A stretch of 64,000 nucleotides of DNA from Variovorax sp. PBL-E5 (lineage in GTDB: Bacteria; Pseudomonadota; Gammaproteobacteria; Burkholderiales; Burkholderiaceae_C). Made by a program: the position numbers and the translations under genes. The notes below the pieces were generated by a model. That model was not told the origin of the DNA, searched no databases, and saw only the letters and a program-made list of their open reading frames with translations. Positions 1-64,000 of the stretch are shown piece after piece. Location: assembly GCF_901827185.1 (NCBI RefSeq), contig NZ_LR594671.1, positions 868,001 through 932,000 on the forward strand, given 5' to 3'. The first letter of the stretch is position 1; every line of letters begins with the position of its first letter.

Positions 1-782
1 TCGTGCTGCGCGATCAGCTGCTGCAGCCTGTGCAGCAGATCGCTTTCTGCGCGCGCTTCGGATCGCTCGAGGAACACGTGCTGGCGCAGTTCCTGGTGCC
101 GGGCCATCGCGAGCTGGTGCGGGTGTCGAACGTGCTCGACGAGGCGGGCAAGCCGATCGGCCTGGTCGATGCCGGGCGCCTCTGGCACAGCGATGGCGCC
201 TTTCTCGACAAGCCGAACCTCTATTCGATGCTGTATGCGATCGAGATCCCGCACGGCGCTGACGGGCGCTCGCTCGGCGAAACGTGGTTTGTCGATACGG
301 CCAAGGCTTACGGGTCGCTGCCCCGGGCGATGAAGCAACGCATCACCGGCCTCACGGCCCTCAATTCGCTCGAGGCCGTGTACGCGGCCATGCACAAGGA
401 CAAGGCGGCGCTGAACCGGCCGCCGCTGACCGAGGCGCAGCGGCGCGGCGTCGTGCACCCGGTGGTGCGCGTGCATCCGCACAGCGGCCAGCTGTGCCTG
501 TATGTGAGCCGCGCCGCGACGGTGCGCATCCTCGGGCTCGCCGAGGAGGACAGCCGCGCGCTCATCGACGAGCTCGCCGACTGGTGCGTGCGCGACGAGA
601 TGCAATACCACCACCGTTGGCGCGAAGGCGACCTGCTGATCTGGGACAACTGCGGCGGCCAGCACCTGGCCATCGGCGACTACGCGCTGCCGCAACGGCG
701 CCTGATGCACCGCGCCACCGTCGCCGGTATCGAGCCCGTCGGTGCGCCCGCGCACGAGAGCGCCACCGCCGACGCCGCATGA
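1..782 (+). CDS. TauD/TfdA-family 2-oxoglutarate-dependent dioxygenase, 5' truncated by window edge
   Basis: The reading frame is open from base 3, and the first 40 or so residues lie outside the window, judging by the intact paralogue downstream. Family role: Fe(II)/2-oxoglutarate-dependent oxygenases that hydroxylate or cleave substrates such as taurine, sulfonates or phenoxyacids; the substrate here is unknown. Visible signature: the HxD pair in WHSDGAF, the distal histidine in WDNCGGQH, and the 2-oxoglutarate-binding arginines in LPQRRLMHR. It is closely similar along its whole length to the next gene, so the two look like a tandem duplication. The C-terminal tail is Ala/Glu-rich and longer than that of the paralogue. 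Fold is confident; substrate is not. Confidence 0.85.
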   Translation, partial: VLRDQLLQPVQQIAFCARFGSLEEHVLAQFLVPGHRELVRVSNVLDEAGKPIGLVDAGRLWHSDGAFLDKPNLYSMLYAIEIPHGADGRSLGETWFVDTAKAYGSLPRAMKQRITGLTALNSLEAVYAAMHKDKAALNRPPLTEAQRRGVVHPVVRVHPHSGQLCLYVSRAATVRILGLAEEDSRALIDELADWCVRDEMQYHHRWREGDLLIWDNCGGQHLAIGDYALPQRRLMHRATVAGIEPVGAPAHESATADAA

Positions 783-807
783 ACACGCGCATTCCAGGAC
801 CCGAACG

Positions 808-1680
808 ATGACGATGGAACAGATCATTCCCAGCGGCGCCCCCCTCGGGGCCGAGATCCGGGGCATCGACCTCGGCGCCGGCGTGGACGATGCGACGGTC
901 GAGCGCATCAAGGCCGCGCTGCATGCGCACAAGGTGGTCGTGCTGCGCGACCAGTGGCTGACGCCGGACCAGCAGATCGCGTTCTGCAGCCGCATCGGAA
1001 CGCTCGAGCCGCACGTGCTGCCGCAGTACCTGGTGCCCGGCTATCGCGATCTGGTGCGTGTCTCCAACGTGCTCGACGCCGCCGGCCAGCCGATCGGCAT
1101 GATCGATGCCGGCCGCGTGTGGCACAGCGACGGCGCCTTCCTCGAACGGCCCAACATGTACTCGATGCTCTATGCGCTGGAGATACCCGCCGACGCCGAC
1201 GGCAACCCGCTCGGCGCGACCCTGTTCGCAAGCACCGCGGCCGCCTACGACCGGCTGCCGGCCGCGACGAAGGCCCGGATCGCGGATTTGAAGGCGGTCA
1301 ATTCGCTGGCCGCGGTCTACGAATCACTGCGGCGCTCGAACGCAGCCGCCCAGCGGGCGCCGCTGACCGAGGCGCAGAAGCGCGAGGTCACGCATCCGGT
1401 CGTGCGCACCCATCCGCACACCGGCGAGAAGTGCATCTACGTGAGCAAGGCCGCGACGCTGCGCATCATCGGCCTGCCCGAGGACGAAAGCCGCCAGCTC
1501 ATCGACGAACTCGCCGACTGGTGCGTACGCGACGAGATGGTGTATCGGCATCGCTGGCAGGTCGGCGATCTGCTCATGTGGGACAACTGCGCGAGCCAGC
1601 ATCTCGCCGTCGGCGACTACGCGCTGCCGCAGCGGCGTCTGATGCATCGCACCACCGTCGGCGGCAGCGTGCCCTTCTGA
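808..1680 (+). CDS. TauD/TfdA-family 2-oxoglutarate-dependent dioxygenase (second copy)
   Basis: 290 residues, a complete member of the TauD/TfdA family. The metal ligands are His106 and Asp108 (WHSDGAF) and a distal His near residue 265 (WDNCASQH). Arginines near residue 276 (LPQRRLMHR) should bind 2-oxoglutarate. I chose the ATG at 808 because the family N-terminus (EQIIPSGAPLGAEIRGIDL) begins there and the longer open frame overlaps the previous gene. It lies 25 bases after the first copy and is followed after 14 bases by an aldolase gene, so the three probably share an mRNA. Likely a cytoplasmic oxygenase attacking an aromatic ether, sulfonate or similar compound; the substrate cannot be told from sequence. 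Confidence 0.88.
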   Translation: MTMEQIIPSGAPLGAEIRGIDLGAGVDDATVERIKAALHAHKVVVLRDQWLTPDQQIAFCSRIGTLEPHVLPQYLVPGYRDLVRVSNVLDAAGQPIGMIDAGRVWHSDGAFLERPNMYSMLYALEIPADADGNPLGATLFASTAAAYDRLPAATKARIADLKAVNSLAAVYESLRRSNAAAQRAPLTEAQKREVTHPVVRTHPHTGEKCIYVSKAATLRIIGLPEDESRQLIDELADWCVRDEMVYRHRWQVGDLLMWDNCASQHLAVGDYALPQRRLMHRTTVGGSVPF

Positions 1681-1694
1681 AAAAGAAAGAACCC

Positions 1695-2384
1695 ATGAAC
1701 GCCCGTGTCAAAGCCAAGCTCGCCCGCGGGGAAACCGCGACCATGGTGCTCGTCAACTACCCGTCGCCGGCGCTGGTCGAGAAGGTCGGCGCGCTCGGCT
1801 TCGACATCGCCTTCATCGACACCGAGAAGGGCAGCGCCACCACCGAGCGCATCGAGGAGATGTGCCGCGCCGCGCGCGCGGCCGGCATCGCCGCGCTGGT
1901 GCGGCCCTGGAGCAGCGATGCCAACCTGATCAGCCGCTACCTCGACCTCGGCGCCGACGCCGTCATGGTCGCGGCCGTCGACACGCCGGAGGCGGCGCGC
2001 GCGCTTGTCGAAGCGGTGCGCTATGCGCGCTTCGCCGACCACGACCAGAAGCTGGTGGTGGCGATGATCGAATCGCCGCAGGCCATCGAACGGCTGCCGC
2101 AGCTGCTGGCAGTCGAGGGCATCGACATCTGGTTCATCGGCCCGAACGACCTCGCCCATCGCATGGGCCATCCGGGCAACGCGGCCCATCCCGATGTGCG
2201 CGCGGCCGTGCTCTCGACCTTGCGCGCGATCTCGGACGCGGGCGCCATCGCGGGCACGCTCGTCACGCCGCAGACGGTGGGTGCGCTGGTCGATGCCGGC
2301 GCGCGGCTGCTGATGACGCGGGTGTCCGATCTGCTGGCGATCGGCGCCGAGACCTTTCATCGCGCCAACGAAAGGCGACCATGA
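1695..2384 (+). CDS. HpcH/HpaI family aldolase/citrate lyase-like protein
   Basis: 229 residues, a class II pyruvate-type aldolase of the HpcH/HpaI family (TIM barrel, divalent metal). Visible signatures are the FDIAFIDTEKG segment near the N-terminus, VRPWSS around residue 75, the metal-ligand glutamate in VAMIESPQA, and FIGPNDLAHRMG. Family members split 4-hydroxy-2-oxo acids to pyruvate plus an aldehyde. The place after two dioxygenases suggests it handles a product of their reaction, but this is inference. The start follows AAAGAAAGAACCC, a reasonable ribosome site. Its stop overlaps the next start (ATGA), so the two are translationally coupled. Confidence 0.85.
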   Translation: MNARVKAKLARGETATMVLVNYPSPALVEKVGALGFDIAFIDTEKGSATTERIEEMCRAARAAGIAALVRPWSSDANLISRYLDLGADAVMVAAVDTPEAARALVEAVRYARFADHDQKLVVAMIESPQAIERLPQLLAVEGIDIWFIGPNDLAHRMGHPGNAAHPDVRAAVLSTLRAISDAGAIAGTLVTPQTVGALVDAGARLLMTRVSDLLAIGAETFHRANERRP

Positions 2385-3358
2385 TGCGCTTCAAGTTTCT
2401 TGCGCTGGCGGCGGCCGCTGCCGTGCTCGCGTGGTGGGCCGGGCCGGCGGCCGCCGACTATCCGGACAAGCCGATCCGCATGGTCGTGCCCTATGTGGCG
2501 GGCGGCAATCTCGACGTCATCGGCCGTCTGTTCGCGCAGGCGCTGACCGAGGAACTCGGGCAGGCGGTGGTCGTCGACAACCGGCCCGGCGCGAACGGCA
2601 ACACCGGCACGGAAACCGTGGTGCGCTCGCCGGCGGACGGCTACACGCTGGCCATGGTCTCGGCCGGAACGATGGCCATCAATCCCTCGCTCTATCGCGG
2701 CAGCATGCCTTTCGATCCCGAGAAGGACTTGGTGGCGGTGTCGCTGGTGGCTTCGGGGCCGATGGTGCTCGAGGTCAATGCCGCGCTGCCCGTGCACGAC
2801 GTGGGCGAGCTGATCGCGTACGCCAAGGCGAATCCGGGCAAGCTCAACTTCGGCAGCGGCGGCAACGGCACGCTGTCGCACCTGTCGCTCGAGATGCTGC
2901 GCGCGCGGGCCGGCGTCGACATCGTGCACGTGCCTTACAAGGGCACCTCGCTGGCGGTGAACGATCTGCTGGCCGGCCATATCCAGGGCATGTTCGACAC
3001 GCTCAGCACGGCGGCGCCGCTGATCAAGGAAGGCCGCATCCGCGGCATCGCGGTGACCTCGGTGAAGCGTTCGCAGGCGATGCCGCAGCTGCCGACCGTC
3101 GGCGAGACCGGCGTCAAGGACTACTCGGCCGATGCCTGGTCCGGCCTCGTCGCGCCGGCGGGCACGCCGCGCGAGGTCGTCAGGAAGCTGCAGGCCGCGG
3201 TGGCGAAGGTCGCTGCCCAGGAACAGACGCAGAAGCGCCTCGCGCTGGTCGGCAGCGAAGCGGTCGGCAGCACGCCGGAGCAGTTCGCTTCCATCGTCCA
3301 CGCGGAGCGCGCGCGCTGGGCCGAGATCGTCAAGGTGTCGGGCGCACACGTCGATTGA
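2381..3358 (+). CDS. Bug-family (TctC-like) periplasmic solute-binding protein
   Basis: 325 residues with a clear signal peptide (Lys/Arg, then an Ala/Leu core ending near AAADYP). After cleavage the sequence has Bug-family hallmarks: YPDKPIRMVVPYVAGGNLDV, VVVDNRPGANGNTGTE, HVPYKGTSLAVNDLLAGH. Bug proteins are very numerous in Burkholderiales and bind carboxylates; most, as here, have no membrane subunits nearby. It is coupled by a 4-base overlap to the aldolase, so it probably captures the substrate of this small pathway. A second ATG at 2384 is an equally possible start. Its 3' end overlaps the convergent sensor kinase gene by 29 bases. Confidence 0.9.
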   Translation: MMRFKFLALAAAAAVLAWWAGPAAADYPDKPIRMVVPYVAGGNLDVIGRLFAQALTEELGQAVVVDNRPGANGNTGTETVVRSPADGYTLAMVSAGTMAINPSLYRGSMPFDPEKDLVAVSLVASGPMVLEVNAALPVHDVGELIAYAKANPGKLNFGSGGNGTLSHLSLEMLRARAGVDIVHVPYKGTSLAVNDLLAGHIQGMFDTLSTAAPLIKEGRIRGIAVTSVKRSQAMPQLPTVGETGVKDYSADAWSGLVAPAGTPREVVRKLQAAVAKVAAQEQTQKRLALVGSEAVGSTPEQFASIVHAERARWAEIVKVSGAHVD

Positions 3359-4745
3359 AGCGCACCGTCACCCGCAGGCCCTGCGCCTCGTTCGGATTCG
3401 ACGCCAGCTCGACCGTGGCGCCGAAGCCGCGTGCGATCTCGCGCACGATCGCCAGGCCGAGGCCCGTGCCCTCGGTGCCTTGCGAGACGCGGTAGAAGCG
3501 CTCGAACACGCGCTCGCGCGCTTCGGGCGGAATGCCGGGGCCGTTGTCTTCCACCGAGAGCTCGACCTCGTCGCCGATCGTGCGCACGCCGACGGTCACG
3601 CGGCCTTCCTCGGGCGTGTAGCGCAGCGCGTTGTCCAGCAGGTTGACCACCAGCGCGTCGAGCAGCGCCGGCTGTGCCTGCACCCAGGCCGGCGCGGGCG
3701 CCTCCATGCCGAGGTCGATGCGGCGGCGGTCGGCCAGCGCGGCCAGTTGCTCGATGCTGCGCAGCGCGGCCGCGGCGAGGTCGACGCGCTCGAGTCCGCT
3801 GTAGGCATCGCGGTGCTCGGCCTGCGCGAGCAGCAGCAGCTTGTTGGTGACGTCGACCAGGCGGCGGTTGCTGGTCTGCATCGCCAGCCACAGGGCATCC
3901 ATGTCGGCGCGGCGCGTGTCCCACTGCTGGCGATGCTGGCGCGTGTAGCGCGCGAACTCGATCTGCGAGGCCTGCAGCGCCAGCGGCGTGCGCAGCTGGT
4001 GCGCGGCATCGGCGACGAAGCGGCGCTGCGCCTCGGAGTGCGAGCGCAACTCGCGCACGAAGCGGTTGATGGTGTCGGCCACGGGACGCAGCTCGGTGTG
4101 CAGTGCGCGCGCATCGACCGCGAAATCCAGGTGCAGCGGATCGTGCTGCGCGAGCTGGCGGCTCAGGCGCACCACCGGCCGCAGCTCCCAGGTCAGCGCC
4201 AGCGTGGTCAGCACGATCGCCAGCAGCAGCGCGATCAGCAGGTATTCGATCGAGGGCAGCCACAGCGCGCGCAGCATGTGGTCGCGGCTGCGCGTGGTCT
4301 TGCCGACCGCGATGGTGATGTCCTCGGCGCCGCCGACGTCGTACATCGAGCGCGTGGTCAGCACCGCGCGCAGCGGCAGGCCGTCGAATTCGGCGTCGTA
4401 CCACTGCGCACGGTCGACACCCGCGGGCCTGCGCACCCGCGGCAGCGGGAAGTCCGGCGAGCCTGCCAGCAGCGCACCGCTGGTGTTGGTGACGCTGATG
4501 AAGACGCGATCGCGGTCCGGCGAGACGAACAGGCTCAGCGCGGACGGCGGCACGCTGGCCTGGACATCGTCGCCTTCCCAGATCAACCGGTCCGACAGCA
4601 CCTTGGCCGAGGACAGCAGGTCGTGGTCCTGCACGTAGTCGGCCACCGCGGCCGCGTTGCGCCAGCTCAGGTAGCCGCACACGCCGACGAACACCGACAG
4701 CGGCAGCAGCAGCCAGGCCACCAGGCGCAGGCGAAGGCTGGCCAT
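3330..4745 (-). CDS. TctE-like sensor histidine kinase
   Basis: 471 residues. Two membrane segments (about 5-27 and 164-186) flank a periplasmic domain of roughly 135 residues, followed by a HAMP-like linker, a HisKA domain with phospho-acceptor His249 (DAAHQLRTP), and an ATPase domain with N-box (NLLDNALRY), G1 (VEDNGPGIP) and G2 (GTGLGLAIV). Architecture and the neighbouring regulator match TctE-type kinases that sense carboxylates. It is transcribed away from the regulator at 4758-5432 and converges on the Bug gene with a 29-base 3' overlap. The Bug protein may feed the signal to this kinase, as proposed for other TctC/TctE pairs; that link is inference. Confidence 0.9.
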   Translation of the reverse strand: MASLRLRLVAWLLLPLSVFVGVCGYLSWRNAAAVADYVQDHDLLSSAKVLSDRLIWEGDDVQASVPPSALSLFVSPDRDRVFISVTNTSGALLAGSPDFPLPRVRRPAGVDRAQWYDAEFDGLPLRAVLTTRSMYDVGGAEDITIAVGKTTRSRDHMLRALWLPSIEYLLIALLLAIVLTTLALTWELRPVVRLSRQLAQHDPLHLDFAVDARALHTELRPVADTINRFVRELRSHSEAQRRFVADAAHQLRTPLALQASQIEFARYTRQHRQQWDTRRADMDALWLAMQTSNRRLVDVTNKLLLLAQAEHRDAYSGLERVDLAAAALRSIEQLAALADRRRIDLGMEAPAPAWVQAQPALLDALVVNLLDNALRYTPEEGRVTVGVRTIGDEVELSVEDNGPGIPPEARERVFERFYRVSQGTEGTGLGLAIVREIARGFGATVELASNPNEAQGLRVTVRFNRRVRPTP

Positions 4746-4757
4746 GCGATGCGGCGC

Positions 4758-5432
4758 CTAGGCCTCTTCGCGCGTTCGAAGCAGGTAGCCGACGCCGCGC
4801 AAGGTGATGATGGTGGCCTGCGCGCCCTCGAGCTTCTTGCGCAACCGGTGCATGTAGAGGTCGATCGCATCGGCGCTGGGTTCATCGTCGAGGCCGAAGA
4901 TGCTGTCGATCAGCGCCTGCTTGGAAACCGTGCTGCCGGCCTTGCGCATCAGCGTCTCCAGCAGCGTGCGCTCGCGCGGCGGCAGCGCGAGCGCCTGGCC
5001 TGCGAGCGCGAACTGCCGCGTGCGCAGGTCGTAGTGGAGGTCGCCGCAGACGATGTCGTTGGCCTTGCCGGGCACCTGGCGGCGCAGCAGCGCCTTGACG
5101 CGCGCCACCAGCTCGCGGATCTCGACCGGCTTCACGAGGTAGTCGTCGGCACCGATCTCCAGGCACAGCACCTTCTGGTCGAGCGAGGCGGCGGCGGTGA
5201 GGATGATCACCGGCACGTCGTCGCGGCGTTCCCGCAGCCGCCGCAGCACGCCCTTGCCCGAGAGGCCGGGGATGTTGAGGTCCAGCAGCACGACCTCGTA
5301 GCGCGCCTGGCGCAGCAGCGCGTCGGCAGCGTCGCCGTCCTCCACATGATCAACCACGAAGTCCTGCGCGCGCAGCAGGCTGGACAGCCAGAGGGCGAGC
5401 TGCGGGTTGTCTTCGATCAGCAGGAGCTTCAT
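4758..5432 (-). CDS. TctD/QseB-like OmpR-family response regulator
   Basis: 224 residues: an N-terminal receiver domain with acidic pocket IEDN, phospho-acceptor Asp51 (LLDLNIPG), the Thr switch (IILTAA) and the conserved Lys (DYLVKP), then an OmpR-type winged helix ending in the typical RLRKKLEG...IITLRGVGYLL. I chose the ATG at 5432 because MKLLLIEDN is the standard receiver start. It lies 12 bases upstream of the kinase gene on the same strand, so they form one operon. Divergent from the flavin monooxygenase at 5541; the 108-base gap carries promoters for both sides. Confidence 0.93.
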   Translation of the reverse strand: MKLLLIEDNPQLALWLSSLLRAQDFVVDHVEDGDAADALLRQARYEVVLLDLNIPGLSGKGVLRRLRERRDDVPVIILTAAASLDQKVLCLEIGADDYLVKPVEIRELVARVKALLRRQVPGKANDIVCGDLHYDLRTRQFALAGQALALPPRERTLLETLMRKAGSTVSKQALIDSIFGLDDEPSADAIDLYMHRLRKKLEGAQATIITLRGVGYLLRTREEA

Positions 5433-5480
5433 GGGGCGGCGGGACGGGTCCCGCAATTCTAGGGAACGCGTCCCGGGTGC

Positions 5481-5521
5481 TTGACATCGGCTTTCATCGC
5501 TATAACATATGTTTTTACATG
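5481..5521 (+). promoter_or_regulatory. Promoter and probable operator of the flavin monooxygenase gene
   Basis: A perfect -35 box TTGACA (5481-5486) and a plausible -10 TAACAT (5503-5508) with 16-bp spacing. The -10 runs into an AT-rich, partly palindromic stretch (ACATATGT at 5505-5512, then TGTTTTTACAT at 5510-5520). Nearly the same elements, in the same order, precede the hydrolase operon at 10183-10223, which marks this as a shared operator; MarR-type repressors commonly bind across the -10 in this way. Confidence 0.6.
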
Positions 5522-5540
5522 TTTTTTCAGCGGGAGCCCG

Positions 5541-6632
5541 ATGGCAGCGCAACAGCAGGTTTCGTTCGGATTCATGATCGCCGCCGTGGACAAGGCCGGC
5601 ACCTCCGATGCCGATCTCTACAAGGGGATGATCGAGGACGCCCAGTTCGGCCATGGGCTCGGCTACGAGACCGTGTGGACGGTGGAGCATCATTTCTCGG
5701 ACTACTTCCCGACGCCGAGCCCGCTGCTTCTCTTCTCGCACATCGCGGCGCTGTGCCCGGGCCTCGGCCTCGGAACGATGGTGCTGGTGACGCCGTGGCA
5801 CAACCCGGTGCGGCTCGCGGGCGAGATCGCGATGCTGAGCCTGCTGTCGAAGGGCCCGCTGCACCTGGGCCTCGGGCGCGGCGCGGCGCCGCTCGAATAC
5901 GACGCCTTCGATCTGAAGCTGGAGAACGCCAAGCAACTGTTCGAGGAAGCCTGGAAGATCCTCGACCTGGCGCTGAAAGGCAAGCCCTTCAGTTTCGAAG
6001 GCAAGCATTTCAAGGTGCCGCTCGACATCCGCCTGCGTCCCGATGCGAAGCGCGACAACATCCACTTCTACGGCGCGATCGGCAGTCCGGACAGCGCCAC
6101 CAAGATCGCCGAACTCGACCTGCCGCCGATCTGCAACGGCACTTTGCCGTTCGAAGTGCAATCCAAGGTGCTTGCAACCTGGGCCGAGGTCACGCGCCAG
6201 CGCGGCGGCAACACCGACGTGACCAAGCCGGTGGCCATCAGCTGCATCATCGCCGACAGCGACGACGAGGCCGAGGCGCTTGCGCGCCAGTACATGCCGC
6301 GCTGGTTCCAGCTGCAGGTCGAGCACTACAAGCCCGACGCCAACGGTTTTCCCGAGATCGCCGACTACCAGTCCTTCGCCAAGGTCCACGAGCGGCGCAA
6401 GTCGATGTCGAACCCCGACAACCTCGGCCCCTTCTCCCAGGTCCAGCTCTTCGGCTCGCCGAAGACGGTGCGCGAGCGCGTGCAGAAGTACATCGACGTC
6501 GGCTTCAACAACCTGATCGTCATGACCGCCACGCCGGACATCCCGCAGGCCATGCGCAGGCGCTGGCTGAGCCGCTTCGCCGCGGAAGTGGCGCCGCATT
6601 TCTCGCCGTCGTTCGGCACGGCCCGGCCATGA
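5541..6632 (+). CDS. LLM-class (luciferase-like) flavin-dependent monooxygenase
   Basis: 363 residues of the bacterial luciferase-like TIM-barrel family. Visible features: FGFMIAAVDKAG at the start, the family HHFSDYFPTPSPLLL motif near residue 50, the GLGRGAAPLEYDAF flavin-binding segment, and the C-terminal GSPKTVRERVQKYIDVGFNNLIV. These enzymes use reduced FMN and O2 to oxidise small organic or xenobiotic substrates. The ATG at 5541 is preceded by CGGGAG and gives the standard family start. The stop overlaps the next start (ATGA); the downstream product is an FMN reductase, which fits a two-component monooxygenase. Substrate unknown. Confidence 0.88.
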   Translation: MAAQQQVSFGFMIAAVDKAGTSDADLYKGMIEDAQFGHGLGYETVWTVEHHFSDYFPTPSPLLLFSHIAALCPGLGLGTMVLVTPWHNPVRLAGEIAMLSLLSKGPLHLGLGRGAAPLEYDAFDLKLENAKQLFEEAWKILDLALKGKPFSFEGKHFKVPLDIRLRPDAKRDNIHFYGAIGSPDSATKIAELDLPPICNGTLPFEVQSKVLATWAEVTRQRGGNTDVTKPVAISCIIADSDDEAEALARQYMPRWFQLQVEHYKPDANGFPEIADYQSFAKVHERRKSMSNPDNLGPFSQVQLFGSPKTVRERVQKYIDVGFNNLIVMTATPDIPQAMRRRWLSRFAAEVAPHFSPSFGTARP

Positions 6633-7243
6633 ATGCCGGAGCTCGCGCCGGGGCGCCGCTGATCGTCGGCATCGGCGGCACGATCCGGGAGCGATCGAGC
6701 TCGGAGATGGCGCTGCGCCATGCGCTGGCCGTGGCGCGCCGGCGCGGCGCCGAGACGATGCTCATCGCCGGCCCGTCGCTCGTGTTCCCGATGTACTCGC
6801 CGGAGTCCGCGGCACGCGGCGCCGAACTGCGCGGCTTCATCGACGCGCTGCGGCGCAGCGACGGCATCATCGTCTCGTCCCCCGGCTACCACGGATCGAT
6901 CTCCGGCCTGCTGAAGAACGCGATCGACTATGTCGAGGACTTGCGCGGCGATGCACGGCCCTATTTCGAGGGCCGCCCGGTCGGCTGCATCGCCTGCGCC
7001 GCCGGGCACCAGGGCGCAGGCACCACGCTGTCGGCGCTGCGCGACATCGTCCATGCGCTGCGCGGCATGCCGACGCCGATGGGGGTCACGATCAACACGG
7101 CCACGCGCGTCTTCGACGAGGACGGCGTCTGCCTGGACGCCGGCGCCGCGCGCCAGCTCGAGGTGATGGCCGCGCAGGTGGTCGATTTCACCGGCTTGCT
7201 CGCGTCGGCCGGGCAGCGCGCGGGGGCCGCGGCCTTCGCCTGA
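6629..7243 (+). CDS. NADPH-dependent FMN reductase
   Basis: 204 residues, flavodoxin-like fold. IVGIGGTIRERSSSE near the N-terminus is the phosphate-binding loop, and SSPGYHGSISGLLKNAIDYVEDL around residues 90-110 is the conserved flavin/dimer motif of the NAD(P)H:FMN reductase (SsuE/MsuE/ArsH-like) family. It is translationally coupled to the luciferase-like gene and most likely supplies it with FMNH2. Followed by a GC-rich 134-base gap before the regulator gene. Function assignment is strong; the exact pathway is open. Confidence 0.9.
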   Translation: MNAGARAGAPLIVGIGGTIRERSSSEMALRHALAVARRRGAETMLIAGPSLVFPMYSPESAARGAELRGFIDALRRSDGIIVSSPGYHGSISGLLKNAIDYVEDLRGDARPYFEGRPVGCIACAAGHQGAGTTLSALRDIVHALRGMPTPMGVTINTATRVFDEDGVCLDAGAARQLEVMAAQVVDFTGLLASAGQRAGAAAFA

Positions 7244-7319
7244 GGATCGCGCGCGCCACGCGCGCGCAGGGGCGAGTCCGTGGCCCCGGGCCTCGGGCCA
7301 TCGCGCGCTCGTTCGCCAC

Positions 7320-7339
7320 GTCGATCCATTACCATCGAT
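7320..7339 (+). promoter_or_regulatory. Candidate operator upstream of the marR gene
   Basis: Contains TCGAT-N8-ATCGA (7321-7338). The 20-base segment matches the segment at 10183-10202 upstream of the hydrolase operon at 18 of 20 positions, including the spacer. Two copies this similar in front of a regulator and a neighbouring operon suggest an autoregulatory binding site. Confidence 0.5.
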
Positions 7340-7377
7340 GCCGGCTGACACAAACAACGCGAGACCCGAACGATCCC

Positions 7378-7956
7378 ATGGCCAAGACATCGGCGGCATC
7401 CGCCGGCAAGCCCGCCGCCAAGAACGGCAAGAACGCCAAGCCCGCCAAGGCCGGCAAGAACGCCAAAGCCGCGAGCAGCGACGCCACCGCCGGCGTGCCC
7501 GGGAGCCAGCCGCACGACGCGAACGACCGTTACTTCGTCGAGCAATTCATTCCCTACCTGCTGAACCAGACGGCCACGCTGTTCAACCAGAAGTTCAAGC
7601 GCGATCTCAAGGCGCGCGACATGAGCGTGCTGCAGTGGCGCGTGCTCGCGGTGCTCAAAGGCGCGCCCGAGGCCTCGCTCACCGTGATTTCGCAAGAGGC
7701 CGCGATCGACCAGCCGACGCTGAGCCGGCTGGTCGACCAGATGGTCGAGCGGCAATTGCTCAAGCGTTCCCAGAGCACGGCCGATGCGCGCTTCCTGGCC
7801 ATCACGCTGACGGCCCAGGGCGAACAGCTGTTCGACGACATGTGGCCGCTCGCCTGGAAGCACTACCAGCGCGGCATGCACGAGCTCAGTGAAGACGAAG
7901 CGACGACGCTCGTCGGCCTGCTGCAGAAGGTCCTGTCGAGCCTGCGGACCTTCTGA
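7378..7956 (+). CDS. MarR-family transcriptional regulator with Lys/Ala-rich N-terminal tail
   Basis: 192 residues. From about residue 52 the protein is a typical MarR winged helix: FNQKFKRDLKARDMSVLQWRVLAVL, the recognition region IDQPTLSRLVDQMVERQLLKR, and the wing ADARFLAITLTAQGE. The first 40 residues are unusual: repeated AAKNGKNAKPAK-like units, rich in lysine and alanine, resembling histone-H1-like tails; they could add nonspecific DNA affinity. It sits between the flavin monooxygenase operon and the hydrolase/MFS operon and shares candidate operators with them, so it is probably their regulator, responding to an aromatic or other small ligand. Ligand unknown. Confidence 0.88.
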   Translation: MAKTSAASAGKPAAKNGKNAKPAKAGKNAKAASSDATAGVPGSQPHDANDRYFVEQFIPYLLNQTATLFNQKFKRDLKARDMSVLQWRVLAVLKGAPEASLTVISQEAAIDQPTLSRLVDQMVERQLLKRSQSTADARFLAITLTAQGEQLFDDMWPLAWKHYQRGMHELSEDEATTLVGLLQKVLSSLRTF

Positions 7957-7974
7957 AGCGGTCTCTGCGGTTGC

Positions 7975-9312
7975 TCAGCCCGCTGCGGTCGCGGCGCCGG
8001 CGGTTTCCTGGGCCATGGCCGGCCGCTTGATCGCCAGACAGGTGAGCGTCGTGACCGCCCCGAGGAAGATCAGGTACAGCGACACCGGCGCCGAGGAGTG
8101 ATAGGCGCCGAGCAGCGCCGTGGCGATGAAAGGCGACAACCCGCCGCTGAACACCGCCGCGATCTCGTGGCCCAGCGCGAGGCCGGAATAGCGGATGCTG
8201 GTGCCGAAGAAGCTGCTGAACAGCATCGGCTGCGTGGCGCACATGGCCGAGTAGCTGACGGTGTTCGCGAGCATGAACGCGAGGAAGATGTAGGTCGGGT
8301 CCTTGGTCCCGATCAGGGAGAAGAACGGAAACGCCATCAGCATCAGCGTGATCGAGCCGAACATGTAGATCGGCTTGGTGCCGATGCGGTCGGCCAGCGC
8401 GCCGAAGGCGATCAGCACCGGCATCTGGATCACGAAGGACACGATCATCGCCAGCAGGATCATGTCGTCCGGCGCGCCGACGAACTTGCCGAAGCCGAGC
8501 GAGAAGGCGACGAAGATGTAGGAGCTGCCGTTCTCCGCGACGCGCAGGCCCATGGCGATCAGGACTTCGCGCGGATGGCGCTTCAGGACTTCGAGCGCCG
8601 GCACCTTCGCTACCGTTTGGCCGGTGGCCTGCGCCTCGACGAAGGCCCGCGTCTCGGGCACCCGGGAGCGGATGTAGACGCCGACCGCGAAGACCACGAT
8701 GCTCACGAGGAACGGCAGCCGCCATCCCCAGCCCATGAAGTCCTCGGCCGGCAGCCGCTGCGCCAGGTAGAAGGCCAGCGCCGAAAGCAGGAAGCCGAGG
8801 CTCAGGCCGGCCTGGCCGAAGGAGGAGTAGAAGCCGATCTTGCCCTTGGGCGCGCTCTCGGTGAGCATGAGGACGGCACCGCCCCATTCGCCGCCGGCGG
8901 CCAGACCCTGCAGGATGCGCAGCAGCACCAGCAGCACCGGCGCCCAGATGCCGATCTGTGCGTAGGTCGGCATCAGGCCCATCAGGAAGGTCGCGGCGCC
9001 CATCAGGACCAGCGTGGAGACCAGCGCGCGCTTGCGGCCGTAGCGGTCGCCGATGTGGGAGAACAAGAGGCCGCCGAAGGGGCGCGCCAGGAAGCCGATC
9101 GCGAAGCCGGCGAAGGCGCCGAGCGTGCCGACCAGCGGGTCGGTGCCGGCCGGGAAGAACAGCTTGCCGAACACCAGCGCCGCCGCGGTGCCGTAAAGGA
9201 AGAAGTCGTACCACTCGAGCGCGTTGCCGATCACGGACGACAGCAGCACACGGCGCGTCGCGGCGGCGCTGAGGGTACGCGCCGGTGCGCCGTCGTCATG
9301 GGGTGCGGTCAT
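7975..9312 (-). CDS. MFS metabolite/proton symporter (ShiA/ProP-like)
   Basis: 445 residues with about 12 predicted membrane segments. The N-terminus LLSSVIGNALEWYDFFLYG is the hallmark of the metabolite:H+ symporter family (ShiA, ProP, KgtP), followed by the loop motif GDRYGRKRAL between helices 2 and 3 and LLRILQGLAAGGEWGGAV in helix 4. Likely imports a carboxylate or related substrate across the inner membrane. The start overlaps the stop of the upstream hydrolase by 4 bases, making a two-gene operon. Family is certain; substrate is inferred only loosely from the catabolic neighbourhood. Confidence 0.9.
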   Translation of the reverse strand: MTAPHDDGAPARTLSAAATRRVLLSSVIGNALEWYDFFLYGTAAALVFGKLFFPAGTDPLVGTLGAFAGFAIGFLARPFGGLLFSHIGDRYGRKRALVSTLVLMGAATFLMGLMPTYAQIGIWAPVLLVLLRILQGLAAGGEWGGAVLMLTESAPKGKIGFYSSFGQAGLSLGFLLSALAFYLAQRLPAEDFMGWGWRLPFLVSIVVFAVGVYIRSRVPETRAFVEAQATGQTVAKVPALEVLKRHPREVLIAMGLRVAENGSSYIFVAFSLGFGKFVGAPDDMILLAMIVSFVIQMPVLIAFGALADRIGTKPIYMFGSITLMLMAFPFFSLIGTKDPTYIFLAFMLANTVSYSAMCATQPMLFSSFFGTSIRYSGLALGHEIAAVFSGGLSPFIATALLGAYHSSAPVSLYLIFLGAVTTLTCLAIKRPAMAQETAGAATAAG

Positions 9313-10154
9313 TCGGTCCTCCGATGGAGTTGGGGAAGCAGGAACTCGGCCAGGCAGGCGTTGAATGCCTCCGGCTGTTCGATGTTCGTCAGGTGGCCTG
9401 CATCGGCAATCACCTGCAGGCGGGCGCCCGGAATGAGTCCGACCAGTTCCTGCGAATGGCGCAGCGGCGTGGTCGTGTCGTGCTCGCCGACGAGCACCAG
9501 CGTGGGCGCGCGGATCTGGCCGAGATCGCCGGCGAAGTCGTCGCAGACGTTGGCCTCGATCGTCTTCAGGTAGCTGTCGGTCCGCAGGCTGGCGATGCTT
9601 TGCGTCAGCTCCGCGACCACGGCCGGCGAGGCGTTGGGCCCGACCAGGCTCTTCACCACCGCCGGCGCGATGTCCGAGGGGGTCTTGCCGCTTTGCAGCG
9701 GCTTCGAGCGCGCGCCGAGGAAGGCTTCGCGTTCCGCCGGCGTGCGCGTGTCGCGCGCGTCCGAACGCGCGTCGACCAGGGCGAGGGAGGCGACCAGGTC
9801 CGGATGCAGCAGCGCCAGCCGCTGCGCGACGCGTCCGCCGAGCGAGAGTCCGACCACATGCGCGCGCGCCGCGCCGAAATGGCGGATCACCCGTGCGACA
9901 TCGTCCGCGAATTGCGAGATGCCGGTGGGCCCTTCGTAGTCGTCGCTTTCGCCGTAGCCGCGGAAATCCACGGCCACCGCCTGCGCATGCGCGCCGAAGC
10001 GGGCAAGCTGGCGATCCCAGTTCGACTTGTTGCCGCCGATGCCGTGCAGGAACACGAGCAGTTCGCCGCTTCCGCGCCAGCGGACCGCGATCGCGGGATG
10101 GGATCCGATCCGTTCCGTCTTCACGACGGATGCGCCTGCCTCATTCATCGTCAC
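9309..10154 (-). CDS. Alpha/beta-fold hydrolase
   Basis: 281 residues. Visible: oxyanion-hole region FLHGIGGNKSNW (around 35-45), nucleophile elbow GLSLGG with the catalytic serine near residue 100, an acid in LVGEHDTTTP, and the catalytic histidine in ADAGHLTNIEQPEAF. Closest in style to 3-oxoadipate enol-lactone hydrolases and similar esterases. MNEAGAS at 10148 is an alternative start two codons in. First gene of an operon with the MFS transporter; its upstream region carries the same motifs as the flavin monooxygenase promoter, so both are probably co-regulated. Confidence 0.85.
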   Translation of the reverse strand: MTMNEAGASVVKTERIGSHPAIAVRWRGSGELLVFLHGIGGNKSNWDRQLARFGAHAQAVAVDFRGYGESDDYEGPTGISQFADDVARVIRHFGAARAHVVGLSLGGRVAQRLALLHPDLVASLALVDARSDARDTRTPAEREAFLGARSKPLQSGKTPSDIAPAVVKSLVGPNASPAVVAELTQSIASLRTDSYLKTIEANVCDDFAGDLGQIRAPTLVLVGEHDTTTPLRHSQELVGLIPGARLQVIADAGHLTNIEQPEAFNACLAEFLLPQLHRRTE

Positions 10155-10182
10155 GTCCCAGGGGTGAGGGCCGGTTCAGCCC

Positions 10183-10223
10183 GTCGATCGATTTCCATCG
10201 ATATGCAATTGTATTTACATATG
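10183..10223 (-). promoter_or_regulatory. Probable operator/promoter region of the hydrolase-MFS operon
   Basis: Two blocks are shared with other promoters nearby. TCGAT-N8-ATCGA (10184-10201) matches the block upstream of marR (18 of 20 positions), and TGTATTTACAT (10210-10220) matches TGTTTTTACAT upstream of the flavin monooxygenase (10 of 11 positions). CATCG and TAT elements between them are also shared with the latter. The stretch is AT-rich in a GC-rich genome. Confidence 0.55.
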
Positions 10224-10303
10224 CCTATGAAATGAATGTAGCAGTCGACCCCTGGGGTGTCAACGGCATCGTGACAGGGCCGTGAAGGCCCGCGCGGCGT
10301 GGC

Positions 10304-11149
10304 TCAGCGGACGGTGAAGGGCACGTCCGCCAGCTCGGTCGGCAGCGCCGGCAGGTCGCCGCCGACCCACTTGCGGTTGATCGCGTTCAGCTTGCCGTTG
10401 GCCATGTTGCGGTCGACGAAGGCATTGAGCCAGGCATTGAATTCCTTCTCGCCGAGCCGCGTCGCGAGGCCGTTGTACTGCCGCGCGAACTGGAACTTCT
10501 GCTCGAACTGCGCACCGGCCGGCGATCTGGCGAGCACGACGGCGATCAGGTTGGTGCTGCCGATGGCGTCGACCTGGCCCGAGAGCAGCGCCTGGATCGG
10601 CACCGCGTCGTCGTCGAAGCGTCGCACGTCCGTGCCTGGTGGCATGCCTTTGGTCAGCGCCACATCGGCAGCGCTGCCGCGCGCGGTGCCGACGCGCAGT
10701 TGCGCGAGGTCGTTCCAGTCGCGCACGGTGTCGGTCTTCTTGCCGTAGATCACGCCATCGAGCGTGGCGTAGGGCTTGGAGAATTGCACGGCCTTGGCGC
10801 GGTCCGGGTACATGCCGATCGCGGCGGCCAGCACGTCGACCTTGCCGGTGGTGAGGTAGCCCACGCGATTGCCCGCGGTGACGGGCACCAGCGCCAGCTT
10901 CACGCCCAGGTCGTCGGCCATCAGCTTGGCGACATCGATGTCGTAGCCGACATTCGCGCCGCTGGCATCGATGGAGCCCCATGGCGGAAATTCGGCCTGC
11001 ACGCCGACCGTCAGCGTGCCCTTGCGCTTGATGCTGTCGATCGATTGCGCGCCGGCGTTCGCGCAGAAACAGAACGCCGCCGCCGCGCACAGCCAGAGGC
11101 CGATGGCAGCCGATCTGGAACGTCCGCCGATCGTGGATGCGAATCTCAT
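10304..11149 (-). CDS. Amino-acid-type ABC transporter substrate-binding protein
   Basis: 281 residues with a signal peptide (residues about 1-35, ending near ANAGAQS). The mature part is a family 3 solute-binding protein: IKRKGTLTVGVQAEFPPWG, GYDIDVAKLMADDLGVKLALVPV, the hinge motif GKVDVLAAAIGMYPDRAKAVQFS and ending WLNAFVDRNMANGKLNAINRKW. It would bind an amino acid or related polar solute in the periplasm. No permease or ATPase partner lies next to it on this strand. Start chosen at 11149 for the signal peptide. Divergent from the ABC importer at 11375. Confidence 0.87.
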   Translation of the reverse strand: MRFASTIGGRSRSAAIGLWLCAAAAFCFCANAGAQSIDSIKRKGTLTVGVQAEFPPWGSIDASGANVGYDIDVAKLMADDLGVKLALVPVTAGNRVGYLTTGKVDVLAAAIGMYPDRAKAVQFSKPYATLDGVIYGKKTDTVRDWNDLAQLRVGTARGSAADVALTKGMPPGTDVRRFDDDAVPIQALLSGQVDAIGSTNLIAVVLARSPAGAQFEQKFQFARQYNGLATRLGEKEFNAWLNAFVDRNMANGKLNAINRKWVGGDLPALPTELADVPFTVR

Positions 11150-11374
11150 GTCGAGCCTTTGGGTCTTTAGCGAAATGGACGAGCCGATGCGAAGGGCTGC
11201 ACGGCGACGCGAGTGTAGGTGGATGGCGGCAGGGAAGCTTAGGGATAACCACGAGCGATCCGCACCGGTGCCGAAAGCTGGCCGAAAGACCGCGCTGCCT
11301 AGACTGGCTGCGCCCCGCGGCTGGCCTCGTCCCGCCCGCGGTCTTCCCACATTGCATCCAGGAGACCTCTCACC

Positions 11375-12385
11375 ATGCGCGCCTTCCACCGCACCCTGCT
11401 CGCCACCGCCCTGTGCACCACCTTCGCCGCCGCCGCGCCGCTGGCCCAGGCCGCCGAGCCGATCACCATCATGGTGGGCGGCATCAACAAGATCATCTAC
11501 CTGCCGGCCAAGCTGACCGAGGCACTGGGCTACTTCAAGGACGAAGGCCTGACGGTGGAGCTGCAGTCGCAGCCGGCCGGCGTCGATGCCGAGAACCAGC
11601 TGATCGCCGGCGCCGTGCAGGGCGTGGTCGGCTTCTACGACCACACCATCGACCTGCAGAGTAAGGGCAAGGAGATCGAGGCCATCGCGGTGTTCTGCAA
11701 GGTGCCGGGCGAGGTCGAGATGGTCTCCAGCAAGGCGGCGCCGACTTTCAAGACCATGGCCGATGCCAAGGGCAAGACGCTGGGCGTGACCGGCCTCGGC
11801 TCGTCGACCGATTTCCTCACGCGCTACCTGGCAGACCGCCAGGGCGTGGCCTCCAAGGACTACTCGTTGCTGCCCGTCGGCGCCGGCAACACCTTCATCG
11901 CGGCGATGAAGCAGGACCGCATCCAGGCCGGCATGACCACCGAGCCCACGATCTCGGAAATGCTCAAGACCGGCGATGCCAGGGTGCTGGTGGATCTGCG
12001 CACCGAGAAGGATACGAGCGCGGCACTGGGCGGCCTCTATCCCGCCGCGAGCTTCTATGTCCAGAACACCTGGGCCGAGTCGCACAAGGAGCAGGCCACC
12101 AAGCTGGCCCACGCCTTTGCCCGCACGATGGAATACATCCACACCCATTCGGCGGCCGAGATCGCCGACAAGGTGCCGCGCGACTACTACGGCAATGACA
12201 AGGAGCTGTACGTGAAGGCGCTCGAATCTTCGCTGCCGATGTTCACCACCGACGCGAAGATGCCGGCCGGCGGCCCGGAGACCGTGCTCAAGGTGCTGGC
12301 CACCTACAAGCCGCTCGTCAAGAGCAAGAACATCGACCTGTCCAAGACGTACAGCAACGCGTACCTGGCGGCGGGGGCCAAGTGA
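11375..12385 (+). CDS. SsuA/TauA-type (NMT1/THI5-like) ABC substrate-binding protein
   Basis: 336 residues; signal peptide ending around AQAAEP (residue 26). The mature protein has the NMT1-like pattern: ITIMVGGINKIIYLPAKLTEALGYFKDEGLTVELQ, then a VTGLGSSTDFLTRYL segment and an aromatic-lined cleft. Such proteins bind sulfonates, nitrate, pyrimidine precursors or aromatic acids. ATG at 11375 follows a good AGGAGA site. First of a three-gene importer operon; its stop overlaps the GTG start of the ATPase gene. Which ligand it binds cannot be decided, but the importer could feed the oxygenases at the left of the window. Confidence 0.88.
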   Translation: MRAFHRTLLATALCTTFAAAAPLAQAAEPITIMVGGINKIIYLPAKLTEALGYFKDEGLTVELQSQPAGVDAENQLIAGAVQGVVGFYDHTIDLQSKGKEIEAIAVFCKVPGEVEMVSSKAAPTFKTMADAKGKTLGVTGLGSSTDFLTRYLADRQGVASKDYSLLPVGAGNTFIAAMKQDRIQAGMTTEPTISEMLKTGDARVLVDLRTEKDTSAALGGLYPAASFYVQNTWAESHKEQATKLAHAFARTMEYIHTHSAAEIADKVPRDYYGNDKELYVKALESSLPMFTTDAKMPAGGPETVLKVLATYKPLVKSKNIDLSKTYSNAYLAAGAK

Positions 12386-13167
12386 GCGACAGCACGCCGG
12401 CCATCGATTTCCGCGGCGTCTCGCTGCGCTTCATCTCCGCCGACGGCAATGCCACGGTGGCGCTGCGCAACTTCAACATGGCGGTGGCGCGCGGCGAGTT
12501 CGTCGCCATCGTCGGCCCGACGGGCTGCGGCAAGTCGACCACGCTCAACATGATCACGGGCCTTTTGAAGCCCACGGTCGGGGAGGTGCACGTGATGGGC
12601 AAGCCCGTCCAGGGCATCGATCCGCGCATCGGCTTCGTGTTCCAGGCCGACGCGGTGTTCCCGTGGCGCAGCGTGATCGACAACGTCGCGGCCGGCCCGA
12701 TGTTCCGCGGCAAGCCGAAGCAGGAGGCCTACGCCATGGCCGAGGACTGGATCCAGCGCGTGGGCCTCGGCAAGTTCGGCAAGCACTACCCGCACCAGCT
12801 CTCGGGCGGCATGCGCAAGCGGGTGGCGCTGGCGCAGACCTTCATCAACAACCCCGAGATCCTGCTGATGGACGAGCCCTTCTCGGCGCTCGACATGCAG
12901 ACCCGCACGCTGATGCAGGACGAACTGCTCAAGATCTGGTCGGGCACCGGCGGCTCGGTGGTGTTCGTCACGCACGACCTCGAGGAAGCGATCGCGCTGG
13001 CCGACCGCGTGTTCGTGCTGTCGGCGCGGCCGGGCACGCTCAAGCGCGTCTACGAGATCGATCTGCCGCGCCCGCGCGTGACCTCGACGGTGCGCTACGA
13101 GCCGAAGTTCATCGAGCTCTCCAAGCACATCTGGGACGATCTTCGCGAAGAAGTCACGCTCGCATGA
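12382..13167 (+). CDS. SsuB/TauB-type ABC transporter ATP-binding protein
   Basis: 261 residues. Walker A GPTGCGKST (about 47-55), Q-loop FQADAVFPWRSV, signature LSGGMRKRVALAQT, Walker B ILLMDEPFSALD and switch His (VTHDLEEAIALADRV). This is the cytoplasmic ATPase of the importer. It starts at GTG 12382 inside the stop of the binding-protein gene (GTGA overlap). The signature has M-R-K in place of the common Q-R-Q, normal for the taurine/nitrate subfamily. Confidence 0.93.
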   Translation: MSDSTPAIDFRGVSLRFISADGNATVALRNFNMAVARGEFVAIVGPTGCGKSTTLNMITGLLKPTVGEVHVMGKPVQGIDPRIGFVFQADAVFPWRSVIDNVAAGPMFRGKPKQEAYAMAEDWIQRVGLGKFGKHYPHQLSGGMRKRVALAQTFINNPEILLMDEPFSALDMQTRTLMQDELLKIWSGTGGSVVFVTHDLEEAIALADRVFVLSARPGTLKRVYEIDLPRPRVTSTVRYEPKFIELSKHIWDDLREEVTLA

Positions 13168-13201
13168 ATCCCACCGAATCCCGACCTTCCGGAGCCTCTT
13201 C

Positions 13202-14056
13202 ATGACCGACCTTGCCTTGCCCGCCGTCCTGAGCGACGAAGCGCTGGCCCGCGAGTCCGAAATCGCTCAGGCGCGCATCCGCCGGCGCCGCCAGATGATC
13301 ATCACACTGCGCGTGCTGGTGCTGGTGGTGGTGCTCGGCGGCTGGGAGCTGGCTGCGCGCCGCAAGTGGATCGACCCCTTCTTCTATTCGATGCCCTCGC
13401 TGATCTACGACCAGATCGTCGAGTGGATCCGCGACGGCACCTCGCAGGGTTCGCTGTGGATGCAGGTCGCGGTGACGCTGGAGGAAACCGTGATCGGCTT
13501 CCTGATCGGCGCCATCGCGGGCGTCATCTGCGGCATCCTGCTCGGGCGCAACAAGCTGCTGTCGGACGTCTTCAGCCTCTACATCCAGATCGCCAACTCG
13601 ATCCCGCGCGTGGTGCTGGGCTCGATCTTCGTGATCGCGCTCGGGCTGGGGATGGCGTCCAAGGTCGCGCTCGCGGTCGTCATGGTGTTCTTCGTCGTCT
13701 TCGGCAATGCCTTCCAGGGCGTGCGCGAGGCCGACAAGTACATGATCGCCAATGCGCAGATCCTCGGCGCCTCGCCGCGCCAGGTGACGATGTCGGTCGT
13801 GATCCCGTCGGCCATGTCGTGGATCCTGGCCAGCCTGCACGTGAGCTTCGGCTTCGCGCTGGTCGGTGCCGTGGTCGGCGAATTCCTCGGCGCGAAAGAA
13901 GGCATCGGCCTGCTGATCTCGACCGCGCAGGGTGCGTTCAATGCCAGCGGCGTGTTCGCCGCGATGATCGTGCTGGCGGTGGTGGCGCTGCTCGCCGACT
14001 TCCTGTTGACCTCGCTGGAGAAGCGGCTGCTCAAGTGGAGGCCGGCTGCGTTCTGA
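13202..14056 (+). CDS. SsuC/TauC-type ABC transporter permease
   Basis: 284 residues, six membrane segments. The cytoplasmic EAA loop is visible as GVREADKYMIANAQILGASPRQVTM, followed by the conserved VIPSAMSWILASLHVSFGFALVGAVVGEF. First hydrophobic segment around residues 34-52. Starts 34 bases after the ATPase stop; third gene of the importer operon. Confidence 0.92.
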   Translation: MTDLALPAVLSDEALARESEIAQARIRRRRQMIITLRVLVLVVVLGGWELAARRKWIDPFFYSMPSLIYDQIVEWIRDGTSQGSLWMQVAVTLEETVIGFLIGAIAGVICGILLGRNKLLSDVFSLYIQIANSIPRVVLGSIFVIALGLGMASKVALAVVMVFFVVFGNAFQGVREADKYMIANAQILGASPRQVTMSVVIPSAMSWILASLHVSFGFALVGAVVGEFLGAKEGIGLLISTAQGAFNASGVFAAMIVLAVVALLADFLLTSLEKRLLKWRPAAF

Positions 14057-14077
14057 GAACGGTCATGGCGGGCTGAA

Positions 14078-14083
14078 GATAAT
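14078..14083 (+). promoter_or_regulatory. -10-like GATAAT, 6 bases before the start codon
   Basis: GATAAT followed by CCCGCC and ATG at 14090, with no Shine-Dalgarno. This is one of eleven similar arrangements in the window and suggests a leaderless transcript. No convincing -35. Confidence 0.4.
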
Positions 14084-14089
14084 CCCGCC

Positions 14090-14725
14090 ATGATCGCCCT
14101 CGACTGCTACTACAGCCTGTCCTCGCCCTGGGCCTATTTCGGCGGCCCGCAGCTGCAGGACATCGTGCGCCGCCACCATGTGCAGCTCACGCTCAAGCCC
14201 TACGACTTCCAGGCGGTGGTGCCGCAGACCGGCGGCATTCCGCTGAAGACGCGGCCCGAGCCGCGCCGCAGCTACCACGCGCTCGAGCTCGCGCGCTGGC
14301 GCGAGCATCTGGGCATGCCGCTGCATCTCGAGCCCGCGCACTATCCCAAGGGCGCGCCGGCCGATCCGGACTGGAACAAGTACCCGGGCTGGATGGTGAT
14401 CGCCGCGCAGCTGCAGGGGCTGGATGCGCAGCCGCTCTCGCATGCACTCCTGCGCGCGCTGTGGGCCGAGCAGCGCGACACCTCGCAGGCCGAGGTGCGC
14501 ATCACGGTGGCGGAGGAAAACGGCTACGACGGCGCGGCGCTGCAGGCGCTGGAGCAGACACCGGAGACTCAGGCGATCTACCGCGCCAACAGCGCCGAGG
14601 CGGTGGAGATCGGCGTGTTCGGCGCACCCACCTACGTGCTCGCCGGCGAGCGCTTCTGGGGCCAGGATCGATTGCCCTTTCTCGATCGCGCGCTGGACCG
14701 GCTGCGGGCCGGACGCCCGGATTGA
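14090..14725 (+). CDS. DsbA-fold 2-hydroxychromene-2-carboxylate isomerase-like protein
   Basis: 211 residues of the thioredoxin-like HCCA isomerase/DsbA family. The N-terminal [13 protein letters not shown] has the SPWAY motif with the serine that replaces the redox cysteine in HCCA isomerases, and the C-terminus has [27 protein letters not shown], the family cis-Pro region and FWGQDRL signature. HCCA isomerases are glutathione-dependent and act in naphthalene-type degradation, but many members have other roles. It stands alone, 33 bases after the permease gene, with its own probable leaderless promoter. Confidence 0.85.
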
Positions 14726-14801
14726 TCCGGCGCCACCGGGCGCGACGGGGCGACGATGGGCGCGGTGCCTGGTGCATGCGCCGCCCGGCCGTTCCGAAGG
14801 C

Positions 14802-14833
14802 GAATACCGAAGCGCTGATGCGCGAAGGTATTC
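14802..14833. promoter_or_regulatory. Symmetrical inverted repeat at the dapF promoter
   Basis: GAATACC (14802-14808), gaa, GCGC, TGAT, GCGC, gaa, GGTATTC (14827-14833). Both arms pair perfectly around a symmetrical gaa/gaa interior loop. It ends where a -35 box for the GATAAT at 14851 would lie, so it may be an operator or an RNA hairpin. Confidence 0.4.
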
Positions 14834-14850
14834 CAGTGCGCGGGGCAGCA

Positions 14851-14856
14851 GATAAT
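14851..14856 (+). promoter_or_regulatory. -10-like GATAAT, 6 bases before dapF
   Basis: GATAAT, then CCGCGG, then ATG at 14863: same hexamer and spacing as in front of the gene at 14090. No ribosome site lies between. Confidence 0.4.
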
Positions 14857-14862
14857 CCGCGG

Positions 14863-15738
14863 ATGCGAATCCGCTTCACCAAGATGCAGGGCGCCGGCAA
14901 CGACTTCGTCGTGCTGGACGAAACCCGCGGCACGCTCGGCCTGAGCGCGGCGCAGTACCGCTTCCTGGCCGATCGTCATTTCGGCGTCGGCGCCGACCAG
15001 GTCCTGAGCGTGCGGCCCGCGCCGTCGCCGGGCATCGATTTCCAGTACGTGATCCACAACGCCGACGGCGGCGAGGTCGAGCAGTGCGGCAATGGCGCGC
15101 GCTGTTTCATGCGCTTCGTGCGCGAGCGCGGTCTGACGGTCCAGAACACGGTGCGCGTGCAGACGCTGTCGGGCGTGATCGAGCCGCGCATGGGCGCGGA
15201 CGGCCGCGTCACGGTCGATATGGGCGGGCCGGTCTTCGAGCCGGCGCAGGTGCCCTTCGACACCGCCGGCCTCGACCCGCAGCCCGAAGGCAGCTGGCAG
15301 CTCTGGCATCTGGCGCTCGGCACCCGGGCCGGCAGCGACCTCGTCGCGGTGGCCGTGCTGTCGATGGGCAATCCGCATGCGGTGCAGATCGTCGACGACG
15401 TCGACACCGCGCCGGTCGCCGTGCAGGGTCCGTTGATCGAACACCATCCGCGCTTTCCGCAGCGCGTCAACGCCGGCTTCATGCAGGTGGTCGACCGCAC
15501 GCACCTGCGGCTGCGCGTGTTCGAGCGCGGTGCCGGCGAAACGCTGGCCTGCGGCACCGGCGCCTGCGCCGCGGTGGTCGCGGGCATCCGGCTCGGCCTG
15601 CTCGATGCGCGCGTCGATGTCGAGACACGCGGCGGGACGCTGACCATCGAATGGACCGGCGATGGCGCACCGGTCCTGATGACCGGACCCGCCGTCACCG
15701 TGTTCGAAGGCGACATCGAGGTGCCGGAGCAGCCATGA
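14863..15738 (+). CDS. dapF: Diaminopimelate epimerase
   Basis: 291 residues. Converts LL- to meso-diaminopimelate, for lysine and for the peptidoglycan made by the downstream dcw enzymes. The two catalytic cysteines are visible: [16 protein letters not shown] and [14 protein letters not shown]. The N-terminus [20 protein letters not shown] is the standard start. Its stop overlaps the next ATG. The order dapF, DUF484 gene, xerC is also found in enterobacteria, which supports the call. Slightly longer than the usual 275 residues because of an insert near [19 protein letters not shown]. Confidence 0.97.
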
Positions 15739-16424
15739 ATCATTTCAACCAGGACGCCATGAACCCGATCACCGAAGACGACATCGCCAACTACCTGGCG
15801 AACACGCCGGATTTCTTCGAGCGCCATGCGCAGCTGCTGGCGCAGGTGCAGCTCACCAGCCCGCACGGCAACCGCGCCGTCAGCCTGCAGGAACGCCAGG
15901 CCGAGATGCTGCGCGAGAAGATCAAGGCGCTGGAGCATCGCGTGATGGACATGGTGCGCCACGGCACCGAGAACGTGGTCACGGCCGATCGCCTGCAGCG
16001 CTGGACCAGCGGCCTGCTCGCCACCCGCGATCCGCGCGGGCTGCCGACGCAGATCGCCGGCGAGCTGCAGTCGCTCTTCATGGTGCCGCAGACCGCGATC
16101 AAGGTCTGGGACTGCGACAGCAACTATCTCAGTGAACCCTATGCGCAGTGGGTCAGCGACGACGTCAAGGCGCTCGCGACTTCGCTGACGGCGCCGTATT
16201 GCGGGCTGAATGCGGGCTTCGAGGCCGCCAACTGGCTGCCCGAGGCGCATGCCGCGGTGTCGATCGCGCTGATCCCGCTGCGGCCCGAGGCCGCGATGCC
16301 GGCCTTCGGCATGCTGGTGCTGGCGTCGCCCGATGCACAGCGCTTCAATGCCGAAATGGGCACCGATTTCCTGGAGCGCATCGCCGAGCTCGCCTCGGGC
16401 GCGCTGTCGCGGCTGCGGCCTTGA
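15735..16424 (+). CDS. DUF484 (YigA-like) family protein
   Basis: 229 residues. N-terminus [33 protein letters not shown] and the segment [22 protein letters not shown] (probable coiled coil, about 50-75) are typical of DUF484; the rest resembles a GAF-like sensor domain. The biochemical role of this family is not established. Coupled by ATGA overlap to dapF. The next start (TTG) overlaps its stop. Confidence 0.88.
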
Positions 16425-17038
16425 GGCGATCGCTCTGGCGCGTGGTGCTGGGCGCGCTCGGGGTTCTCGCGGCGGGCTATGCGGCGATCGCCATCATGGT
16501 CTGGCTGCATGCCCTCGATCTGCTCGGTCATCCGCCGCAGCGGCCGGCCGATGCGGCGCTGGTCCTCGGCAATCGCGCGTACTGGGAGGGCCAGCCCAAT
16601 CCCTGTCTCACCGGCCGCGTCGATGCCGGCATCGCACTGGCCAGGGAAGGCCTGGTGCGCGAACTCGTCATGAGCGGCGGCGTGGACAAGGAAGACGGGC
16701 GCATCGAGGCCGAAGTGATGCAGGCCCACGCGCGGCTGTCGGGCTATGCAGGGCCGCTGCTGCTGGAGCCGGTGTCGGCGTCCACGCGCGAGAACCTGTC
16801 GATGTCGCGCAGCCTGCTGCAGGCGGCGGGCATGAAGCGCGTGATCATCGTTTCCGAGCCGTACCATCTGTGGCGCGCCGAACGCCTTGCGCACGCGAGC
16901 GGCTTCGATCGGCTGTTCGATGTGCAGTACGCCGCGGCGCCGACCTCGTGCTGGCGCCGCTGGGGCATGCTTTTCAAGGGCGCGCTGCGCGAGCCGCTGG
17001 CGATCGTGAACAATGGCATGAATGGCTACCTCCACTGA
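16421..17038 (+). CDS. YdcF/ElyC-family (DUF218) membrane protein
   Basis: 205 residues. One N-terminal membrane segment (about 8-30), then a DUF218 domain: DAALVLGNRAYWEG, LVMSGGVDKEDGRIEAEVMQAHA, STRENLSMSRSLL, and VIIVSEPYHLWRAERLA. Family members such as ElyC and SanA affect envelope integrity, but the reaction is unknown. The start is taken as TTG 16421, whose TTGA overlaps the DUF484 stop; no in-frame ATG precedes the membrane segment. Its 3' end overlaps xerC by 17 bases. Inserted between the usual dapF-DUF484 and xerC neighbours. Confidence 0.8.
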   Translation: MRRSLWRVVLGALGVLAAGYAAIAIMVWLHALDLLGHPPQRPADAALVLGNRAYWEGQPNPCLTGRVDAGIALAREGLVRELVMSGGVDKEDGRIEAEVMQAHARLSGYAGPLLLEPVSASTRENLSMSRSLLQAAGMKRVIIVSEPYHLWRAERLAHASGFDRLFDVQYAAAPTSCWRRWGMLFKGALREPLAIVNNGMNGYLH

Positions 17039-18038
17039 CGCGCCGGCCGTGGTGATTCCCGTCCTGATCGAGAAATATCTCGAGCATGTGCGGGTCGAGC
17101 GCCGCCTGGCGACGCGCACGGTCGAGCTCTATGCGATCCATCTGAAGTCATTGGCCGAGAAGGCCGCTGCCGCGGGACTCGCGCTCGACAAGGTCCAGAC
17201 CGCGCACGTGCGCCGCTGGATGGCGCAGTTGCACGGCGCCGGGCGCGAGTCGCGCGGCATCGCGCTGGTGCTGTCGTGCTGGCGCAGCTTCTACCGCTGG
17301 CTCGGCAACGAGGGGCTGGTGGGTGCGAACCCGGTCCAGGACGTTCATGCGCCCAAGGCCGCCCGGCCGCTGCCGAAGGCGCTCGCGGTCGACGAGGCGG
17401 TGCAGCTCGCGGATCTGCACGATGCCGAGGCCGATCCCTGGGCCGAGGCGCGTGACCACGCGATCGTCGAACTGCTCTATGGCTGCGGGCTGCGCGTCGG
17501 TGAACTGACCGGGCTCGATGCGCGGCCGAGCAACACGGCCCGCGGCTGGATCGATCTCGAGGCGACCGAAGCCAACGTGCTCGGCAAGGGCAGCAAGCGC
17601 CGCCTCGTGCCGGTGGGCGCCAAGGCGGCCGAAGCCTTGCGCGCGTGGCTCGCGGTGCGCGAGGACTGCGCGGCGCTGCCGGCGGCGCTCCTGCGCGATC
17701 CGGCGAGCGCTGCGGCGCTTTTCATCGGCCGCAATGGACTGCGCTTCTCGGCCCATTCCGTGTGGAAGCAATTGCGCCAGCGAAGCCTCAAGGCCGGGCT
17801 GTCGGCGCCGGTGCATCCGCACATGCTGCGCCATTCGTTCGCGAGCCATCTGCTGCAGTCCAGCAGCGACCTGCGCGCGGTGCAGGAACTGCTGGGGCAC
17901 GCCAACATCACGACCACCCAGGTCTACACGCGGCTCGACTTCCAGCATCTGGCCAAGGCCTACGACGCCGCGCACCCGCGGGCGCAGGCGCGGGACGAGG
18001 GTCACCAGAAGACGCCCAACGCAAAGGCACGGAAATGA
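17022..18038 (+). CDS. xerC: Tyrosine recombinase XerC
   Basis: 338 residues. N-terminal SAM-like DNA-binding domain (about 10-100) and a C-terminal catalytic domain with Arg in YGCGLRVGELTGL, Lys in GKGSKRR, HMLRHSFASHLL (His-x-x-Arg), LLGHANITTTQVYTRLDF (His and the nucleophilic Tyr). Resolves chromosome dimers at dif together with XerD. The gene order after dapF and DUF484 supports XerC over XerD or an integrase. ATG 17022 lies inside the previous gene. A C-terminal Lys/Ala-rich tail is extra. Confidence 0.93.
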   Translation: MATSTDAPAVVIPVLIEKYLEHVRVERRLATRTVELYAIHLKSLAEKAAAAGLALDKVQTAHVRRWMAQLHGAGRESRGIALVLSCWRSFYRWLGNEGLVGANPVQDVHAPKAARPLPKALAVDEAVQLADLHDAEADPWAEARDHAIVELLYGCGLRVGELTGLDARPSNTARGWIDLEATEANVLGKGSKRRLVPVGAKAAEALRAWLAVREDCAALPAALLRDPASAAALFIGRNGLRFSAHSVWKQLRQRSLKAGLSAPVHPHMLRHSFASHLLQSSSDLRAVQELLGHANITTTQVYTRLDFQHLAKAYDAAHPRAQARDEGHQKTPNAKARK

Positions 18039-19237
18039 AGCTGCTTCGCCTGCGACCCGGCAAGGAGCGCTCGCTGCTGCGGCGCCATCCCTGGGTGTTC
18101 GAGTCGGCGATCGCCAAGGGCGGCGGTGATGCCGGCGAGACGGTGCGCATCGAGTCGGACGATGGCCGCTTCCTTGCCTGGGCGGCGTTCAGCCCGCATT
18201 CGAAGATACGGGCACGCGCCTGGAGCTTCGACGAGACGCAGCGCATCGATGCGGCCTTTCTCGCGGCGCGGGTCGCGGCGGCCGTCGAAGCGAGGCATCT
18301 GTTCGACCTGCGAAGCGACGGCGTGCGGCTGGTCCATGGCGAGGCCGACGGCCTGCCGGGGCTGATCGTCGACCGTTATGGCGACACGCTGGTGGCGCAA
18401 TTCCTGTCGGCCGGCGTGGAGCGATGGAAAGCGCCACTGGCCGACGCACTGCTCGCGGCGACCGGACTCGCGAGGCTCTACGAGCGCTCCGATGCCAGCG
18501 GTCGCGAACGCGAGGGCCTTGCGCCCGTGACGGGCTGGCTGCGCGGCAGCGGCCCGACGGAACTCACGATCCGCGAGCACGACTGGCATCTCACGCTCGA
18601 TGTGGCGAGCGGCCACAAGACCGGCTTCTACCTCGACCAGCGCGACAGCCGCCATCGCTTTGCCGAGCTGGCGGCGCATCGGCGCTTTCGGCGCGTGCTC
18701 AATTGTTTCTGTTACACCGGCGGCTTCACGGTCGCCGCGCTGGCCGGCCTGAGGAGCGCGGGCGCGCTCGAGGGCGCCGAGCTGATTTCGATCGATTCTT
18801 CGTTGCCGGCGCTGGAGCGTGCACGCGCGCACCTGGCGCTGAACGGCTTCGAGGGCGCTTCGGCCGAGTTTCTCGACGCCGATGTCAACGCCACGCTGCG
18901 CCGCTTCATCGAGGAGGGCAGGGCGTTCGACGCCATCGTGCTCGATCCGCCCAAGTTCGCGCCGACGGTGGCGCATGCCGAGCGCGCCGCGCGCGCCTAC
19001 AAGGACATCAACCGGCTGGCCCTCAAGTTGCTGGCGCCGGGCGGGGTGCTCATGACCTTCTCGTGCTCGGGCGGCATCGGGGCCGACCTGTTCCACAAGA
19101 TCGTGGCCTCGGCCGGCATCGACGCCGGGGTCGACGGCTACATCACCGAACGCCTCGGCGCGGCACCCGACCATCCGATGACCATCGAGTTTCCCGAAGG
19201 GGAATACTTGAAAGGCCTGGTGGTGGTGCGCAAGTAG
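18035..19237 (+). CDS. RlmI-like class I SAM-dependent rRNA methyltransferase
   Basis: 400 residues. N-terminal PUA-like domain (KLLRLRPGKERSLLRRHPWVFESAI), middle EEHD-like region with HKTGFYLDQRDSR, then a Rossmann methyltransferase with NCFCYTGGFTVAAL (SAM motif I) and LDPPKFAP (motif IV). E. coli RlmI methylates C5 of C1962 in 23S rRNA and has this architecture. Start overlaps the xerC stop (ATGA). Family confident; specific target position inferred. Confidence 0.88.
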   Translation: MKLLRLRPGKERSLLRRHPWVFESAIAKGGGDAGETVRIESDDGRFLAWAAFSPHSKIRARAWSFDETQRIDAAFLAARVAAAVEARHLFDLRSDGVRLVHGEADGLPGLIVDRYGDTLVAQFLSAGVERWKAPLADALLAATGLARLYERSDASGREREGLAPVTGWLRGSGPTELTIREHDWHLTLDVASGHKTGFYLDQRDSRHRFAELAAHRRFRRVLNCFCYTGGFTVAALAGLRSAGALEGAELISIDSSLPALERARAHLALNGFEGASAEFLDADVNATLRRFIEEGRAFDAIVLDPPKFAPTVAHAERAARAYKDINRLALKLLAPGGVLMTFSCSGGIGADLFHKIVASAGIDAGVDGYITERLGAAPDHPMTIEFPEGEYLKGLVVVRK

Positions 19238-19311
19238 GCTTTGACCTTGCGGCCGCATGGCGCGGGCCCCGTCGCTAAACTTTCCGCCTTTCCCGATTTC
19301 CGGAGCATTCC

Positions 19312-20364
19312 ATGGCCCTCATCCCCGCCACCATCCTGACCGGCTTTCTCGGCTCCGGCAAGACCACGCTGCTCAAGCGCATCCTGAGCGAGGCGCACGG
19401 CCAGAAGATCGCCGTGATCGAGAACGAATTCGGCGAGGAGAACATCGACACCGACATCCTCGTCACCGAGTCGAAGGAGCAGATCGTGCAGATGAGCAAC
19501 GGCTGCATCTGCTGCACCATCCGCGAGGACCTGCGCGAGGCGCTGCAGCTCCTGGCCGCGAAGAAGCGCAAGGGCCTGCTGGACTTCGACCGCGTGGTGA
19601 TCGAGACCACCGGCCTGGCCGATCCCGGCCCGGTGGCGCAGACCTTCTTCATGGACGACGAGATCGCCGAAAGCTACCTGCTGGACTCGATCCTCACGCT
19701 GGTCGACGCCAAGCATGCGCCGCAGCAGCTCAACGACCGCCAGGAGGCGCGCCGCCAGGTCGGTTTCGCCGACCAGATCTTCATCAGCAAGAGCGAGCTG
19801 GTCGCGGAGGAAGAGACCGAGGCGCTGATCCATCGCCTGAAGCATATGAATCCGCGCGCGCCGCAGCAGAAGGTGCATTTCGGCGAGGTACCGCTCGAAA
19901 GCGTGTTCGACCTGCGCGGCTTCAATCTCAATGCCAAGCTCGACATCGACCCGGACTTCCTCAAGGAAGACGAGCACGACCACCACGACCATGACCACGC
20001 GGAGGGTGAGCATTGCGACCATCCCTCGCATGCGCACGAAGGCCATGGCCACCACCATCACCACGACGACGATGTCAAGAGCTTCGTCTACCGCTCCGAC
20101 CGCGCCTTCGATCCGGCGCGCCTGGAGGATTTCCTGGGCGCGATCGTCAACATCTACGGTCCGCGCATGCTGCGCTACAAGGGCGTGCTCCACATGCAGG
20201 GCACCGAACGCAAGGTGATCTTCCAGGGCGTGCACCAGCTCATGGGCAGCGACCTCGGTCCGGCCTGGGGGCCGGACGAGAAGCGCAACAGCCGGATGGT
20301 CTTCATCGGCATCGAGTTGCCGCGCGAGATCCTGGAGCAGGGTCTGGACCAGTGCCTGGTCTGA
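19312..20364 (+). CDS. COG0523/CobW-family GTPase, probable metallochaperone
   Basis: 350 residues. G1/P-loop GFLGSGKTTLL (residues 9-19), ENEFGEENID, the metal-binding NGCICCTI (CxCC), ETTGLADPGP (Walker B), and a TCWxx-free C-terminal domain. Between about residues 222 and 255 is a strongly His/Asp/Glu-rich linker with runs of His, expected to bind Zn or a similar metal. Members YjiA, YeiR and ZagA deliver zinc at GTP cost. In Pseudomonas a COG0523 gene lies beside the zinc-independent dksA2; here the next gene is also a Cys-poor dksA. No Zur-type palindrome was seen upstream. Confidence 0.9.
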   Translation: MALIPATILTGFLGSGKTTLLKRILSEAHGQKIAVIENEFGEENIDTDILVTESKEQIVQMSNGCICCTIREDLREALQLLAAKKRKGLLDFDRVVIETTGLADPGPVAQTFFMDDEIAESYLLDSILTLVDAKHAPQQLNDRQEARRQVGFADQIFISKSELVAEEETEALIHRLKHMNPRAPQQKVHFGEVPLESVFDLRGFNLNAKLDIDPDFLKEDEHDHHDHDHAEGEHCDHPSHAHEGHGHHHHHDDDVKSFVYRSDRAFDPARLEDFLGAIVNIYGPRMLRYKGVLHMQGTERKVIFQGVHQLMGSDLGPAWGPDEKRNSRMVFIGIELPREILEQGLDQCLV

Positions 20365-20416
20365 GCCGGTCACGCAGAAAAGGGTAGCCGGCTGTCGTCG
20401 GGCCGCCCGATCTCTC

Positions 20417-20424
20417 TATACAAT
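20417..20424 (+). promoter_or_regulatory. Probable -10 of the dksA promoter
   Basis: TATACAAT in a GC-rich context gives TATACA or TACAAT as -10. The -35 is weak. This would give a 5' leader of about 180 bases before the TTG start at 20611. Confidence 0.4.
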
Positions 20425-20512
20425 CGCGCGCCTGTTCCGGGGCCGCACCGAGCTTTCCTGAAGCGATGTGTGACTTTCGGCATAGGAATGCGCGCGGTTT
20501 TGGCTTACTTTC

Positions 20513-20568
20513 GGGGGTATAACCCCGGGGTTCGCCACTGGCGAGCACCCTGACAGACGCGGAGTCTG
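20513..20568 (+). promoter_or_regulatory. Structured 5' leader of dksA: three consecutive hairpins
   Basis: Hairpin 1: GGGG(G) 20513-20517 with CCCC 20523-20526; the same CCCC also pairs with GGGG 20527-20530 (palindrome AACCCCGGGGTT, 20521-20532), so the two pairings exclude each other. Hairpin 2: GTTCGCC (20530-20536), ACT loop, GGCGAGC (20540-20546). Hairpin 3: CAGAC (20554-20558), GCGGA loop, GTCTG (20564-20568). It ends about 30 bases before the ribosome site. No known riboswitch class recognised. Confidence 0.45.
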
Positions 20569-20610
20569 CGCGCCCATCCGCACGCAGCGTTCCGCGGGAG
20601 GAGACAACCG

Positions 20611-21552
20611 TTGAAAACGCGTTCCAGTTCGTCGAAGGAGCCAGTCACCGTGAAGAAACCCGCTGCCAAGCCCAAGCCCGCTGCCAAGCCGGCCGTCAAG
20701 AAGACGCCGGCGGCCAAGCAGGCCGCGCCCGCCGCGAAGAAGGTTTCTGCCGCCAAGTCCGCCAAGCCCGCCGCGCCGTCCAAGGCTCCTGCCAAGAGCA
20801 AGACAGTTGGTGCGAGCGCCCCTTCATCCAAACCGGCCGACCCCCGCGCCGCGCCACCTGCACCACCGACTCCCATGAAAAAAACGGCTGCCGCCTCTGC
20901 CTCCTCTTCCGCCACGGCGACACCTTCGATATCCGCACCGACCGCCACCCCGGCCCCCGCGCGGGGCGGGCGCGTCTCGCGGCTGTCGCAGCTCACCGTG
21001 CCCTCCATGCCGCAATCGGTGGCCTCCACCGCCGCCAAGTCCAGCTTCGTGCAGATCACGTCGAACGCGCTGGTGCCGCCGCCGCCGGTCGCGGTCAAGA
21101 AAGACCCCAAGCTCGCCAACAACTGGAAGGCCAAGTCGGCCGAGGAGCTCAGCGACGCCGAAGTGATCGCGATGCCGGACTCGGAGTACATGAACGAGAA
21201 GCAGATGGCGTTCTTCCGCCTGAAGCTGCAGGAACTCAAGCGCGGCATTCTCGAGAACGCGGGCGAAACGACCGAGCATCTGCGTGAAGACACGGTGGTC
21301 GTTCCAGACCCGGCGGATCGCGCGACCATCGAGGAAGAGCACGCGCTGGAACTGCGCACGCGCGACCGGGAGCGCAAGCTGCTCAAGAAGATCGAGCAGT
21401 CGATCCAGCGCATCGATGCCGGCGACTATGGCTATTGCGACGAGACCGGCGAGCCGATCGGCGTCGGCCGCCTGCTGGCCCGTCCGACGGCCACGCTGTC
21501 GCTCGAGGCGCAGCAGCGCCGCGAGCTCAAGCAGAAGATGTTCGGCGACTAG
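20611..21552 (+). CDS. dksA: DksA/TraR-family transcription factor, long form with degenerate zinc finger
   Basis: 313 residues against about 150 in E. coli. The first 150 are Lys/Ala/Pro-rich and low complexity. The C-terminal half aligns with DksA: coiled-coil tip VPDPADRA (the two Asp that act in the RNA polymerase channel are kept), EEEHALELRTRDRERKLLKKIE, then YCDETGEPIG...LARPTATLSLEAQ. Only the first zinc-finger cysteine (about Cys276) remains; the other three positions are Thr, Ser and Ala, as in zinc-independent DksA proteins. TTG 20611 is chosen because GGGAGGAG sits 8 bases upstream. Should bind RNA polymerase with ppGpp. Follows a metal GTPase gene. Confidence 0.9.
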   Translation: MKTRSSSSKEPVTVKKPAAKPKPAAKPAVKKTPAAKQAAPAAKKVSAAKSAKPAAPSKAPAKSKTVGASAPSSKPADPRAAPPAPPTPMKKTAAASASSSATATPSISAPTATPAPARGGRVSRLSQLTVPSMPQSVASTAAKSSFVQITSNALVPPPPVAVKKDPKLANNWKAKSAEELSDAEVIAMPDSEYMNEKQMAFFRLKLQELKRGILENAGETTEHLREDTVVVPDPADRATIEEEHALELRTRDRERKLLKKIEQSIQRIDAGDYGYCDETGEPIGVGRLLARPTATLSLEAQQRRELKQKMFGD

Positions 21553-21579
21553 GAACATTCAACATTCGCTGAGTCCGAT

Positions 21580-23145
21580 ATGCCCAAGGAAGAACCCAGC
21601 CGCTTGCTGTCGAAGGTGGCGAAGTTCGTCCGCAATCCTCTCAAGGACTGGTCCGAACTCGACGCCGACGAGGCGTCGTCGCTCGAAAACGGCTACAGCC
21701 GCGAAATGCTCAAGGAGATGATCGAGCGACGGCAGCGCAACGACTTCGTGCGCCGCCGCGAGTTCGACATGCTGCGCAAGCTGCGCCAGCGGGAAGCCGC
21801 AGGCGGACGGGATCCGTCCGCCACGCCGTCGTCCTTCAATGTCAGCAGCACCTCCGGCAAGACCGAGGGACGCGCGCTCACGCTCAAGAAGATCGACGAG
21901 ATCGAAGAGCAGATGTCGCAGCAATGGTGGAAGAGCCGCGGCCCCCAGCAGGCGCAGACATCGGGCGGCGATGCGGCGAATGCCGAAGGCCCGCGGATGG
22001 CGGAGCAGCATGCGCGTGCCTACGCCGACACCGTGCCGGGCGTGCCGCGGGTCGGCGCCGGGAACTCTGCGTTGCCGGGTGCGGGCGACGAAGGCGGCAT
22101 CGAGGAGGCGGCGATCCGCTTTGCCCATGGCGACGATGCGGGCGCCGAGGCGATCCTGCTCCAGACGCTCGCGCCGGACAGCCCGAGCGCAGATCACGAT
22201 GACAGCTGGCGCGCCCTGTTCGACCTGTATCGCGCGACCGGCGACGCCGAAAAATTCGAGGCCACGGCCACGCGCTATGCGCAGCGTACGAAACGCAGCG
22301 CGCCGGAGTGGATTTCGCTGCGCGCGCTGGCTGCCGGCGTGCAGGCCTCTGCGGCCGCAAGCGGCGAATCGAGGCCTGTGCCGGGCGGTGATGCCGACTG
22401 GTCGAGCCCGCCGCGGCTCACGCGGGAAGGCCTGATGGGCCTCACGCGCGCGCTCGGCGCGGCGGGTCCGTCCTGGAAGCTCGACTGGGGTTCGCTCGAC
22501 GCCATCGAACCCGATGCCGCCGGGCCGCTGCGTGCGCTGTTCACCCATTGGGCCGATTCGGCGGTGCAACTGCGCTTTTCCGACGAGGACCGTCTGCTGA
22601 GGGTGCTCGCCGAAGCCACGCCCGCCAACGACCGGCGCACCGACGCCGTCTGGTGGCAGTTGCACATGGCGGCGCTGCGCGTGATGCATCGACCCGACGA
22701 ATTCGAGCTGCTGGCGCTCAACTACTGCATCACCTACGAGGTGTCGCCGCCGCCGTGGGAAGACCCCAAGGGCGCGTACGCCACGCTCGAGGCGGCGCCG
22801 GCATCGACGTCTTCCGGCTTTTCGCGGGCCTCGCATGGCGCCGAGCCAGCCCCGGCCGCAGCCGCCGTCGGCCACGCCGTGCTCGTCGGCGAATTGACCG
22901 GCGAGTCGCTGACCACCTGGGAGCGGCTGGATGCCGAACTGGTCGAGGCGCTGTCGCCGACGATTTCCTGCGCGGCCCTGGTGCGTCTCGACTTCGCGGC
23001 TGCCGGGACGCTGCTGAACTGGGTCACGGCCCACAGCGCACGCGGCCGCCCGGTGCAGTTCGTCGATGCGCACCGGCTCATCGGGGCCTTTTTCGGCGTG
23101 ATCGGCATTGCAGATCACGCCGGTGTGGCGGTGCGCCAGAACTGA
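21580..23145 (+). CDS. Conserved hypothetical protein with C-terminal STAS-like domain
   Basis: 521 residues, soluble, no signal peptide. The N-terminal 130 residues are charged and helical (LLSKVAKFVRNPLKDWSELD, MLKEMIERRQRNDFVRRREFDMLRKLRQRE). A middle part with TPR-like features (GDDAGAEAILLQTL, WRALFDLYRATGDAEKFEATATRYAQR) follows. The last 100 residues (VLVGELTGESLTTWERLDAEL...CAALVRLDFAAAGTLLNWV) look like a STAS domain. It lies between dksA and hslV, 27 bases after dksA, so it may be co-transcribed with dksA. I do not recognise a defined function. Confidence 0.75.
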   Translation: MPKEEPSRLLSKVAKFVRNPLKDWSELDADEASSLENGYSREMLKEMIERRQRNDFVRRREFDMLRKLRQREAAGGRDPSATPSSFNVSSTSGKTEGRALTLKKIDEIEEQMSQQWWKSRGPQQAQTSGGDAANAEGPRMAEQHARAYADTVPGVPRVGAGNSALPGAGDEGGIEEAAIRFAHGDDAGAEAILLQTLAPDSPSADHDDSWRALFDLYRATGDAEKFEATATRYAQRTKRSAPEWISLRALAAGVQASAAASGESRPVPGGDADWSSPPRLTREGLMGLTRALGAAGPSWKLDWGSLDAIEPDAAGPLRALFTHWADSAVQLRFSDEDRLLRVLAEATPANDRRTDAVWWQLHMAALRVMHRPDEFELLALNYCITYEVSPPPWEDPKGAYATLEAAPASTSSGFSRASHGAEPAPAAAAVGHAVLVGELTGESLTTWERLDAELVEALSPTISCAALVRLDFAAAGTLLNWVTAHSARGRPVQFVDAHRLIGAFFGVIGIADHAGVAVRQN

Positions 23146-23259
23146 ACCCGGGCGTATTTTTCGCCTCGCGCGTCCTGCGTCCCTGAAGCGGCTGCGAAAG
23201 TCGGCCGGACCGTGCGGCGTTAAGCTTGCATCCCCGCAATCCGCCCTCACATCCGCTCG

Positions 23260-23805
<546 letters not shown>

Positions 23806-23809
23806 CACC

Positions 23810-25132
23810 ATGCCGATGACGCCCCAGGAAATCGTTTCCGAGCTCGACAACCACATCGTCGGCCAGCCCGATGCCAAGCGTGCGGTGGCGATCGCGCTGC
23901 GCAATCGCTGGCGCCGCCAGCAGGTCGACGACAAGCTGCGCGCCGAGATCACGCCCAAGAACATCCTCATGATCGGCCCGACGGGCGTGGGCAAGACCGA
24001 GATCGCGCGCCGGCTGGCGCGCCTGGCCGATGCGCCCTTCATCAAGGTCGAAGCCACCAAGTTCACCGAGGTGGGCTATGTCGGCAAGGATGTCGATTCG
24101 ATCATCCGCGACCTGGCCGAGATCGCGGTCAAGCAGACGCGCGAGGGCGAAAGCGCCAAGGTGCGCATGCGCGCCGAAGACGCGGCCGAGGAGCGCATCC
24201 TCGACGTCCTGCTGCCGCCGGCGCGCACCGCCGAGGGCGCCGTGCACGACAGCGGCAACGCGACGCGCCAGGCCTTTCGCAAGAAGCTGCGCGAGCACGA
24301 GCTCGACGACAAGGAGATCGAGATCGATCTGGCCGAAGCGCGTGCGCCGCTCGAGATCATGGGCCCGGCCGGCATGGAGGAAATGACCGAGCAGTTGCGC
24401 GGCATGTTCGGCCAGCTCGGCCAGGCCAAGCGCAAGACGCGCAAGCTCAAGATCGCCGAGGCGATGCGCCTCCTGATCGACGAGGAGGCGGCCAAGCTGG
24501 TCAACGAGGACGAGATCCGCGCGCAGGCGATCCACAACGCCGAGCAGAACGGCATCGTCTTCATCGACGAGATCGACAAGGTCGCGACCCGCAGCGAAAC
24601 GCAGGGCACGGATGTCTCGCGCCAGGGCGTGCAGCGCGATCTGCTGCCGCTGGTCGAAGGCACGGCGGTGAGCACCAAGTACGGCGTGGTGCGCACCGAC
24701 CACATCCTCTTCATTGCCAGCGGCGCGTTCCATCTCAGCAAACCCAGCGACCTGATTCCCGAATTGCAGGGCCGGTTTCCGATCCGCGTCGAGCTGCAAT
24801 CGCTGTCGGTGGCGGACTTCGAAAGCATCCTGACCCAGACGCGTGCGTCCCTGGTCAAGCAGTACCAGGCGCTGCTGGCCACCGAAGGCGTCACGCTCGA
24901 ATTCACGCCCGAAGGCATCACGCGGCTGGCCAGCATCGCCTTCGAGGTCAACGAGCGCACCGAGAACATCGGTGCACGGCGGCTGTCCACCGTGATGGAG
25001 CGGCTGCTCGACGAAGTGAGCTTCGACGCGACCAAGCTCGGTGGGCAGACGGTGCACATCGATGCCGCGTACGTCGATGCGCGCCTCGAGGCACTAAGTC
25101 ACGACGAAGACCTCTCCCGATTTATTCTCTAG
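23810..25132 (+). CDS. hslU: ATP-dependent protease ATPase subunit HslU
   Basis: 440 residues. AAA+ unfoldase that feeds Hsl[36 protein letters not shown] is the standard N-terminus; Walker [10 protein letters not shown], the pore loop GYVGKDVDS, a variable I-domain (about 110-240), Walker [11 protein letters not shown], sensor region and arginine finger [11 protein letters not shown]; the C-terminus LSRFIL inserts into HslV. The last gene of the heat-shock pair. Downstream begins a 374-base intergenic region with a dispersed repeat and the mraZ promoter. Confidence 0.97.
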
Positions 25133-25133
25133 G

Positions 25134-25228
25134 CTCGCCCCCAGGCTGCGCGCACTTCGTGTCGCTTCGCCCACCCCCTGCCGGGGGCGCAGCCAGCGGC
25201 CCGGCGAAGCCGGTCCCGCGGCTGCCCA
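25134..25228 (+). repeat. Dispersed intergenic repeat, copy A
   Basis: Forward copy. Order of elements: CCCCCAGGCT, CACTTCGTGTCG, a CCCCCTGCCGGGGGC palindromic core, then CAGCGGCCCGGCGAAGCCGG and CCGCGGC. Copies E, B and C share the same element order. Lies between hslU and mraZ, where it could terminate hslU transcripts or stabilise their 3' ends. Confidence 0.7.
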
Positions 25229-25264
25229 AGAACTGGTGCGTGGCGCGGCTCGAACAATGAGCGG

Positions 25265-25347
25265 GTGATGATCCATCACATTCATTGCGTGAGCTAAGTA
25301 CTTCATTTGCAACGAAATTCGGCATTCTTGCACTCGCAAAAATGCCG
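25265..25347. promoter_or_regulatory. Two palindromes in the AT-rich region upstream of mraZ
   Basis: GTGATG-ATC-CATCAC (25265-25279) is a perfect 15-bp inverted repeat. CGGCATT-c-TTGC-actc-GCAA-a-AATGCCG (25320-25347) has 11 paired positions and one mismatch. The stretch is much more AT-rich than its surroundings. Neither ends in a T-run, so terminators are unlikely. They could be operators controlling the dcw cluster. Confidence 0.45.
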
Positions 25348-25390
25348 CTAAGTCGTTGATTCCATTACAAAAAATACCCGCGACGCACCC

Positions 25391-25450
25391 TTGCGCAGGA
25401 GGCGTTTCCTGCTACAGTGCAAAAAAGTGCAGTTAAGTGGGAAATAGTGT
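25391..25450 (+). promoter_or_regulatory. mraZ/dcw promoter overlapped by four MraZ-type boxes
   Basis: -35 TTGCGC (25391-25396) and -10 TACAGT (25413-25418), 16-bp spacer. Four direct repeats AGTGC, AGTGC, AGTGG and AGTGT lie at 25416, 25426, 25436 and 25446, an exact 10-bp period. MraZ of E. coli binds TGGGN repeats at 10-bp spacing in its own promoter; here the first box overlaps the -10, which fits autorepression of the dcw cluster. Confidence 0.75.
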
Positions 25451-25506
25451 CGAGCGATGCCTTCGTCAAGGCATCCGGCCTCTCTCATCACCGGGGTTTC
25501 GTGGTC

Positions 25507-25935
25507 GTGTTTCAAGGCGCTTCATCGCTCAGTCTGGATGCCAAGGGGCGGCTTTCCGTGCCGACCCGGCATCGCGACGTCCTGAGCGCGACGGCGGCCG
25601 GACATCTCACCATCACCAAGCATCCCCACGGCTGCCTGATGGTGTTTCCGCGGCCCGAATGGGAGAAATTCCGCGAGCGCATCGCCGCGCTGCCGATGTC
25701 TGCCCAGTGGTGGAAGCGCGTCTTCCTGGGCAATGCGATGGACGTGGAAATGGACGGCACCGGCCGCGTGCTGGTGTCGCCCGAGCTGCGCGCCGCCGCC
25801 GGCATCACGCGCGACGTGCTGTTGCTGGGCATGGGCAACAACTTCGAGCTCTGGGACAAGGCGACCTACGAGGCCAAGGAGGCCGAGGCCACCCAGGGCG
25901 AGATGCCCGATGTGTTCCAGGACTTCTCGTTCTGA
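25507..25935 (+). CDS. mraZ: Transcriptional regulator MraZ
   Basis: 142 residues from GTG 25507. Two AbrB-like SpoVT/MraZ half-repeats: [23 protein letters not shown] (1-23) and [25 protein letters not shown] (about 75-100), each with the conserved GRxxVP/SP strand. Forms ring-shaped oligomers that bind direct repeats at the head of the dcw cluster; four candidate boxes lie just upstream. I chose 25507 because the family starts at FQGASS; GTG 25501 and longer forms are possible but would reach into the boxes. Next gene starts 8 bases after the stop. Confidence 0.93.
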
Positions 25936-25943
25936 GGGCCGAA

Positions 25944-26867
25944 GTGGATCACCCATGGACCCACACGACCGTCTTGTTGAGGGAAGCGGTGGAAGCCCTC
26001 CTTGCCGACGCGTCGCCAGCTTCCGGGACGTACGTGGACGCGACCTTCGGGCGCGGCGGCCATGCGCGGGCCATCCTGGCGAGGCTGGGGCCGTCTGGCC
26101 GGCTGATCGCGTTCGACAAGGACGCGGAAGCGGTGGCCGAAGCAGCGCGCATCCAGGATGCGCGTTTTTCCATCCGGCATCAGGGCTTCAGGGATCTCGG
26201 GGAATTGCCGCCGGCCAGCGTGGCCGGCGTGCTGATGGATCTCGGCGTCAGCTCGCCCCAGATCGACAACCCCGCACGGGGTTTTTCTTTTCGTTTCGAC
26301 GGCCCGCTCGACATGCGCATGGATACCACGCGCGGCGAGAGCGTGGCCGAGTGGCTGGCGACAGCCGAAGCACAGCAGATTGCGGAGGTGATTCGTGACT
26401 ATGGCGAGGAACGGTTTGCTGTTCAGATTGCAAAGGCGATTGTTGCTCGCCGACAAGAACGGGGCGCAGTTTCAACCACCACCGAACTGGCCGAGCTCGT
26501 GGCTGGCACGGTCAAAACCCGCGAGCCGGGCCAGAACCCTGCAACGCGCACATTTCAGGCTTTTCGGATTTTCATCAACGCCGAGCTTGAAGAGCTGCAA
26601 CAGGCGCTAGAAGCGAGTCTGGCCGTGTTGCAACCCCAGGGCCGGCTCGCAGTGATCAGCTTCCATTCGCTGGAGGATCGCATCGTGAAGCAGTTCATCG
26701 CGAAGCATTCGCGCCAGGTCTACGACCGGCGCGCGCCGTTCGCGGCGCCGCGGGCGATGAAGCTGCGCGCGCTGGGACGCATCAGGCCTTCGCAGGCCGA
26801 GGTGGACGGCAACCCGCGCGCGCGCAGTGCGATCCTGCGCGTCGCCGAGCGCACGGCGGAGCACTGA
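25944..26867 (+). CDS. rsmH: 16S rRNA (cytosine(1402)-N4)-methyltransferase RsmH (MraW)
   Basis: 307 residues. [16 protein letters not shown] at the start, SAM-binding [47 protein letters not shown], the [14 protein letters not shown] segment, and the C-terminal [16 protein letters not shown] and [14 protein letters not shown]. Methylates N4 of C1402 in 16S rRNA. Start is GTG 25944; no in-frame ATG precedes the HTTVLL motif. Second gene of the dcw cluster. Confidence 0.97.
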
Positions 26868-26872
26868 CCGGG

Positions 26873-27220
26873 ATGGCGCGCCTCAACTTCCTGCTGCTGA
26901 TCGCCGTGCTGGGCTCGGCGATCTACCTCGTGCACACGCAGTACCTGTCGCGCCAGCTCTTCACCGAGTTCCACCGCGTCGAGCTCGAAGCCCGCCGGCT
27001 GGAGCTCGACCGCGATCGCCTGGAAGTCGAGAAGCGCGCCCAGGCCACGCCGCTGCGCGTCGAGAAGCTGGCCAAGGAGCAGCTCAAGATGCGCACGACC
27101 ACGCCGGCCATCACGCAGTACGTGCGCCAGGACGGGACCGTGATCCCGGCAGTGGCCGCTGCGCCCGCGGCCTCCGCGCCCCGGCCTGTGCCCAAGCTGG
27201 CGCCGAAGGGGCGTCAATGA
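26873..27220 (+). CDS. ftsL: Cell division protein FtsL
   Basis: 115 residues, bitopic. One membrane helix near residues 4-20, then a periplasmic coiled coil (FTEFHRVELEARRLELDRDRLEVEKRAQ), then TPLRVEKLAKEQLKMRTTTP, which is typical of beta-proteobacterial FtsL. Forms the FtsQLB complex that activates FtsWI. The C-terminus carries an Ala/Pro-rich tail. Five bases after rsmH; its stop overlaps the ftsI start (ATGA). Assignment rests on position plus topology, since sequence is poorly conserved. Confidence 0.93.
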   Translation: MARLNFLLLIAVLGSAIYLVHTQYLSRQLFTEFHRVELEARRLELDRDRLEVEKRAQATPLRVEKLAKEQLKMRTTTPAITQYVRQDGTVIPAVAAAPAASAPRPVPKLAPKGRQ

Positions 27221-28971
27221 CCCGTCGCAGCCGCAGCGTGCAATACACGACCAGCCCCTTGCTTGCCAGCAAGACGCCGGTGTGGCGCAGCAAGTTCATC
27301 GTTGCCGGCATCGCGCTCGGCTTCCTGGCGCTGGCCGGCCGCGCGGCCTATGTGCAGGTGTTCGGCAATGCCTTCTTCCAGCGCCAGGGCGAAGTGCGTT
27401 TCACGCGCACGCTGGAACTGCCCGCCAACCGCGGCCGCATCCTCGATCGCAACGGCCTCTTGCTGGCGTCCAGCGTGGTCGCGCCGAGCATCTGGGCCAT
27501 CCCCGAGGACATCGAGCGCGACGATCCCGAGGTCAAGGCCAAGCTCAGGCAGGTGGCACAGCTGCTGGGCATGGCGCAGAAGGACTTCGACAGGAAGCTC
27601 GAGGACGAGGACCGAACCTTCGTCTGGATCCGGCGCCAGGTCGACGAGCCGATCGCCAAGCAGATCGCTGCGCTCAACATCAAGGGCATCTACCAGCGCA
27701 AGGAATACAAGCGCCAGTATCCGGAAGGCGAGGCCGCGGCCCATGTGGTCGGCTTCACCAATGTCGAGGACAACGGCCAGGAAGGCATCGAACTCGCATT
27801 CAACAAGGAGCTGGCCGGCAAGGCCGGTTCGCGCCGCGTGATCAAGGACCGCCTCGGCCGCGTGGTCGAAGGCGTCGGCGAGCAGGTGCCGCCGGCCGAA
27901 GGCCGGGACATCCAGCTCAGCGTCGACAGCAAGGTGCAGTTCTTCGCCTACCAGAAGCTGCGCGATGCCGTGACCGCCCACAAGGCCCGGGCCGGCAGCG
28001 TGGTCGTGCTCGACGCCATCACCGGCGAAGTGCTGGCGCTGGCCAACTACCCGAGCTACGTGCCCGACAAGCGGCAGAACCTCACCGGCGAACAGCTGCG
28101 CAACCGCGCGCTGACCGACACCTTCGAGCCCGGCTCGACCATGAAGCCGATCACCATCGGCATGGCGCTCGAGGCCGGCCGCGTGAAGCCGTCGACCCTG
28201 GTCGACACCTCGCCCGGCCGCTTCCAGATCGGCGGCTTCACCATCAGCGACACGCACAACTACGGCATGCTGACGGTCGAGGGCGTGATCCAGAAATCCA
28301 GCAACATCGGCGCGCTCAAGATCGCGCAGAAGATGACGCCGCGCGAGATGTGGGACACCTATACCGCGCTCGGCTACGGCCAGAAGCCGCAGATCCAGTT
28401 CCCCGGCGCGGTGACCGGGCGCCTGCGGCCCTGGAAGAACTGGCGGCCGGTCGAGCAGGCGACCATGGCCTACGGCTACGGCCTCTCGGCCTCGCTGTTC
28501 CAGATGGCGCATTCGTACACCTCGTTCGCGCACGACGGCGACATCATCCCGGTCACCATCCTCAAGAGCCCGGAGCCGGCCGTCGGCGTGAAGGTGTTCT
28601 CGGCGCAGAACGCGCTGGCCGTGCGCAAGATGCTGCAGATGGCTGCAGGCCCCGGCGGCACGGGGCCGCTGGCGCAAACCATCGGCTATTCGGTCGGCGG
28701 CAAGTCGGGCACGGCGCACAAGCAGGAAGGCCGCGGCTACGCGGGCCATAAATACCGTTCCTGGTTCACGGGCATGGCGCCGATCGAGAAGCCGCGCATC
28801 ATCGTCGCGGTGATGATCGATGAGCCGAGCGACGGCCAGTATTTCGGCGGCATCGTGGCCGCGCCCGTGTTCAGCGAAGTCGTGCAGCAGACGCTGCGCA
28901 TGATGAACGTGCCGCCCGACCTGGCCGTCAAGCCGCTGGTGGTGACCAGCGGCGTGGAGGAGAGCTTCTGA
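27217..28971 (+). CDS. ftsI: Peptidoglycan transpeptidase FtsI (PBP3)
   Basis: 584 residues. N-terminal membrane helix (about 26-45), pedestal domain with RGRILDRNG, then the transpeptidase domain: catalytic Ser307-x-x-Lys310 (FEPGSTMKP), SSN around 361-363, and KSGTA at 496-500. Cross-links septal peptidoglycan in the periplasm, working with FtsW. ATG 27217 overlaps the ftsL stop. The stop shares a base with the murE start. Confidence 0.97.
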   Translation: MTRRSRSVQYTTSPLLASKTPVWRSKFIVAGIALGFLALAGRAAYVQVFGNAFFQRQGEVRFTRTLELPANRGRILDRNGLLLASSVVAPSIWAIPEDIERDDPEVKAKLRQVAQLLGMAQKDFDRKLEDEDRTFVWIRRQVDEPIAKQIAALNIKGIYQRKEYKRQYPEGEAAAHVVGFTNVEDNGQEGIELAFNKELAGKAGSRRVIKDRLGRVVEGVGEQVPPAEGRDIQLSVDSKVQFFAYQKLRDAVTAHKARAGSVVVLDAITGEVLALANYPSYVPDKRQNLTGEQLRNRALTDTFEPGSTMKPITIGMALEAGRVKPSTLVDTSPGRFQIGGFTISDTHNYGMLTVEGVIQKSSNIGALKIAQKMTPREMWDTYTALGYGQKPQIQFPGAVTGRLRPWKNWRPVEQATMAYGYGLSASLFQMAHSYTSFAHDGDIIPVTILKSPEPAVGVKVFSAQNALAVRKMLQMAAGPGGTGPLAQTIGYSVGGKSGTAHKQEGRGYAGHKYRSWFTGMAPIEKPRIIVAVMIDEPSDGQYFGGIVAAPVFSEVVQQTLRMMNVPPDLAVKPLVVTSGVEESF

Positions 28972-30470
28972 TGCTGGCGCTCCACACTCCCGACGAAGCC
29001 GCGCGCTGGCTCAAGTCGCGCGTGCGCGGCGTGCTGCATGCCGACAGCCGGCCGGTGGCCGCGGGCGACGGCTTCATCGCCTGGCCGGGCGCGGCGACCG
29101 ACGGCCGCCGCCATGTCGCGGCCGCGCTGGCGCAGGGCGCCGCGGCCTGCCTGGTCGAGCGCGAGGGCGTCGAGCCGTTCGGCCTCGACGGCGATGCGAT
29201 CGCCGGCTATGCGGGCCTGAAGGCCGCGACCGGCCCCATCGCCGCCGCGTACCACGACATGCCTTCCGAACGGCTCGATGTGCTCGCCGTCACCGGCACC
29301 AATGGCAAGACCTCCACCGCATGGTGGCTGGGCCAGGCGCTGTCGAACGCGGCCAGGCCGGGGACCGGCCCCTGCGGCGTGATCGGCACGCTCGGCATCG
29401 GCGTGCCGCCGGAGCTCAGCTACACCGGCCTCACCACGCCCGATCCGGTGATGCTGCAGCGCGAGCTGCGCAGCTTCGCCGATCGCGGCTTCGGCGCTTG
29501 CGCGATCGAGGCGTCGTCGATCGGCATCGCCGAACGCCGCCTCGACGGCACGCGCATCGCCCTCGCGGTGTTCACCAATTTCACGCAGGACCATCTCGAC
29601 TACCACGGCAGCATGGACGCCTACTGGCAGGCCAAGGCCGAGCTGTTCCGCTGGCCCGGCCTGCGCGCCGCGGTGGTCAACATCGACGACGTGCATGGCG
29701 CCTCGCTGGTGGCGAGCCTGATGGAAAAGGGCGTCGGCGCGCTCGACGTCTGGACCGTGTCGGCCAGCGGCGCGCCGGCCCGGCTCGCGGCCGAGGACAT
29801 CGGCTACGACGCGCAGGGCCTGCAGTTCTCGGTGGTGGAGCGGGGCGCCGCGCGCCAGCGCCTGTCGACGCAGCTGATCGGCCAGTACAACGTCGCCAAC
29901 CTGCTGGGCGTGCTGGGCACGCTGCGCGCGCTCGGCCTGTCGCTCGAAGACGCGGTGCAGGCTTGCGGCCGGCTCGACAGCGTGCCCGGCCGCATGGAGC
30001 GCATCAGCGTGCCGGGCCAGCCGCTGGCCGTGGTCGACTATGCGCACACGCCCGACGCGCTCGACAAGGCGCTTGCCGGCCTGCGGCCGTTGGCGCAGCA
30101 GCGCGGCGGCCTGCTGTGGTGCGTCTTCGGCTGCGGCGGCGACCGCGACACGGCCAAGCGGCCCATGATGGCCGCGGTGGCCGAGAAGCAGGCCGATCGC
30201 GTGGTCGTCACCAGCGACAACCCGCGCAGCGAGACACCGTCGGCGATCGTCAGCCAGATCCTGCTCGGCCTGGCGAGCCCCGAGGCCGCGCAGGTCGAGC
30301 CCGATCGTGCGAAGGCGATCGCCGACACGCTGGCGCAGGCGGCGCCCGAGGACGTGGTGCTGCTCGCCGGCAAAGGCCACGAGGCGTGGCAGGAGATCGC
30401 CGGCGAACGCATCGCCTTTTCGGATCGCACGCATGCGATCGATGCACTGACGCGAAGGACAGCTGGATGA
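28971..30470 (+). CDS. murE: UDP-MurNAc-L-Ala-D-Glu:meso-diaminopimelate ligase MurE
   Basis: 499 residues. Cytoplasmic Mur ligase; P-loop [11 protein letters not shown] (106-116), [37 protein letters not shown], and DNPRSE, the motif that marks meso-DAP rather than lysine specificity. This agrees with dapF upstream and mpl downstream. TGATG overlap with ftsI. Confidence 0.97.
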
Positions 30471-31936
30471 ACGACGCGCTCGCGACCGCGCCGATGATGA
30501 CCCTGGGTCAGGCCCTGCCGTGGATTCCCGGCGCACGCCTGGTCGGCGGCGCTGCCACGCCGATCCTGCGCGTGCACACCGACACGCGCACGCTCGCGCC
30601 CGGCGACCTGTTCGTGGCGCTGAAGGGCGAACGCTTCGATGCCAACGCCTACCTCGACGACGCCCGCACGCGCGGCGCGGCCGCGGCGATCGCGCACGGC
30701 GGCCTCGAAGCCGCGGGCCTCGCGGGCCTCGAAGTGCCCGACACGCTGGCCGCGCTCGGCGCGCTGGCCACCGGCTGGCGTTCGCAGTTCGAGCTGCCGA
30801 TGGTGGCCGTCACCGGCAGCAACGGCAAGACCACCGTCACGCAGATGATCGCGGCGATCCTGCGCGTGGCCTGCGGCGACCGCGCACTCGCCACCGCGGG
30901 CAACTTCAACAACGAGATCGGCGTGCCGCTGACGCTGCTGCGGCTGCGTGCGCACCACCAGCTGGCCGTGGTCGAGCTGGGCATGAACCATCCGGGCGAG
31001 ATCGCGCGTCTGGCCGCGATGGCGCGCCCCTCCATCGCGCTGGTGAACAACGCGCAGCGCGAGCACCAGGAATTCATGGCCAGCGTCGAGGCCGTGGCGC
31101 GCGAGAACGGCGCGGCCTTCATCACGCTGCCCGGCAACGGCACCGCGGTGTTCCCCTATGGCGACGAATTCACGCCGCTGTGGGACGAACTCGCGCACAA
31201 GGGCGCGCCGCGCCGCTGCCTGACCTTCGGCGAACATGCCGATGCGGACATCACGCTGCTGGCGGCCGACTGGCAGCGCGGCGCCTGGCAGTTCGAAGCC
31301 CGCACGCCGGTCGGCGATCTGCGCTGCGCGCTGCGCATCGCCGGCCGCCACAACGTGGTCAACGCGCTGGCGGCGATCGCCTGTTCGCTCGCCAGCGGCG
31401 TGTCGCTCGACAAGATCGCCGAAGGGCTGGCCGCGTTCGAGCCGGTCAAGGGACGTTCGCGCGCCGCCGAGCTGCTGCTGCCGGGCGGCCGCGCGATCAC
31501 GCTGATCGACGACAGCTACAACGCCAATCCCGACTCGGTGCGTGCCGCCATCGACGTGCTCGCCAGCCTGCCCGGTCCGCGCGTGCTGGTGCTGGGCGAC
31601 ATGGGCGAGGTCGGCGACCGCGGTCCGCAGTTCCATGCCGAGGTCGGCGCCTGGGCGCGCGAGCGCGGCATCGAGACCCTGTTCGCACTGGGCCAGGAAT
31701 CGGCGCACAGCATCGCGGCCTTCAGGGCGTCCGCGGATTCACGCGTTGCCGAAGGCCGGCACTTCGACGACATCGAGACGCTCAAGGACGCGGTGCTCGC
31801 ACGCTTGCCGGAGACCGCCAGCGTGCTGGTCAAGGGATCGCGATTCATGCGGATGGAGCGCGTGGTCCAGACCATCGCCGCGGCCGGCACGCCACGACAA
31901 CAACAACAAAACAAGGAGGCCGGCCATGTCGAATGA
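30467..31936 (+). CDS. murF: UDP-MurNAc-tripeptide:D-Ala-D-Ala ligase MurF
   Basis: 489 residues. P-loop [14 protein letters not shown] (about 112-125), [17 protein letters not shown], the [10 protein letters not shown] segment, [17 protein letters not shown] in the C-terminal domain and GDMGEVGD. Adds D-Ala-D-Ala to complete the pentapeptide. ATG 30467 overlaps the murE stop. Followed by an 18-base gap before mraY, the first clear spacing within this run of the operon. The C-terminus carries a glutamine-run tail ([15 protein letters not shown]). Confidence 0.97.
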
Positions 31937-31954
31937 GCCGCGCTTGGCAACCTC

Positions 31955-33133
31955 ATGCTGATGAGCCTGGCCCAATGGCTGCAGACGGTGTCGCCCGACT
32001 TCGGGTTCCTGCGCATCTTCCAGTACCTCACCTTCCGCGCGCTGATGGCGGCGCTGACGGCGCTGCTGGTCGGGCTGATCGCCGGGCCGTACGTGATCCG
32101 CCGGCTCACTGCGCTCAAGATCGGCCAGCCGGTGCGCGGCTACGGCATGGAGAGCCATCTGACCAAGAGCGGCACGCCCACGATGGGCGGCGTCCTCGTG
32201 CTGTTCGCGATCGCGTTCGCCACGCTGCTGTGGTTCGACATGTCGAACCGCTTCGTGTGGATCGTGCTGTGGGTCACGCTCGGCTTCGGCGCCATCGGCT
32301 GGGTCGACGACTGGCGCAAGGTGGTGCGCAAGGATCCGGAGGGCATGCGCTCGCGCGAGAAATACTTCTGGCAGTCGGTGGTCGGCCTGGTGGCCGGCTT
32401 CTACCTGCTGTTCAGCATTTCAGAGAGCTCCAACTGGCGCGTGCTCGAGCTGTTTTCCAGCTGGGTGAGCTCGGGCTTCGACCTGAGCTTCCCGCCCAAG
32501 ATCAACCTGCTGGTGCCTTTCTTCAAGGAAGTGAGTTATCCGCTGGGCGGCATCGGCTTCGTGATCCTCACCTACCTGGTGATCGTCGGCGCGAGCAATG
32601 CGGTCAACCTCACCGATGGCCTCGACGGCCTGGCGATCATGCCGGTCGTGATGGTCGGCTCCGCGCTGGGCGTGTTCGCCTACGTCACGGGCAGCGCCGT
32701 GTATTCGCGCTACCTGCTGTTCCCGCACATCCCGGGCTCGGGCGAACTGCTGGTGTTCTGCTCGGCGATGGCGGGCGCCGGCCTGGCCTTCCTCTGGTTC
32801 AACACCCATCCGGCGCAGGTCTTCATGGGCGACGTGGGCGCGCTCGCGCTCGGCGGCGCGCTCGGCACCATCGCGGTGATCGTGCGGCAGGAGATCGTCT
32901 TCTTCATCATGGGCGGCATCTTCGTGGTCGAGGCGATCTCGGTGATGGCGCAGGTCACCTACTTCAAGTACACCAAGAAGCGCTTCGGCGAAGGCCGCCG
33001 CGTGCTCAAGATGGCGCCGCTGCACCATCACTTCGAGAAGAGCGGCTGGCGCGAGACGCAGGTCGTGGTGCGCTTCTGGATCATCACCATGCTGTTGTGC
33101 CTGGTGGGCCTGTCGACGTTGAAGCTGCGGTGA
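31955..33133 (+). CDS. mraY: Phospho-MurNAc-pentapeptide transferase MraY
   Basis: 392 residues, about ten membrane helices. Signatures: [39 protein letters not shown] (catalytic Asp pair), [31 protein letters not shown] and [20 protein letters not shown]. Makes lipid I at the inner face of the membrane. Start at 31955; ATG 31961 is equally possible. Longer than the E. coli protein (360) through an extra loop around [19 protein letters not shown]. Confidence 0.97.
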
Positions 33134-33138
33134 AGCCC

Positions 33139-34860
33139 ATGCGACATCTGCAAGACCTTCACGTGCTCGTCCTGGGCCTCGGTGCGTCCGGCCTGGCGAT
33201 GGCGCGCTGGTGCGCGCGCCATGGCGCGATGGTGACGGTGGCCGACACGCGCGAGGCGCCGCCGCAGCGCGATGCGCTCAGGCAGGCGGTGCCCGACGCA
33301 GTCTTCGTCGGCGGCCCGTTCACGGCTGCGCTGGTCGAAGGCACGTCGGTGCGCGCGGTCCATGTGTCGCCGGGCCTGTCGCCGGCCTCGGTCGCCGTGG
33401 TGGCCGGCGCGGCGCGGGCGATCGGCCTGCCGGTGGGTGGCGAGCTCGAGCTGTTCGCGCAGGCGCTGGCGGATCTGCGCACGGTCGACGTCGTCGATGC
33501 GCCGACGGTCGAGGACGCGCCGCTCGCGGCACCGGCCCTCGAACCCGAGGCGACGCCGCCCGAGGCCGTCGAGCAGGCCGAGCCCACGCAAGCCCAACCG
33601 GCCGCGGAATCCGCCGAGGACGACGACGACGACATCGCCGCCGAATCGCCGGCGCCGGTCATCGAGCCGCCTGCGCCCGCGCCGCAGGGCTATGCGCCCG
33701 CGGTGCTGGCCATCACCGGCACCAATGGCAAGACGACCGTCACCGCGCTCACCGGTCAACTGGTGGCGCGTGCCGGCAAGAGCGTCGCGGTCGCCGGCAA
33801 CATCGGCCCGACCTTGCTGGACACCCTGGCCGCGCACCTCGACGCCGGCACGCTGCCCGAGGTCTGGGTGCTCGAGCTCTCGAGCTTCCAGCTCGACGGC
33901 GTGCAGGGCTTCGAGCCCACGGCCGCCACGGTGCTCAACCTGTCGCAGGACCATCTCGACTGGCACGGCGACATGGCCGCGTATGCGGCGGCCAAGGCGC
34001 GCGTTTTCGGCACGCGCGGCGTGATGGTGCTCAACCGGGAAGACGACGCCGTCATGGCCATGCGGCCTGCGCCGGTCAAGCTCGCCAAGGGGCAGGTCGC
34101 GCGCAGCATCGTCACCTTCGGCGCCGACCTGCCGCAGCGGCCGGGCGACTACGGCATCGAGCGAATCAACGGCATGGGCTGGCTGGTGCGCGCGCTCGAG
34201 GCCGACGAGACGCAGAAGCGCAAGCGCGGCGCGGCCATCGAGGAAGAAGAGATCCACATCCAGCGCCTGATGCCCGCCGACGCACTGCGCATCCGCGGCC
34301 GGCACAACGCGCTCAACGCGCTGGCGGCGCTCGCGCTCGCCACGGCTGCCGGCTGCCAGCTCGGCCCGATGCTCTATGGCCTGCGCGAGTACCACGGCGA
34401 GCCGCATCGCGTCGAGCCGGTGGCGATCGTGGACGAGGTCGAGTACTTCGACGACAGCAAGGGCACCAACGTCGGCGCGACGGTCGCCGCGCTCGGCAGC
34501 CTGGGCGAGGAGCGGCGCGTGGTCGTGATCCTCGGCGGCGAAGGCAAGGGCCAGGACTTCGCGCCGCTGGCCGCGCCGGTGCGCCAGTACGCGCGCGCCG
34601 TCGTGCTGATCGGCCGCGATGCACCGCTGATCGAAGCCGCACTGGCGTCCACCGGCGTCACGATGCAGGCCGCTGCGTCGCTGCCCGAAGCCGTCCAGGC
34701 CGCGGCCGGCCGCGCCCATCCGGGCGACGCCGTGCTGCTGTCGCCGGCCTGCGCGAGCTTCGACATGTTCAAGGACTACGCGCACCGCGCCGCCGTCTTC
34801 TGCGAGGCCGTGCAGGCGCTCGCCGATGCACCGCGCGGCGCCGGCGGAGAGATCGCATGA
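33139..34860 (+). CDS. murD: UDP-MurNAc-L-alanine:D-glutamate ligase MurD, with an acidic insertion
   Basis: 573 residues against about 440 in E. coli. N-terminal UDP-binding domain with [15 protein letters not shown]-loop [14 protein letters not shown] near 191-204; [43 protein letters not shown]. Adds D-Glu to UDP-MurNAc-Ala. Residues about 114-184 (bases 33478-33690) are a Pro/Ala/Glu/Asp-rich, disordered-looking insertion between the first and central domains. A second small insert ([12 protein letters not shown]) lies in the central domain. All catalytic motifs are intact. GTG 33130, overlapping the mraY stop, is an alternative start. Confidence 0.95.
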
Positions 34861-36155
34861 ACACCGCCACCGCCGCCGCTGCGACGCCCAACAAGACCGG
34901 CCGCTTCAACGGCTGGTTCAGCCGCGCCAAGAGCAGCATCGATGCGCTGCCCATGCACCTGCCCGTGCGCCTCGGCAACGCCGGCATGACGCAGACCAAG
35001 GCGGCGCCGATGCGCGTGCTCGGCTTCGATCAGGCACTCGTGTGGGTCACGGTCGCGCTCCTGGCCTGGGGCCTCGTGATGGTGTACTCGGCCTCGATCG
35101 CGCTGCCGGACAACCCGCGCTTCGCGCGCGCCGGCTACGGCCCCGCCTTCTTCCTCACGCGGCACCTGGCGTCGATCGTGATCGCCTTCATCGCCGGCCT
35201 TTTGACTTTCCAGATCCCGATGAAGACCTGGGAACGCGCCGCGCCCTGGCTCTTCGTCGCTTCGCTGCTGCTGCTGGTGGTGGTGCTGATTCCGCACATC
35301 GGCATCAACGTCAACGGCGCGCGCCGCTGGCTGCCGCTCGGCTTCATGCGCTTCCAGCCGTCGGAGCTGGCCAAGCTGGCGATGATTCTCTACGCCGCCA
35401 GCTACATGGTGCGCAAGATGGAAATCAAGGAGCGCTTCTTCCGCGCCGTGCTGCCGATGGGCATCGCGGTCGTGGTGGTCGGCATGCTGGTGATGGCGGA
35501 ACCCGACATGGGCGCCTTCATGGTGATCGCGGTGATCGCCATGGGCATCCTGTTCCTCGGCGGCGTCAATGCCCGCATGTTCTTCGTCATCGCGACGCTG
35601 GTGGTGGTCGCCTTCGCCTCGATCGTGGCATCGAGCTCATGGCGGCGCGAGCGGATCTTCGCCTACCTCGACCCGTGGACCGAGGAGCATGCGCTCGGCA
35701 AGGGCTACCAGCTGTCGCACTCGCTGATCGCGATCGGCCGCGGCGAGATCTTCGGTGTCGGCCTCGGCGGCAGCGTCGAGAAGCTGCACTGGCTGCCCGA
35801 GGCGCACACCGACTTTCTGCTTGCCGTGATCGGCGAGGAATTCGGCCTCGTCGGCGTGCTGCTCGCGATCGGCCTGTTCCTCTGGCTCACGCGCCGCATC
35901 ATGCACATCGGCCGCCAGGCGATCGCGCTCGACCGCGTGTTCTCCGGCCTCGTGGCGCAGGGCGTCGGCGTGTGGATGGGCTTCCAGGCCTTCATCAACA
36001 TGGGCGTCAACCTGGGTGCCTTGCCGACCAAGGGCCTGACCCTGCCGCTGATGAGCTTCGGCGGTTCGGCGATCCTGATGAACGTGATCGCACTGGCGAT
36101 CGTGCTGCGCATCGACTACGAGAACCGCGTGCTGATGCGTGGGGGCCGGCTATGA
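34857..36155 (+). CDS. ftsW: Septal peptidoglycan glycosyltransferase FtsW
   Basis: 432 residues, SEDS family, about ten membrane helices after a 55-residue cytoplasmic N-terminus. LVMVYSAS near the first helix, INGARRW-like [53 protein letters not shown], and [17 protein letters not shown] near the end. Polymerises lipid II at the septum together with FtsI. ATG 34857 overlaps the murD stop; internal ATGs at 34954 or 34987 are alternatives, because the N-terminal extension is poorly conserved. Confidence 0.96.
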
Positions 36156-37213
36156 GCAGGACAGCATTGGTCATGGCGGGTGGCACGGGCGGGCACATCT
36201 TCCCGGGTCTCGCCGTGGCCGAGGCGCTGCGCGAGCGCGGCTGGCGCGTGCACTGGCTGGGCGCGCCCGGCAGCATGGAAGAAAAGCTGGTGCCGCCGCG
36301 TGGCTTCGCCTTCGAGCCGGTGCAGTTCGGCGGCCTGCGCGGCAAGGGCCTCGTGACCTTCGCCTTGCTGCCGCTGCGCCTCTTGCGCGCCTTCCTGCAG
36401 AGCCTGCGCGTCGTGCGCCGGGTGCAGCCCGACGTCGTCGTCGGCCTGGGCGGCTACATCACCTTTCCGGGCGGCATGATGAGCGTGCTGCTGCGCAAGC
36501 CGCTGGTGCTGCACGAGCAGAACTCGGTCGCGGGCCTGGCCAACCGCGTGCTCGCGGGCGTCGCGGACCGCGCCTTCACGGCCTTCCCCAACGTGATCAA
36601 GACCGCGCACTGGGTCGGCAATCCCTTGCGCGCCGCGTTCATGCAGCAGCCCGATCCGGCGGTGCGCTTCGCCGGCCGCCGCGGTCCGCTCCGGCTGCTG
36701 GTGGTGGGCGGCAGCCTCGGCGCGCGCGCGCTCAATGCGGTGGTGCCGAAGGCGCTCGCGCTGATCGCGCCGCAGCAGCGCCCGCACGTCATCCACCAGA
36801 GCGGCGCGAAGCAGATCGACGAGCTGCGCGCCAACTACGCGGCCGCCGGCGTCGAGGGCGAACTCACCCCCTTCATCGAAGACACCGCCGGCGCGTACGC
36901 CGATGCCGACCTGATCGTCGCGCGTGCCGGCGCCAGCACCGTCACAGAAATCGCGGCCGTCGGCGCAGCAGCGCTGTTCGTGCCTTTCCCTTCCGCCGTG
37001 GACGATCACCAGACCACCAACGCGCGCTTCCTCGTCGACGCGGGCGGCGGCTGGCTCGTTCAACAGACCGAACTCACACCCGAATTGCTGGCCGACTTGC
37101 TACAGAAAACCGACCGCCCCGCGCTGCTGGAGCGCGCCATCAAGGCCAAGACGATGCGCAAGACCGAAGCGGTCGATGCAGTCGTCCGCGCCTGTGAGGA
37201 GCTTGCGAAGTGA
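36152..37213 (+). CDS. murG: UDP-GlcNAc:undecaprenyl-PP-MurNAc-pentapeptide GlcNAc transferase MurG
   Basis: 353 residues, GT-B fold. [19 protein letters not shown] (donor-side glycine loop), [36 protein letters not shown], and the UDP-GlcNAc site [19 protein letters not shown]. Makes lipid II from lipid I on the cytoplasmic face. Overlaps the ftsW stop. It is followed not by murC directly, but by a 154-base stretch holding repeat copy B. Confidence 0.97.
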
Positions 37214-37310
37214 TGCCCACCCCCGTTGCTTGCTCACTTCGTGTAGCCGCCTCCCCCCTCAAGGGGGCGACACCGGAGGCCCGGCAGAGCCGGTTCCGCG
37301 GTGTCTCCCG
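37213..37310 (+). repeat. Dispersed intergenic repeat, copy B (inside the dcw cluster)
   Basis: Forward copy between murG and murC: CACCCCCGTTGC, CACTTCGTGTAG, the CCCCCCTCAAGGGGGC core, then GGCCCGGCAGAGCCGGTTCC and GCGGTGT. Shares the same element order as copies A, C and E. It separates murC-ddl-ftsQ-ftsA from the upstream genes. Confidence 0.7.
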
Positions 37311-37367
37311 AGAGGGCTTCGCCTTGCTTGCCGTTGCATTCGAGTCTTCGGCGAAAGGAGGCTGCGC

Positions 37368-38822
37368 ATGAAGCACGCCATTCGTCACATCCACTTCGTC
37401 GGCCTCGGCGGCGCCGGCATGAGCGGCATCGCCGAGATCCTGTTCAACCTCGGCTACAGGATCTCCGGCTCCGACCTGGCCGACAGCGCGACGCTCAAGC
37501 GGCTCGCGGGCCTGGGCATCGGGACCTTCGTCGGCCACGATGCGGCGAACATCGCCGGTGCCGATGCGGTCGTCACCTCGACCGCCGTGCATGCCGACAA
37601 CCCCGAGGTCGTGGCGGCGCGCGAGAAGCGCATCCCGGTGGTGCCGCGCGCGCTGATGCTGGCCGAGCTGATGCGCCTCAAGCAGGGCATCGCGATCGCC
37701 GGCACCCACGGCAAGACCACCACCACCAGCCTGGTCGCGAGCGTGCTCGCCGCCGCCGGGCTCGACCCGACCTTCGTCATCGGCGGCCGGCTCAACAGCG
37801 CGGGCGCCAATGCCCAGCTCGGCAGCGGCGACTACATCGTGGTGGAGGCCGACGAATCGGACGCCTCGTTCCTGAACCTGCTGCCGATCATGGCAGTGGT
37901 CACCAACATCGACGCCGACCACATGGAGACCTATGGCCACGACTTCGCGCGCCTGCAGAAGGCCTTCGTCGACTTCCTGCACCGCATGCCGTTCTACGGC
38001 GTCGCGATCCTGTGCACCGACGACGCGGCGGTGCGCGCGATCGTGACCGAGGTGTCGTGCCCGGTCACCAGCTACGGCTTCAACGAGGAGGCCCAGGTGC
38101 GCGCGGTCAACGTGCGCGCCGTCGGTGCCCAGATGCATTTCACCGCCCAGCGGCGCAACGGCGTCACGCTGCCGGACCTGGACATCGTGCTGAACCTGCC
38201 GGGCGAGCACAACGTGCTGAATGCGCTGTCGGTGATCGCGGTGGCGGTCGAGCTCAACGTGCCCGACGAGGCGGTGCAGCGCGGCCTGGCCGACTTCAAG
38301 GGCGTGGGCCGGCGCTTCCAGCGCTATGGCGAGGTGCGTCTCAAGACCGCGAGCGCGCAGGACAGCTTCACGCTGATCGACGACTATGGCCACCATCCGG
38401 TCGAGATGGCCGCCACCATCGCCGCGGCGCGCGGCGCCTTCCCGGGCCGGCGGCTGGTGCTGGCCTTCCAGCCGCACCGCTTCACGCGCACGCGCGATTG
38501 CTTCGAGGATTTCGTCAAGGTCATCGGCCAGGCCGACGCGGTGCTGCTGGGCGAGGTCTATGCGGCCGGCGAGGCGCCGATCGTGGCCGCGGACGGCCGT
38601 TCGCTGGCGCGCGCGCTGCGCGTGGCGGGCAAGGTCGAGCCGGTGTTCGTCGACGAGATCGCCGCGATGCCGCAGGCCATCCTCGACAACGCACGCGGCG
38701 GCGACGTCGTGATCTGCATGGGCGCGGGTTCGATCGGCGCCGTGCCGGCCAAGGTGGTCGAACTCGGCGGCGCCGCATCGCCGAAGTCGGAGCGCCTCAC
38801 GCGCGAAGGGAGGGCACTGTGA
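37368..38822 (+). CDS. murC: UDP-N-acetylmuramate:L-alanine ligase MurC
   Basis: 484 residues. First amino-acid-adding ligase: [18 protein letters not shown] (N-terminal UDP site), [15 protein letters not shown] (P-loop), [55 protein letters not shown]. Preceded by an excellent AAAGGAGG site (37354-37361), stronger than those of the coupled genes before it, as expected for a gene that starts fresh after the repeat. Stop overlaps the ddl start (GTGA). Confidence 0.97.
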
Positions 38823-39787
38823 GCCCGATCGATCCGAAGGCCATGGGCAAAGTCGCGGTGCTGTTCGGCGGCAGCTCGGCCGAACGCGAGATCTCCATCA
38901 TGTCGGGCACCGGGGTGCTCGCCGCGTTGCGCTCGCGCGGCGTCGATGCGCACGCCTTCGATCCGGCCGAGCGCGAACTGTGGGAACTCCGGCGCGACGG
39001 CTTCGCGCGCTGCTTCGTGGTGCTGCATGGCCGCCACGGCGAGGACGGCACGGTGCAGGGCGCGCTCGAATTGCTCGGCATTCCCTACACCGGCTCCGGC
39101 GTGATGGCCTCCAGCGTGGCGATGGACAAGGTCATGACCAAGCGCATCTGGCAGGCCGACGGCCTGCCGACGCCGCGCTACGTGCGCCTGGCCTTCGACC
39201 AGCAGAGCCGCGAGCAGGTGCTGGCGGTGCCCGACGTGCTGGGCCTGCCGGTGATCGTGAAGCCGCCGCGCGAGGGCTCGTCGATCGGCGTGACCAAGGT
39301 CGAGGGCTATTCGCAGATGCAGGATGCCGTCGCGCTCGCGGTGCGCTACGACCATGATGTGCTGTGCGAGGAATTCATCGAAGGCGAGGAAGTCACCTGC
39401 CCCGTGCTGGGCAGCGGCCTCGGCGCCGAGGCGCTGCCGGTGGTGCGCATCGCTGCGCCCGAAGGCGCCTACGACTACCAGAACAAGTACTTCACCGACG
39501 AGGTCAAGTACCACTGCCCGAGCGGCCTGCCGCCGGCGGAAGAACAGGAGATCCGGCGCATCACGCTGGCGGCCTACCACCAGCTCGGCTGCCGCGGCTG
39601 GGGCCGCGCCGACCTGATGATCCGCGCCAGCGATCGCAAGCCCTTCCTGCTGGAGATGAACACCTCGCCCGGCATGACCACCCATTCGCTGGTGCCGATG
39701 TCGGCCCGCGCGGCGGGCATCGCCTACGAAGACCTGTGCCTGCGCGTGCTGGCCTCGGCCACGCTCGATTCGAAGGCGGAGGTCTGA
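38819..39787 (+). CDS. ddl: D-alanine:D-alanine ligase
   Basis: 322 residues, ATP-grasp fold. [23 protein letters not shown] near the N-terminus, [26 protein letters not shown], the SSIGV loop ([13 protein letters not shown]), GRADLMI and [14 protein letters not shown]. Makes D-Ala-D-Ala for MurF. GTG 38819 overlaps the murC stop; ATG 38843 would give 314 residues, closer to the E. coli 306. TGATG overlap with ftsQ. Confidence 0.96.
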
Positions 39788-40569
39788 TGACCGACAGCAT
39801 CCCCGTGCCCTTCGACGTCAAGCTCATGAACGCGACCGCGGCGCTGGTGTTCGCGTCGTTCGTGCTCGTGCTGCTGGCCGCGGGCGCGTGGTGGGTGCTG
39901 CGCCAGCCCTTCTTTCCGATCGCCGGCATCAAGGTCGACGGCGACATCACGCACAACAACGCCGTCACCCTGCGCGCCAACGTGACGCCGCAGCTGTCGG
40001 GCAATTTCTTCACCATCGACCTGACGCGCGCGCGCACCGCTTTCGAGTCGGTGCCCTGGGTGCGCAAGGCGGTGGTGCGGCGCGAGTTTCCGAACAAGCT
40101 GCGCGCGACGCTGACCGAGCAGGTGCCGGTCGCGCACTGGGGCGACGACGCCGACTCGAAGCTGATCAACGGCTTCGGCGAGGTGTTCGAGGCCAACGTG
40201 GCCGAGGTCGACGACGACCTGCCGCGCCTGGACGGGCCGATCGAGCAGGCCGGCCAGGTGCTGGGCATGTACCGCGTGCTGCAGCCGCTGTTCCAGCCCT
40301 ACGACCTGACGATCGACGATCTCTCGCTGTCGAGCCGCGGCAGCTGGCGCGTCGTGCTGGAGACCGGTGCGGTGATCGAACTCGGCCGCGGGTCGGGCGA
40401 TGAAGTGGTGGCCCGTACGCAGCGTTTCCTGCGCACGGTGACGCCGGTGGCAAGCCGCTACGGGCGCACGCTCGCCGCGGTGGAGGGCGCCGATCTGCGG
40501 CACAACGATGGCTACGCATTGCGCTTGCACGGCGTGACCACGGTCGCACCGGACGCGAAGAAGAAATAG
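39787..40569 (+). CDS. ftsQ: Cell division protein FtsQ
   Basis: 260 residues. Short cytoplasmic N-terminus, membrane helix (about 17-38), then a POTRA domain (FPIAGIKVDGDITHNNAVTLRANV...) and the beta domain (LTEQVPVAHWGDDADSKLINGFGEVFEA, then LPRLDGP). Periplasmic scaffold of the divisome binding FtsL and FtsB. The start shares its A with the ddl stop. 17 bases before ftsA. Confidence 0.95.
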   Translation: MTDSIPVPFDVKLMNATAALVFASFVLVLLAAGAWWVLRQPFFPIAGIKVDGDITHNNAVTLRANVTPQLSGNFFTIDLTRARTAFESVPWVRKAVVRREFPNKLRATLTEQVPVAHWGDDADSKLINGFGEVFEANVAEVDDDLPRLDGPIEQAGQVLGMYRVLQPLFQPYDLTIDDLSLSSRGSWRVVLETGAVIELGRGSGDEVVARTQRFLRTVTPVASRYGRTLAAVEGADLRHNDGYALRLHGVTTVAPDAKKK

Positions 40570-40586
40570 CGAACAGAGGAAGTTTC

Positions 40587-41816
40587 ATGTCCAAGGAATA
40601 CAAAGACCTGGTTGTCGGCCTCGACATCGGTACCGCCAAGGTGATGGCGGTGGTGGCCGAGGTGCTGCCCAACGGCGAGCTCAAGCTCGCCGGCCTCGGC
40701 ATCGCGCCCAGCAACGGGCTCAAGCGCGGCGTGGTGGTGAACATCGACGCCACGGTGCAGAGCATCCAGCAGGCGCTCAAGGAAGCGGAGCTGATGGCCG
40801 ACTGCAAGATCGGCCGCGTCTACACCGGCATCACCGGCAGCCACATCCGCGGCATCAACTCGAGCGGCATGGTGGCGGTCAAGGACAAGGAAGTCACGCA
40901 GGCCGACGTGGCCCGCGTGGTGGAGACGGCGCGTGCCATCAACATCTCCAGCGACCAGCGGCTGCTCCTGGTCGAGCCGCAGGAATTCGTGATCGACGGC
41001 CAGGACGTCAAGGAGCCGATCGGCATGAGCGGCATGCGGCTCGAAGCCAAGGTGCACATCGTGACCGGTGCACAGAGCGCGGCCGAGAACATCATCAAGT
41101 GCGTGCGCCGCTGCGGCCTCGAGGTCGACCAGCTGATGCTCAACCCGCTGGCCTCCAGCCTCGCGGTGCTGACCGAGGACGAGCGCGAGCTCGGCGTGGT
41201 GCTGGTCGACATCGGCGCCGGCACCACCGACGTCGCGATCTTCACCAACGGCGCGATCCGCCACACCGCGGTGATCCCGATCGCCGGCGACCTGATCACC
41301 AGCGACATCGCGATGGCGCTGCGCACGCCGACCAAGGACGCCGAGGACATCAAGGTCGAGAACGGCTACGCCAAGCAGCTGCTGGCCGACCCCGAGACCC
41401 AGGTCGAGGTGCCGGGCCTCGGCGACCGCGGCCCGCGCATGCTGAGCAAGCAGGCGCTGGCCGGCGTGATCGAGCCGCGCGTCGAGGAGATCTTCTCGCT
41501 GGTGCAGCAGGTGGTGCGCGAGTCGGGCTACGAAGAGGTGCTGTCCTCGGGCGTGGTGCTGACCGGCGGCAGCGCGGTGATGCCCGGGATGATCGAGCTC
41601 GGCGAGGACATCTTCCTCAAGCCGGTGCGCCGAGGGATTCCGAAGTATTCGAGCGCGCTGTCCGACATGGTCGCGCAGCCGCGCGCCGCGACCGTGATGG
41701 GGCTGCTCGAGGAAGCGCGCTATGCGCGGCTGCGCGGCTTCAAGGTCGCGCAGAAGAACGGCTCGGTCAAAACCGCGTTTGGCCGCTTCAAGGATTTCAT
41801 CGTGGGGAATTTCTGA
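40587..41816 (+). CDS. ftsA: Cell division protein FtsA
   Basis: 409 residues, actin-like ATPase. VVGLDIGTAKVMAVVAEV (phosphate 1), the 1C domain around residues 85-165, DIGAGTTDVAIF (phosphate 2), VLTGGSAVMPGM (adenosine site) and a C-terminal amphipathic tail (TAFGRFKDFIVGNF) that tethers FtsZ to the membrane. ATG follows AGAGGAAG. Followed by a 158-base gap with the ftsZ promoter. Confidence 0.97.
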   Translation: MSKEYKDLVVGLDIGTAKVMAVVAEVLPNGELKLAGLGIAPSNGLKRGVVVNIDATVQSIQQALKEAELMADCKIGRVYTGITGSHIRGINSSGMVAVKDKEVTQADVARVVETARAINISSDQRLLLVEPQEFVIDGQDVKEPIGMSGMRLEAKVHIVTGAQSAAENIIKCVRRCGLEVDQLMLNPLASSLAVLTEDERELGVVLVDIGAGTTDVAIFTNGAIRHTAVIPIAGDLITSDIAMALRTPTKDAEDIKVENGYAKQLLADPETQVEVPGLGDRGPRMLSKQALAGVIEPRVEEIFSLVQQVVRESGYEEVLSSGVVLTGGSAVMPGMIELGEDIFLKPVRRGIPKYSSALSDMVAQPRAATVMGLLEEARYARLRGFKVAQKNGSVKTAFGRFKDFIVGNF

Positions 41817-41917
41817 TCATGAACTTCTACCCACTCTGGCTGGCGCGCGGAAGTCCGCAACGGCATTTCAACGAGCGATGGCGACGAACCGGGCCACCAT
41901 CCTGAGAATCCTTCCGG

Positions 41918-41967
41918 TTACTAGAAGAACATTCAATTCATATACACGGCAACTGCAAATTTAGGAG
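41918..41967 (+). promoter_or_regulatory. Probable ftsZ promoter and ribosome site
   Basis: TTACTA (41918-41923), 17 bases, then TATACA (41941-41946) in an AT-rich stretch; AGGAG at 41963-41967 lies 7 bases before the ftsZ ATG. The gap between ftsA and ftsZ holds nothing else that I recognise. Confidence 0.45.
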
Positions 41968-41974
41968 TCAGAAA

Positions 41975-43177
41975 ATGGCCATCGAAATGATCGAAGTCGA
42001 AGAATTCAACCAGGGCACGCAGATCAAGGTGATCGGCGTCGGCGGCGGCGGCGGCAACGCGGTCGCGCACATGATCGAGCGCAGGGTGCAGGGCGTGGAG
42101 TTCGTCTGCGCCAACACCGACGCGCAGGCGCTCAACCGCAGCAACGCGCACAAGACCATCCAGCTCGGCCTCACGGGCCGCGGCGCAGGCAGCAAGCCCG
42201 AGATCGGCCGCGAGGCCGCCGAGGTCGCGGTGGACGACATCCGCGGCGCCATCCAGGGCGCGCACATGCTGTTCATCACCGCCGGCATGGGCGGCGGCAC
42301 CGGCACCGGCGCGGCGCCGGTGATCGCGCGCGTGGCCAAGGAGATGGGCATCCTCACCGTCGGCGTGGTGACCAAGCCCTTCGACTGGGAAGGCGGCAAG
42401 CGCATGACCAATGCCGATGCCGGCCTGGCCGAGCTCGAAGCCAACGTCGATTCGCTGATCGTGATCCTGAACGAGAAGCTGCTCGAAGTGCTGGGCGACG
42501 AGGTCACGCAGGACGAGGCCTTTGCGCATGCCAACGACGTGCTCAAGAATGCCGTCGGCGGCATCGCCGAGATCATCAACGAGTACGGCAACGTCAACGT
42601 CGACTTCGAGGACGTGCGCACCGTGATGGGCGAGCCCGGCAAGGCCATGATGGGCACGGCCGCGGCCAGCGGCCCGGACCGCGCGCGCATCGCCGCCGAG
42701 CAGGCCGTGGCCTGCCCGCTGCTCGAAGGCATCGACCTCTCGGGCGCCAAGGGCGTGCTGGTGCTGGTGACGGCGTCGAAGGGTTCGCTCAAGCTGAGCG
42801 AATCGAAGCTGGCGATGAACACCATCCGCGCCTACGCTTCGCCCGATGCGCATGTGATCTACGGCGCGGCCTACGACGAAAGCCTCGGCGACGAAATGCG
42901 CGTGACCGTGGTCGCGACCGGCCTCTCGCGCCAGGACGCGCGCCGCCAGGCCCCGACGCTGGAGGTGATCCGCACCGGCACGGACAACATTCCGTTCCAC
43001 GTGCCGACGCTGGGCGGCGGCGCGCATCCGAGCGGCCAGCCCAACTACGAAGGCATGGCGGTGCCCAGCGTGTGGCGCACCAACCGCACGATGGCCGCGG
43101 CCAAGGTGGATGCACTGTCGTCGGGTGGCATGGACGACTTCGAGATCCCGGCCTTCCTGCGCAGGCAGGCGGATTGA
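41975..43177 (+). CDS. ftsZ: Cell division protein FtsZ
   Basis: 400 residues, tubulin-like GTPase that forms the Z ring. [18 protein letters not shown], the GTP signature [13 protein letters not shown] (about 104-116), the T7 loop [12 protein letters not shown] with catalytic Asp residues, a linker from about 325, and the conserved C-terminal peptide [14 protein letters not shown] that binds FtsA. Complete. Confidence 0.98.
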
Positions 43178-43249
43178 GCACGCCCGGGCGGATATGGCGG
43201 CTATCGCGGACATAGCGAGGCGGACGGTACGCCGGACACCTCGCGCTCC

Positions 43250-43255
43250 TAAAAT
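43250..43255 (+). promoter_or_regulatory. -10-like TAAAAT, 7 bases before lpxC
   Basis: TAAAAT, CGGTGCC, then GTG 43263. No Shine-Dalgarno; fits a leaderless lpxC transcript separate from ftsZ. Confidence 0.4.
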
Positions 43256-43262
43256 CGGTGCC

Positions 43263-44186
43263 GTGCTTGCCCAACGAACCCTCAAATCCATCACCCGCGC
43301 CGTCGGCGTGGGCCTGCACAGCGGCCAGCGGGTCGACCTGACGCTGCGGCCGGCGCCGGTCGATTTCGGCATCGTGTTCCGCCGCGTCGATCTGCCCGAG
43401 CCGGTGTCGATCGCGATGACGGCCGAGGCGGTGACCGACACGCGGCTCGCGTCGACCGTGTCATCGGGCGGCGCCAAGGTGCAGACCGTCGAGCACCTGA
43501 TGTCGGCCTGCGCCGGCCTGGGCATCGACAACCTGCAGATCGACATCACGGCCGACGAGGTGCCGATCCTCGACGGCTCGGCATCGTCCTTCGTGTTCCT
43601 GCTGCAAAGCGCGGGCATCGAGCTGCAGAAGGCCGCGCGCCGCTTCATCCGCGTCACGCGGCCGGTCGAGGTGCGCGAAGGCGAGGGCGCCGAGGGCAAG
43701 TGGGCGCGCCTTGCGCCTTACCACGGCTACAAGCTCAGCTTCGAGATCGACTTCGACCACCGCGTGGTCAATTCGACCGGCCAGCGCGTCGAGTTCGACC
43801 TCGGCAGCGGCTCCTACAGCCGCGACATCGCGCGCGCGCGCACCTTCGGCTTCACCAAGGAGGTCGAGTACATGCGCTCGAAGGGGCTCGCGCTCGGCGG
43901 CGGGCTCGACAACGCGATCGTGATGGACGATACCAAGGTGCTCAATGCAGGCGGGCTGCGCTACGACGACGAGTTCGTCAAGCACAAGATCCTCGATGCG
44001 ATGGGTGATCTCTACGTGATCGGCCGGCCGCTGCTGGCCGCCTACAGCGCCTACCGTTCCGGTCACGCGCTCAACAACAAGCTGCTGCGCGAGTTGCTGG
44101 CGCACGAAGACGCCTACGAGATCGTGACCTTCGACGACGAGAAGCGCGCGCCGGTCGGCTTCGCCGAAGTCGCGCGGGCCTGGTAG
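43263..44186 (+). CDS. lpxC: UDP-3-O-acyl-N-acetylglucosamine deacetylase LpxC
   Basis: 307 residues. Committed step of lipid A synthesis, zinc enzyme. [21 protein letters not shown] at the start, [16 protein letters not shown] (zinc His and catalytic Glu region), [25 protein letters not shown] (zinc His/Asp) and [13 protein letters not shown]. Starts at GTG 43263, with VLAQRTLKS giving the usual family N-terminus. Last of the classical dcw-region genes. Confidence 0.97.
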
Positions 44187-44198
44187 GCACGCCGGTCG

Positions 44199-44375
44199 AT
44201 GCTGCTGTTCCGCTGGGCCGTCCTGCTGCTGTTGCTGGTGGCGGGAGCTTCGTTCGCGTTCTATGCGGGGACGGGGCGGGTCAAGTACCGGCGCTTCGGG
44301 TGGGTTGTGCTGAAGTGGACGCTGCTGGCGGCGTTCGGGTTCTTTGCGGTCCTGATCGCGGAACGGGTGGTCTGA
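44199..44375 (+). CDS. Small two-helix membrane protein, 58 residues
   Basis: 58 codons from ATG 44199 to TGA 44375, 12 bases after lpxC. Two hydrophobic segments (about 7-22 and 39-54) flank a basic loop (RVKYRRFGW). It looks like a real small inner-membrane protein: hydrophobicity is patterned and codons match the neighbours. No function recognised. Position suggests co-transcription with lpxC. Confidence 0.6.
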   Translation: MLLFRWAVLLLLLVAGASFAFYAGTGRVKYRRFGWVVLKWTLLAAFGFFAVLIAERVV

Positions 44376-44387
44376 GCACCGCATCCG

Positions 44388-44418
44388 TACCGAATGGTAT
44401 CCTTACGTCTTCGTAAGG
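44388..44418. promoter_or_regulatory. Paired inverted repeats upstream of the antitoxin gene
   Basis: TACC-GAAT-GGTA (44388-44399) is followed at once by CCTTACG-TCTT-CGTAAGG (44401-44418); both are perfect. The second ends in the AAGG of the ribosome site. This is the layout expected for autorepression by an AbrB-type antitoxin/toxin complex; as RNA, the second hairpin would also hide the ribosome site. Confidence 0.55.
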
Positions 44419-44425
44419 AATGTTG

Positions 44426-44686
44426 ATGCAGACCACCTTGACATCCAAAGGCCAGATGACGCTGCCGAGCGCCGCGAGGACACGGCTTGGGCTGGAAGCT
44501 GGCGATCGATTGCTGGTGACCGTCGTCGACGACGACACCATCATCCTGAAGCGGCCGTCACCAAAGCCGGTCAAGGCACTCAGGGGCCTTCTGGCGCGAC
44601 CCCGGCGGGCTCTGACCGTCGAAGAAATGGACGCTGGCGTGGCGGCACACCTCAAGGAAAAGCACGGATCCAGGTCAGCGAAGTGA
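44426..44686 (+). CDS. AbrB/MazE-type (VapB-like) antitoxin
   Basis: 86 residues. SpoVT/AbrB swapped-hairpin domain at the N-terminus: TTLTSKGQMTLPSAARTRLGLEAGDRLLV. The C-terminal part (KPVKALRGLLARPRRALTVEEMDAGVAAHLKEKH) should wrap the toxin. ATG 44426 is preferred over 44420 because AAGGA at 44415-44419 is 6 bases away. Its stop overlaps the GTG of the PIN gene. Visibly less GC-rich than its neighbours. Confidence 0.85.
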   Translation: MQTTLTSKGQMTLPSAARTRLGLEAGDRLLVTVVDDDTIILKRPSPKPVKALRGLLARPRRALTVEEMDAGVAAHLKEKHGSRSAK

Positions 44687-45081
44687 TAGCGCTGGACACC
44701 AACATCCTGGTGAAGCTTCTCACCAACGACGACGCCCGTCAGGCCGCCAAGGCAGAAAGCTGGTTGCGAGACAACGCGAGTGCGCGGGTGCCTGCCTATG
44801 TCGATCACATCGTGCTGTGCGAGTTGGCCTGGGTGCTGGAGCGCAGCTATGGCTACGAACGGGAATCGGTGCATCAGGCATTGAGTGCATTGATGGAACA
44901 GGATCAGCTCAAGGTCGAATCCCCGGGCGCAGTCAGACAGGCACTTGGACTTTACGAGGCCGGGCCTGCCGATTTCTCGGACTATCTGCTGGCAGTGCGT
45001 GCGCAAATCGCGGGCTACGCCCCGGTGCTGACGCTGGACAAGAAGGCGGCGAAGACGCCAACTCATCGGTTGTTGCGTTGA
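44683..45081 (+). CDS. PIN-domain (VapC-family) toxin
   Basis: 132 residues. PIN ribonuclease fold with acidic residues in ALDTNILVKLL (Asp5), VLCELAWVLE (Glu), ADFSDYLLAVRA (Asp) and TLDKKAAK (Asp). VapC toxins cut tRNA or rRNA when the antitoxin is lost. GTG start overlaps the antitoxin stop. In 44881-44940, 33 of 60 bases are G/C, low for this window, which suggests recent arrival. All acidic positions are intact, so it should be active. Confidence 0.88.
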   Translation: MIALDTNILVKLLTNDDARQAAKAESWLRDNASARVPAYVDHIVLCELAWVLERSYGYERESVHQALSALMEQDQLKVESPGAVRQALGLYEAGPADFSDYLLAVRAQIAGYAPVLTLDKKAAKTPTHRLLR

Positions 45082-45108
45082 GGCGCTCGAATCGCCGCCC
45101 GTGCCGTC

Positions 45109-45657
45109 TCACCGCGTACGCCCCTGCCGGTACACGCCGTTGGTGCTGCGCCCCAGCGTCGTCGCCTGGCTGAGCCGCGCCATCGAGGCACCCACGTGCG
45201 CATGCGTGATCGCGATGCCGAGCGCGTCGGCCGCGTCGCTGCCCGGCACGCCTGGCAGGTGCAGCAGGCGCTTGACCATCTCCTGCACCTGCGCCTTCGC
45301 GGCGCGGCCGTGGCCGGCGACGGCCTGCTTCATCTGCAGCGCGGTGTATTCGGCGACCGTGAGATTGCTCGTGACCAGCGCCGTCAGGCAGGCGCCGCGC
45401 GCCTGGCCGAGCAGCAGCGTCGATTGCGGATTGACGTTGACGAACACGATCTCCACCGCCGCCGCATCGGGCTTGTAGCGCTCTGCGATCTCGCCGATGC
45501 CATCGAACAGTACCTTGAGTCGCGCAGGCAATTCGCCGGTGCCGAGGTGGCGGGTGGTGATCGTGCCGCTGGCGACATAGCGCAGCGCATGGCCGTCGAC
45601 ATCGACCACGCCGAAGCCGGTGGTTTGCAGGCCAGGATCAATCCCTAGTATTCGCAC
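45109..45657 (-). CDS. ruvC: Crossover junction endodeoxyribonuclease RuvC
   Basis: 182 residues. [18 protein letters not shown] with catalytic Asp7, [24 protein letters not shown] with the catalytic Glu, and [14 protein letters not shown] with the final Asp residues. Resolves Holliday junctions with RuvAB. Start is GTG 45657 (VRILGIDPG). ruvA and ruvB are not adjacent. Repeat copy C lies just upstream. Confidence 0.96.
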
Positions 45658-45673
45658 GGCGTCATTTCCCCGG

Positions 45674-45775
45674 CCGAATGCGGGGAACACCGCGGAACCG
45701 GCTTTGCCGGGCCGCTGGTGTTGCCCCCGGTGAGGGGATGGGCGGCCACACGAAGTGGGCAAGCCTGGGGGTGTG
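45674..45775 (-). repeat. Dispersed intergenic repeat, copy C
   Basis: Reverse-strand copy. Read on the minus strand: CACCCCCAGGCTTG, CACTTCGTGTGG, a CCCCTCACCGGGGGC core, AACACCAGCGGCCCGGC, AAAGCCGGTTCCGCGGTGTT. Lies between the cdsA-like stop and the ruvC start, in the direction of transcription of both. Confidence 0.7.
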
Positions 45776-45780
45776 CAACT

Positions 45781-46851
45781 TCATACGCCGAAGTACCAGC
45801 GCACCGAGTGGAAGAAGATCGGCGCCGCGAAGCACAGCGCATCGACGCGGTCCAGCAGCCCGTTGGCGCCCGTGATGCCGACGCCGCGCTGGCCCCAGTT
45901 GGGAATGCCGCGGTCGCGCTTCAGCGCCTTCATCACCAGGTGCCCCATCGAGCCCGCGACGCAGGCGATCAGCGACATCGCCAGCGCCTGGCCGAAGCCG
46001 AAGGGCGTGATGAACGAGAACAGTGCGCCGACCAGGCTCGCGATCACCATGCCGATCGCCCAGCTGGTCCAGTTGAAGCTGCGGCTCACGTGCGGCGCGA
46101 AGGGCGCTTGCCGAAAAAGGCGCTGCCAGATCGCGTCGAGGCCGCGCGCCGGTTGCTCGGGCGCTGCGGGCTCGGCGCCGTCGGTCGGCAGTGTCGTGCG
46201 CCGTGATATCAAGTGCTGGGTCAGCATGCAGGTCTGCACCACGAACACCAGGAAGAACACGAGGAAGGCGCTCTTGCCTTCATAGCCCGGAAAGGACAGC
46301 AGCAGCAGCGCCGGCACATGGCTCATGCCGTAGACGCAGACCATGATGCCCCACTGCAGCTTGGCATTGCGTTCGAGAAACTGGTTCGGGTCATCGGCCA
46401 GTGCGCTCACGACCGGGATCGCAAGAAAGGCATAGACCGGAATGAACACGGTGAACAGGTCGAAGCGCGCCGTCGCAACCAGCCAGAACTGGATCGGCAG
46501 CACCACGAAGAAAGCCAGGATCAGGCTGCGGTGATCGCCGCGCCGCGTCGGCGACAGCGTGATGAACTCGCGCAGCGCGAAGAATGCGATGAGTGCGAAC
46601 AGCACGGTCGCGACCGTTTCGCCGAGCGCCCAGCCGATCCAGAACACCACCACCATGAACCAGCTGGTGCGAAGCAGGGCGCGAAAGTGCAGCAGCTCGG
46701 CCTGCCACAGTGCATCGTGCCGCGGATTGCGGCGCTCCTTGAAGGTCAGCAGGAAGGCGATGGTGCTGACCGTCACCAGCAGGCCGAAGACGATCAGGAA
46801 CAGCGCTGCGACCTGGTGCGTCGGCGTGAGATGGCGCAGGTAGTCGTTCAT
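45781..46851 (-). CDS. CdsA-like phosphatidate cytidylyltransferase
   Basis: 356 residues, about eight membrane helices. The CDP-diglyceride synthase signature is recognisable near the C-terminus: SLIACVAGSMGHLVMKALKRDRGIPNW, then GANGLLDRVDAL with the Asp-Arg-x-Asp. The usual GHGG before it is replaced by GANG, as in YnbB-like members. Would make CDP-diacylglycerol from phosphatidate and CTP. Only 6 bases after a PlsC-like gene whose product makes phosphatidate, so the pair encodes two consecutive steps. Confidence 0.82.
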   Translation of the reverse strand: MNDYLRHLTPTHQVAALFLIVFGLLVTVSTIAFLLTFKERRNPRHDALWQAELLHFRALLRTSWFMVVVFWIGWALGETVATVLFALIAFFALREFITLSPTRRGDHRSLILAFFVVLPIQFWLVATARFDLFTVFIPVYAFLAIPVVSALADDPNQFLERNAKLQWGIMVCVYGMSHVPALLLLSFPGYEGKSAFLVFFLVFVVQTCMLTQHLISRRTTLPTDGAEPAAPEQPARGLDAIWQRLFRQAPFAPHVSRSFNWTSWAIGMVIASLVGALFSFITPFGFGQALAMSLIACVAGSMGHLVMKALKRDRGIPNWGQRGVGITGANGLLDRVDALCFAAPIFFHSVRWYFGV

Positions 46852-46857
46852 CCGGGC

Positions 46858-47502
46858 CTACACGTAGCGCAGTGCGATCACCGCGTCGCGCGCGCGGTCC
46901 AGGAAGGGGCGGCGCTCTTCGCCCGGCTCGACGCGGATCGGCGCGCCGAAGGTGACCGAGCACAGGATCGGCACCGGCACGATCTCCCCCTTGGGCATCA
47001 CGCGCTGCACGTTGTCGATCCAGGCCGGCACCAGCACCACCTCGGGAAACAGCGTGGCCAGCGTGAACAGGCCTGACTTGAATTTCTGCGGCTCGCCGGT
47101 GTGGCCGCGGGTGCCCTCGGGGAAGATGATGATCGAGTCGCCGCTTCGCAGCGCCTCGACCAGCGGTTCGAGCGGATCGGGGCCCGGCGCTGCGGGAGGC
47201 TCGATCGGTGCGGTCGATGCCGCAGCGCCGCGCTCCACGTACACCGCGTTGAACACCTCGGTCGTGATCCAGCGCTTGAACGGCGTGTTGGCCCAGTAGT
47301 CGCGCGCCGCGATCGGGCGGGTGATGCTGCGCAGCTCCTCGGGCAGCGCGGCCCAGATCATCACCAGGTCGACATGGCTCTGGTGGTTGGCGAAGTAGAT
47401 CCGCTGTTCGGCCTTGGGCGGGCAGCCGTACCAGCGCGCCTGCGCACCGGTCAGCAACCGGATCGCCCCCAGCAACAACCATCCCATGAGCTTCGCCAAC
47501 AT
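46858..47502 (-). CDS. PlsC-like 1-acylglycerol-3-phosphate O-acyltransferase
   Basis: 214 residues. Acyltransferase block I NHQSHVDLV (His-x4-Asp), block II around DYWANTPFKRW, block III IIFPEGTRG and block IV LVPAWID. An N-terminal hydrophobic segment anchors it to the membrane. Converts lysophosphatidate to phosphatidate. First gene of a two-gene operon with the CdsA-like enzyme. This may be a second set beside the housekeeping plsC and cdsA. Confidence 0.85.
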   Translation of the reverse strand: MLAKLMGWLLLGAIRLLTGAQARWYGCPPKAEQRIYFANHQSHVDLVMIWAALPEELRSITRPIAARDYWANTPFKRWITTEVFNAVYVERGAAASTAPIEPPAAPGPDPLEPLVEALRSGDSIIIFPEGTRGHTGEPQKFKSGLFTLATLFPEVVLVPAWIDNVQRVMPKGEIVPVPILCSVTFGAPIRVEPGEERRPFLDRARDAVIALRYV

Positions 47503-47509
47503 GCGCGCG

Positions 47510-47515
47510 ATGATA
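47510..47515 (-). promoter_or_regulatory. -10-like TATCAT, 7 bases before the PlsC-like gene
   Basis: On the minus strand TATCAT, CGCGCGC, ATG (47502). No ribosome site; leaderless pattern. Confidence 0.35.
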
Positions 47516-47527
47516 CGGGGCGATGCC

Positions 47528-48277
47528 TCAGGGCAGTTCGGCGGCCGGCATGCGCGCGACGATGGTGGCCGATCGATGGGCCAGGTAGGCGGAGCCGGGA
47601 TGGTGCTCGAAGAACTTGGGGCTCGGCAGCATCACCGCGAGCCGTGCCGCTTCGGCGGCGCTCAGGCGCGAGGCCGGCTTCCGGAAATAGCGCTCGGCCG
47701 CGGCCTCGGCGCCGAACACGCCTTCGCCCCACTCGACGTTGTTGAGATAGATCTCGAGGATGCGCTCTTTGCTCAGCATGATCTCGAGCGTGGTGGCGAG
47801 CACCAGCTCCTGGCCCTTGCGCAGCAGCGTGCGCTCACCGGAGAGCAGCAGGTTCTTGGCCAGTTGCTGGGTGATGGTCGAGCCGCCGCGCAGCTGCGGC
47901 GGGCGTGGTTCCTTGCCGCGTGCGCGCATCTGGGCAGCGCGCCGCGCGGCGATCTCCTCGGCACGGGCGTTGCGCTGGCGCGCGCGCTCGATGGCTTCCC
48001 ATTCGACGCCCTGGTGGTAGATGAATTCGCTGTCCTCGCTCGCGATCACGGCGCGCTTGAGGTTGTCCGAGATCTGCGCATAAGGCACCCAGCGCTGCTG
48101 CCAGTCGCGATCGCCATTGCCGCGCCCCTGCGTGGCGATCAGCCACGCTTCGGAGCGCTGGAAGGCGGTCGATTGCGGATCGATGGCCGCCATCGTCGCG
48201 ATGCGCAGCACGAAGAAGAGTTCGAGCGCGAGGCCCGCGATCAGCAGGCACAGCAGCCAGCGAAGGATCGCCTTCAC
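47528..48277 (-). CDS. mtgA: Monofunctional biosynthetic peptidoglycan transglycosylase MtgA
   Basis: 249 residues, GT51 family. One N-terminal membrane helix, catalytic Glu in IASEDSEFIYHQGVEW, RGGSTITQQLAKNLLLSGERT, and KERILEIYLNNVEWGEGVFGAEAAAERYF. Polymerises lipid II without a transpeptidase domain. Starts at GTG 48277, overlapping the aroE stop. A basic insertion of about 30 residues (RQRNARAEEIAARRAAQMRA) lies between the first two motifs. Confidence 0.95.
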   Translation of the reverse strand: MKAILRWLLCLLIAGLALELFFVLRIATMAAIDPQSTAFQRSEAWLIATQGRGNGDRDWQQRWVPYAQISDNLKRAVIASEDSEFIYHQGVEWEAIERARQRNARAEEIAARRAAQMRARGKEPRPPQLRGGSTITQQLAKNLLLSGERTLLRKGQELVLATTLEIMLSKERILEIYLNNVEWGEGVFGAEAAAERYFRKPASRLSAAEAARLAVMLPSPKFFEHHPGSAYLAHRSATIVARMPAAELP

Positions 48278-49125
48278 GCCGAGTCGACGATGGTGCGCAG
48301 TTCGGCCAGCACCTGCGCGGACGGCGGCCGCACGCCGCGCCAGGTCGCGAAGGCTTGCGCGGCCTGCTCGATCAGCATGCCGAGGCCGTCGCGCGGCACG
48401 GCGCCGTTCTCGCGCGCCCACTGCATGAAGCCGGCGGCGGCCGGCCCGTACATCATGTCGATCGCCAGTGCGCCGGGCGCGAGCACGCCGGCCGCGACCG
48501 GCACCTCGCCGCCCGCCAGGCTGGAAGCGGTGGCGTTGACCACCACGCCGAAGCGGCCCGGCACCGTGTCGAGCGCCTGCGCCTCGAGCACGACGTGGTG
48601 CTGTAGCGCGAGCGGCGCATGGCGCTGCACCAGTGCGATCGCGCGGGCGAGCGTGCGGTTGGCGACCACCAGCCGGCGTGGCCCGGCTTCGAGCAGCGGG
48701 CCCAGCACGCCGGCCGCGGCGCCGCCGGCGCCGAGCAGCAGCACGTCGCCGCCCGCGAGCGCCACGCCCGCATGGACCGTGATGTCGTGGACCAGCCCGA
48801 CGCCGTCGCTGTTGTCGCCGTGGATGCCGTCCTCGCGGAAACTCAGCACGTTGACCGCCTGCGCCAGCGCGGCGCGCGGACTGAGGTGCTGCGCCAGCGC
48901 GGCTGCATCGAACTTGAAGGGCACGGTGACGTTGCAGCCGCGCGCCGTGCCTTCGGTCTCGTCGGCGCGGAATGCGGCCACGCCGCCGGCAAAGCCGCCG
49001 AGCGCGACCAGGCGGCGGCCGTAGCGCATCGTCTGTCCGGTGAGTTCGGCGAAGCGCGCATGAATCCAGGGCGAGCGGCTGTGCTCGACCGGGTTGCCCA
49101 TCACACAGTACTGATCCATGGTCAT
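48274..49125 (-). CDS. aroE: Shikimate dehydrogenase (NADP+)
   Basis: 283 residues. YCVMGNPVEHSRSPWIHARFAEL binds shikimate; GCNVTVPFK holds the catalytic Lys; GDNSDGVGL; LGAGGAAAGVLGPLL is the NADP loop; NRT follows. Fourth step of the shikimate pathway, the same pathway whose first enzyme is encoded at 58455. ATG 49125 (GGGGGC upstream) is preferred; 49119 is possible. Coupled to mtgA. Confidence 0.95.
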   Translation of the reverse strand: MTMDQYCVMGNPVEHSRSPWIHARFAELTGQTMRYGRRLVALGGFAGGVAAFRADETEGTARGCNVTVPFKFDAAALAQHLSPRAALAQAVNVLSFREDGIHGDNSDGVGLVHDITVHAGVALAGGDVLLLGAGGAAAGVLGPLLEAGPRRLVVANRTLARAIALVQRHAPLALQHHVVLEAQALDTVPGRFGVVVNATASSLAGGEVPVAAGVLAPGALAIDMMYGPAAAGFMQWARENGAVPRDGLGMLIEQAAQAFATWRGVRPPSAQVLAELRTIVDSA

Positions 49126-49130
49126 TGGTG

Positions 49131-49207
49131 CCCCCACGCTCGGCACTTCGTGTCCTCGCTGCCCCCCGAGGGGGCGCGAGCTTGCTTGGGGCTGCCCGGC
49201 GCTGCGC
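49131..49207 (+). repeat. Dispersed intergenic repeat, copy D (shorter)
   Basis: Forward copy: CCCCCACGCTCGG, CACTTCGTGTCC, CCCCCCGAGGGGGCG core, then a diverged right part (TTGGGGCTGCCCGGCGCTGC). Fills the gap between the TonB-like stop and the aroE start. Confidence 0.6.
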
Positions 49208-50065
49208 TCATTGCTTCGACGAGAGCTGCGTCTCGAGCGTCTCGTCGTGGGTGAACTTGAAGCGCCTGAGCAGCACGATCTGATCGGTCTGCCGGCGCAT
49301 CGCGTCGGTGAACTTGCCGAAGTTGCCGATGCTGCGAACGATCGCCTGGGCGCGCCGGTCCAGCACCCGATCCCCCGAGCTTTCGGCGATGTCGGTGCCA
49401 AGGATCGAGCCGTCGAAGTTGACCGTGATCATCATGGCGAGTTCGCCATAGAGCTTCTTGCCGGCGATCTCCGGGAAGTTCTCGGTGCCGCGCACTTCGA
49501 TGCGTCGACTCAGCGCATCGACGTACGCCGCATAGGCGGCCTCGCGGGTGGCGGGGCTGAGGTAGTGCTTGCGCGGCCGGGCATTCTCTTCGTTGACGCG
49601 GCGCTCAATCGCGGCCAGCAGTTCGACCAGTTGGCGCCGTTTCTCCTCGCGCGCAGCCGCCTCGTTCGGGTTGCCCTGCGTGCGCGGATCCGGCACCGGC
49701 ATCTCGGCGAGCTGCCGCTTGATCTGGGCCAGCATCATCATTTGCTGCGCCTGCATGGCTTCGATTTGGCGCTGCGCTTCGTCCGTCGAGTCACCGACCG
49801 CGGTGAAAGTGGAAGGCGGCAGCGGACTGGTCGCGAAGCCCTTGTCGAGATCGCCGCCGCCGGCCAGCGAAGCCTGCGCGATGGCGCGAGCCTTGTCGGG
49901 CCGCTCGTCGCTCTTGGCATTGACGAGGATCACCTCGAGCGGCGTTTCCTTGAAGACGCGGTTGAAGGATTCGGGATCGATGAAGCGCACCGAGAGCAGC
50001 ACCGCATGCGCCAGGACCGACAGGCCGAGCGCAATCTGCAGCGTGCTCAGGTCGCGCAGGTTCAT
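49208..50065 (-). CDS. TonB/TolA-like energy transducer protein
   Basis: 285 residues. N-terminal membrane helix (about 9-27), a periplasmic coiled-coil part rich in Gln/Met/Glu (EAQRQIEAMQAQQMMMLAQIKRQLAEM and EEKRRQLVELLAAIERRVNEENA), and a C-terminal TonB-type domain (KLYGELAMMITVNFDGSILGTDIAESSGDRVLDRRAQAIVRSIGNFGKFTDAMRR). No exbB/exbD is adjacent, so its energising partner and outer-membrane client are unknown. Starts 4 bases into the end of the RNase gene. Confidence 0.82.
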   Translation of the reverse strand: MNLRDLSTLQIALGLSVLAHAVLLSVRFIDPESFNRVFKETPLEVILVNAKSDERPDKARAIAQASLAGGGDLDKGFATSPLPPSTFTAVGDSTDEAQRQIEAMQAQQMMMLAQIKRQLAEMPVPDPRTQGNPNEAAAREEKRRQLVELLAAIERRVNEENARPRKHYLSPATREAAYAAYVDALSRRIEVRGTENFPEIAGKKLYGELAMMITVNFDGSILGTDIAESSGDRVLDRRAQAIVRSIGNFGKFTDAMRRQTDQIVLLRRFKFTHDETLETQLSSKQ

Positions 50066-52122
50066 GCAGGCGCGCTTTCCGGTGCGGCCGCCTCGCTGTC
50101 GGCGAGGTCGACCGCGATCGCAATGGGACCGGCGACTTCTTCGTCGTCGCCGCTTTCGTCCTCGGCCGCGACTTGCGCCGGCGCGGTGTCGAGGCGCTCG
50201 ACGACCGTGCCGTGGATGTCGAGCGCGATCTCGTCGATGTCGCCGAGCTTGACGCGCACGCGGGCGCCGCGCATCAGCCCCTGCGTGCCCGTGACCGGGA
50301 ACACCAGCGGCAGCGTGTCGGCCCGCACCAGGGCGCCGTTCGGCAGGTCCTTGATCAAGGTCGCGTCGAGTTCGGTGATGGCCTGCTGCCGCAGGTATTC
50401 GAGCGTCCAGAAGCGTTCCATGCCGCCCTGGTGCGCGTTGTAGGTCGCGTAGGTGGCGTCGAAGCCCGAGAGGATGGAGAACAGCTCGGCGTCCTTCGGC
50501 TTGAACGGCGCCGCGAGCGCGGCGGTCTTGCCGTGGCGCGCCGCGGCGATGATCTGCCACTGGTTCACGAGGTCGGTGTAGCGGCGCAGCGGCGAAGTGC
50601 TCCACGCATAGCTCTTCACGCCGAGGCCGGCATGCGGCAAGGCCCGCGTGCCCATGCGCACCTTGATGCCCGGCGCCAGGCTGGCCTGGCTGCGGTAGAG
50701 GCCGGGCACACCGAGCTCGCCGAGCCAGCCACCCCAGCTGCTGTTGGCCAGGATCATCGCTTCGGAGACGATCAGGTCGAGCGGCGCACCGCGCTGGCGG
50801 GTGCTGATCTGGACCTGCTCGTTGCCGGTGGGCTCGCCGTCGTTGCCGACCAGGCGGAAGTTGTAGTCGGGCCGGTTGAAGTTCTCGGGCTTGCCGCGCA
50901 CCACCTCGCGCTGCGCCTTCAGATGCTTTGCGAGGCGCAACAGGAAGGACAGCGGTTCGCGCAGCCGCCGTGCGGCTTCGGGCGCGTCGCTGTCGGCCAC
51001 CGAGGCATCCTCGAGCCAGGGCTGCGTGACGAAGCCGTCGAGCTGGTCATGGCGCAGGTTGGCGACGATCGGCACGCGCTCCAGCCTGGTCTCGGTGGAT
51101 TTCAGTTCCAGCGTGGCCGCGTCGAAGCTCGCGTAAAGCGAGACGGCGGGGCAGTCGCGCCCTTCCTGCAGGGTGTAGGTCTCGACCACCTCGTCGGGCA
51201 GCATCGTGATCTTGTGGCCTGGCATGTAGACGGTCGACATGCGCGCACGCGCCACCTGGTCGATCGGGCTGCCCGGCACCAGCGCCAGTCCGGGCGCCGC
51301 GATGTGGACGCCGACGACCACCGTGTCCTGCCCCAGGCCGCGGACCGAGAGCGCGTCGTCGATCTCGGTGGTCTGCGAATCGTCGATCGAGAAGGCCTGC
51401 ACGTCGGCGAGCGGCAGGTCATCGGTGATGGCCGGCGCGCTGAGGGCCGGAAAGCCGGTGCCCTTGGGAAAGTTCTCGAACAGGAAGCGGCGCCAGTGGA
51501 ACTGGTAGGCCGAGTCGATTGCGCCGGCGCGCTGCAGCAGATCGAGCGGTGGCCGCTGCGTGGCGCGGGCCGCTTCGACCACGGCCTTGTATTCGGGCGC
51601 GTTCTTGTCGGGGCGGAACAGGATCTTGTAGAGCTGCTCGCGCACCGGCGCCGGGCAGATGCCGTCGGCCAGTTCGGCCGCCCACTGCGTGATCTGCGCC
51701 TGGACGGCTTTCTTCTTTTCGATCGCGGCCAGGGCCTGCTGCACGATTTCGGCCGGCGCCTTCTTGAAGCGCCCCTTGCCGGCACGGCGGAAGTAGTGCG
51801 GCGCCTCGAACAGCGCCAGCAGCGCTGCGGCCTGCTGCGTCAGCGTGGGATGGGCCTGGAAGTAGTCGACCGCCAGTTCGCCGAAGCCGAACTCGCCTTC
51901 GGGCGCGAATTCCCAGGCCAGGTCCAGATCCATCGCGGCCGCGAGTTCACGGGCTTCGGTGATCAGCGCGGCCGGTGCCGGCTTCTCGAAGCGCAGCACG
52001 ATGTGGGCGCTCTTGACCTTGACGCGCTTGCCGCTGTCGAGCTCGACCTGCGCCGAGGCCTCCGCTTCCGACAGGATGCGGCCGCCGAGGTATTTGCCGG
52101 CTTCTTCGAACAATACAAACAT
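50062..52122 (-). CDS. RNB-domain (RNase II/R-like) exoribonuclease
   Basis: 686 residues. N-terminal region about 1-220 (KOW-like start YLGGRILSEAEASAQVELDSGKR), RNB domain with FSIDDSQTTEIDDALSV, VGVHIAAPGLAL, YMPGHKITMLPDEV, and VSEAMILANS; near the end AWSTSPLRRYTDLVNQ (the Arg that helps catalysis) and an S1-like tail. Degrades RNA 3'-5'. In the acidic motif the second Asp of E. coli RNase II is Glu; the other Asp residues are kept. The C-terminus is acidic and Ala-rich. Smaller than RNase R (about 800). Confidence 0.88.
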   Translation of the reverse strand: MFVLFEEAGKYLGGRILSEAEASAQVELDSGKRVKVKSAHIVLRFEKPAPAALITEARELAAAMDLDLAWEFAPEGEFGFGELAVDYFQAHPTLTQQAAALLALFEAPHYFRRAGKGRFKKAPAEIVQQALAAIEKKKAVQAQITQWAAELADGICPAPVREQLYKILFRPDKNAPEYKAVVEAARATQRPPLDLLQRAGAIDSAYQFHWRRFLFENFPKGTGFPALSAPAITDDLPLADVQAFSIDDSQTTEIDDALSVRGLGQDTVVVGVHIAAPGLALVPGSPIDQVARARMSTVYMPGHKITMLPDEVVETYTLQEGRDCPAVSLYASFDAATLELKSTETRLERVPIVANLRHDQLDGFVTQPWLEDASVADSDAPEAARRLREPLSFLLRLAKHLKAQREVVRGKPENFNRPDYNFRLVGNDGEPTGNEQVQISTRQRGAPLDLIVSEAMILANSSWGGWLGELGVPGLYRSQASLAPGIKVRMGTRALPHAGLGVKSYAWSTSPLRRYTDLVNQWQIIAAARHGKTAALAAPFKPKDAELFSILSGFDATYATYNAHQGGMERFWTLEYLRQQAITELDATLIKDLPNGALVRADTLPLVFPVTGTQGLMRGARVRVKLGDIDEIALDIHGTVVERLDTAPAQVAAEDESGDDEEVAGPIAIAVDLADSEAAAPESAPA

Positions 52123-52129
52123 GGGTTGG

Positions 52130-52135
52130 ATTGTC
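52130..52135 (-). promoter_or_regulatory. -10-like GACAAT, 7 bases before the RNase gene
   Basis: On the minus strand GACAAT, CCAACCC, ATG (52122), with no ribosome site. Confidence 0.35.
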
Positions 52136-52150
52136 CCATGAGCCTTTGCT

Positions 52151-52245
52151 CACCCCCAGGCTTCGCGCACTTCGTGTCGCTACGCCAACCCCCTGCCGGG
52201 GGCAACACCAGCGGCCCGGCGGAGCCGGTTCCGCGGTGTTTCTGG
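52151..52245 (+). repeat. Dispersed intergenic repeat, copy E
   Basis: Forward copy: CACCCCCAGGCTTCG, CACTTCGTGTCGC, CCCCCTGCCGGGGGC, AACACCAGCGGCCCGGC, GGAGCCGGTTCCGCGGTGTT. Almost the same as copy C read on the other strand and as copy A in its first half. Lies between the esterase stop and the RNase start. Confidence 0.75.
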
Positions 52246-52255
52246 CCCTTCGCCG

Positions 52256-52846
52256 CTAGCGCAGGTCCAGAAATGCGATGACGTCGTCGAGGTGATGGCG
52301 CTCGAAGTCGGACAGCGCATGGTCGCCGCCTTCGAGCAGCTTGACGCGGCTGCCGGGGTAGCGGGCCGACATCTCGCGCCAGTCCAGCACTTCGTCGCCC
52401 TTGGCGACGATCGCGAGGACGCGTTCGGGCCGGGTCAGCGGGCCGACGTCGAGGGTGCGCAACTGGTCGATGTACTCGGGGCGGAAATAAAAGTGCTCCG
52501 CGGGGTCATGCCACAGGGTCTGGTCGCCGATGTGGCGGGCCAGGTCCCGCGCGGGGTGCACGGCGGGGTTCAGCAGCACGGCGCGGCAGCGGGTCATGCC
52601 GGTCACGTAGGTGGCATAGAAGCCGCCGAGTGAGGAGCCGACCACGGCCATGGACGCGCGCGGCCAGCCCGCGATGCCGCGCATCACCAGGTCGATGGCA
52701 TCGCGCGGCGAGGGCGGCAGCTGGGGGCACCACCATTCGACGCCGGGATGCCGCTCGGCCACGCGCCGTGCCATCTGGCTGGCCTTGGCCGACTGCGGAG
52801 AAGAGCGGAAGCCGTGGAGGTAGAGCAGGTGGGTCGCGGGAGGCAT
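52256..52846 (-). CDS. YqiA-like esterase (alpha/beta hydrolase, UPF0227 type)
   Basis: 196 residues. LLYLHGFRSSPQSAKA at the start, nucleophile elbow VGSSLGGFYATYV (Ser near 77), LLNPAVHPARDL, an acid in VAKGDEVLDWREM and the catalytic His in EGGDHALSDFERH. YqiA of E. coli is an esterase of short acyl esters; the natural substrate is not known. ATG 52846 is chosen for the family start THLLYLHG and because GGAGG lies upstream on this strand. Confidence 0.86.
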   Translation of the reverse strand: MPPATHLLYLHGFRSSPQSAKASQMARRVAERHPGVEWWCPQLPPSPRDAIDLVMRGIAGWPRASMAVVGSSLGGFYATYVTGMTRCRAVLLNPAVHPARDLARHIGDQTLWHDPAEHFYFRPEYIDQLRTLDVGPLTRPERVLAIVAKGDEVLDWREMSARYPGSRVKLLEGGDHALSDFERHHLDDVIAFLDLR

Positions 52847-52950
52847 GGGGAGGCAGTCGGGTTCGGTCGGAAGCGGCGCAGCAGAGTGTGGAGGGGCCGG
52901 GTTGCGCCCGAATCCCATGAATCAGGTAATTTTTCGGAGTTTCCGCCCGT

Positions 52951-52971
52951 CGACGAGCTTTATGCTCATCG
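52951..52971. promoter_or_regulatory. Imperfect inverted repeat at the start of the response regulator gene
   Basis: CGACGAGC (52951-52958), TTTAT, GCTCATCG (52964-52971); 7 of 8 pairs match. It ends two bases before ATG 52974. May be an operator or a translation-blocking hairpin. Confidence 0.3.
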
Positions 52972-52973
52972 TG

Positions 52974-53720
52974 ATGCAACAAAACGAAATGCCCGACGAC
53001 GGCGCGACCCTGCCGTGGGGCGTGGTGATCGTCGAAGACGACGGGCCGACCCGCGCCTTTTTCGAGGAGAGCATCGGTCGTTGCACGAAACTTCGATGGC
53101 TCGCCAGCGCGGGGACGGTGCACGACGCGCTGTCGCTGCTGGAAGGCCTGGCCCCGGCACCGGACGTGCTGCTGGTCGATCTGGGCCTGCCGGATGGCAG
53201 CGGGCTGCGGGTGATCCAGGAGGCCGTGGCCCGCTACCCGCAGTGCGAGCCGCTGGTGATCTCCGTGTTCGGCGACGAGGACAACGTGCTGGCCAGCATC
53301 GAGGCCGGTGCGGTCGGCTACATCCACAAGGACGATGCGCCGGAAAGCATTGCCTGCACCATTCTCGACATGAAGGCGGGTGGTTCGCCGATCTCGCCGA
53401 TGGTCGCGCGCCGCGTGCTGGCCAAGTACCGCAGCCTGCAGGACGAGAACCGTCCGGCGGATGCCGCGCCGGCGCCCGAGGCCGTTGACGCGGCGGCCGC
53501 GATCCTGCCCGGGCGCCCGCTGCTGTCCAAGCGCGAGCAGGAGGTGCTGGCGCTGATCGCGCGCGGTTTCTCCTATGCCGAAATCGCGCGGCTGCACGCG
53601 CTGAGCGTGCACACGGTGCAGACGCACATCAAGAATCTCTACGGCAAGCTGGCGGTGCATTCCAAGAACGAAGCGGTGTTCGAGGCGATGCGCCTGGGGC
53701 TGCTGCGCCACCCGGGCTGA
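52974..53720 (+). CDS. NarL/LuxR-type response regulator
   Basis: 248 residues from ATG 52974 (52962 and 52989 are also possible). Receiver: VVIVEDDGPTRAFFEESI, phospho-acceptor Asp in DVLLVDLGLPDGSG, Ser switch, Lys in GYIHKDDAPES. A Pro/Ala linker follows, then a LuxR helix-turn-helix: LSKREQEVLALIARGFSYAEIARLHALSVHTVQTHIKNLYGKLAVHSKNEAVFEA. Eight bases upstream of its kinase. Target genes unknown. Confidence 0.92.
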   Translation: MQQNEMPDDGATLPWGVVIVEDDGPTRAFFEESIGRCTKLRWLASAGTVHDALSLLEGLAPAPDVLLVDLGLPDGSGLRVIQEAVARYPQCEPLVISVFGDEDNVLASIEAGAVGYIHKDDAPESIACTILDMKAGGSPISPMVARRVLAKYRSLQDENRPADAAPAPEAVDAAAAILPGRPLLSKREQEVLALIARGFSYAEIARLHALSVHTVQTHIKNLYGKLAVHSKNEAVFEAMRLGLLRHPG

Positions 53721-53728
53721 GGCACGTC

Positions 53729-55564
53729 ATGCAGGCCTGGCTCCGCAGCGGTTTCCGGGCGGGCACGGCACTGCTGCTCTGGTGCGCGCTGGCAGGCGCG
53801 TGGGCGGGCTCCGACCTGCAAGTGCTGAACGCGGCGACGGTCACCACCACGGTCGCGGGCCGCACGCAGACCGAGGCGGTCGATCTGCCCTATCACTGGG
53901 ACCGGCACCAGGCGGCTCAGCCCGGCGTGGCGAGCTTCGATCTGCCCTTCTCGCTGGAGCGGCAGCCCGATGTGCCGTGGGGCATCTACCTGGCGCGCGT
54001 CGGCACTTCCTTCTCGGTCGAGCTCAACGGGGAACTGGTGGAGGCCAACGGCAGCCTGGCGTACAGCGACGGTGGCGACTACGCCAAGATCCCGCGCTTC
54101 ATCGCCGTGCCCGCCAGGCTGCTGCGGCCCGGCGACAACCTGTTGCGGATCCGGATCCGCGCCGACACGGGCCGCCGTGCGGGCCTGTCGGCGCCTGTGC
54201 TCGGGCCCGCGAGCACGGTGCGCGCCGATCTGTTCGCGAGCGCGTATGCGTGGCGCTTCTCGGGATCGGTGCTGCTGGCGGCCTTCAGCCTGGTCGTCAG
54301 TGTCACGGCCTTCGCGCTCTGGCTCACGCAGCTCGACACCAGCGCTGCCGACGGTCGGCGGCGCGAGGGCGTGTACCTCTGGGCGGCGCTGGCGGAGTTC
54401 TGCTGGGCGCTGCGCGTGGCCGACGGCGCGATCGCGAATCCGCCGCTGCCCTGGGTGGCGTGGGGCGTGTTGATGACCGCCTGCTATTCGGGCTGGGTGG
54501 TGTCGGCCGTGCTGTTCTGCCACCACGTCGCCGGCTGGCATCGGCATGCCAGCGTGCGATGGATGCGATGGGCCATGGCCGTGATGTTCGTGGGCGCAGT
54601 GTCCTCGACGTGGTTGTCCCTCGCGCGTGCCGAGCCCCAGTGGCTGACCGGCTGGCTCGGGTTCGAGATCGCCGGCATCGCCGTCTATATCGGCGGTTTC
54701 GTGCTGGCGACGGTGCTGCGGCCGAACATCGCGCGGGTGCTGCTGTCCAGCGTGGCCGTGCTCACCGTGCTGATCGGGCTGCGCGACTGGGTGGTGATCC
54801 GGGTCAGCGATTCCTACGGCGATACCACCTGGGTGCGCTACACCTCGGTCTTCTTCGGCATCGCGCTGCTCACGATCGTGGTGACGCGCTTTCGCACCGC
54901 CAGCCAGCAGGCGCGCGAACTGCTCGCCACGCTCACCGCCAAGGTGGCGGATCGCGAGCGCGAACTGGCCGCGACCTACGGGCGGCTCGAACGGGCCGCG
55001 CGCGAACAGGCCACGGCGCTGGAGCGGCAGCGGATTCTGCGCGACATGCACGACGGCGTGGGCTCGCACATCAGCGCGGCCATTCGCCAACTGCAATCGG
55101 GCGACGCGAAGCCCGAGGAATTGCTGCGCACCCTGCGCGATTCGCTCGACCAGCTGAAGCTCTCGATCGATTCGATCCAGCTGCCGCCCGGCGACGTCGG
55201 TGCGCTGCTGGCCGCGCTGCGCTATCGGCTCGGGTCGCGCTTTGCGGCCTCGAACATCGAGCTGCAATGGGCCGTGGACGAGCTGTCGCCGGTCGAGCGC
55301 CTCGACGCGCAGGCGATGCGGCAGCTGCAGTTCCTGCTGTTCGAGGCGATTTCCAACGTGCTGCAGCACGCGCAGGCCACGGTGCTGCGCATCGAGGCGG
55401 CGATGGCAGGGCCGGCGCTGCGCCTGTGCGTGATCGACAACGGCCGCGGCTACGACGCCTCGAGCATGCCGCGCGCGATCTGCGAGCGCGCCGCCGCGAT
55501 CGGGGCGTGGCTGGCGGTCGAAAGCCGACCCGGCCGCACGGTCGTTCGGCTCGATATCGATTGA
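53729..55564 (+). CDS. Membrane sensor histidine kinase (7TM-type sensor, HisKA_3)
   Basis: 611 residues. Signal peptide, a periplasmic jelly-roll-like domain (about 28-170), seven hydrophobic segments (about 175-390), a coiled coil (LLATLTAKVADRERELAATYGRLERA), then HisKA_3 with phospho-acceptor His in ERQRILRDMHDGVGSHI and an ATPase domain with FEAISNVLQHAQA (N-box) and CVIDNGRGYD (G box). The layout resembles 7TMR-DISM sensors, which may detect carbohydrates or other envelope signals. Operon with the response regulator before it. Confidence 0.88.
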   Translation: MQAWLRSGFRAGTALLLWCALAGAWAGSDLQVLNAATVTTTVAGRTQTEAVDLPYHWDRHQAAQPGVASFDLPFSLERQPDVPWGIYLARVGTSFSVELNGELVEANGSLAYSDGGDYAKIPRFIAVPARLLRPGDNLLRIRIRADTGRRAGLSAPVLGPASTVRADLFASAYAWRFSGSVLLAAFSLVVSVTAFALWLTQLDTSAADGRRREGVYLWAALAEFCWALRVADGAIANPPLPWVAWGVLMTACYSGWVVSAVLFCHHVAGWHRHASVRWMRWAMAVMFVGAVSSTWLSLARAEPQWLTGWLGFEIAGIAVYIGGFVLATVLRPNIARVLLSSVAVLTVLIGLRDWVVIRVSDSYGDTTWVRYTSVFFGIALLTIVVTRFRTASQQARELLATLTAKVADRERELAATYGRLERAAREQATALERQRILRDMHDGVGSHISAAIRQLQSGDAKPEELLRTLRDSLDQLKLSIDSIQLPPGDVGALLAALRYRLGSRFAASNIELQWAVDELSPVERLDAQAMRQLQFLLFEAISNVLQHAQATVLRIEAAMAGPALRLCVIDNGRGYDASSMPRAICERAAAIGAWLAVESRPGRTVVRLDID

Positions 55565-55582
55565 ACGGGCCGCGCCGGCGCG

Positions 55583-55588
55583 GATAAT
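55583..55588 (+). promoter_or_regulatory. -10-like GATAAT, 8 bases before rodA
   Basis: GATAAT, TCGCGTCC, ATG 55597. No ribosome site. Same hexamer as before dapF and the gene at 14090. Confidence 0.4.
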
Positions 55589-55596
55589 TCGCGTCC

Positions 55597-56751
55597 ATGT
55601 CGGCCGTCCTCCATCAACCCTCGCTCGTGCGGCGCGTGCTGCCCATCTTCCAGGGTTTCGACGGCTTCATCGCGTTCGCAGTCTTCCTGCTCGCCTGCGC
55701 CGGCATGCTGACGATGTACTCGTCGGGCTACGACCATGGCAGCCGCTTCGTGGACCATGGGCGCAACATGCTGATCGCAGGCTTCATCATGTTCGTGGTG
55801 GCGCAGATCCCGCCGCAGCGGCTCATGGTGTTCGCCGTGCCGCTCTATACGCTGGGCGTGGCGCTGCTGATCGCGGTGGCGCTCTTCGGCCTGACCAAGA
55901 AGGGGGCCAGGCGCTGGATCAACGTCGGTGTCGTGATCCAGCCGAGCGAGATCCTGAAGATCGCGATGCCGCTGATGCTGGCCTGGTGGTTCCAGCGCCG
56001 CGAGGGGCAATTGCGGCCGCTCGACTTCGTTGTGGCCACGGTGCTGCTGGCGGTGCCGATCGGCCTGATCATGAAGCAGCCCGACCTCGGCACGGCGCTG
56101 CTGGTGCTCGCAGCCGGCATGTCGGTGATCTTCTTTGCCGGCCTGTCGTGGAAGCTGATCGTGCCGCCGGTGGTGATCGGCCTGGTCGCGATCTCGCTGA
56201 TCGTGGGTTTCGAGTCGCAGCTGTGCGCCGACGGCGTCGACTGGAAGGTGCTGCACGACTACCAGAAGCAGCGCGTCTGCACGCTGCTCGACCCGAGCAA
56301 GGATCCGCTGGGCAAGGGCTTCCACATCATCCAGGGGATGATCGCGATCGGCTCCGGCGGCGTCGGCGGCAAGGGCTTCATGCAGGGCACGCAGACGCAC
56401 CTCGAATTCATCCCCGAACGCACCACCGATTTCATCTTCGCGGCCTATGCAGAGGAGTTCGGCCTGGTGGGCAACCTGGCGCTGATCGCCGCCTTTATCC
56501 TGCTGATCCTGCGCGGACTGGCGATCGCATCGGATGCGCCGACCCTGTTCTCTCGTCTGCTGGCCGGCGCGGTGACGATGATCTTCTTCACCTATGCCTT
56601 CGTGAACATGGGGATGGTGAGCGGCATCCTGCCGGTGGTGGGTGTGCCGTTGCCTTTCATCAGTTATGGCGGTACGGCGATGGTGACCCTGGGCCTGGGG
56701 CTGGGCATCCTCATGTCCATCTCTCGCGCCAAGCGCCTCATTCAGACCTGA
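55597..56751 (+). CDS. rodA: Rod-shape peptidoglycan polymerase RodA
   Basis: 384 residues, SEDS family, about ten helices. MLTMYSSGYD in helix 1, KKGARRWINVGVVIQPSEILKIAMPLML, MKQPDLGTALLVLAAG (catalytic Asp), HLEFIPERTTDFIFAAYAEEFGLVGN and VGVPLPFISYGGTAMV. The wide periplasmic insert LCADGVDWKVLHDYQKQRV is typical of RodA. Works with PBP2 in elongation. mreBCD and the PBP2 gene are not next to it here. Confidence 0.95.
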   Translation: MSAVLHQPSLVRRVLPIFQGFDGFIAFAVFLLACAGMLTMYSSGYDHGSRFVDHGRNMLIAGFIMFVVAQIPPQRLMVFAVPLYTLGVALLIAVALFGLTKKGARRWINVGVVIQPSEILKIAMPLMLAWWFQRREGQLRPLDFVVATVLLAVPIGLIMKQPDLGTALLVLAAGMSVIFFAGLSWKLIVPPVVIGLVAISLIVGFESQLCADGVDWKVLHDYQKQRVCTLLDPSKDPLGKGFHIIQGMIAIGSGGVGGKGFMQGTQTHLEFIPERTTDFIFAAYAEEFGLVGNLALIAAFILLILRGLAIASDAPTLFSRLLAGAVTMIFFTYAFVNMGMVSGILPVVGVPLPFISYGGTAMVTLGLGLGILMSISRAKRLIQT

Positions 56752-56783
56752 CCCTGCGGCCGGCGCAGCCAGGGGTGCCGCCC

Positions 56784-56789
56784 TAGAAT
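56784..56789 (+). promoter_or_regulatory. -10-like TAGAAT, 6 bases before tldD
   Basis: TAGAAT, GGTTTC, ATG 56796, without ribosome site. Same hexamer and spacing as in front of mpl. Confidence 0.4.
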
Positions 56790-56795
56790 GGTTTC

Positions 56796-58256
56796 ATGAT
56801 CAGTCGCGAACCCACCATCGAGCGCCTCGCCACGGCGCAACAACTCCTGCTCACGCCCTTCGGTCTCGACGAGTCGCATCTGTCGCGCGCACTCGCCGAA
56901 ATCACGGCGCACAAGGTCGACGATGCCGACCTCTACTTCCAGTACACCCGCAGCGAGGGCTGGAGCCTGGAGGAGGGCATCGTCAAGACCGGCAGCTTCA
57001 GCATCGACCAGGGCGTGGGCGTGCGCGCAGTGAGCGGCGAGAAGACGGCGTTCGCCTATTCGGACGACATCTCCGAAGCCTCGCTGCTCGATGCGGCGCG
57101 CACGGTCCGTGCCATTTCGTCCGCGGGCCGTACGGCCCGCGTGAAGACGCCGGCGCGCAGGATAGCGAGCAGCCGTTCGCTCTACGACGGCATCGATCCG
57201 ATCTCCACGCTCGACAGCACGGCCAAGGTCGAGCTGCTCGGAAAGGTCGAAAAGCTGGCCCGCTCGCGCGATCCGCGCGTGGCGCAGGTGATGGCCGGCC
57301 TCGCGAGCGAATACGACGTGGTGCTGGTCGCGCGCGCCGACGGCACGCTGGCCGCCGACGTGCGGCCCCTTGTGCGGCTCTCGGTCACGGTGATCGCCGA
57401 GCAGAACGGCCGCCGCGAAATGGGTTCGGGCGGCGGCGGCGGCCGCTTCGGCCTGGCCTATTTCGACGACGCGCACATCGCGGAGTATGTGGATCAGGCG
57501 GTCAAGTCGGCATTGACCAACCTCGATTCGCGGCCCGCGCCGGCCGGCGAGATGACGGTGGTGCTCGGCCCGGGCTGGCCCGGCATCCTGCTGCACGAGG
57601 CCATCGGCCATGGCCTGGAAGGCGACTTCAACCGCAAGGGTTCGAGTGCGTTCTCGGGCCGCATCGGGCAACGCGTCGCGGCCAAGGGCGTGACGGTATT
57701 GGACGACGGCACGATCGCCGATCGCCGCGGTTCACTCAACGTCGACGACGAAGGCAACGCGACGCAACGCAACGTGCTGATCGAGGACGGCATCCTGAAG
57801 GGCTACATCCAGGACTCGCTCAATGCACGGCTGATGAAGTCCAAGCCGACCGGCAACGGCCGGCGCGAGAGCTATGCGCACGTGCCAATGCCGCGCATGA
57901 CCAACACCTACATGCTGGGCGGCGACCGGGTGCCGGCGGAAATCGTGGCCAGCATCAAGAAGGGCCTCTATGCCACCAATTTCGGCGGCGGCCAGGTCGA
58001 CATCACGAGCGGCAAGTTCGTGTTCTCGGCCAGCGAAGCCTACTGGGTCGAGAACGGGAAGATCCAATATCCGGTCAAGGGCGCGACCCTGGTCGGCAAC
58101 GGTCCGGATGCGCTGACCCGCGTCACGATGATCGGCAACGACATGGCGCTCGATTCGGGCGTCGGCACCTGCGGCAAGGAAGGCCAGAGCGTGCCGGTCG
58201 GTGTCGGCCAGCCGACGCTGCGAATCGACGGATTGACCGTAGGCGGCACGGCTTGA
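56796..58256 (+). CDS. tldD: Metalloprotease TldD
   Basis: 486 residues. TldD/PmbA family: DDADLYFQYTRSEGWSLEEGIVKTGSF, the metal motif HEAIGHGLEGD (HExxxH), STRNV-type FNRKGSSAFSG, IEDGILKGYIQDSLNARLM and PVKGATLVGNGPDAL. With TldE (PmbA) it removes leader parts from modified peptides and toxins such as CcdA. The partner gene is not in view. Ends 17 bases before the attenuator leader of the next gene. Confidence 0.95.
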   Translation: MISREPTIERLATAQQLLLTPFGLDESHLSRALAEITAHKVDDADLYFQYTRSEGWSLEEGIVKTGSFSIDQGVGVRAVSGEKTAFAYSDDISEASLLDAARTVRAISSAGRTARVKTPARRIASSRSLYDGIDPISTLDSTAKVELLGKVEKLARSRDPRVAQVMAGLASEYDVVLVARADGTLAADVRPLVRLSVTVIAEQNGRREMGSGGGGGRFGLAYFDDAHIAEYVDQAVKSALTNLDSRPAPAGEMTVVLGPGWPGILLHEAIGHGLEGDFNRKGSSAFSGRIGQRVAAKGVTVLDDGTIADRRGSLNVDDEGNATQRNVLIEDGILKGYIQDSLNARLMKSKPTGNGRRESYAHVPMPRMTNTYMLGGDRVPAEIVASIKKGLYATNFGGGQVDITSGKFVFSASEAYWVENGKIQYPVKGATLVGNGPDALTRVTMIGNDMALDSGVGTCGKEGQSVPVGVGQPTLRIDGLTVGGTA

Positions 58257-58259
58257 GGC

Positions 58260-58265
58260 TATACT
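58260..58265 (+). promoter_or_regulatory. -10 TATACT of the aro attenuator transcript
   Basis: TATACT lies 8 bases before the leader-peptide ATG (58274). RNA would start at about 58272, so the leader message seems leaderless. TTGACC at 58233-58238 is a possible -35, but 21 bases is a long spacer. Confidence 0.45.
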
Positions 58266-58273
58266 CCGCACCC

Positions 58274-58348
58274 ATGTCCGCTCTTCGCGCTTATTTCTTT
58301 GCCTACTTTTGGTTCCCGGTTTCCGGCGGACGAGAGGCGCGTGCGTAG
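58274..58348 (+). CDS. Attenuator leader peptide, 24 residues, aromatic-rich
   Basis: ATG 58274 to TAG 58348, 24 codons. Codons 7-14 read Tyr-Phe-Phe-Ala-Tyr-Phe-Trp-Phe, so seven of eight are aromatic and all three aromatic amino acids occur. Such runs are the hallmark of leader peptides in pheA and trp attenuators. Ribosome stalling there for lack of charged tRNA would cover RNA region 1 (GTCCGC, 58276-58281) and leave region 2 (CCGGCGG, 58323-58329) free to pair with region 3 of the terminator. The peptide itself has no expected function. Confidence 0.8.
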   Translation: MSALRAYFFAYFWFPVSGGREARA

Positions 58349-58376
58349 AGCAAGCAGACAGCAGAACCCCTCTCAG

Positions 58377-58410
58377 AACCGCCGGTGCCAAAAGCCCGGC
58401 GGTTTTTCTT
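58377..58410 (+). terminator. Attenuator terminator upstream of the DAHP synthase gene
   Basis: AACCGCCGG (58377-58385), a ten-base loop, CCGGCGGTT (58396-58404), then T-rich sequence (five Ts at 58403-58407). This is a strong intrinsic terminator placed before the coding region. Its left arm is exactly complementary to CCGGCGG at 58323-58329, giving the alternative antiterminator. Confidence 0.85.
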
Positions 58411-58454
58411 TGGCCGAACGAATTTCAAGACCCCCCGAAAGAAGGAACGACAGC

Positions 58455-59579
58455 ATGAGCACGAAAGCCGCCCCGTCCAGCGACGCCTGGTACGCGAACG
58501 TCGAGAAAACCAGCCAGACCGACGACGAACGCATCAAGGACATCACCGTGCTGCCTCCTCCTGAACACCTGATCCGCTTCTTCCCGATCCGTGGGACGGG
58601 CATCGAATCCCTGATCAGCGGCACGCGCCGTGCCATCCACAACATCATGGCCGGCAAGGATGACCGGCTGCTGGTGATCATGGGGCCATGCTCGATCCAC
58701 GACCCCGCCGCTGCGCTCGAGTACGCCCGGCGCCTGAAGGCGGAACGCCAGAAGTACGCAGACACGCTCGAGATCGTGATGCGCGTGTACTTCGAGAAGC
58801 CGCGCACCACCGTGGGCTGGAAGGGGCTCATCAACGATCCGTACCTCGACCAGACCTTCCGGATCGACGAGGGCCTGCGGATCGCGCGCCAGTTGCTGAT
58901 CGACATCAATCGCCTGGGGCTGCCGGCCGGCAGCGAGTTCCTCGACGTGATCTCGCCCCAATACATCGGCGACCTGATCGCCTGGGGCGCGATCGGTGCG
59001 CGCACGACCGAGAGCCAGGTGCACCGCGAGCTGGCCTCGGGGCTGTCGGCGCCGATCGGCTTCAAGAACGGCACCGACGGCAACATCCGTATCGCGACCG
59101 ACGCGATCCAGGCCGCGGCGCGCGGCCATCATTTTCTTTCCGTCCACAAGAACGGCCAGGTCGCGATCGTGCAGACCAACGGCAACAAGGACTGCCATGT
59201 GATCCTGCGCGGCGGCAAGGCGCCCAACTACGACGCGCAGAGCGTAGCGGCGGCCTGCAAGGATCTCGAGGCCGCCAAGCTGCCCGCCACGCTGATGGTC
59301 GATTGCAGCCATGCCAACAGCAGCAAGCAGCATCAGAAGCAGGTCGACGTCGCGAAGGACATTGCGGCCCAGGTCGCGGGTGGCAGCCGGAGCGTGTTCG
59401 GCTTGATGGTCGAGAGCCATCTGCATGCCGGCGCGCAGAAGTTCACGCCGGGCAAGGACCGGGTCGACAGCCTCGAATACGGCAAGAGCATCACCGACGC
59501 CTGCCTGGGCTGGGACGATTCGGTGCAGGTGCTGGAAGCGCTGTCGCAGGCCGTCAAGCAGCGGCGCGGGTCGCTGTGA
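58455..59579 (+). CDS. aroG: 3-deoxy-7-phosphoheptulonate synthase (AroG type, class I)
   Basis: 374 residues. First enzyme of the shikimate pathway: condenses PEP and erythrose-4-phosphate. MGPCSIHDPAAALEYARRLK, YFEKPRTTVGWKGLINDP, GSEFLDVISPQYIGDLIAWGAIGARTTESQ (metal and PEP site), GFKNGTDGN, DCSHANSSKQH and MVESHLHAGAQ are all present. Ribosome site GAAGGAACG. Transcription must pass the leader attenuator, so expression should rise when charged Phe, Tyr or Trp tRNA is scarce. Which aromatic amino acid inhibits the enzyme cannot be told with certainty. Confidence 0.96.
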   Translation: MSTKAAPSSDAWYANVEKTSQTDDERIKDITVLPPPEHLIRFFPIRGTGIESLISGTRRAIHNIMAGKDDRLLVIMGPCSIHDPAAALEYARRLKAERQKYADTLEIVMRVYFEKPRTTVGWKGLINDPYLDQTFRIDEGLRIARQLLIDINRLGLPAGSEFLDVISPQYIGDLIAWGAIGARTTESQVHRELASGLSAPIGFKNGTDGNIRIATDAIQAAARGHHFLSVHKNGQVAIVQTNGNKDCHVILRGGKAPNYDAQSVAAACKDLEAAKLPATLMVDCSHANSSKQHQKQVDVAKDIAAQVAGGSRSVFGLMVESHLHAGAQKFTPGKDRVDSLEYGKSITDACLGWDDSVQVLEALSQAVKQRRGSL

Positions 59580-59690
59580 GCCCCCGGCTTTTCACTTCAC
59601 TTCGCTTCGCTGCTTGTAATTCGCCACCCCCGAGGGGGTGGCTCGGCCGCCTTGGGGCGGCCCGGCGGCGGCCGACTCGCGGCGCTTGAA
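59580..59690 (+). repeat. Dispersed intergenic repeat, copy F (diverged)
   Basis: Forward copy: GCCCCCGGCTTTTCACTTC, a CACCCCCGAGGGGGTGGC core, then GCCGCCTTGGGGCGGCCCGG. Less like the others but keeps the C-run, CACTTC and central palindrome in order. Lies between the convergent aroG and cupin genes and may serve as a two-way terminator. Confidence 0.55.
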
Positions 59691-59696
59691 TTTCAG

Positions 59697-60197
59697 TCAG
59701 ATCAGCGCGGCCAAGTCCGGCCAGTGATGGCGCAGCAAGGCCGCTTCGTCGCTGTCCGGGCGCATGAATGAAAAGTCGGTGAAGTCGAAGCCTGGCCCCA
59801 CGGTGCAACCGACCAGCGTGTAGTCGTCAGAGGGCTTCGTCGCGATGGGCCGGGCCGCTTGCCATTGGCCGGCCGGTACGGTGTGCTGAGGCCGTGTGCC
59901 ATGAACGTCGACCGGGCCGAGCCGCACATGGGCTGGTGCCGTGCGAAGCGCCGCGTCGCAGGTCCAGAGTGCCAGCGGCACGCCTTCCAGATGAATCCAC
60001 ACTTCGTCGGATCGCACGGTGTGCCAGCGGGAGTGCTGGTGGGCTTCGAGCAGGAAGTAGATGGTCGTGAGCGCCTGGCGCGCGGGGCGGCCGTCGGCGG
60101 GCACGACCTGGGCCGTCGAGCGGAACACCTCGCGAAACCAGCCGCCCTCGGGATGGGGCTGCAACTGGAGGGTCTCGATGAGCTGCCGGGCGCGCAT
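59697..60197 (-). CDS. Cupin (DUF985) family protein
   Basis: 166 residues, single cupin barrel. RQLIETLQLQPHPEGGWFREVFRS, TIYFLLEAHQHSRWHTVRSDEVWIHLEG, HTVPAGQWQAARP and LVGCTVGPGFDFTDFSFM match the DUF985/YML079w-like family, which has no settled function. ATG 60197 begins 5 bases beyond the mpl stop on the same strand, so it follows mpl. Confidence 0.85.
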   Translation of the reverse strand: MRARQLIETLQLQPHPEGGWFREVFRSTAQVVPADGRPARQALTTIYFLLEAHQHSRWHTVRSDEVWIHLEGVPLALWTCDAALRTAPAHVRLGPVDVHGTRPQHTVPAGQWQAARPIATKPSDDYTLVGCTVGPGFDFTDFSFMRPDSDEAALLRHHWPDLAALI

Positions 60198-60202
60198 GGG
60201 AT

Positions 60203-61606
60203 CTATTTTGCCGCGCGCAACGCGGAAAGCAGCTTGTCGTGCACGCCGCCGAAGCCCCCGTTGCTCATGCAGACGATGTGATCGCCGGGACGCGCGGCGG
60301 CGACGATCCCGGCCACCAGCGGCTCGATCGCTCCGGCCACCTGCGCCCGCGAACCCAGGGGGGCGAGGGCGGCGGCGGCGTCCCAGTCCAATCCGCCGCT
60401 GTGACAGAAGGCGAGATCGGCCGCCTCCAGGCTCCAGGGCAGTTGTGCCGCCATGGTGCCGAGCTTCATGGTGTTGCTGCGCGGTTCGAACGCCGCCAGG
60501 ATGCGTTCGCCTTGCCTGCCGCTCGCATCGAGCTTCTGGCGCAGGCCGTCGAGCGTGGTGCGGATCGCCGTTGGGTGATGCGCGAAATCGTCGTAGACGG
60601 CGATGGTTCCCTCGCTGCGCTCCACCGATCCGCGCAGCTCCATGCGCCGGCGCACATTGCGGAAACTGCCGAGCGCGGCCGCCGCTGCGGCTGGGTCGAC
60701 GCCGACGTGATCCGCCGCGGCGATCGCCGCGAGCCCGTTCATCTGGTTGTGCAGGCCCGACAACGGCCATTCGACACGCCCGACCCGGACGCCAGCGCGC
60801 AGCACGTCGAAGGCGTCATGCGATCCGTCGGCCCGCCATTCGCCGCCGGCTCCGAAGCGGGCGACTTCGCTCCAACAGCCTTGTGCCAGCACGCGTTGCA
60901 GGCTTTCCTCGGTGGCGTTGACGACGACGCGGCCTCGGCGGGGTACCGTGCGCACGAGATGATGGAATTGCCTTTCGATCGCCGCGAGGTCGTCGAAGAT
61001 GTCCGCGTGATCGAATTCCAGGTTGTTCAGGATCGCGGTCCGCGGGCGGTAGTGGACGAACTTGCTGCGCTTGTCGAAGAACGCCGTGTCGTACTCGTCG
61101 GCCTCGATCACGAAAGGGGATTCGGCGCTTCGCCCGAGCCGGGCGGAGATGCCGAAGTCGAGCGGCACCCCACCCACCAGAAAGCCCGGTGCCAGTCCTG
61201 CCTGCTCGAGAATCCAGGCCAGCATGGAGGTCGTGGTCGTCTTGCCGTGCGTGCCGGCGACCGCCATCACGTGGCGCCCTTGCAAGACGTGTTCGGCCAG
61301 CCATTGGGGCCCACTGGTGTAGTGAGCGCCGGCATCGAGAACGGCTTCCATGAGCGGAAACTTGGGCGAACCATCACCCAGCCTAATCCGCGACACCACG
61401 TTGCCGACGACGAAGACATCCGGCCGCAGGGCCAGTTGGTCTTCGCCAAAGCCTTCGATGAGCTCGATGCCGAGGGCTCGCAACTGGTCGCTCATCGGCG
61501 GATAGACGCCGGCATCGCAGCCTGTCACCCGATGGCCGGCTTCGCGCGCCAGGGCGGCGACGCCGCCCATGAAAGTGCCGCAGATGCCGAGAATGTGAAT
61601 ATGCAT
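60203..61606 (-). CDS. mpl: UDP-MurNAc:L-Ala-gamma-D-Glu-meso-DAP ligase Mpl
   Basis: 467 residues. Mur ligase family: [91 protein letters not shown] and FEPRSNTMK. Recycles the murein tripeptide by attaching it to UDP-MurNAc. Divergent from the gene at 61673, with 66 bases between the two start codons; both have leaderless-type -10 hexamers. Confidence 0.96.
   Translation of the reverse strand: MHIHILGICGTFMGGVAALAREAGHRVTGCDAGVYPPMSDQLRALGIELIEGFGEDQLALRPDVFVVGNVVSRIRLGDGSPKFPLMEAVLDAGAHYTSGPQWLAEHVLQGRHVMAVAGTHGKTTTTSMLAWILEQAGLAPGFLVGGVPLDFGISARLGRSAESPFVIEADEYDTAFFDKRSKFVHYRPRTAILNNLEFDHADIFDDLAAIERQFHHLVRTVPRRGRVVVNATEESLQRVLAQGCWSEVARFGAGGEWRADGSHDAFDVLRAGVRVGRVEWPLSGLHNQMNGLAAIAAADHVGVDPAAAAAALGSFRNVRRRMELRGSVERSEGTIAVYDDFAHHPTAIRTTLDGLRQKLDASGRQGERILAAFEPRSNTMKLGTMAAQLPWSLEAADLAFCHSGGLDWDAAAALAPLGSRAQVAGAIEPLVAGIVAAARPGDHIVCMSNGGFGGVHDKLLSALRAAK
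60205..60210 (-). promoter_or_regulatory. -10-like CAAAAT, 7 bases before the cupin gene
   Basis: On the minus strand CAAAAT, AGATCCC, ATG (60197). It lies inside the end of mpl, so the cupin gene may have its own leaderless transcript as well. Confidence 0.3.
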
Positions 61607-61612
61607 TGGGCG

Positions 61613-61618
61613 ATTCTA
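61613..61618 (-). promoter_or_regulatory. -10-like TAGAAT, 6 bases before mpl
   Basis: On the minus strand TAGAAT, CGCCCA, ATG (61606). No ribosome site. Confidence 0.4.
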
Positions 61619-61660
61619 GGGATGCATTCGCGCGGCCTTCTGTGACCGCCGTACTGCGGG

Positions 61661-61666
61661 CAAAAT
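61661..61666 (+). promoter_or_regulatory. -10-like CAAAAT, 6 bases before the gene at 61673
   Basis: CAAAAT, GGCCGG, ATG 61673. No ribosome site; divergent from the mpl promoter. Confidence 0.35.
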
Positions 61667-61672
61667 GGCCGG

Positions 61673-62266
61673 ATGGACATGTCCAAGCAGGAAATTGCCG
61701 CTGCCGCGGCCCGCCTCGTCGTCGAGGAAGGGCTGGAGTACGGCCCGGCGAAACGCCGTGCACTGCGCGATCTGGGTTTGCCCGCGCGCACCGCGCTGCC
61801 CAACAATGACGAGGTCGAGGCCGAGGTCCGGGATTACATCCAGCTGTACTGCGCCGACACGCAACCCAAGGAGCTGCATGCGTTGCGGCTGCTTGCGCTC
61901 GAATGGATGGAGCGGATGGCGCAGTTCCGGCCTCACGTTGGCGGCGCCGTGTGGCACGGCACGGCCACGCGGCTGTCGGACATCTACATCCAGCTCTTTT
62001 GCGACGATTCGAAATCGGCGGAGATCGCGCTGATCGATCACCATGTCGACTACGAGCCGCGCATGGTCACCGGCTTCCATGGCGAGCAGGTCGAGGCGCT
62101 CAGCGTCCATGCCGCAAGTCGTACGCTGGGCGAGGAGATCGGCGTTCACTTGCTCGTGTACGACCTCGACGACCTGCGCGGTGCGCTCAAGCCCGATGCA
62201 CAAGGCCGCGTGCCCCGCGGAAATCTGGCCGCGCTGCGACGGCTGATAGAAAAGGATACGGAATGA
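61673..62266 (+). CDS. Conserved hypothetical protein of unknown function
   Basis: 197 residues, soluble, no signal peptide. N-terminal helical part (QEIAAAAARLVVEEGLEYGPAKRRALRDLGL), then a compact domain with GGAVWHGTATRLSDIYIQLFCDDSKSAEIALIDHHVDYEPR. The GTATRLSDIYIQLFCDD segment has the look of a nucleotidyltransferase active-site strand, but I would not assign this. ATG 61679 is an alternative start. Coupled to the TlpA-like gene by ATGA overlap. Conserved residues cluster in the middle, so it is likely a real enzyme or RNA-binding protein. Confidence 0.75.
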   Translation: MDMSKQEIAAAAARLVVEEGLEYGPAKRRALRDLGLPARTALPNNDEVEAEVRDYIQLYCADTQPKELHALRLLALEWMERMAQFRPHVGGAVWHGTATRLSDIYIQLFCDDSKSAEIALIDHHVDYEPRMVTGFHGEQVEALSVHAASRTLGEEIGVHLLVYDLDDLRGALKPDAQGRVPRGNLAALRRLIEKDTE

Positions 62267-62796
62267 CTTCTTCGCCAACGCGCCGAGGCCTGATTTATGG
62301 CGGCGTCGCGGCCATTGCGGCTGCGGCTGGCCTGGGCGGCGCGCTCTGGCGCCACGACGCTGGCGCCAGCGGTGGCGAGAAGCTCGGCGCGGACTTCTGG
62401 TCCCGCCGCTTCGATCGTCCGGAGGGCGGCGAATTGCTGCTCGCAAACCTCCGCGGCAAGCCCTTGCTGGTCAACTTCTGGGCGACCTGGTGTCCTCCTT
62501 GTGTGGAGGAAATGCCAATGATCGACGCCTTCTTCCGCGAAAATAGTGCCAACGGATGGCAAGTGATCGGATTGGCAATCGATCAACCGAGCGCTGTGCG
62601 CAAGTTCCTGGTCAAGACGCCGGTCACCTATCCCATCGGTCTGGCGGGTCTGGATGGCACGGAACTGGTCAAGCAATTGGGCAACAGCGCCGGGGGATTG
62701 CCCTTCTCGTTCGTGGTGGCGGCCGATGGCTCCGTCTCGGCGCGTAAAATGGGAAAGCTTGAGCCGAGCGACTTCCAGGCATGGCACCGCGTCTAG
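62263..62796 (+). CDS. TlpA/ResA-like thiol:disulfide oxidoreductase
   Basis: 177 residues. N-terminal membrane anchor or Tat-like signal (TRRGLIYGGVAAIAAAAGLGG, with two Arg), then a thioredoxin domain with WATWCPPCVEEMP (CxxC near residue 77-80), GLAIDQPSAVRKFL and the cis-Pro in GGLPFSFVV. Acts in the periplasm as a reductase, for instance in cytochrome c assembly. Coupled to the unknown gene before it. Confidence 0.9.
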   Translation: MTSSPTRRGLIYGGVAAIAAAAGLGGALWRHDAGASGGEKLGADFWSRRFDRPEGGELLLANLRGKPLLVNFWATWCPPCVEEMPMIDAFFRENSANGWQVIGLAIDQPSAVRKFLVKTPVTYPIGLAGLDGTELVKQLGNSAGGLPFSFVVAADGSVSARKMGKLEPSDFQAWHRV

Positions 62797-62910
62797 TTCA
62801 GAGCTAGAATCCGGGCCCACGAATCCGGCAGTTGGCGCTGAAACGCCGAAATAAGCCGATTTTCAGGCGATTTAAGTTCTAATAACCGGCAAAGCCGGCG
62901 CTGGAGTCCC

Positions 62911-63375
62911 ATGGATCTACGCAAACTGAAGACACTCATCGATCTGGTGTCCGAATCGAATATTTCCGAACTGGAAATCACCGAAACCGAAGGCAAGGTC
63001 CGTATCGTCAAGGGCGGCGTGGCTGCCCCCGTTCAATATGTTCAGACGCTCGCTGCACCAGCCCCGGCCGGTGCAACTGCCGTATCTGGCGCCATCGCCG
63101 CCGCACCCGCTGGCGCGCCTGCGGAGGCCGCAGTGCCGGCCGGTCATGCCATCAAGTCGCCGATGGTGGGGACCTTCTATCGATCTTCGAGCCCGGGTGC
63201 ACCGGCCTTCGTCGAGATCGGCAGCCAGGTCAAGGAGGGCGACACAGTCTGCATCATCGAAGCGATGAAGATCCTCAATGAAATCGAGGCGGACAAATCC
63301 GGGACCGTGACCCAGATCCTCGGCGAGAACGGCCAGGCGGTCGAATACGGCCAGCCGCTGTTCATCATCGAGTGA
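62911..63375 (+). CDS. accB: Biotin carboxyl carrier protein of acetyl-CoA carboxylase
   Basis: 154 residues. N-terminal domain ([32 protein letters not shown]), an Ala/Pro linker (about 45-78), and the biotinyl domain with [22 protein letters not shown] and the biotinylated Lys120 in EAMKILNEI. Carries CO2 between AccC and AccAD in fatty-acid synthesis. 114 bases of low-GC sequence lie upstream, probably with the promoter and leader; no clear boxes. Two bases before accC. Confidence 0.97.
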
Positions 63376-63377
63376 CC

Positions 63378-64000
63378 ATGTTCAAGAAGATTCTGGTCGC
63401 CAATCGCGGCGAGATCGCGCTGCGCATCCAGCGCGCCTGCAGCGAACTCGGCATCAAGGCGGTCATGGTGTATTCCGAGGCCGACCGCGAGGCCAAGTAC
63501 GTGAAGCTCGCGCAGGAAGCGGTGTGCATCGGTCCCGCGCCTTCCTCGCAGAGCTATCTGAACATGCCGGCCATCATCTCGGCCGCCGAGGTGACGGACT
63601 CCGAGGCGATTCACCCGGGTTACGGCTTCCTGAGCGAGAACGCCAATTTCGCCGAGCGCGTCGAGCAAAGCGGATTCCAGTTCATCGGCCCGACCCCGGA
63701 ATCGATCCGCATCATGGGCGACAAGGTGTCGGCCAAGCAGACGATGATCAAGGCTGGCGTGCCCTGCGTGCCCGGGTCCGAGGGTGAACTGTCGGACGAT
63801 GCGGCCACCAACAAGCGCATTGCGCGTGCGATCGGCTATCCGATCATCGTCAAGGCGGCGGGCGGCGGTGGCGGACGCGGCATGCGTGTGGTGCACACGG
63901 AGGCAGCATTGGTCAATGCCATCCAGATGACCAAGGCGGAAGCCGGCGCGGCGTTCAACAATCCGGCCGTCTACATGGAGAAGTTCCTCCAGAACCCGCG
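63378..64000 (+). CDS. accC: Biotin carboxylase subunit of acetyl-CoA carboxylase, 3' truncated by window edge
   Basis: First 207 residues of about 450. [38 protein letters not shown] at the N-terminus, [39 protein letters not shown], and the ATP-grasp loop [17 protein letters not shown]-dependent carboxylation of biotin on AccB. Operon with accB; the rest is outside the window. Confidence 0.97.

Follow-up and report, generated by a model that had tools for sequence, protein, structure and literature searches.

A predicted transcription attenuator with phenylalanine, tyrosine and tryptophan codons upstream of aroG in Variovorax and its relatives

The trpL and pheL leaders of Escherichia coli read mainly one amino acid, control terminal branches of their pathway, and are preceded by a Shine-Dalgarno sequence. 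The ilvGMEDA and thrABC leaders combine several amino acids in a single leader, for the branched-chain or the threonine/isoleucine pathways. The earlier note on the DNA studied here, made from its letters, had held that known attenuators read mainly one amino acid; given leaders of the ilvGMEDA type and the Phe-Tyr-Phe leader of Corynebacterium glutamicum, this was too strong. That C. glutamicum leader, aroR-aroF, is described as responding to phenylalanine and not to tyrosine (Neshat et al., 2014; PMC11802643, PMC4046766). The DAHP synthases of E. coli are described in a review as being under TyrR and TrpR. The earlier note named no described attenuator of this kind for aroG in Betaproteobacteria, and we recognised none in the literature searched, which comprised open-licence papers.

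The window is a 64,000-nt stretch of the Variovorax sp. PBL-E5 genome (NZ_LR594671.1, positions 868,001 to 932,000). The 198-base spacer between tldD and aroG in this window very probably holds a ribosome-mediated transcription attenuator that would read the supply of charged Phe, Tyr and Trp tRNAs. Its features, in window coordinates, are:

56796..58256, + strand: tldD, the upstream gene (PRK10735, 656 bits)
58260..58265, + strand: putative -10 box TATACT, 8 nt 5′ of the leader ATG
58274..58348, + strand: leader peptide ORF of 24 codons, MSALRAYFFAYFWFPVSGGREARA
58292..58315, + strand: putative regulatory codons 7-14, TAT TTC TTT GCC TAC TTT TGG TTC (Y F F A Y F W F)
58312..58319, + strand: region 1, predicted left arm of the protector (GTTCCCGG), overlapping the last aromatic codons; from covariation and folding
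58323..58337, + strand: region 2, CCGGCGG (58323-58329) and GAGAGG (58332-58337), partner of region 1 or region 3
58369..58385, + strand: region 3, CCTCTC (58369-58374) and CCGCCGG (58379-58385), partner of region 2 (antiterminator) or region 4 (terminator)
58396..58411, + strand: region 4, CCGGCGG (58396-58402) and a T-rich tract from 58403, right arm of the terminator
58442..58446, + strand: Shine-Dalgarno-like AAGGA of aroG, by eye
58455..59579, + strand: aroG, the proposed regulated gene, DAHP synthase of the AroF/G/H type (TIGR00034, 537 bits against a cut-off of 173)

The putative -10 box begins 3 bases after the tldD stop codon, and the predicted terminated leader RNA is about 135-138 nt long. 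The leader ORF and each of its codons 7-14 (Tyr-Phe-Phe-Ala-Tyr-Phe-Trp-Phe), which the earlier note had read from the letters, are indeed there, at the coordinates it gave. GC-rich inverted repeats 3′ of aroG, at 59613-59670 (CCACCCCCGAGGGGGTGG, GGCCGCC-TTGG-GGCGGCC), resemble a terminator or a dispersed repeat on visual inspection.

An AroG match was found in 149 of 150 genomes searched from the window's family, and upstream sequence was read for all of these but 6 with low-scoring matches only. An aromatic-run leader precedes aroG in 141 of the 143 genomes read; in the remaining two the contig ends 91-95 nt 5′ of aroG. All 80 titled relatives (Variovorax, Polaromonas, Acidovorax, Curvibacter, Rhodoferax, Ramlibacter, Xenophilus, Hydrogenophaga and others) have an aromatic leader. 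Across the relatives and the family-wide draw the leader is an ATG-started aromatic-run ORF lying 115-253 nt 5′ of aroG. The ORF richest in aromatics was taken at each locus, and 210 loci gave 204 distinct leaders after identical sequences were dropped. The window leader has 7 aromatic residues in a stretch of 8; at least 5 occur in 203 of the 204 distinct leaders and 4 in the remaining one, and among 11 further leaders one has 4. The same scoring was applied to ATG-started ORFs of 8-60 codons in 2362 control windows, each of 450 nt and taken from both strands of loci L004-L113: 38 windows reached 4 of 8 and none reached 5, on which ground a chance ORF was rejected. Read by eye, the peptides typically run M, a few residues, FYFAYFWFS or a close variant, 2-4 residues and GG(R/G)E; five leader peptides gave no match to a known NCBIfam or Pfam family. 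At this locus a short leader ORF carries a run of codons for the amino acids in which the regulated pathway ends. The comparison that the earlier note had set beforehand, namely whether relatives retain the aromatic run and pairings 2:3 and 3:4, has come out in favour of a ribosome-mediated attenuator of the DAHP synthase gene, among close and more distant relatives alike.

Phe, Tyr and Trp interchange along the run, whose most constant stretch is Tyr-Phe-Trp-Phe. Phe occurs in all 204 leaders, Tyr in 201 and Trp in 195, with all three together in 192; the codon totals are 886 Phe, 337 Tyr and 204 Trp. Exactly one Trp codon is present in 186 leaders, and Trp stands at the codon before the last aromatic in 163 (run positions were counted from the last aromatic codon, which is hence aromatic by construction). 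From the fixed Trp and Tyr codons and the spacing we lean towards a sensor of all three amino acids. Phe is written as TTT in 569 of 886 leader codons, against 104 of the 883 Phe codons of aroG itself, and Tyr as TAT in 113 of 337 against 147 of 887, the aroG counts coming from the 104 leader loci that hold the gene. The TTT preference possibly stems from selection for regulatory codons that are slow or unstructured. The choice of regulatory codon is reported to matter for attenuator sensitivity (PMC1183508), and TTT may tune sensitivity here.

The best -10 hexamer lies 7-8 nt 5′ of the leader ATG in 172 of 204 leaders and is TACATT in 143; GTGCTACATT stands just upstream of the leader in 120. 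C predominates among the three bases before the ATG (148, 140 and 113 of 204 at -1, -2 and -3). From the spacing of the -10 hexamer and these C-rich bases, the A of the ATG would thus be the first likely initiating purine. There appears to be no room for a Shine-Dalgarno sequence before the leader ATG, and the leader is probably leaderless, translated from the 5′ end of its transcript. Seven leaders have no good -10 hexamer, and in three of them (L071, L088, L172) the motif precedes a slightly more upstream ATG. The TATACT of the window is the counterpart of the GTGCTACATT common in relatives, but without the TG of an extended -10, because of which a strict promoter-leader pattern had no match in the window's own genome. 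A promoter scan of the window gave no -35/-10 pair; the window's promoter has no recognised -35 and departs from the consensus of its relatives. Leaderless transcripts are described in this group of bacteria: for Burkholderia cenocepacia, 72 genes are listed whose start site coincides with the start codon and 42 whose start site lies no more than 10 nt away, 24 of the combined set being tRNAs (PMC4603805), and in Cupriavidus metallidurans leaderless starts are given as 4.67% of primary starts (PMC7563307). Supplement tables such as that of 82 short 5′UTRs in B. cenocepacia (PMC5688073) may already hold the aroG leader RNA.

An intrinsic terminator lies between the leader ORF and aroG, as the earlier note had said; its arms are found at 58379-58385 and 58396-58402, and its T tract begins at 58403. 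It is predicted at -21.4 kcal/mol (z -3.64, none of 200 shuffles as stable); a simple terminator scan missed it because the scan took loops of 3-8 and the loop here is 10. A terminator with at least 5 G-C pairs is found in 204 of 204 leaders, in none of 204 shuffled downstream stretches, and in none of 1164 control windows. The antiterminator that had been proposed, CCGGCGG at 58323-58329, is present as the complement of the left arm of the terminator, but the pairing now predicted is longer, GAGAGG (58332-58337) joining with CCTCTC (58369-58374).

Covariation was measured in 50 of the 204 leaders (greedy choice below 0.80 similarity, alignment A1) against 500 shuffles. The 3:4 helix is paired in 94.7% of cells (0/500 shuffles) with 2 pairs changed on both sides (3/500); its covariation score was reached by 19/500 shuffles and its number of pair types by 493/500. 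The 2:3 helix is paired in 85.5% of cells as aligned in these 50 sequences, several of which stand one base off register in region 2, lowering the 2:3 figures; with region 2 anchored by similarity to CCGGCGG the value over all 204 leaders is 93.7% (1338/1428 cells). Three 2:3 pairs changed on both sides (13/500 shuffles), with the covariation score reached by 4/500 and the pair types by 267/500, and a control slid by +2 had 5 cells changed on both sides against 4 for the true register. The shuffle support for 2:3 and 3:4 is weaker because their columns hardly vary. The 2:3 duplexes come to -21.5 kcal/mol, against -14.1 with region 2 shuffled and -20.2 with species swapped; none of 2000 species permutations was as good, a result that relatedness inflates. 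The compensatory changes that the earlier note wished to see do occur, for example CCGACGG with CCGTCGG in 7 of 204 leaders and one near-variant; CTGGCGG with CCGCCAG is seen outside the window's family. Three diverged leaders, those of L224 and L226 (family f13) and L221 (f11), read HWFFFGFFLPLAEG and FFFFFYYFPCLLADG; they have CTGGCGG, CCGCCAG and CTGGCGG in regions 2, 3 and 4, all three changed together.

The third pairing is a conserved 1:2 helix, TTCTC:GAGAG, that starts in the last aromatic codon. Pairs form in 92.0% of its cells, 4 of its 5 pairs have changed on both sides, and none of 500 shuffles equalled it on any of five measures. The arm reads TTCCC in the window, where the predicted hairpin pairs 58312-58319 with 58323-58331 within a longer fold. 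The protector proposed earlier was a different one, GTCCGC (58276-58281) with GCGGAC (58326-58331). Its letters are in place but form a local variant, found in 26 of 204 leaders; 6-nt complements linking the ORF's first 18 nt to the region-2 zone occur in 37 of 204 true pairs against 30 of 204 mismatched species pairs, so that it does not hold as a conserved protector. The consensus fold of the leader before region 3 consists of the 1:2 helix and one neighbouring pair only. An outer GCGCG:CGCGC helix seen in single folds went unsupported by that consensus and was rejected.

Stall-constrained folding, also proposed in the earlier note, was run in two ways. At equilibrium, the full leader RNA goes into the terminator wherever the ribosome is stalled (mean P 0.91-0.99), so that antitermination must rest on the order of folding, which is also the accepted view of the switch in trp attenuation. 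Folding before region 4 is made was therefore used, with RNA up to the terminator loop and the leading edge of the ribosome set 13 nt beyond the A-site codon, and here the outcome does depend on the stall. The probability that region 3 is paired upstream is 0.92-0.96 with the A site on the seven codons before the last aromatic, 0.74 on the last aromatic codon itself, then 0.44 and 0.22 one and two codons further on. Put through the same model, the trp leader of E. coli gives a curve of similar shape: 0.62 for each of the two Trp codons and the codon after them, followed by 0.39 and 0.03. With the ribosome at the stop codon the mean over aroG leaders is 0.16, and below 0.2 in 139 of 204. Setting the ribosome edge at 10, 13 or 16 nt (51 of 204 leaders) shifts the drop by one codon per step.

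Neither the antiterminator nor the nascent form of the window is unusually stable. The antiterminator form (58274-58392) shows no gain over its shuffles (z 0.23; 112 of 200 match its stability), the nascent leader (58274-58376) is barely more stable than they are (z -0.55), and the stalled form (58310-58392) has z -1.34. The probability that region 2 pairs with the upstream ORF averages 0.51 over the 204 leaders, against 0.56 with the upstream part shuffled, and is the higher of the two in 63 of them, which lends the protector no support. Once region 3 has been transcribed, P(2:3) in naked RNA is 0.40 on average over the leaders and 0.95 in the window, and because of the latter value the protector is perhaps weak there. 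Taken together, sequence, covariation and predicted folding describe an antiterminator that is predicted to exclude the terminator and to be freed by a stall in the run.

Sequence and comparison show the ORF with its codons, the three pairings with their covariation, and the spacing; from these we infer translation, stalling, termination in vivo and the sensing of three amino acids, which would work as follows. Transcription would start at the leader ATG or within about 2 nt of it, and the ribosome would begin at the 5′ end without a Shine-Dalgarno sequence. When charged aromatic tRNAs are plentiful, the ribosome would pass the aromatic codons and cover region 2, or the 1:2 hairpin would re-form. 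In either case 3:4 would pair, transcription would stop after about 135 nt, and little aroG would be made. When any one of the three amino acids is short, the ribosome would stall inside the aromatic run with region 2 open ahead of it; 2:3 would then form before region 4 is made, and the polymerase would read into aroG.

One rival leaves the attenuator in place and changes what it senses. In practice it might be a phenylalanine sensor, the Tyr and Trp codons being passengers or spacing tuners, as in C. glutamicum aroR. Phe codons do dominate (886, against 337 Tyr and 204 Trp), 9 of 204 leaders have no Trp, and a review describes tyrosine supply as without effect on the F-Y-F leader of aroR. 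Yet Trp holds a fixed position in 163 of 204 leaders and occurs exactly once in 186, though other codons would keep the RNA length just as well, and a stall at the place of the Trp codon is predicted to leave region 3 paired upstream with P 0.92. We consider the phenylalanine sensor unlikely, if far from fanciful. A role in trans, as a terminated sRNA or as a peptide with its own job, in addition to control of aroG or as the main function, has the precedent of rnTrpL/peTrpL in Sinorhizobium and seems improbable here. In its favour, the peptide often keeps its C-terminal part (GGREASA, SHRTGGGEANA), and the predicted start of the RNA at the ATG is like that of rnTrpL; against it, regions 1 and 2 account for most of the C-terminal codons, and in 31 of 204 leaders GGCGG is followed 1 nt later by the stop codon.

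To two further readings we give very little credence. The hairpin lies about 120 bases 3′ of the tldD stop codon and might be only a terminator or insulator of tldD, with the ORF a chance frame. This is contradicted by the aromatic ORF kept in 204 distinct leaders when none of 2362 controls reached 5 of 8, by a -10 box between tldD and the ORF, and by the covariation of region 2, within the ORF, with region 3; it was rejected. A leader with a terminator before a biosynthetic gene could also be a riboswitch, a T-box or a protein-bound leader. T-box, trp and phe leaders are among the families of Rfam, but Rfam release 15 gave no family at gathering score in 57000-60000 (three matches, E 0.93-7.6), so that a known Rfam leader was rejected, and the consensus fold before region 3 shows just the 1:2 helix and a single pair next to it.

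Outside the family but within the order, 60 of 80 genomes had a match, and among the 28 best-scoring loci 10, from 7 families, have an ATG-started aromatic leader and 18 have none; a TTG-started ORF with 5 of 8 aromatic at L242 was left out of the count. By eye, the ORF of each of those 10 has a GGCG core and its hairpin opens with ACCGCC; in 2 of them the stretch read ends before the T run. Outside the order (70 of 94 genomes with a match), one of the 29 best-scoring loci has a possible, different leader. This locus, L275 of genome G251, has an ORF with FYRWYYF 5′ of a DAHP synthase gene and is possibly an independent attenuator. Paralogous DAHP synthase genes had the leader at none of the 7 loci read, including the second AroG-type DAHP synthase of the window's own genome (56% identity, on another contig, G000:C3:113072-114124, L002). 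Genome G140 has a tandem aroG pair (L255, L256) with an aromatic leader before the first copy only.

No TrpR was found in the 21 genomes searched, E. coli and Bacillus subtilis being matched among 14 controls. The TyrR-type helix-turn-helix (PF18024) gave none in the window's own genome; across the 21 genomes it had matches at E 0.001 in 10 and over the cut-off in 2. This is compatible with a role of the attenuator in place of repressors. A scan of the own genome's trpE and pheA loci, made with provisional strand and gene starts, gave no clear leader. We hold it an even call whether, in many Burkholderiales, a single leaderless Phe+Tyr+Trp attenuator acts as an OR gate on entry to the shikimate pathway and does the job of TyrR and TrpR in E. 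coli, with transcription and translation starting at the same nucleotide and ribosome and polymerase coupled from the first base. If true, this would explain control of the first aromatic step in a large bacterial family where no TrpR was found, through one conserved, easily tested RNA element that is a natural three-input attenuator. The leaderless start would be a test case for tighter coupling of transcription and translation, and the element would be a direct means of lifting control over the making of aromatics in Variovorax and similar hosts.

The aroG leader would share with E. coli trpL and pheL the four-region logic of stalled ribosome, antiterminator, terminator and protector. Several described or predicted elements resemble it in part. 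The Sinorhizobium meliloti trpL/rnTrpL RNA starts with the leader ATG, and for its operon no repression of transcription is reported; it is a Trp leader of trpE(G) in an alphaproteobacterium, with a known 5′ end where that of the window is predicted (PMC7298713). The uORFC-13-1 motif of Acholeplasma is likewise a putative uORF attenuator before a DAHP synthase gene (aroF), and differs in its phylum, its 24 representatives, its Phe codon(s) only, its RBS and another base-paired substructure (PMC8632094). The aroF and aroH RNA motifs of Shewanella are predicted control RNAs before DAHP synthase genes of Gammaproteobacteria, presented as a Tyr-tRNA-sensing attenuator or possible termination, with no three-amino-acid leader mentioned in the account cited (PMC2659441). 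C. glutamicum aroR-aroF, likened here by description rather than sequence, has an aromatic-codon leader peptide before a DAHP synthase gene and transcription attenuation; unlike the window it belongs to an actinobacterium, and Phe-Tyr-Phe is all that is described for its run. The mechanism is thus a known one with a precedent in Corynebacterium, and the aroG element is a widespread and apparently undescribed instance of it with an unusual set of inputs.
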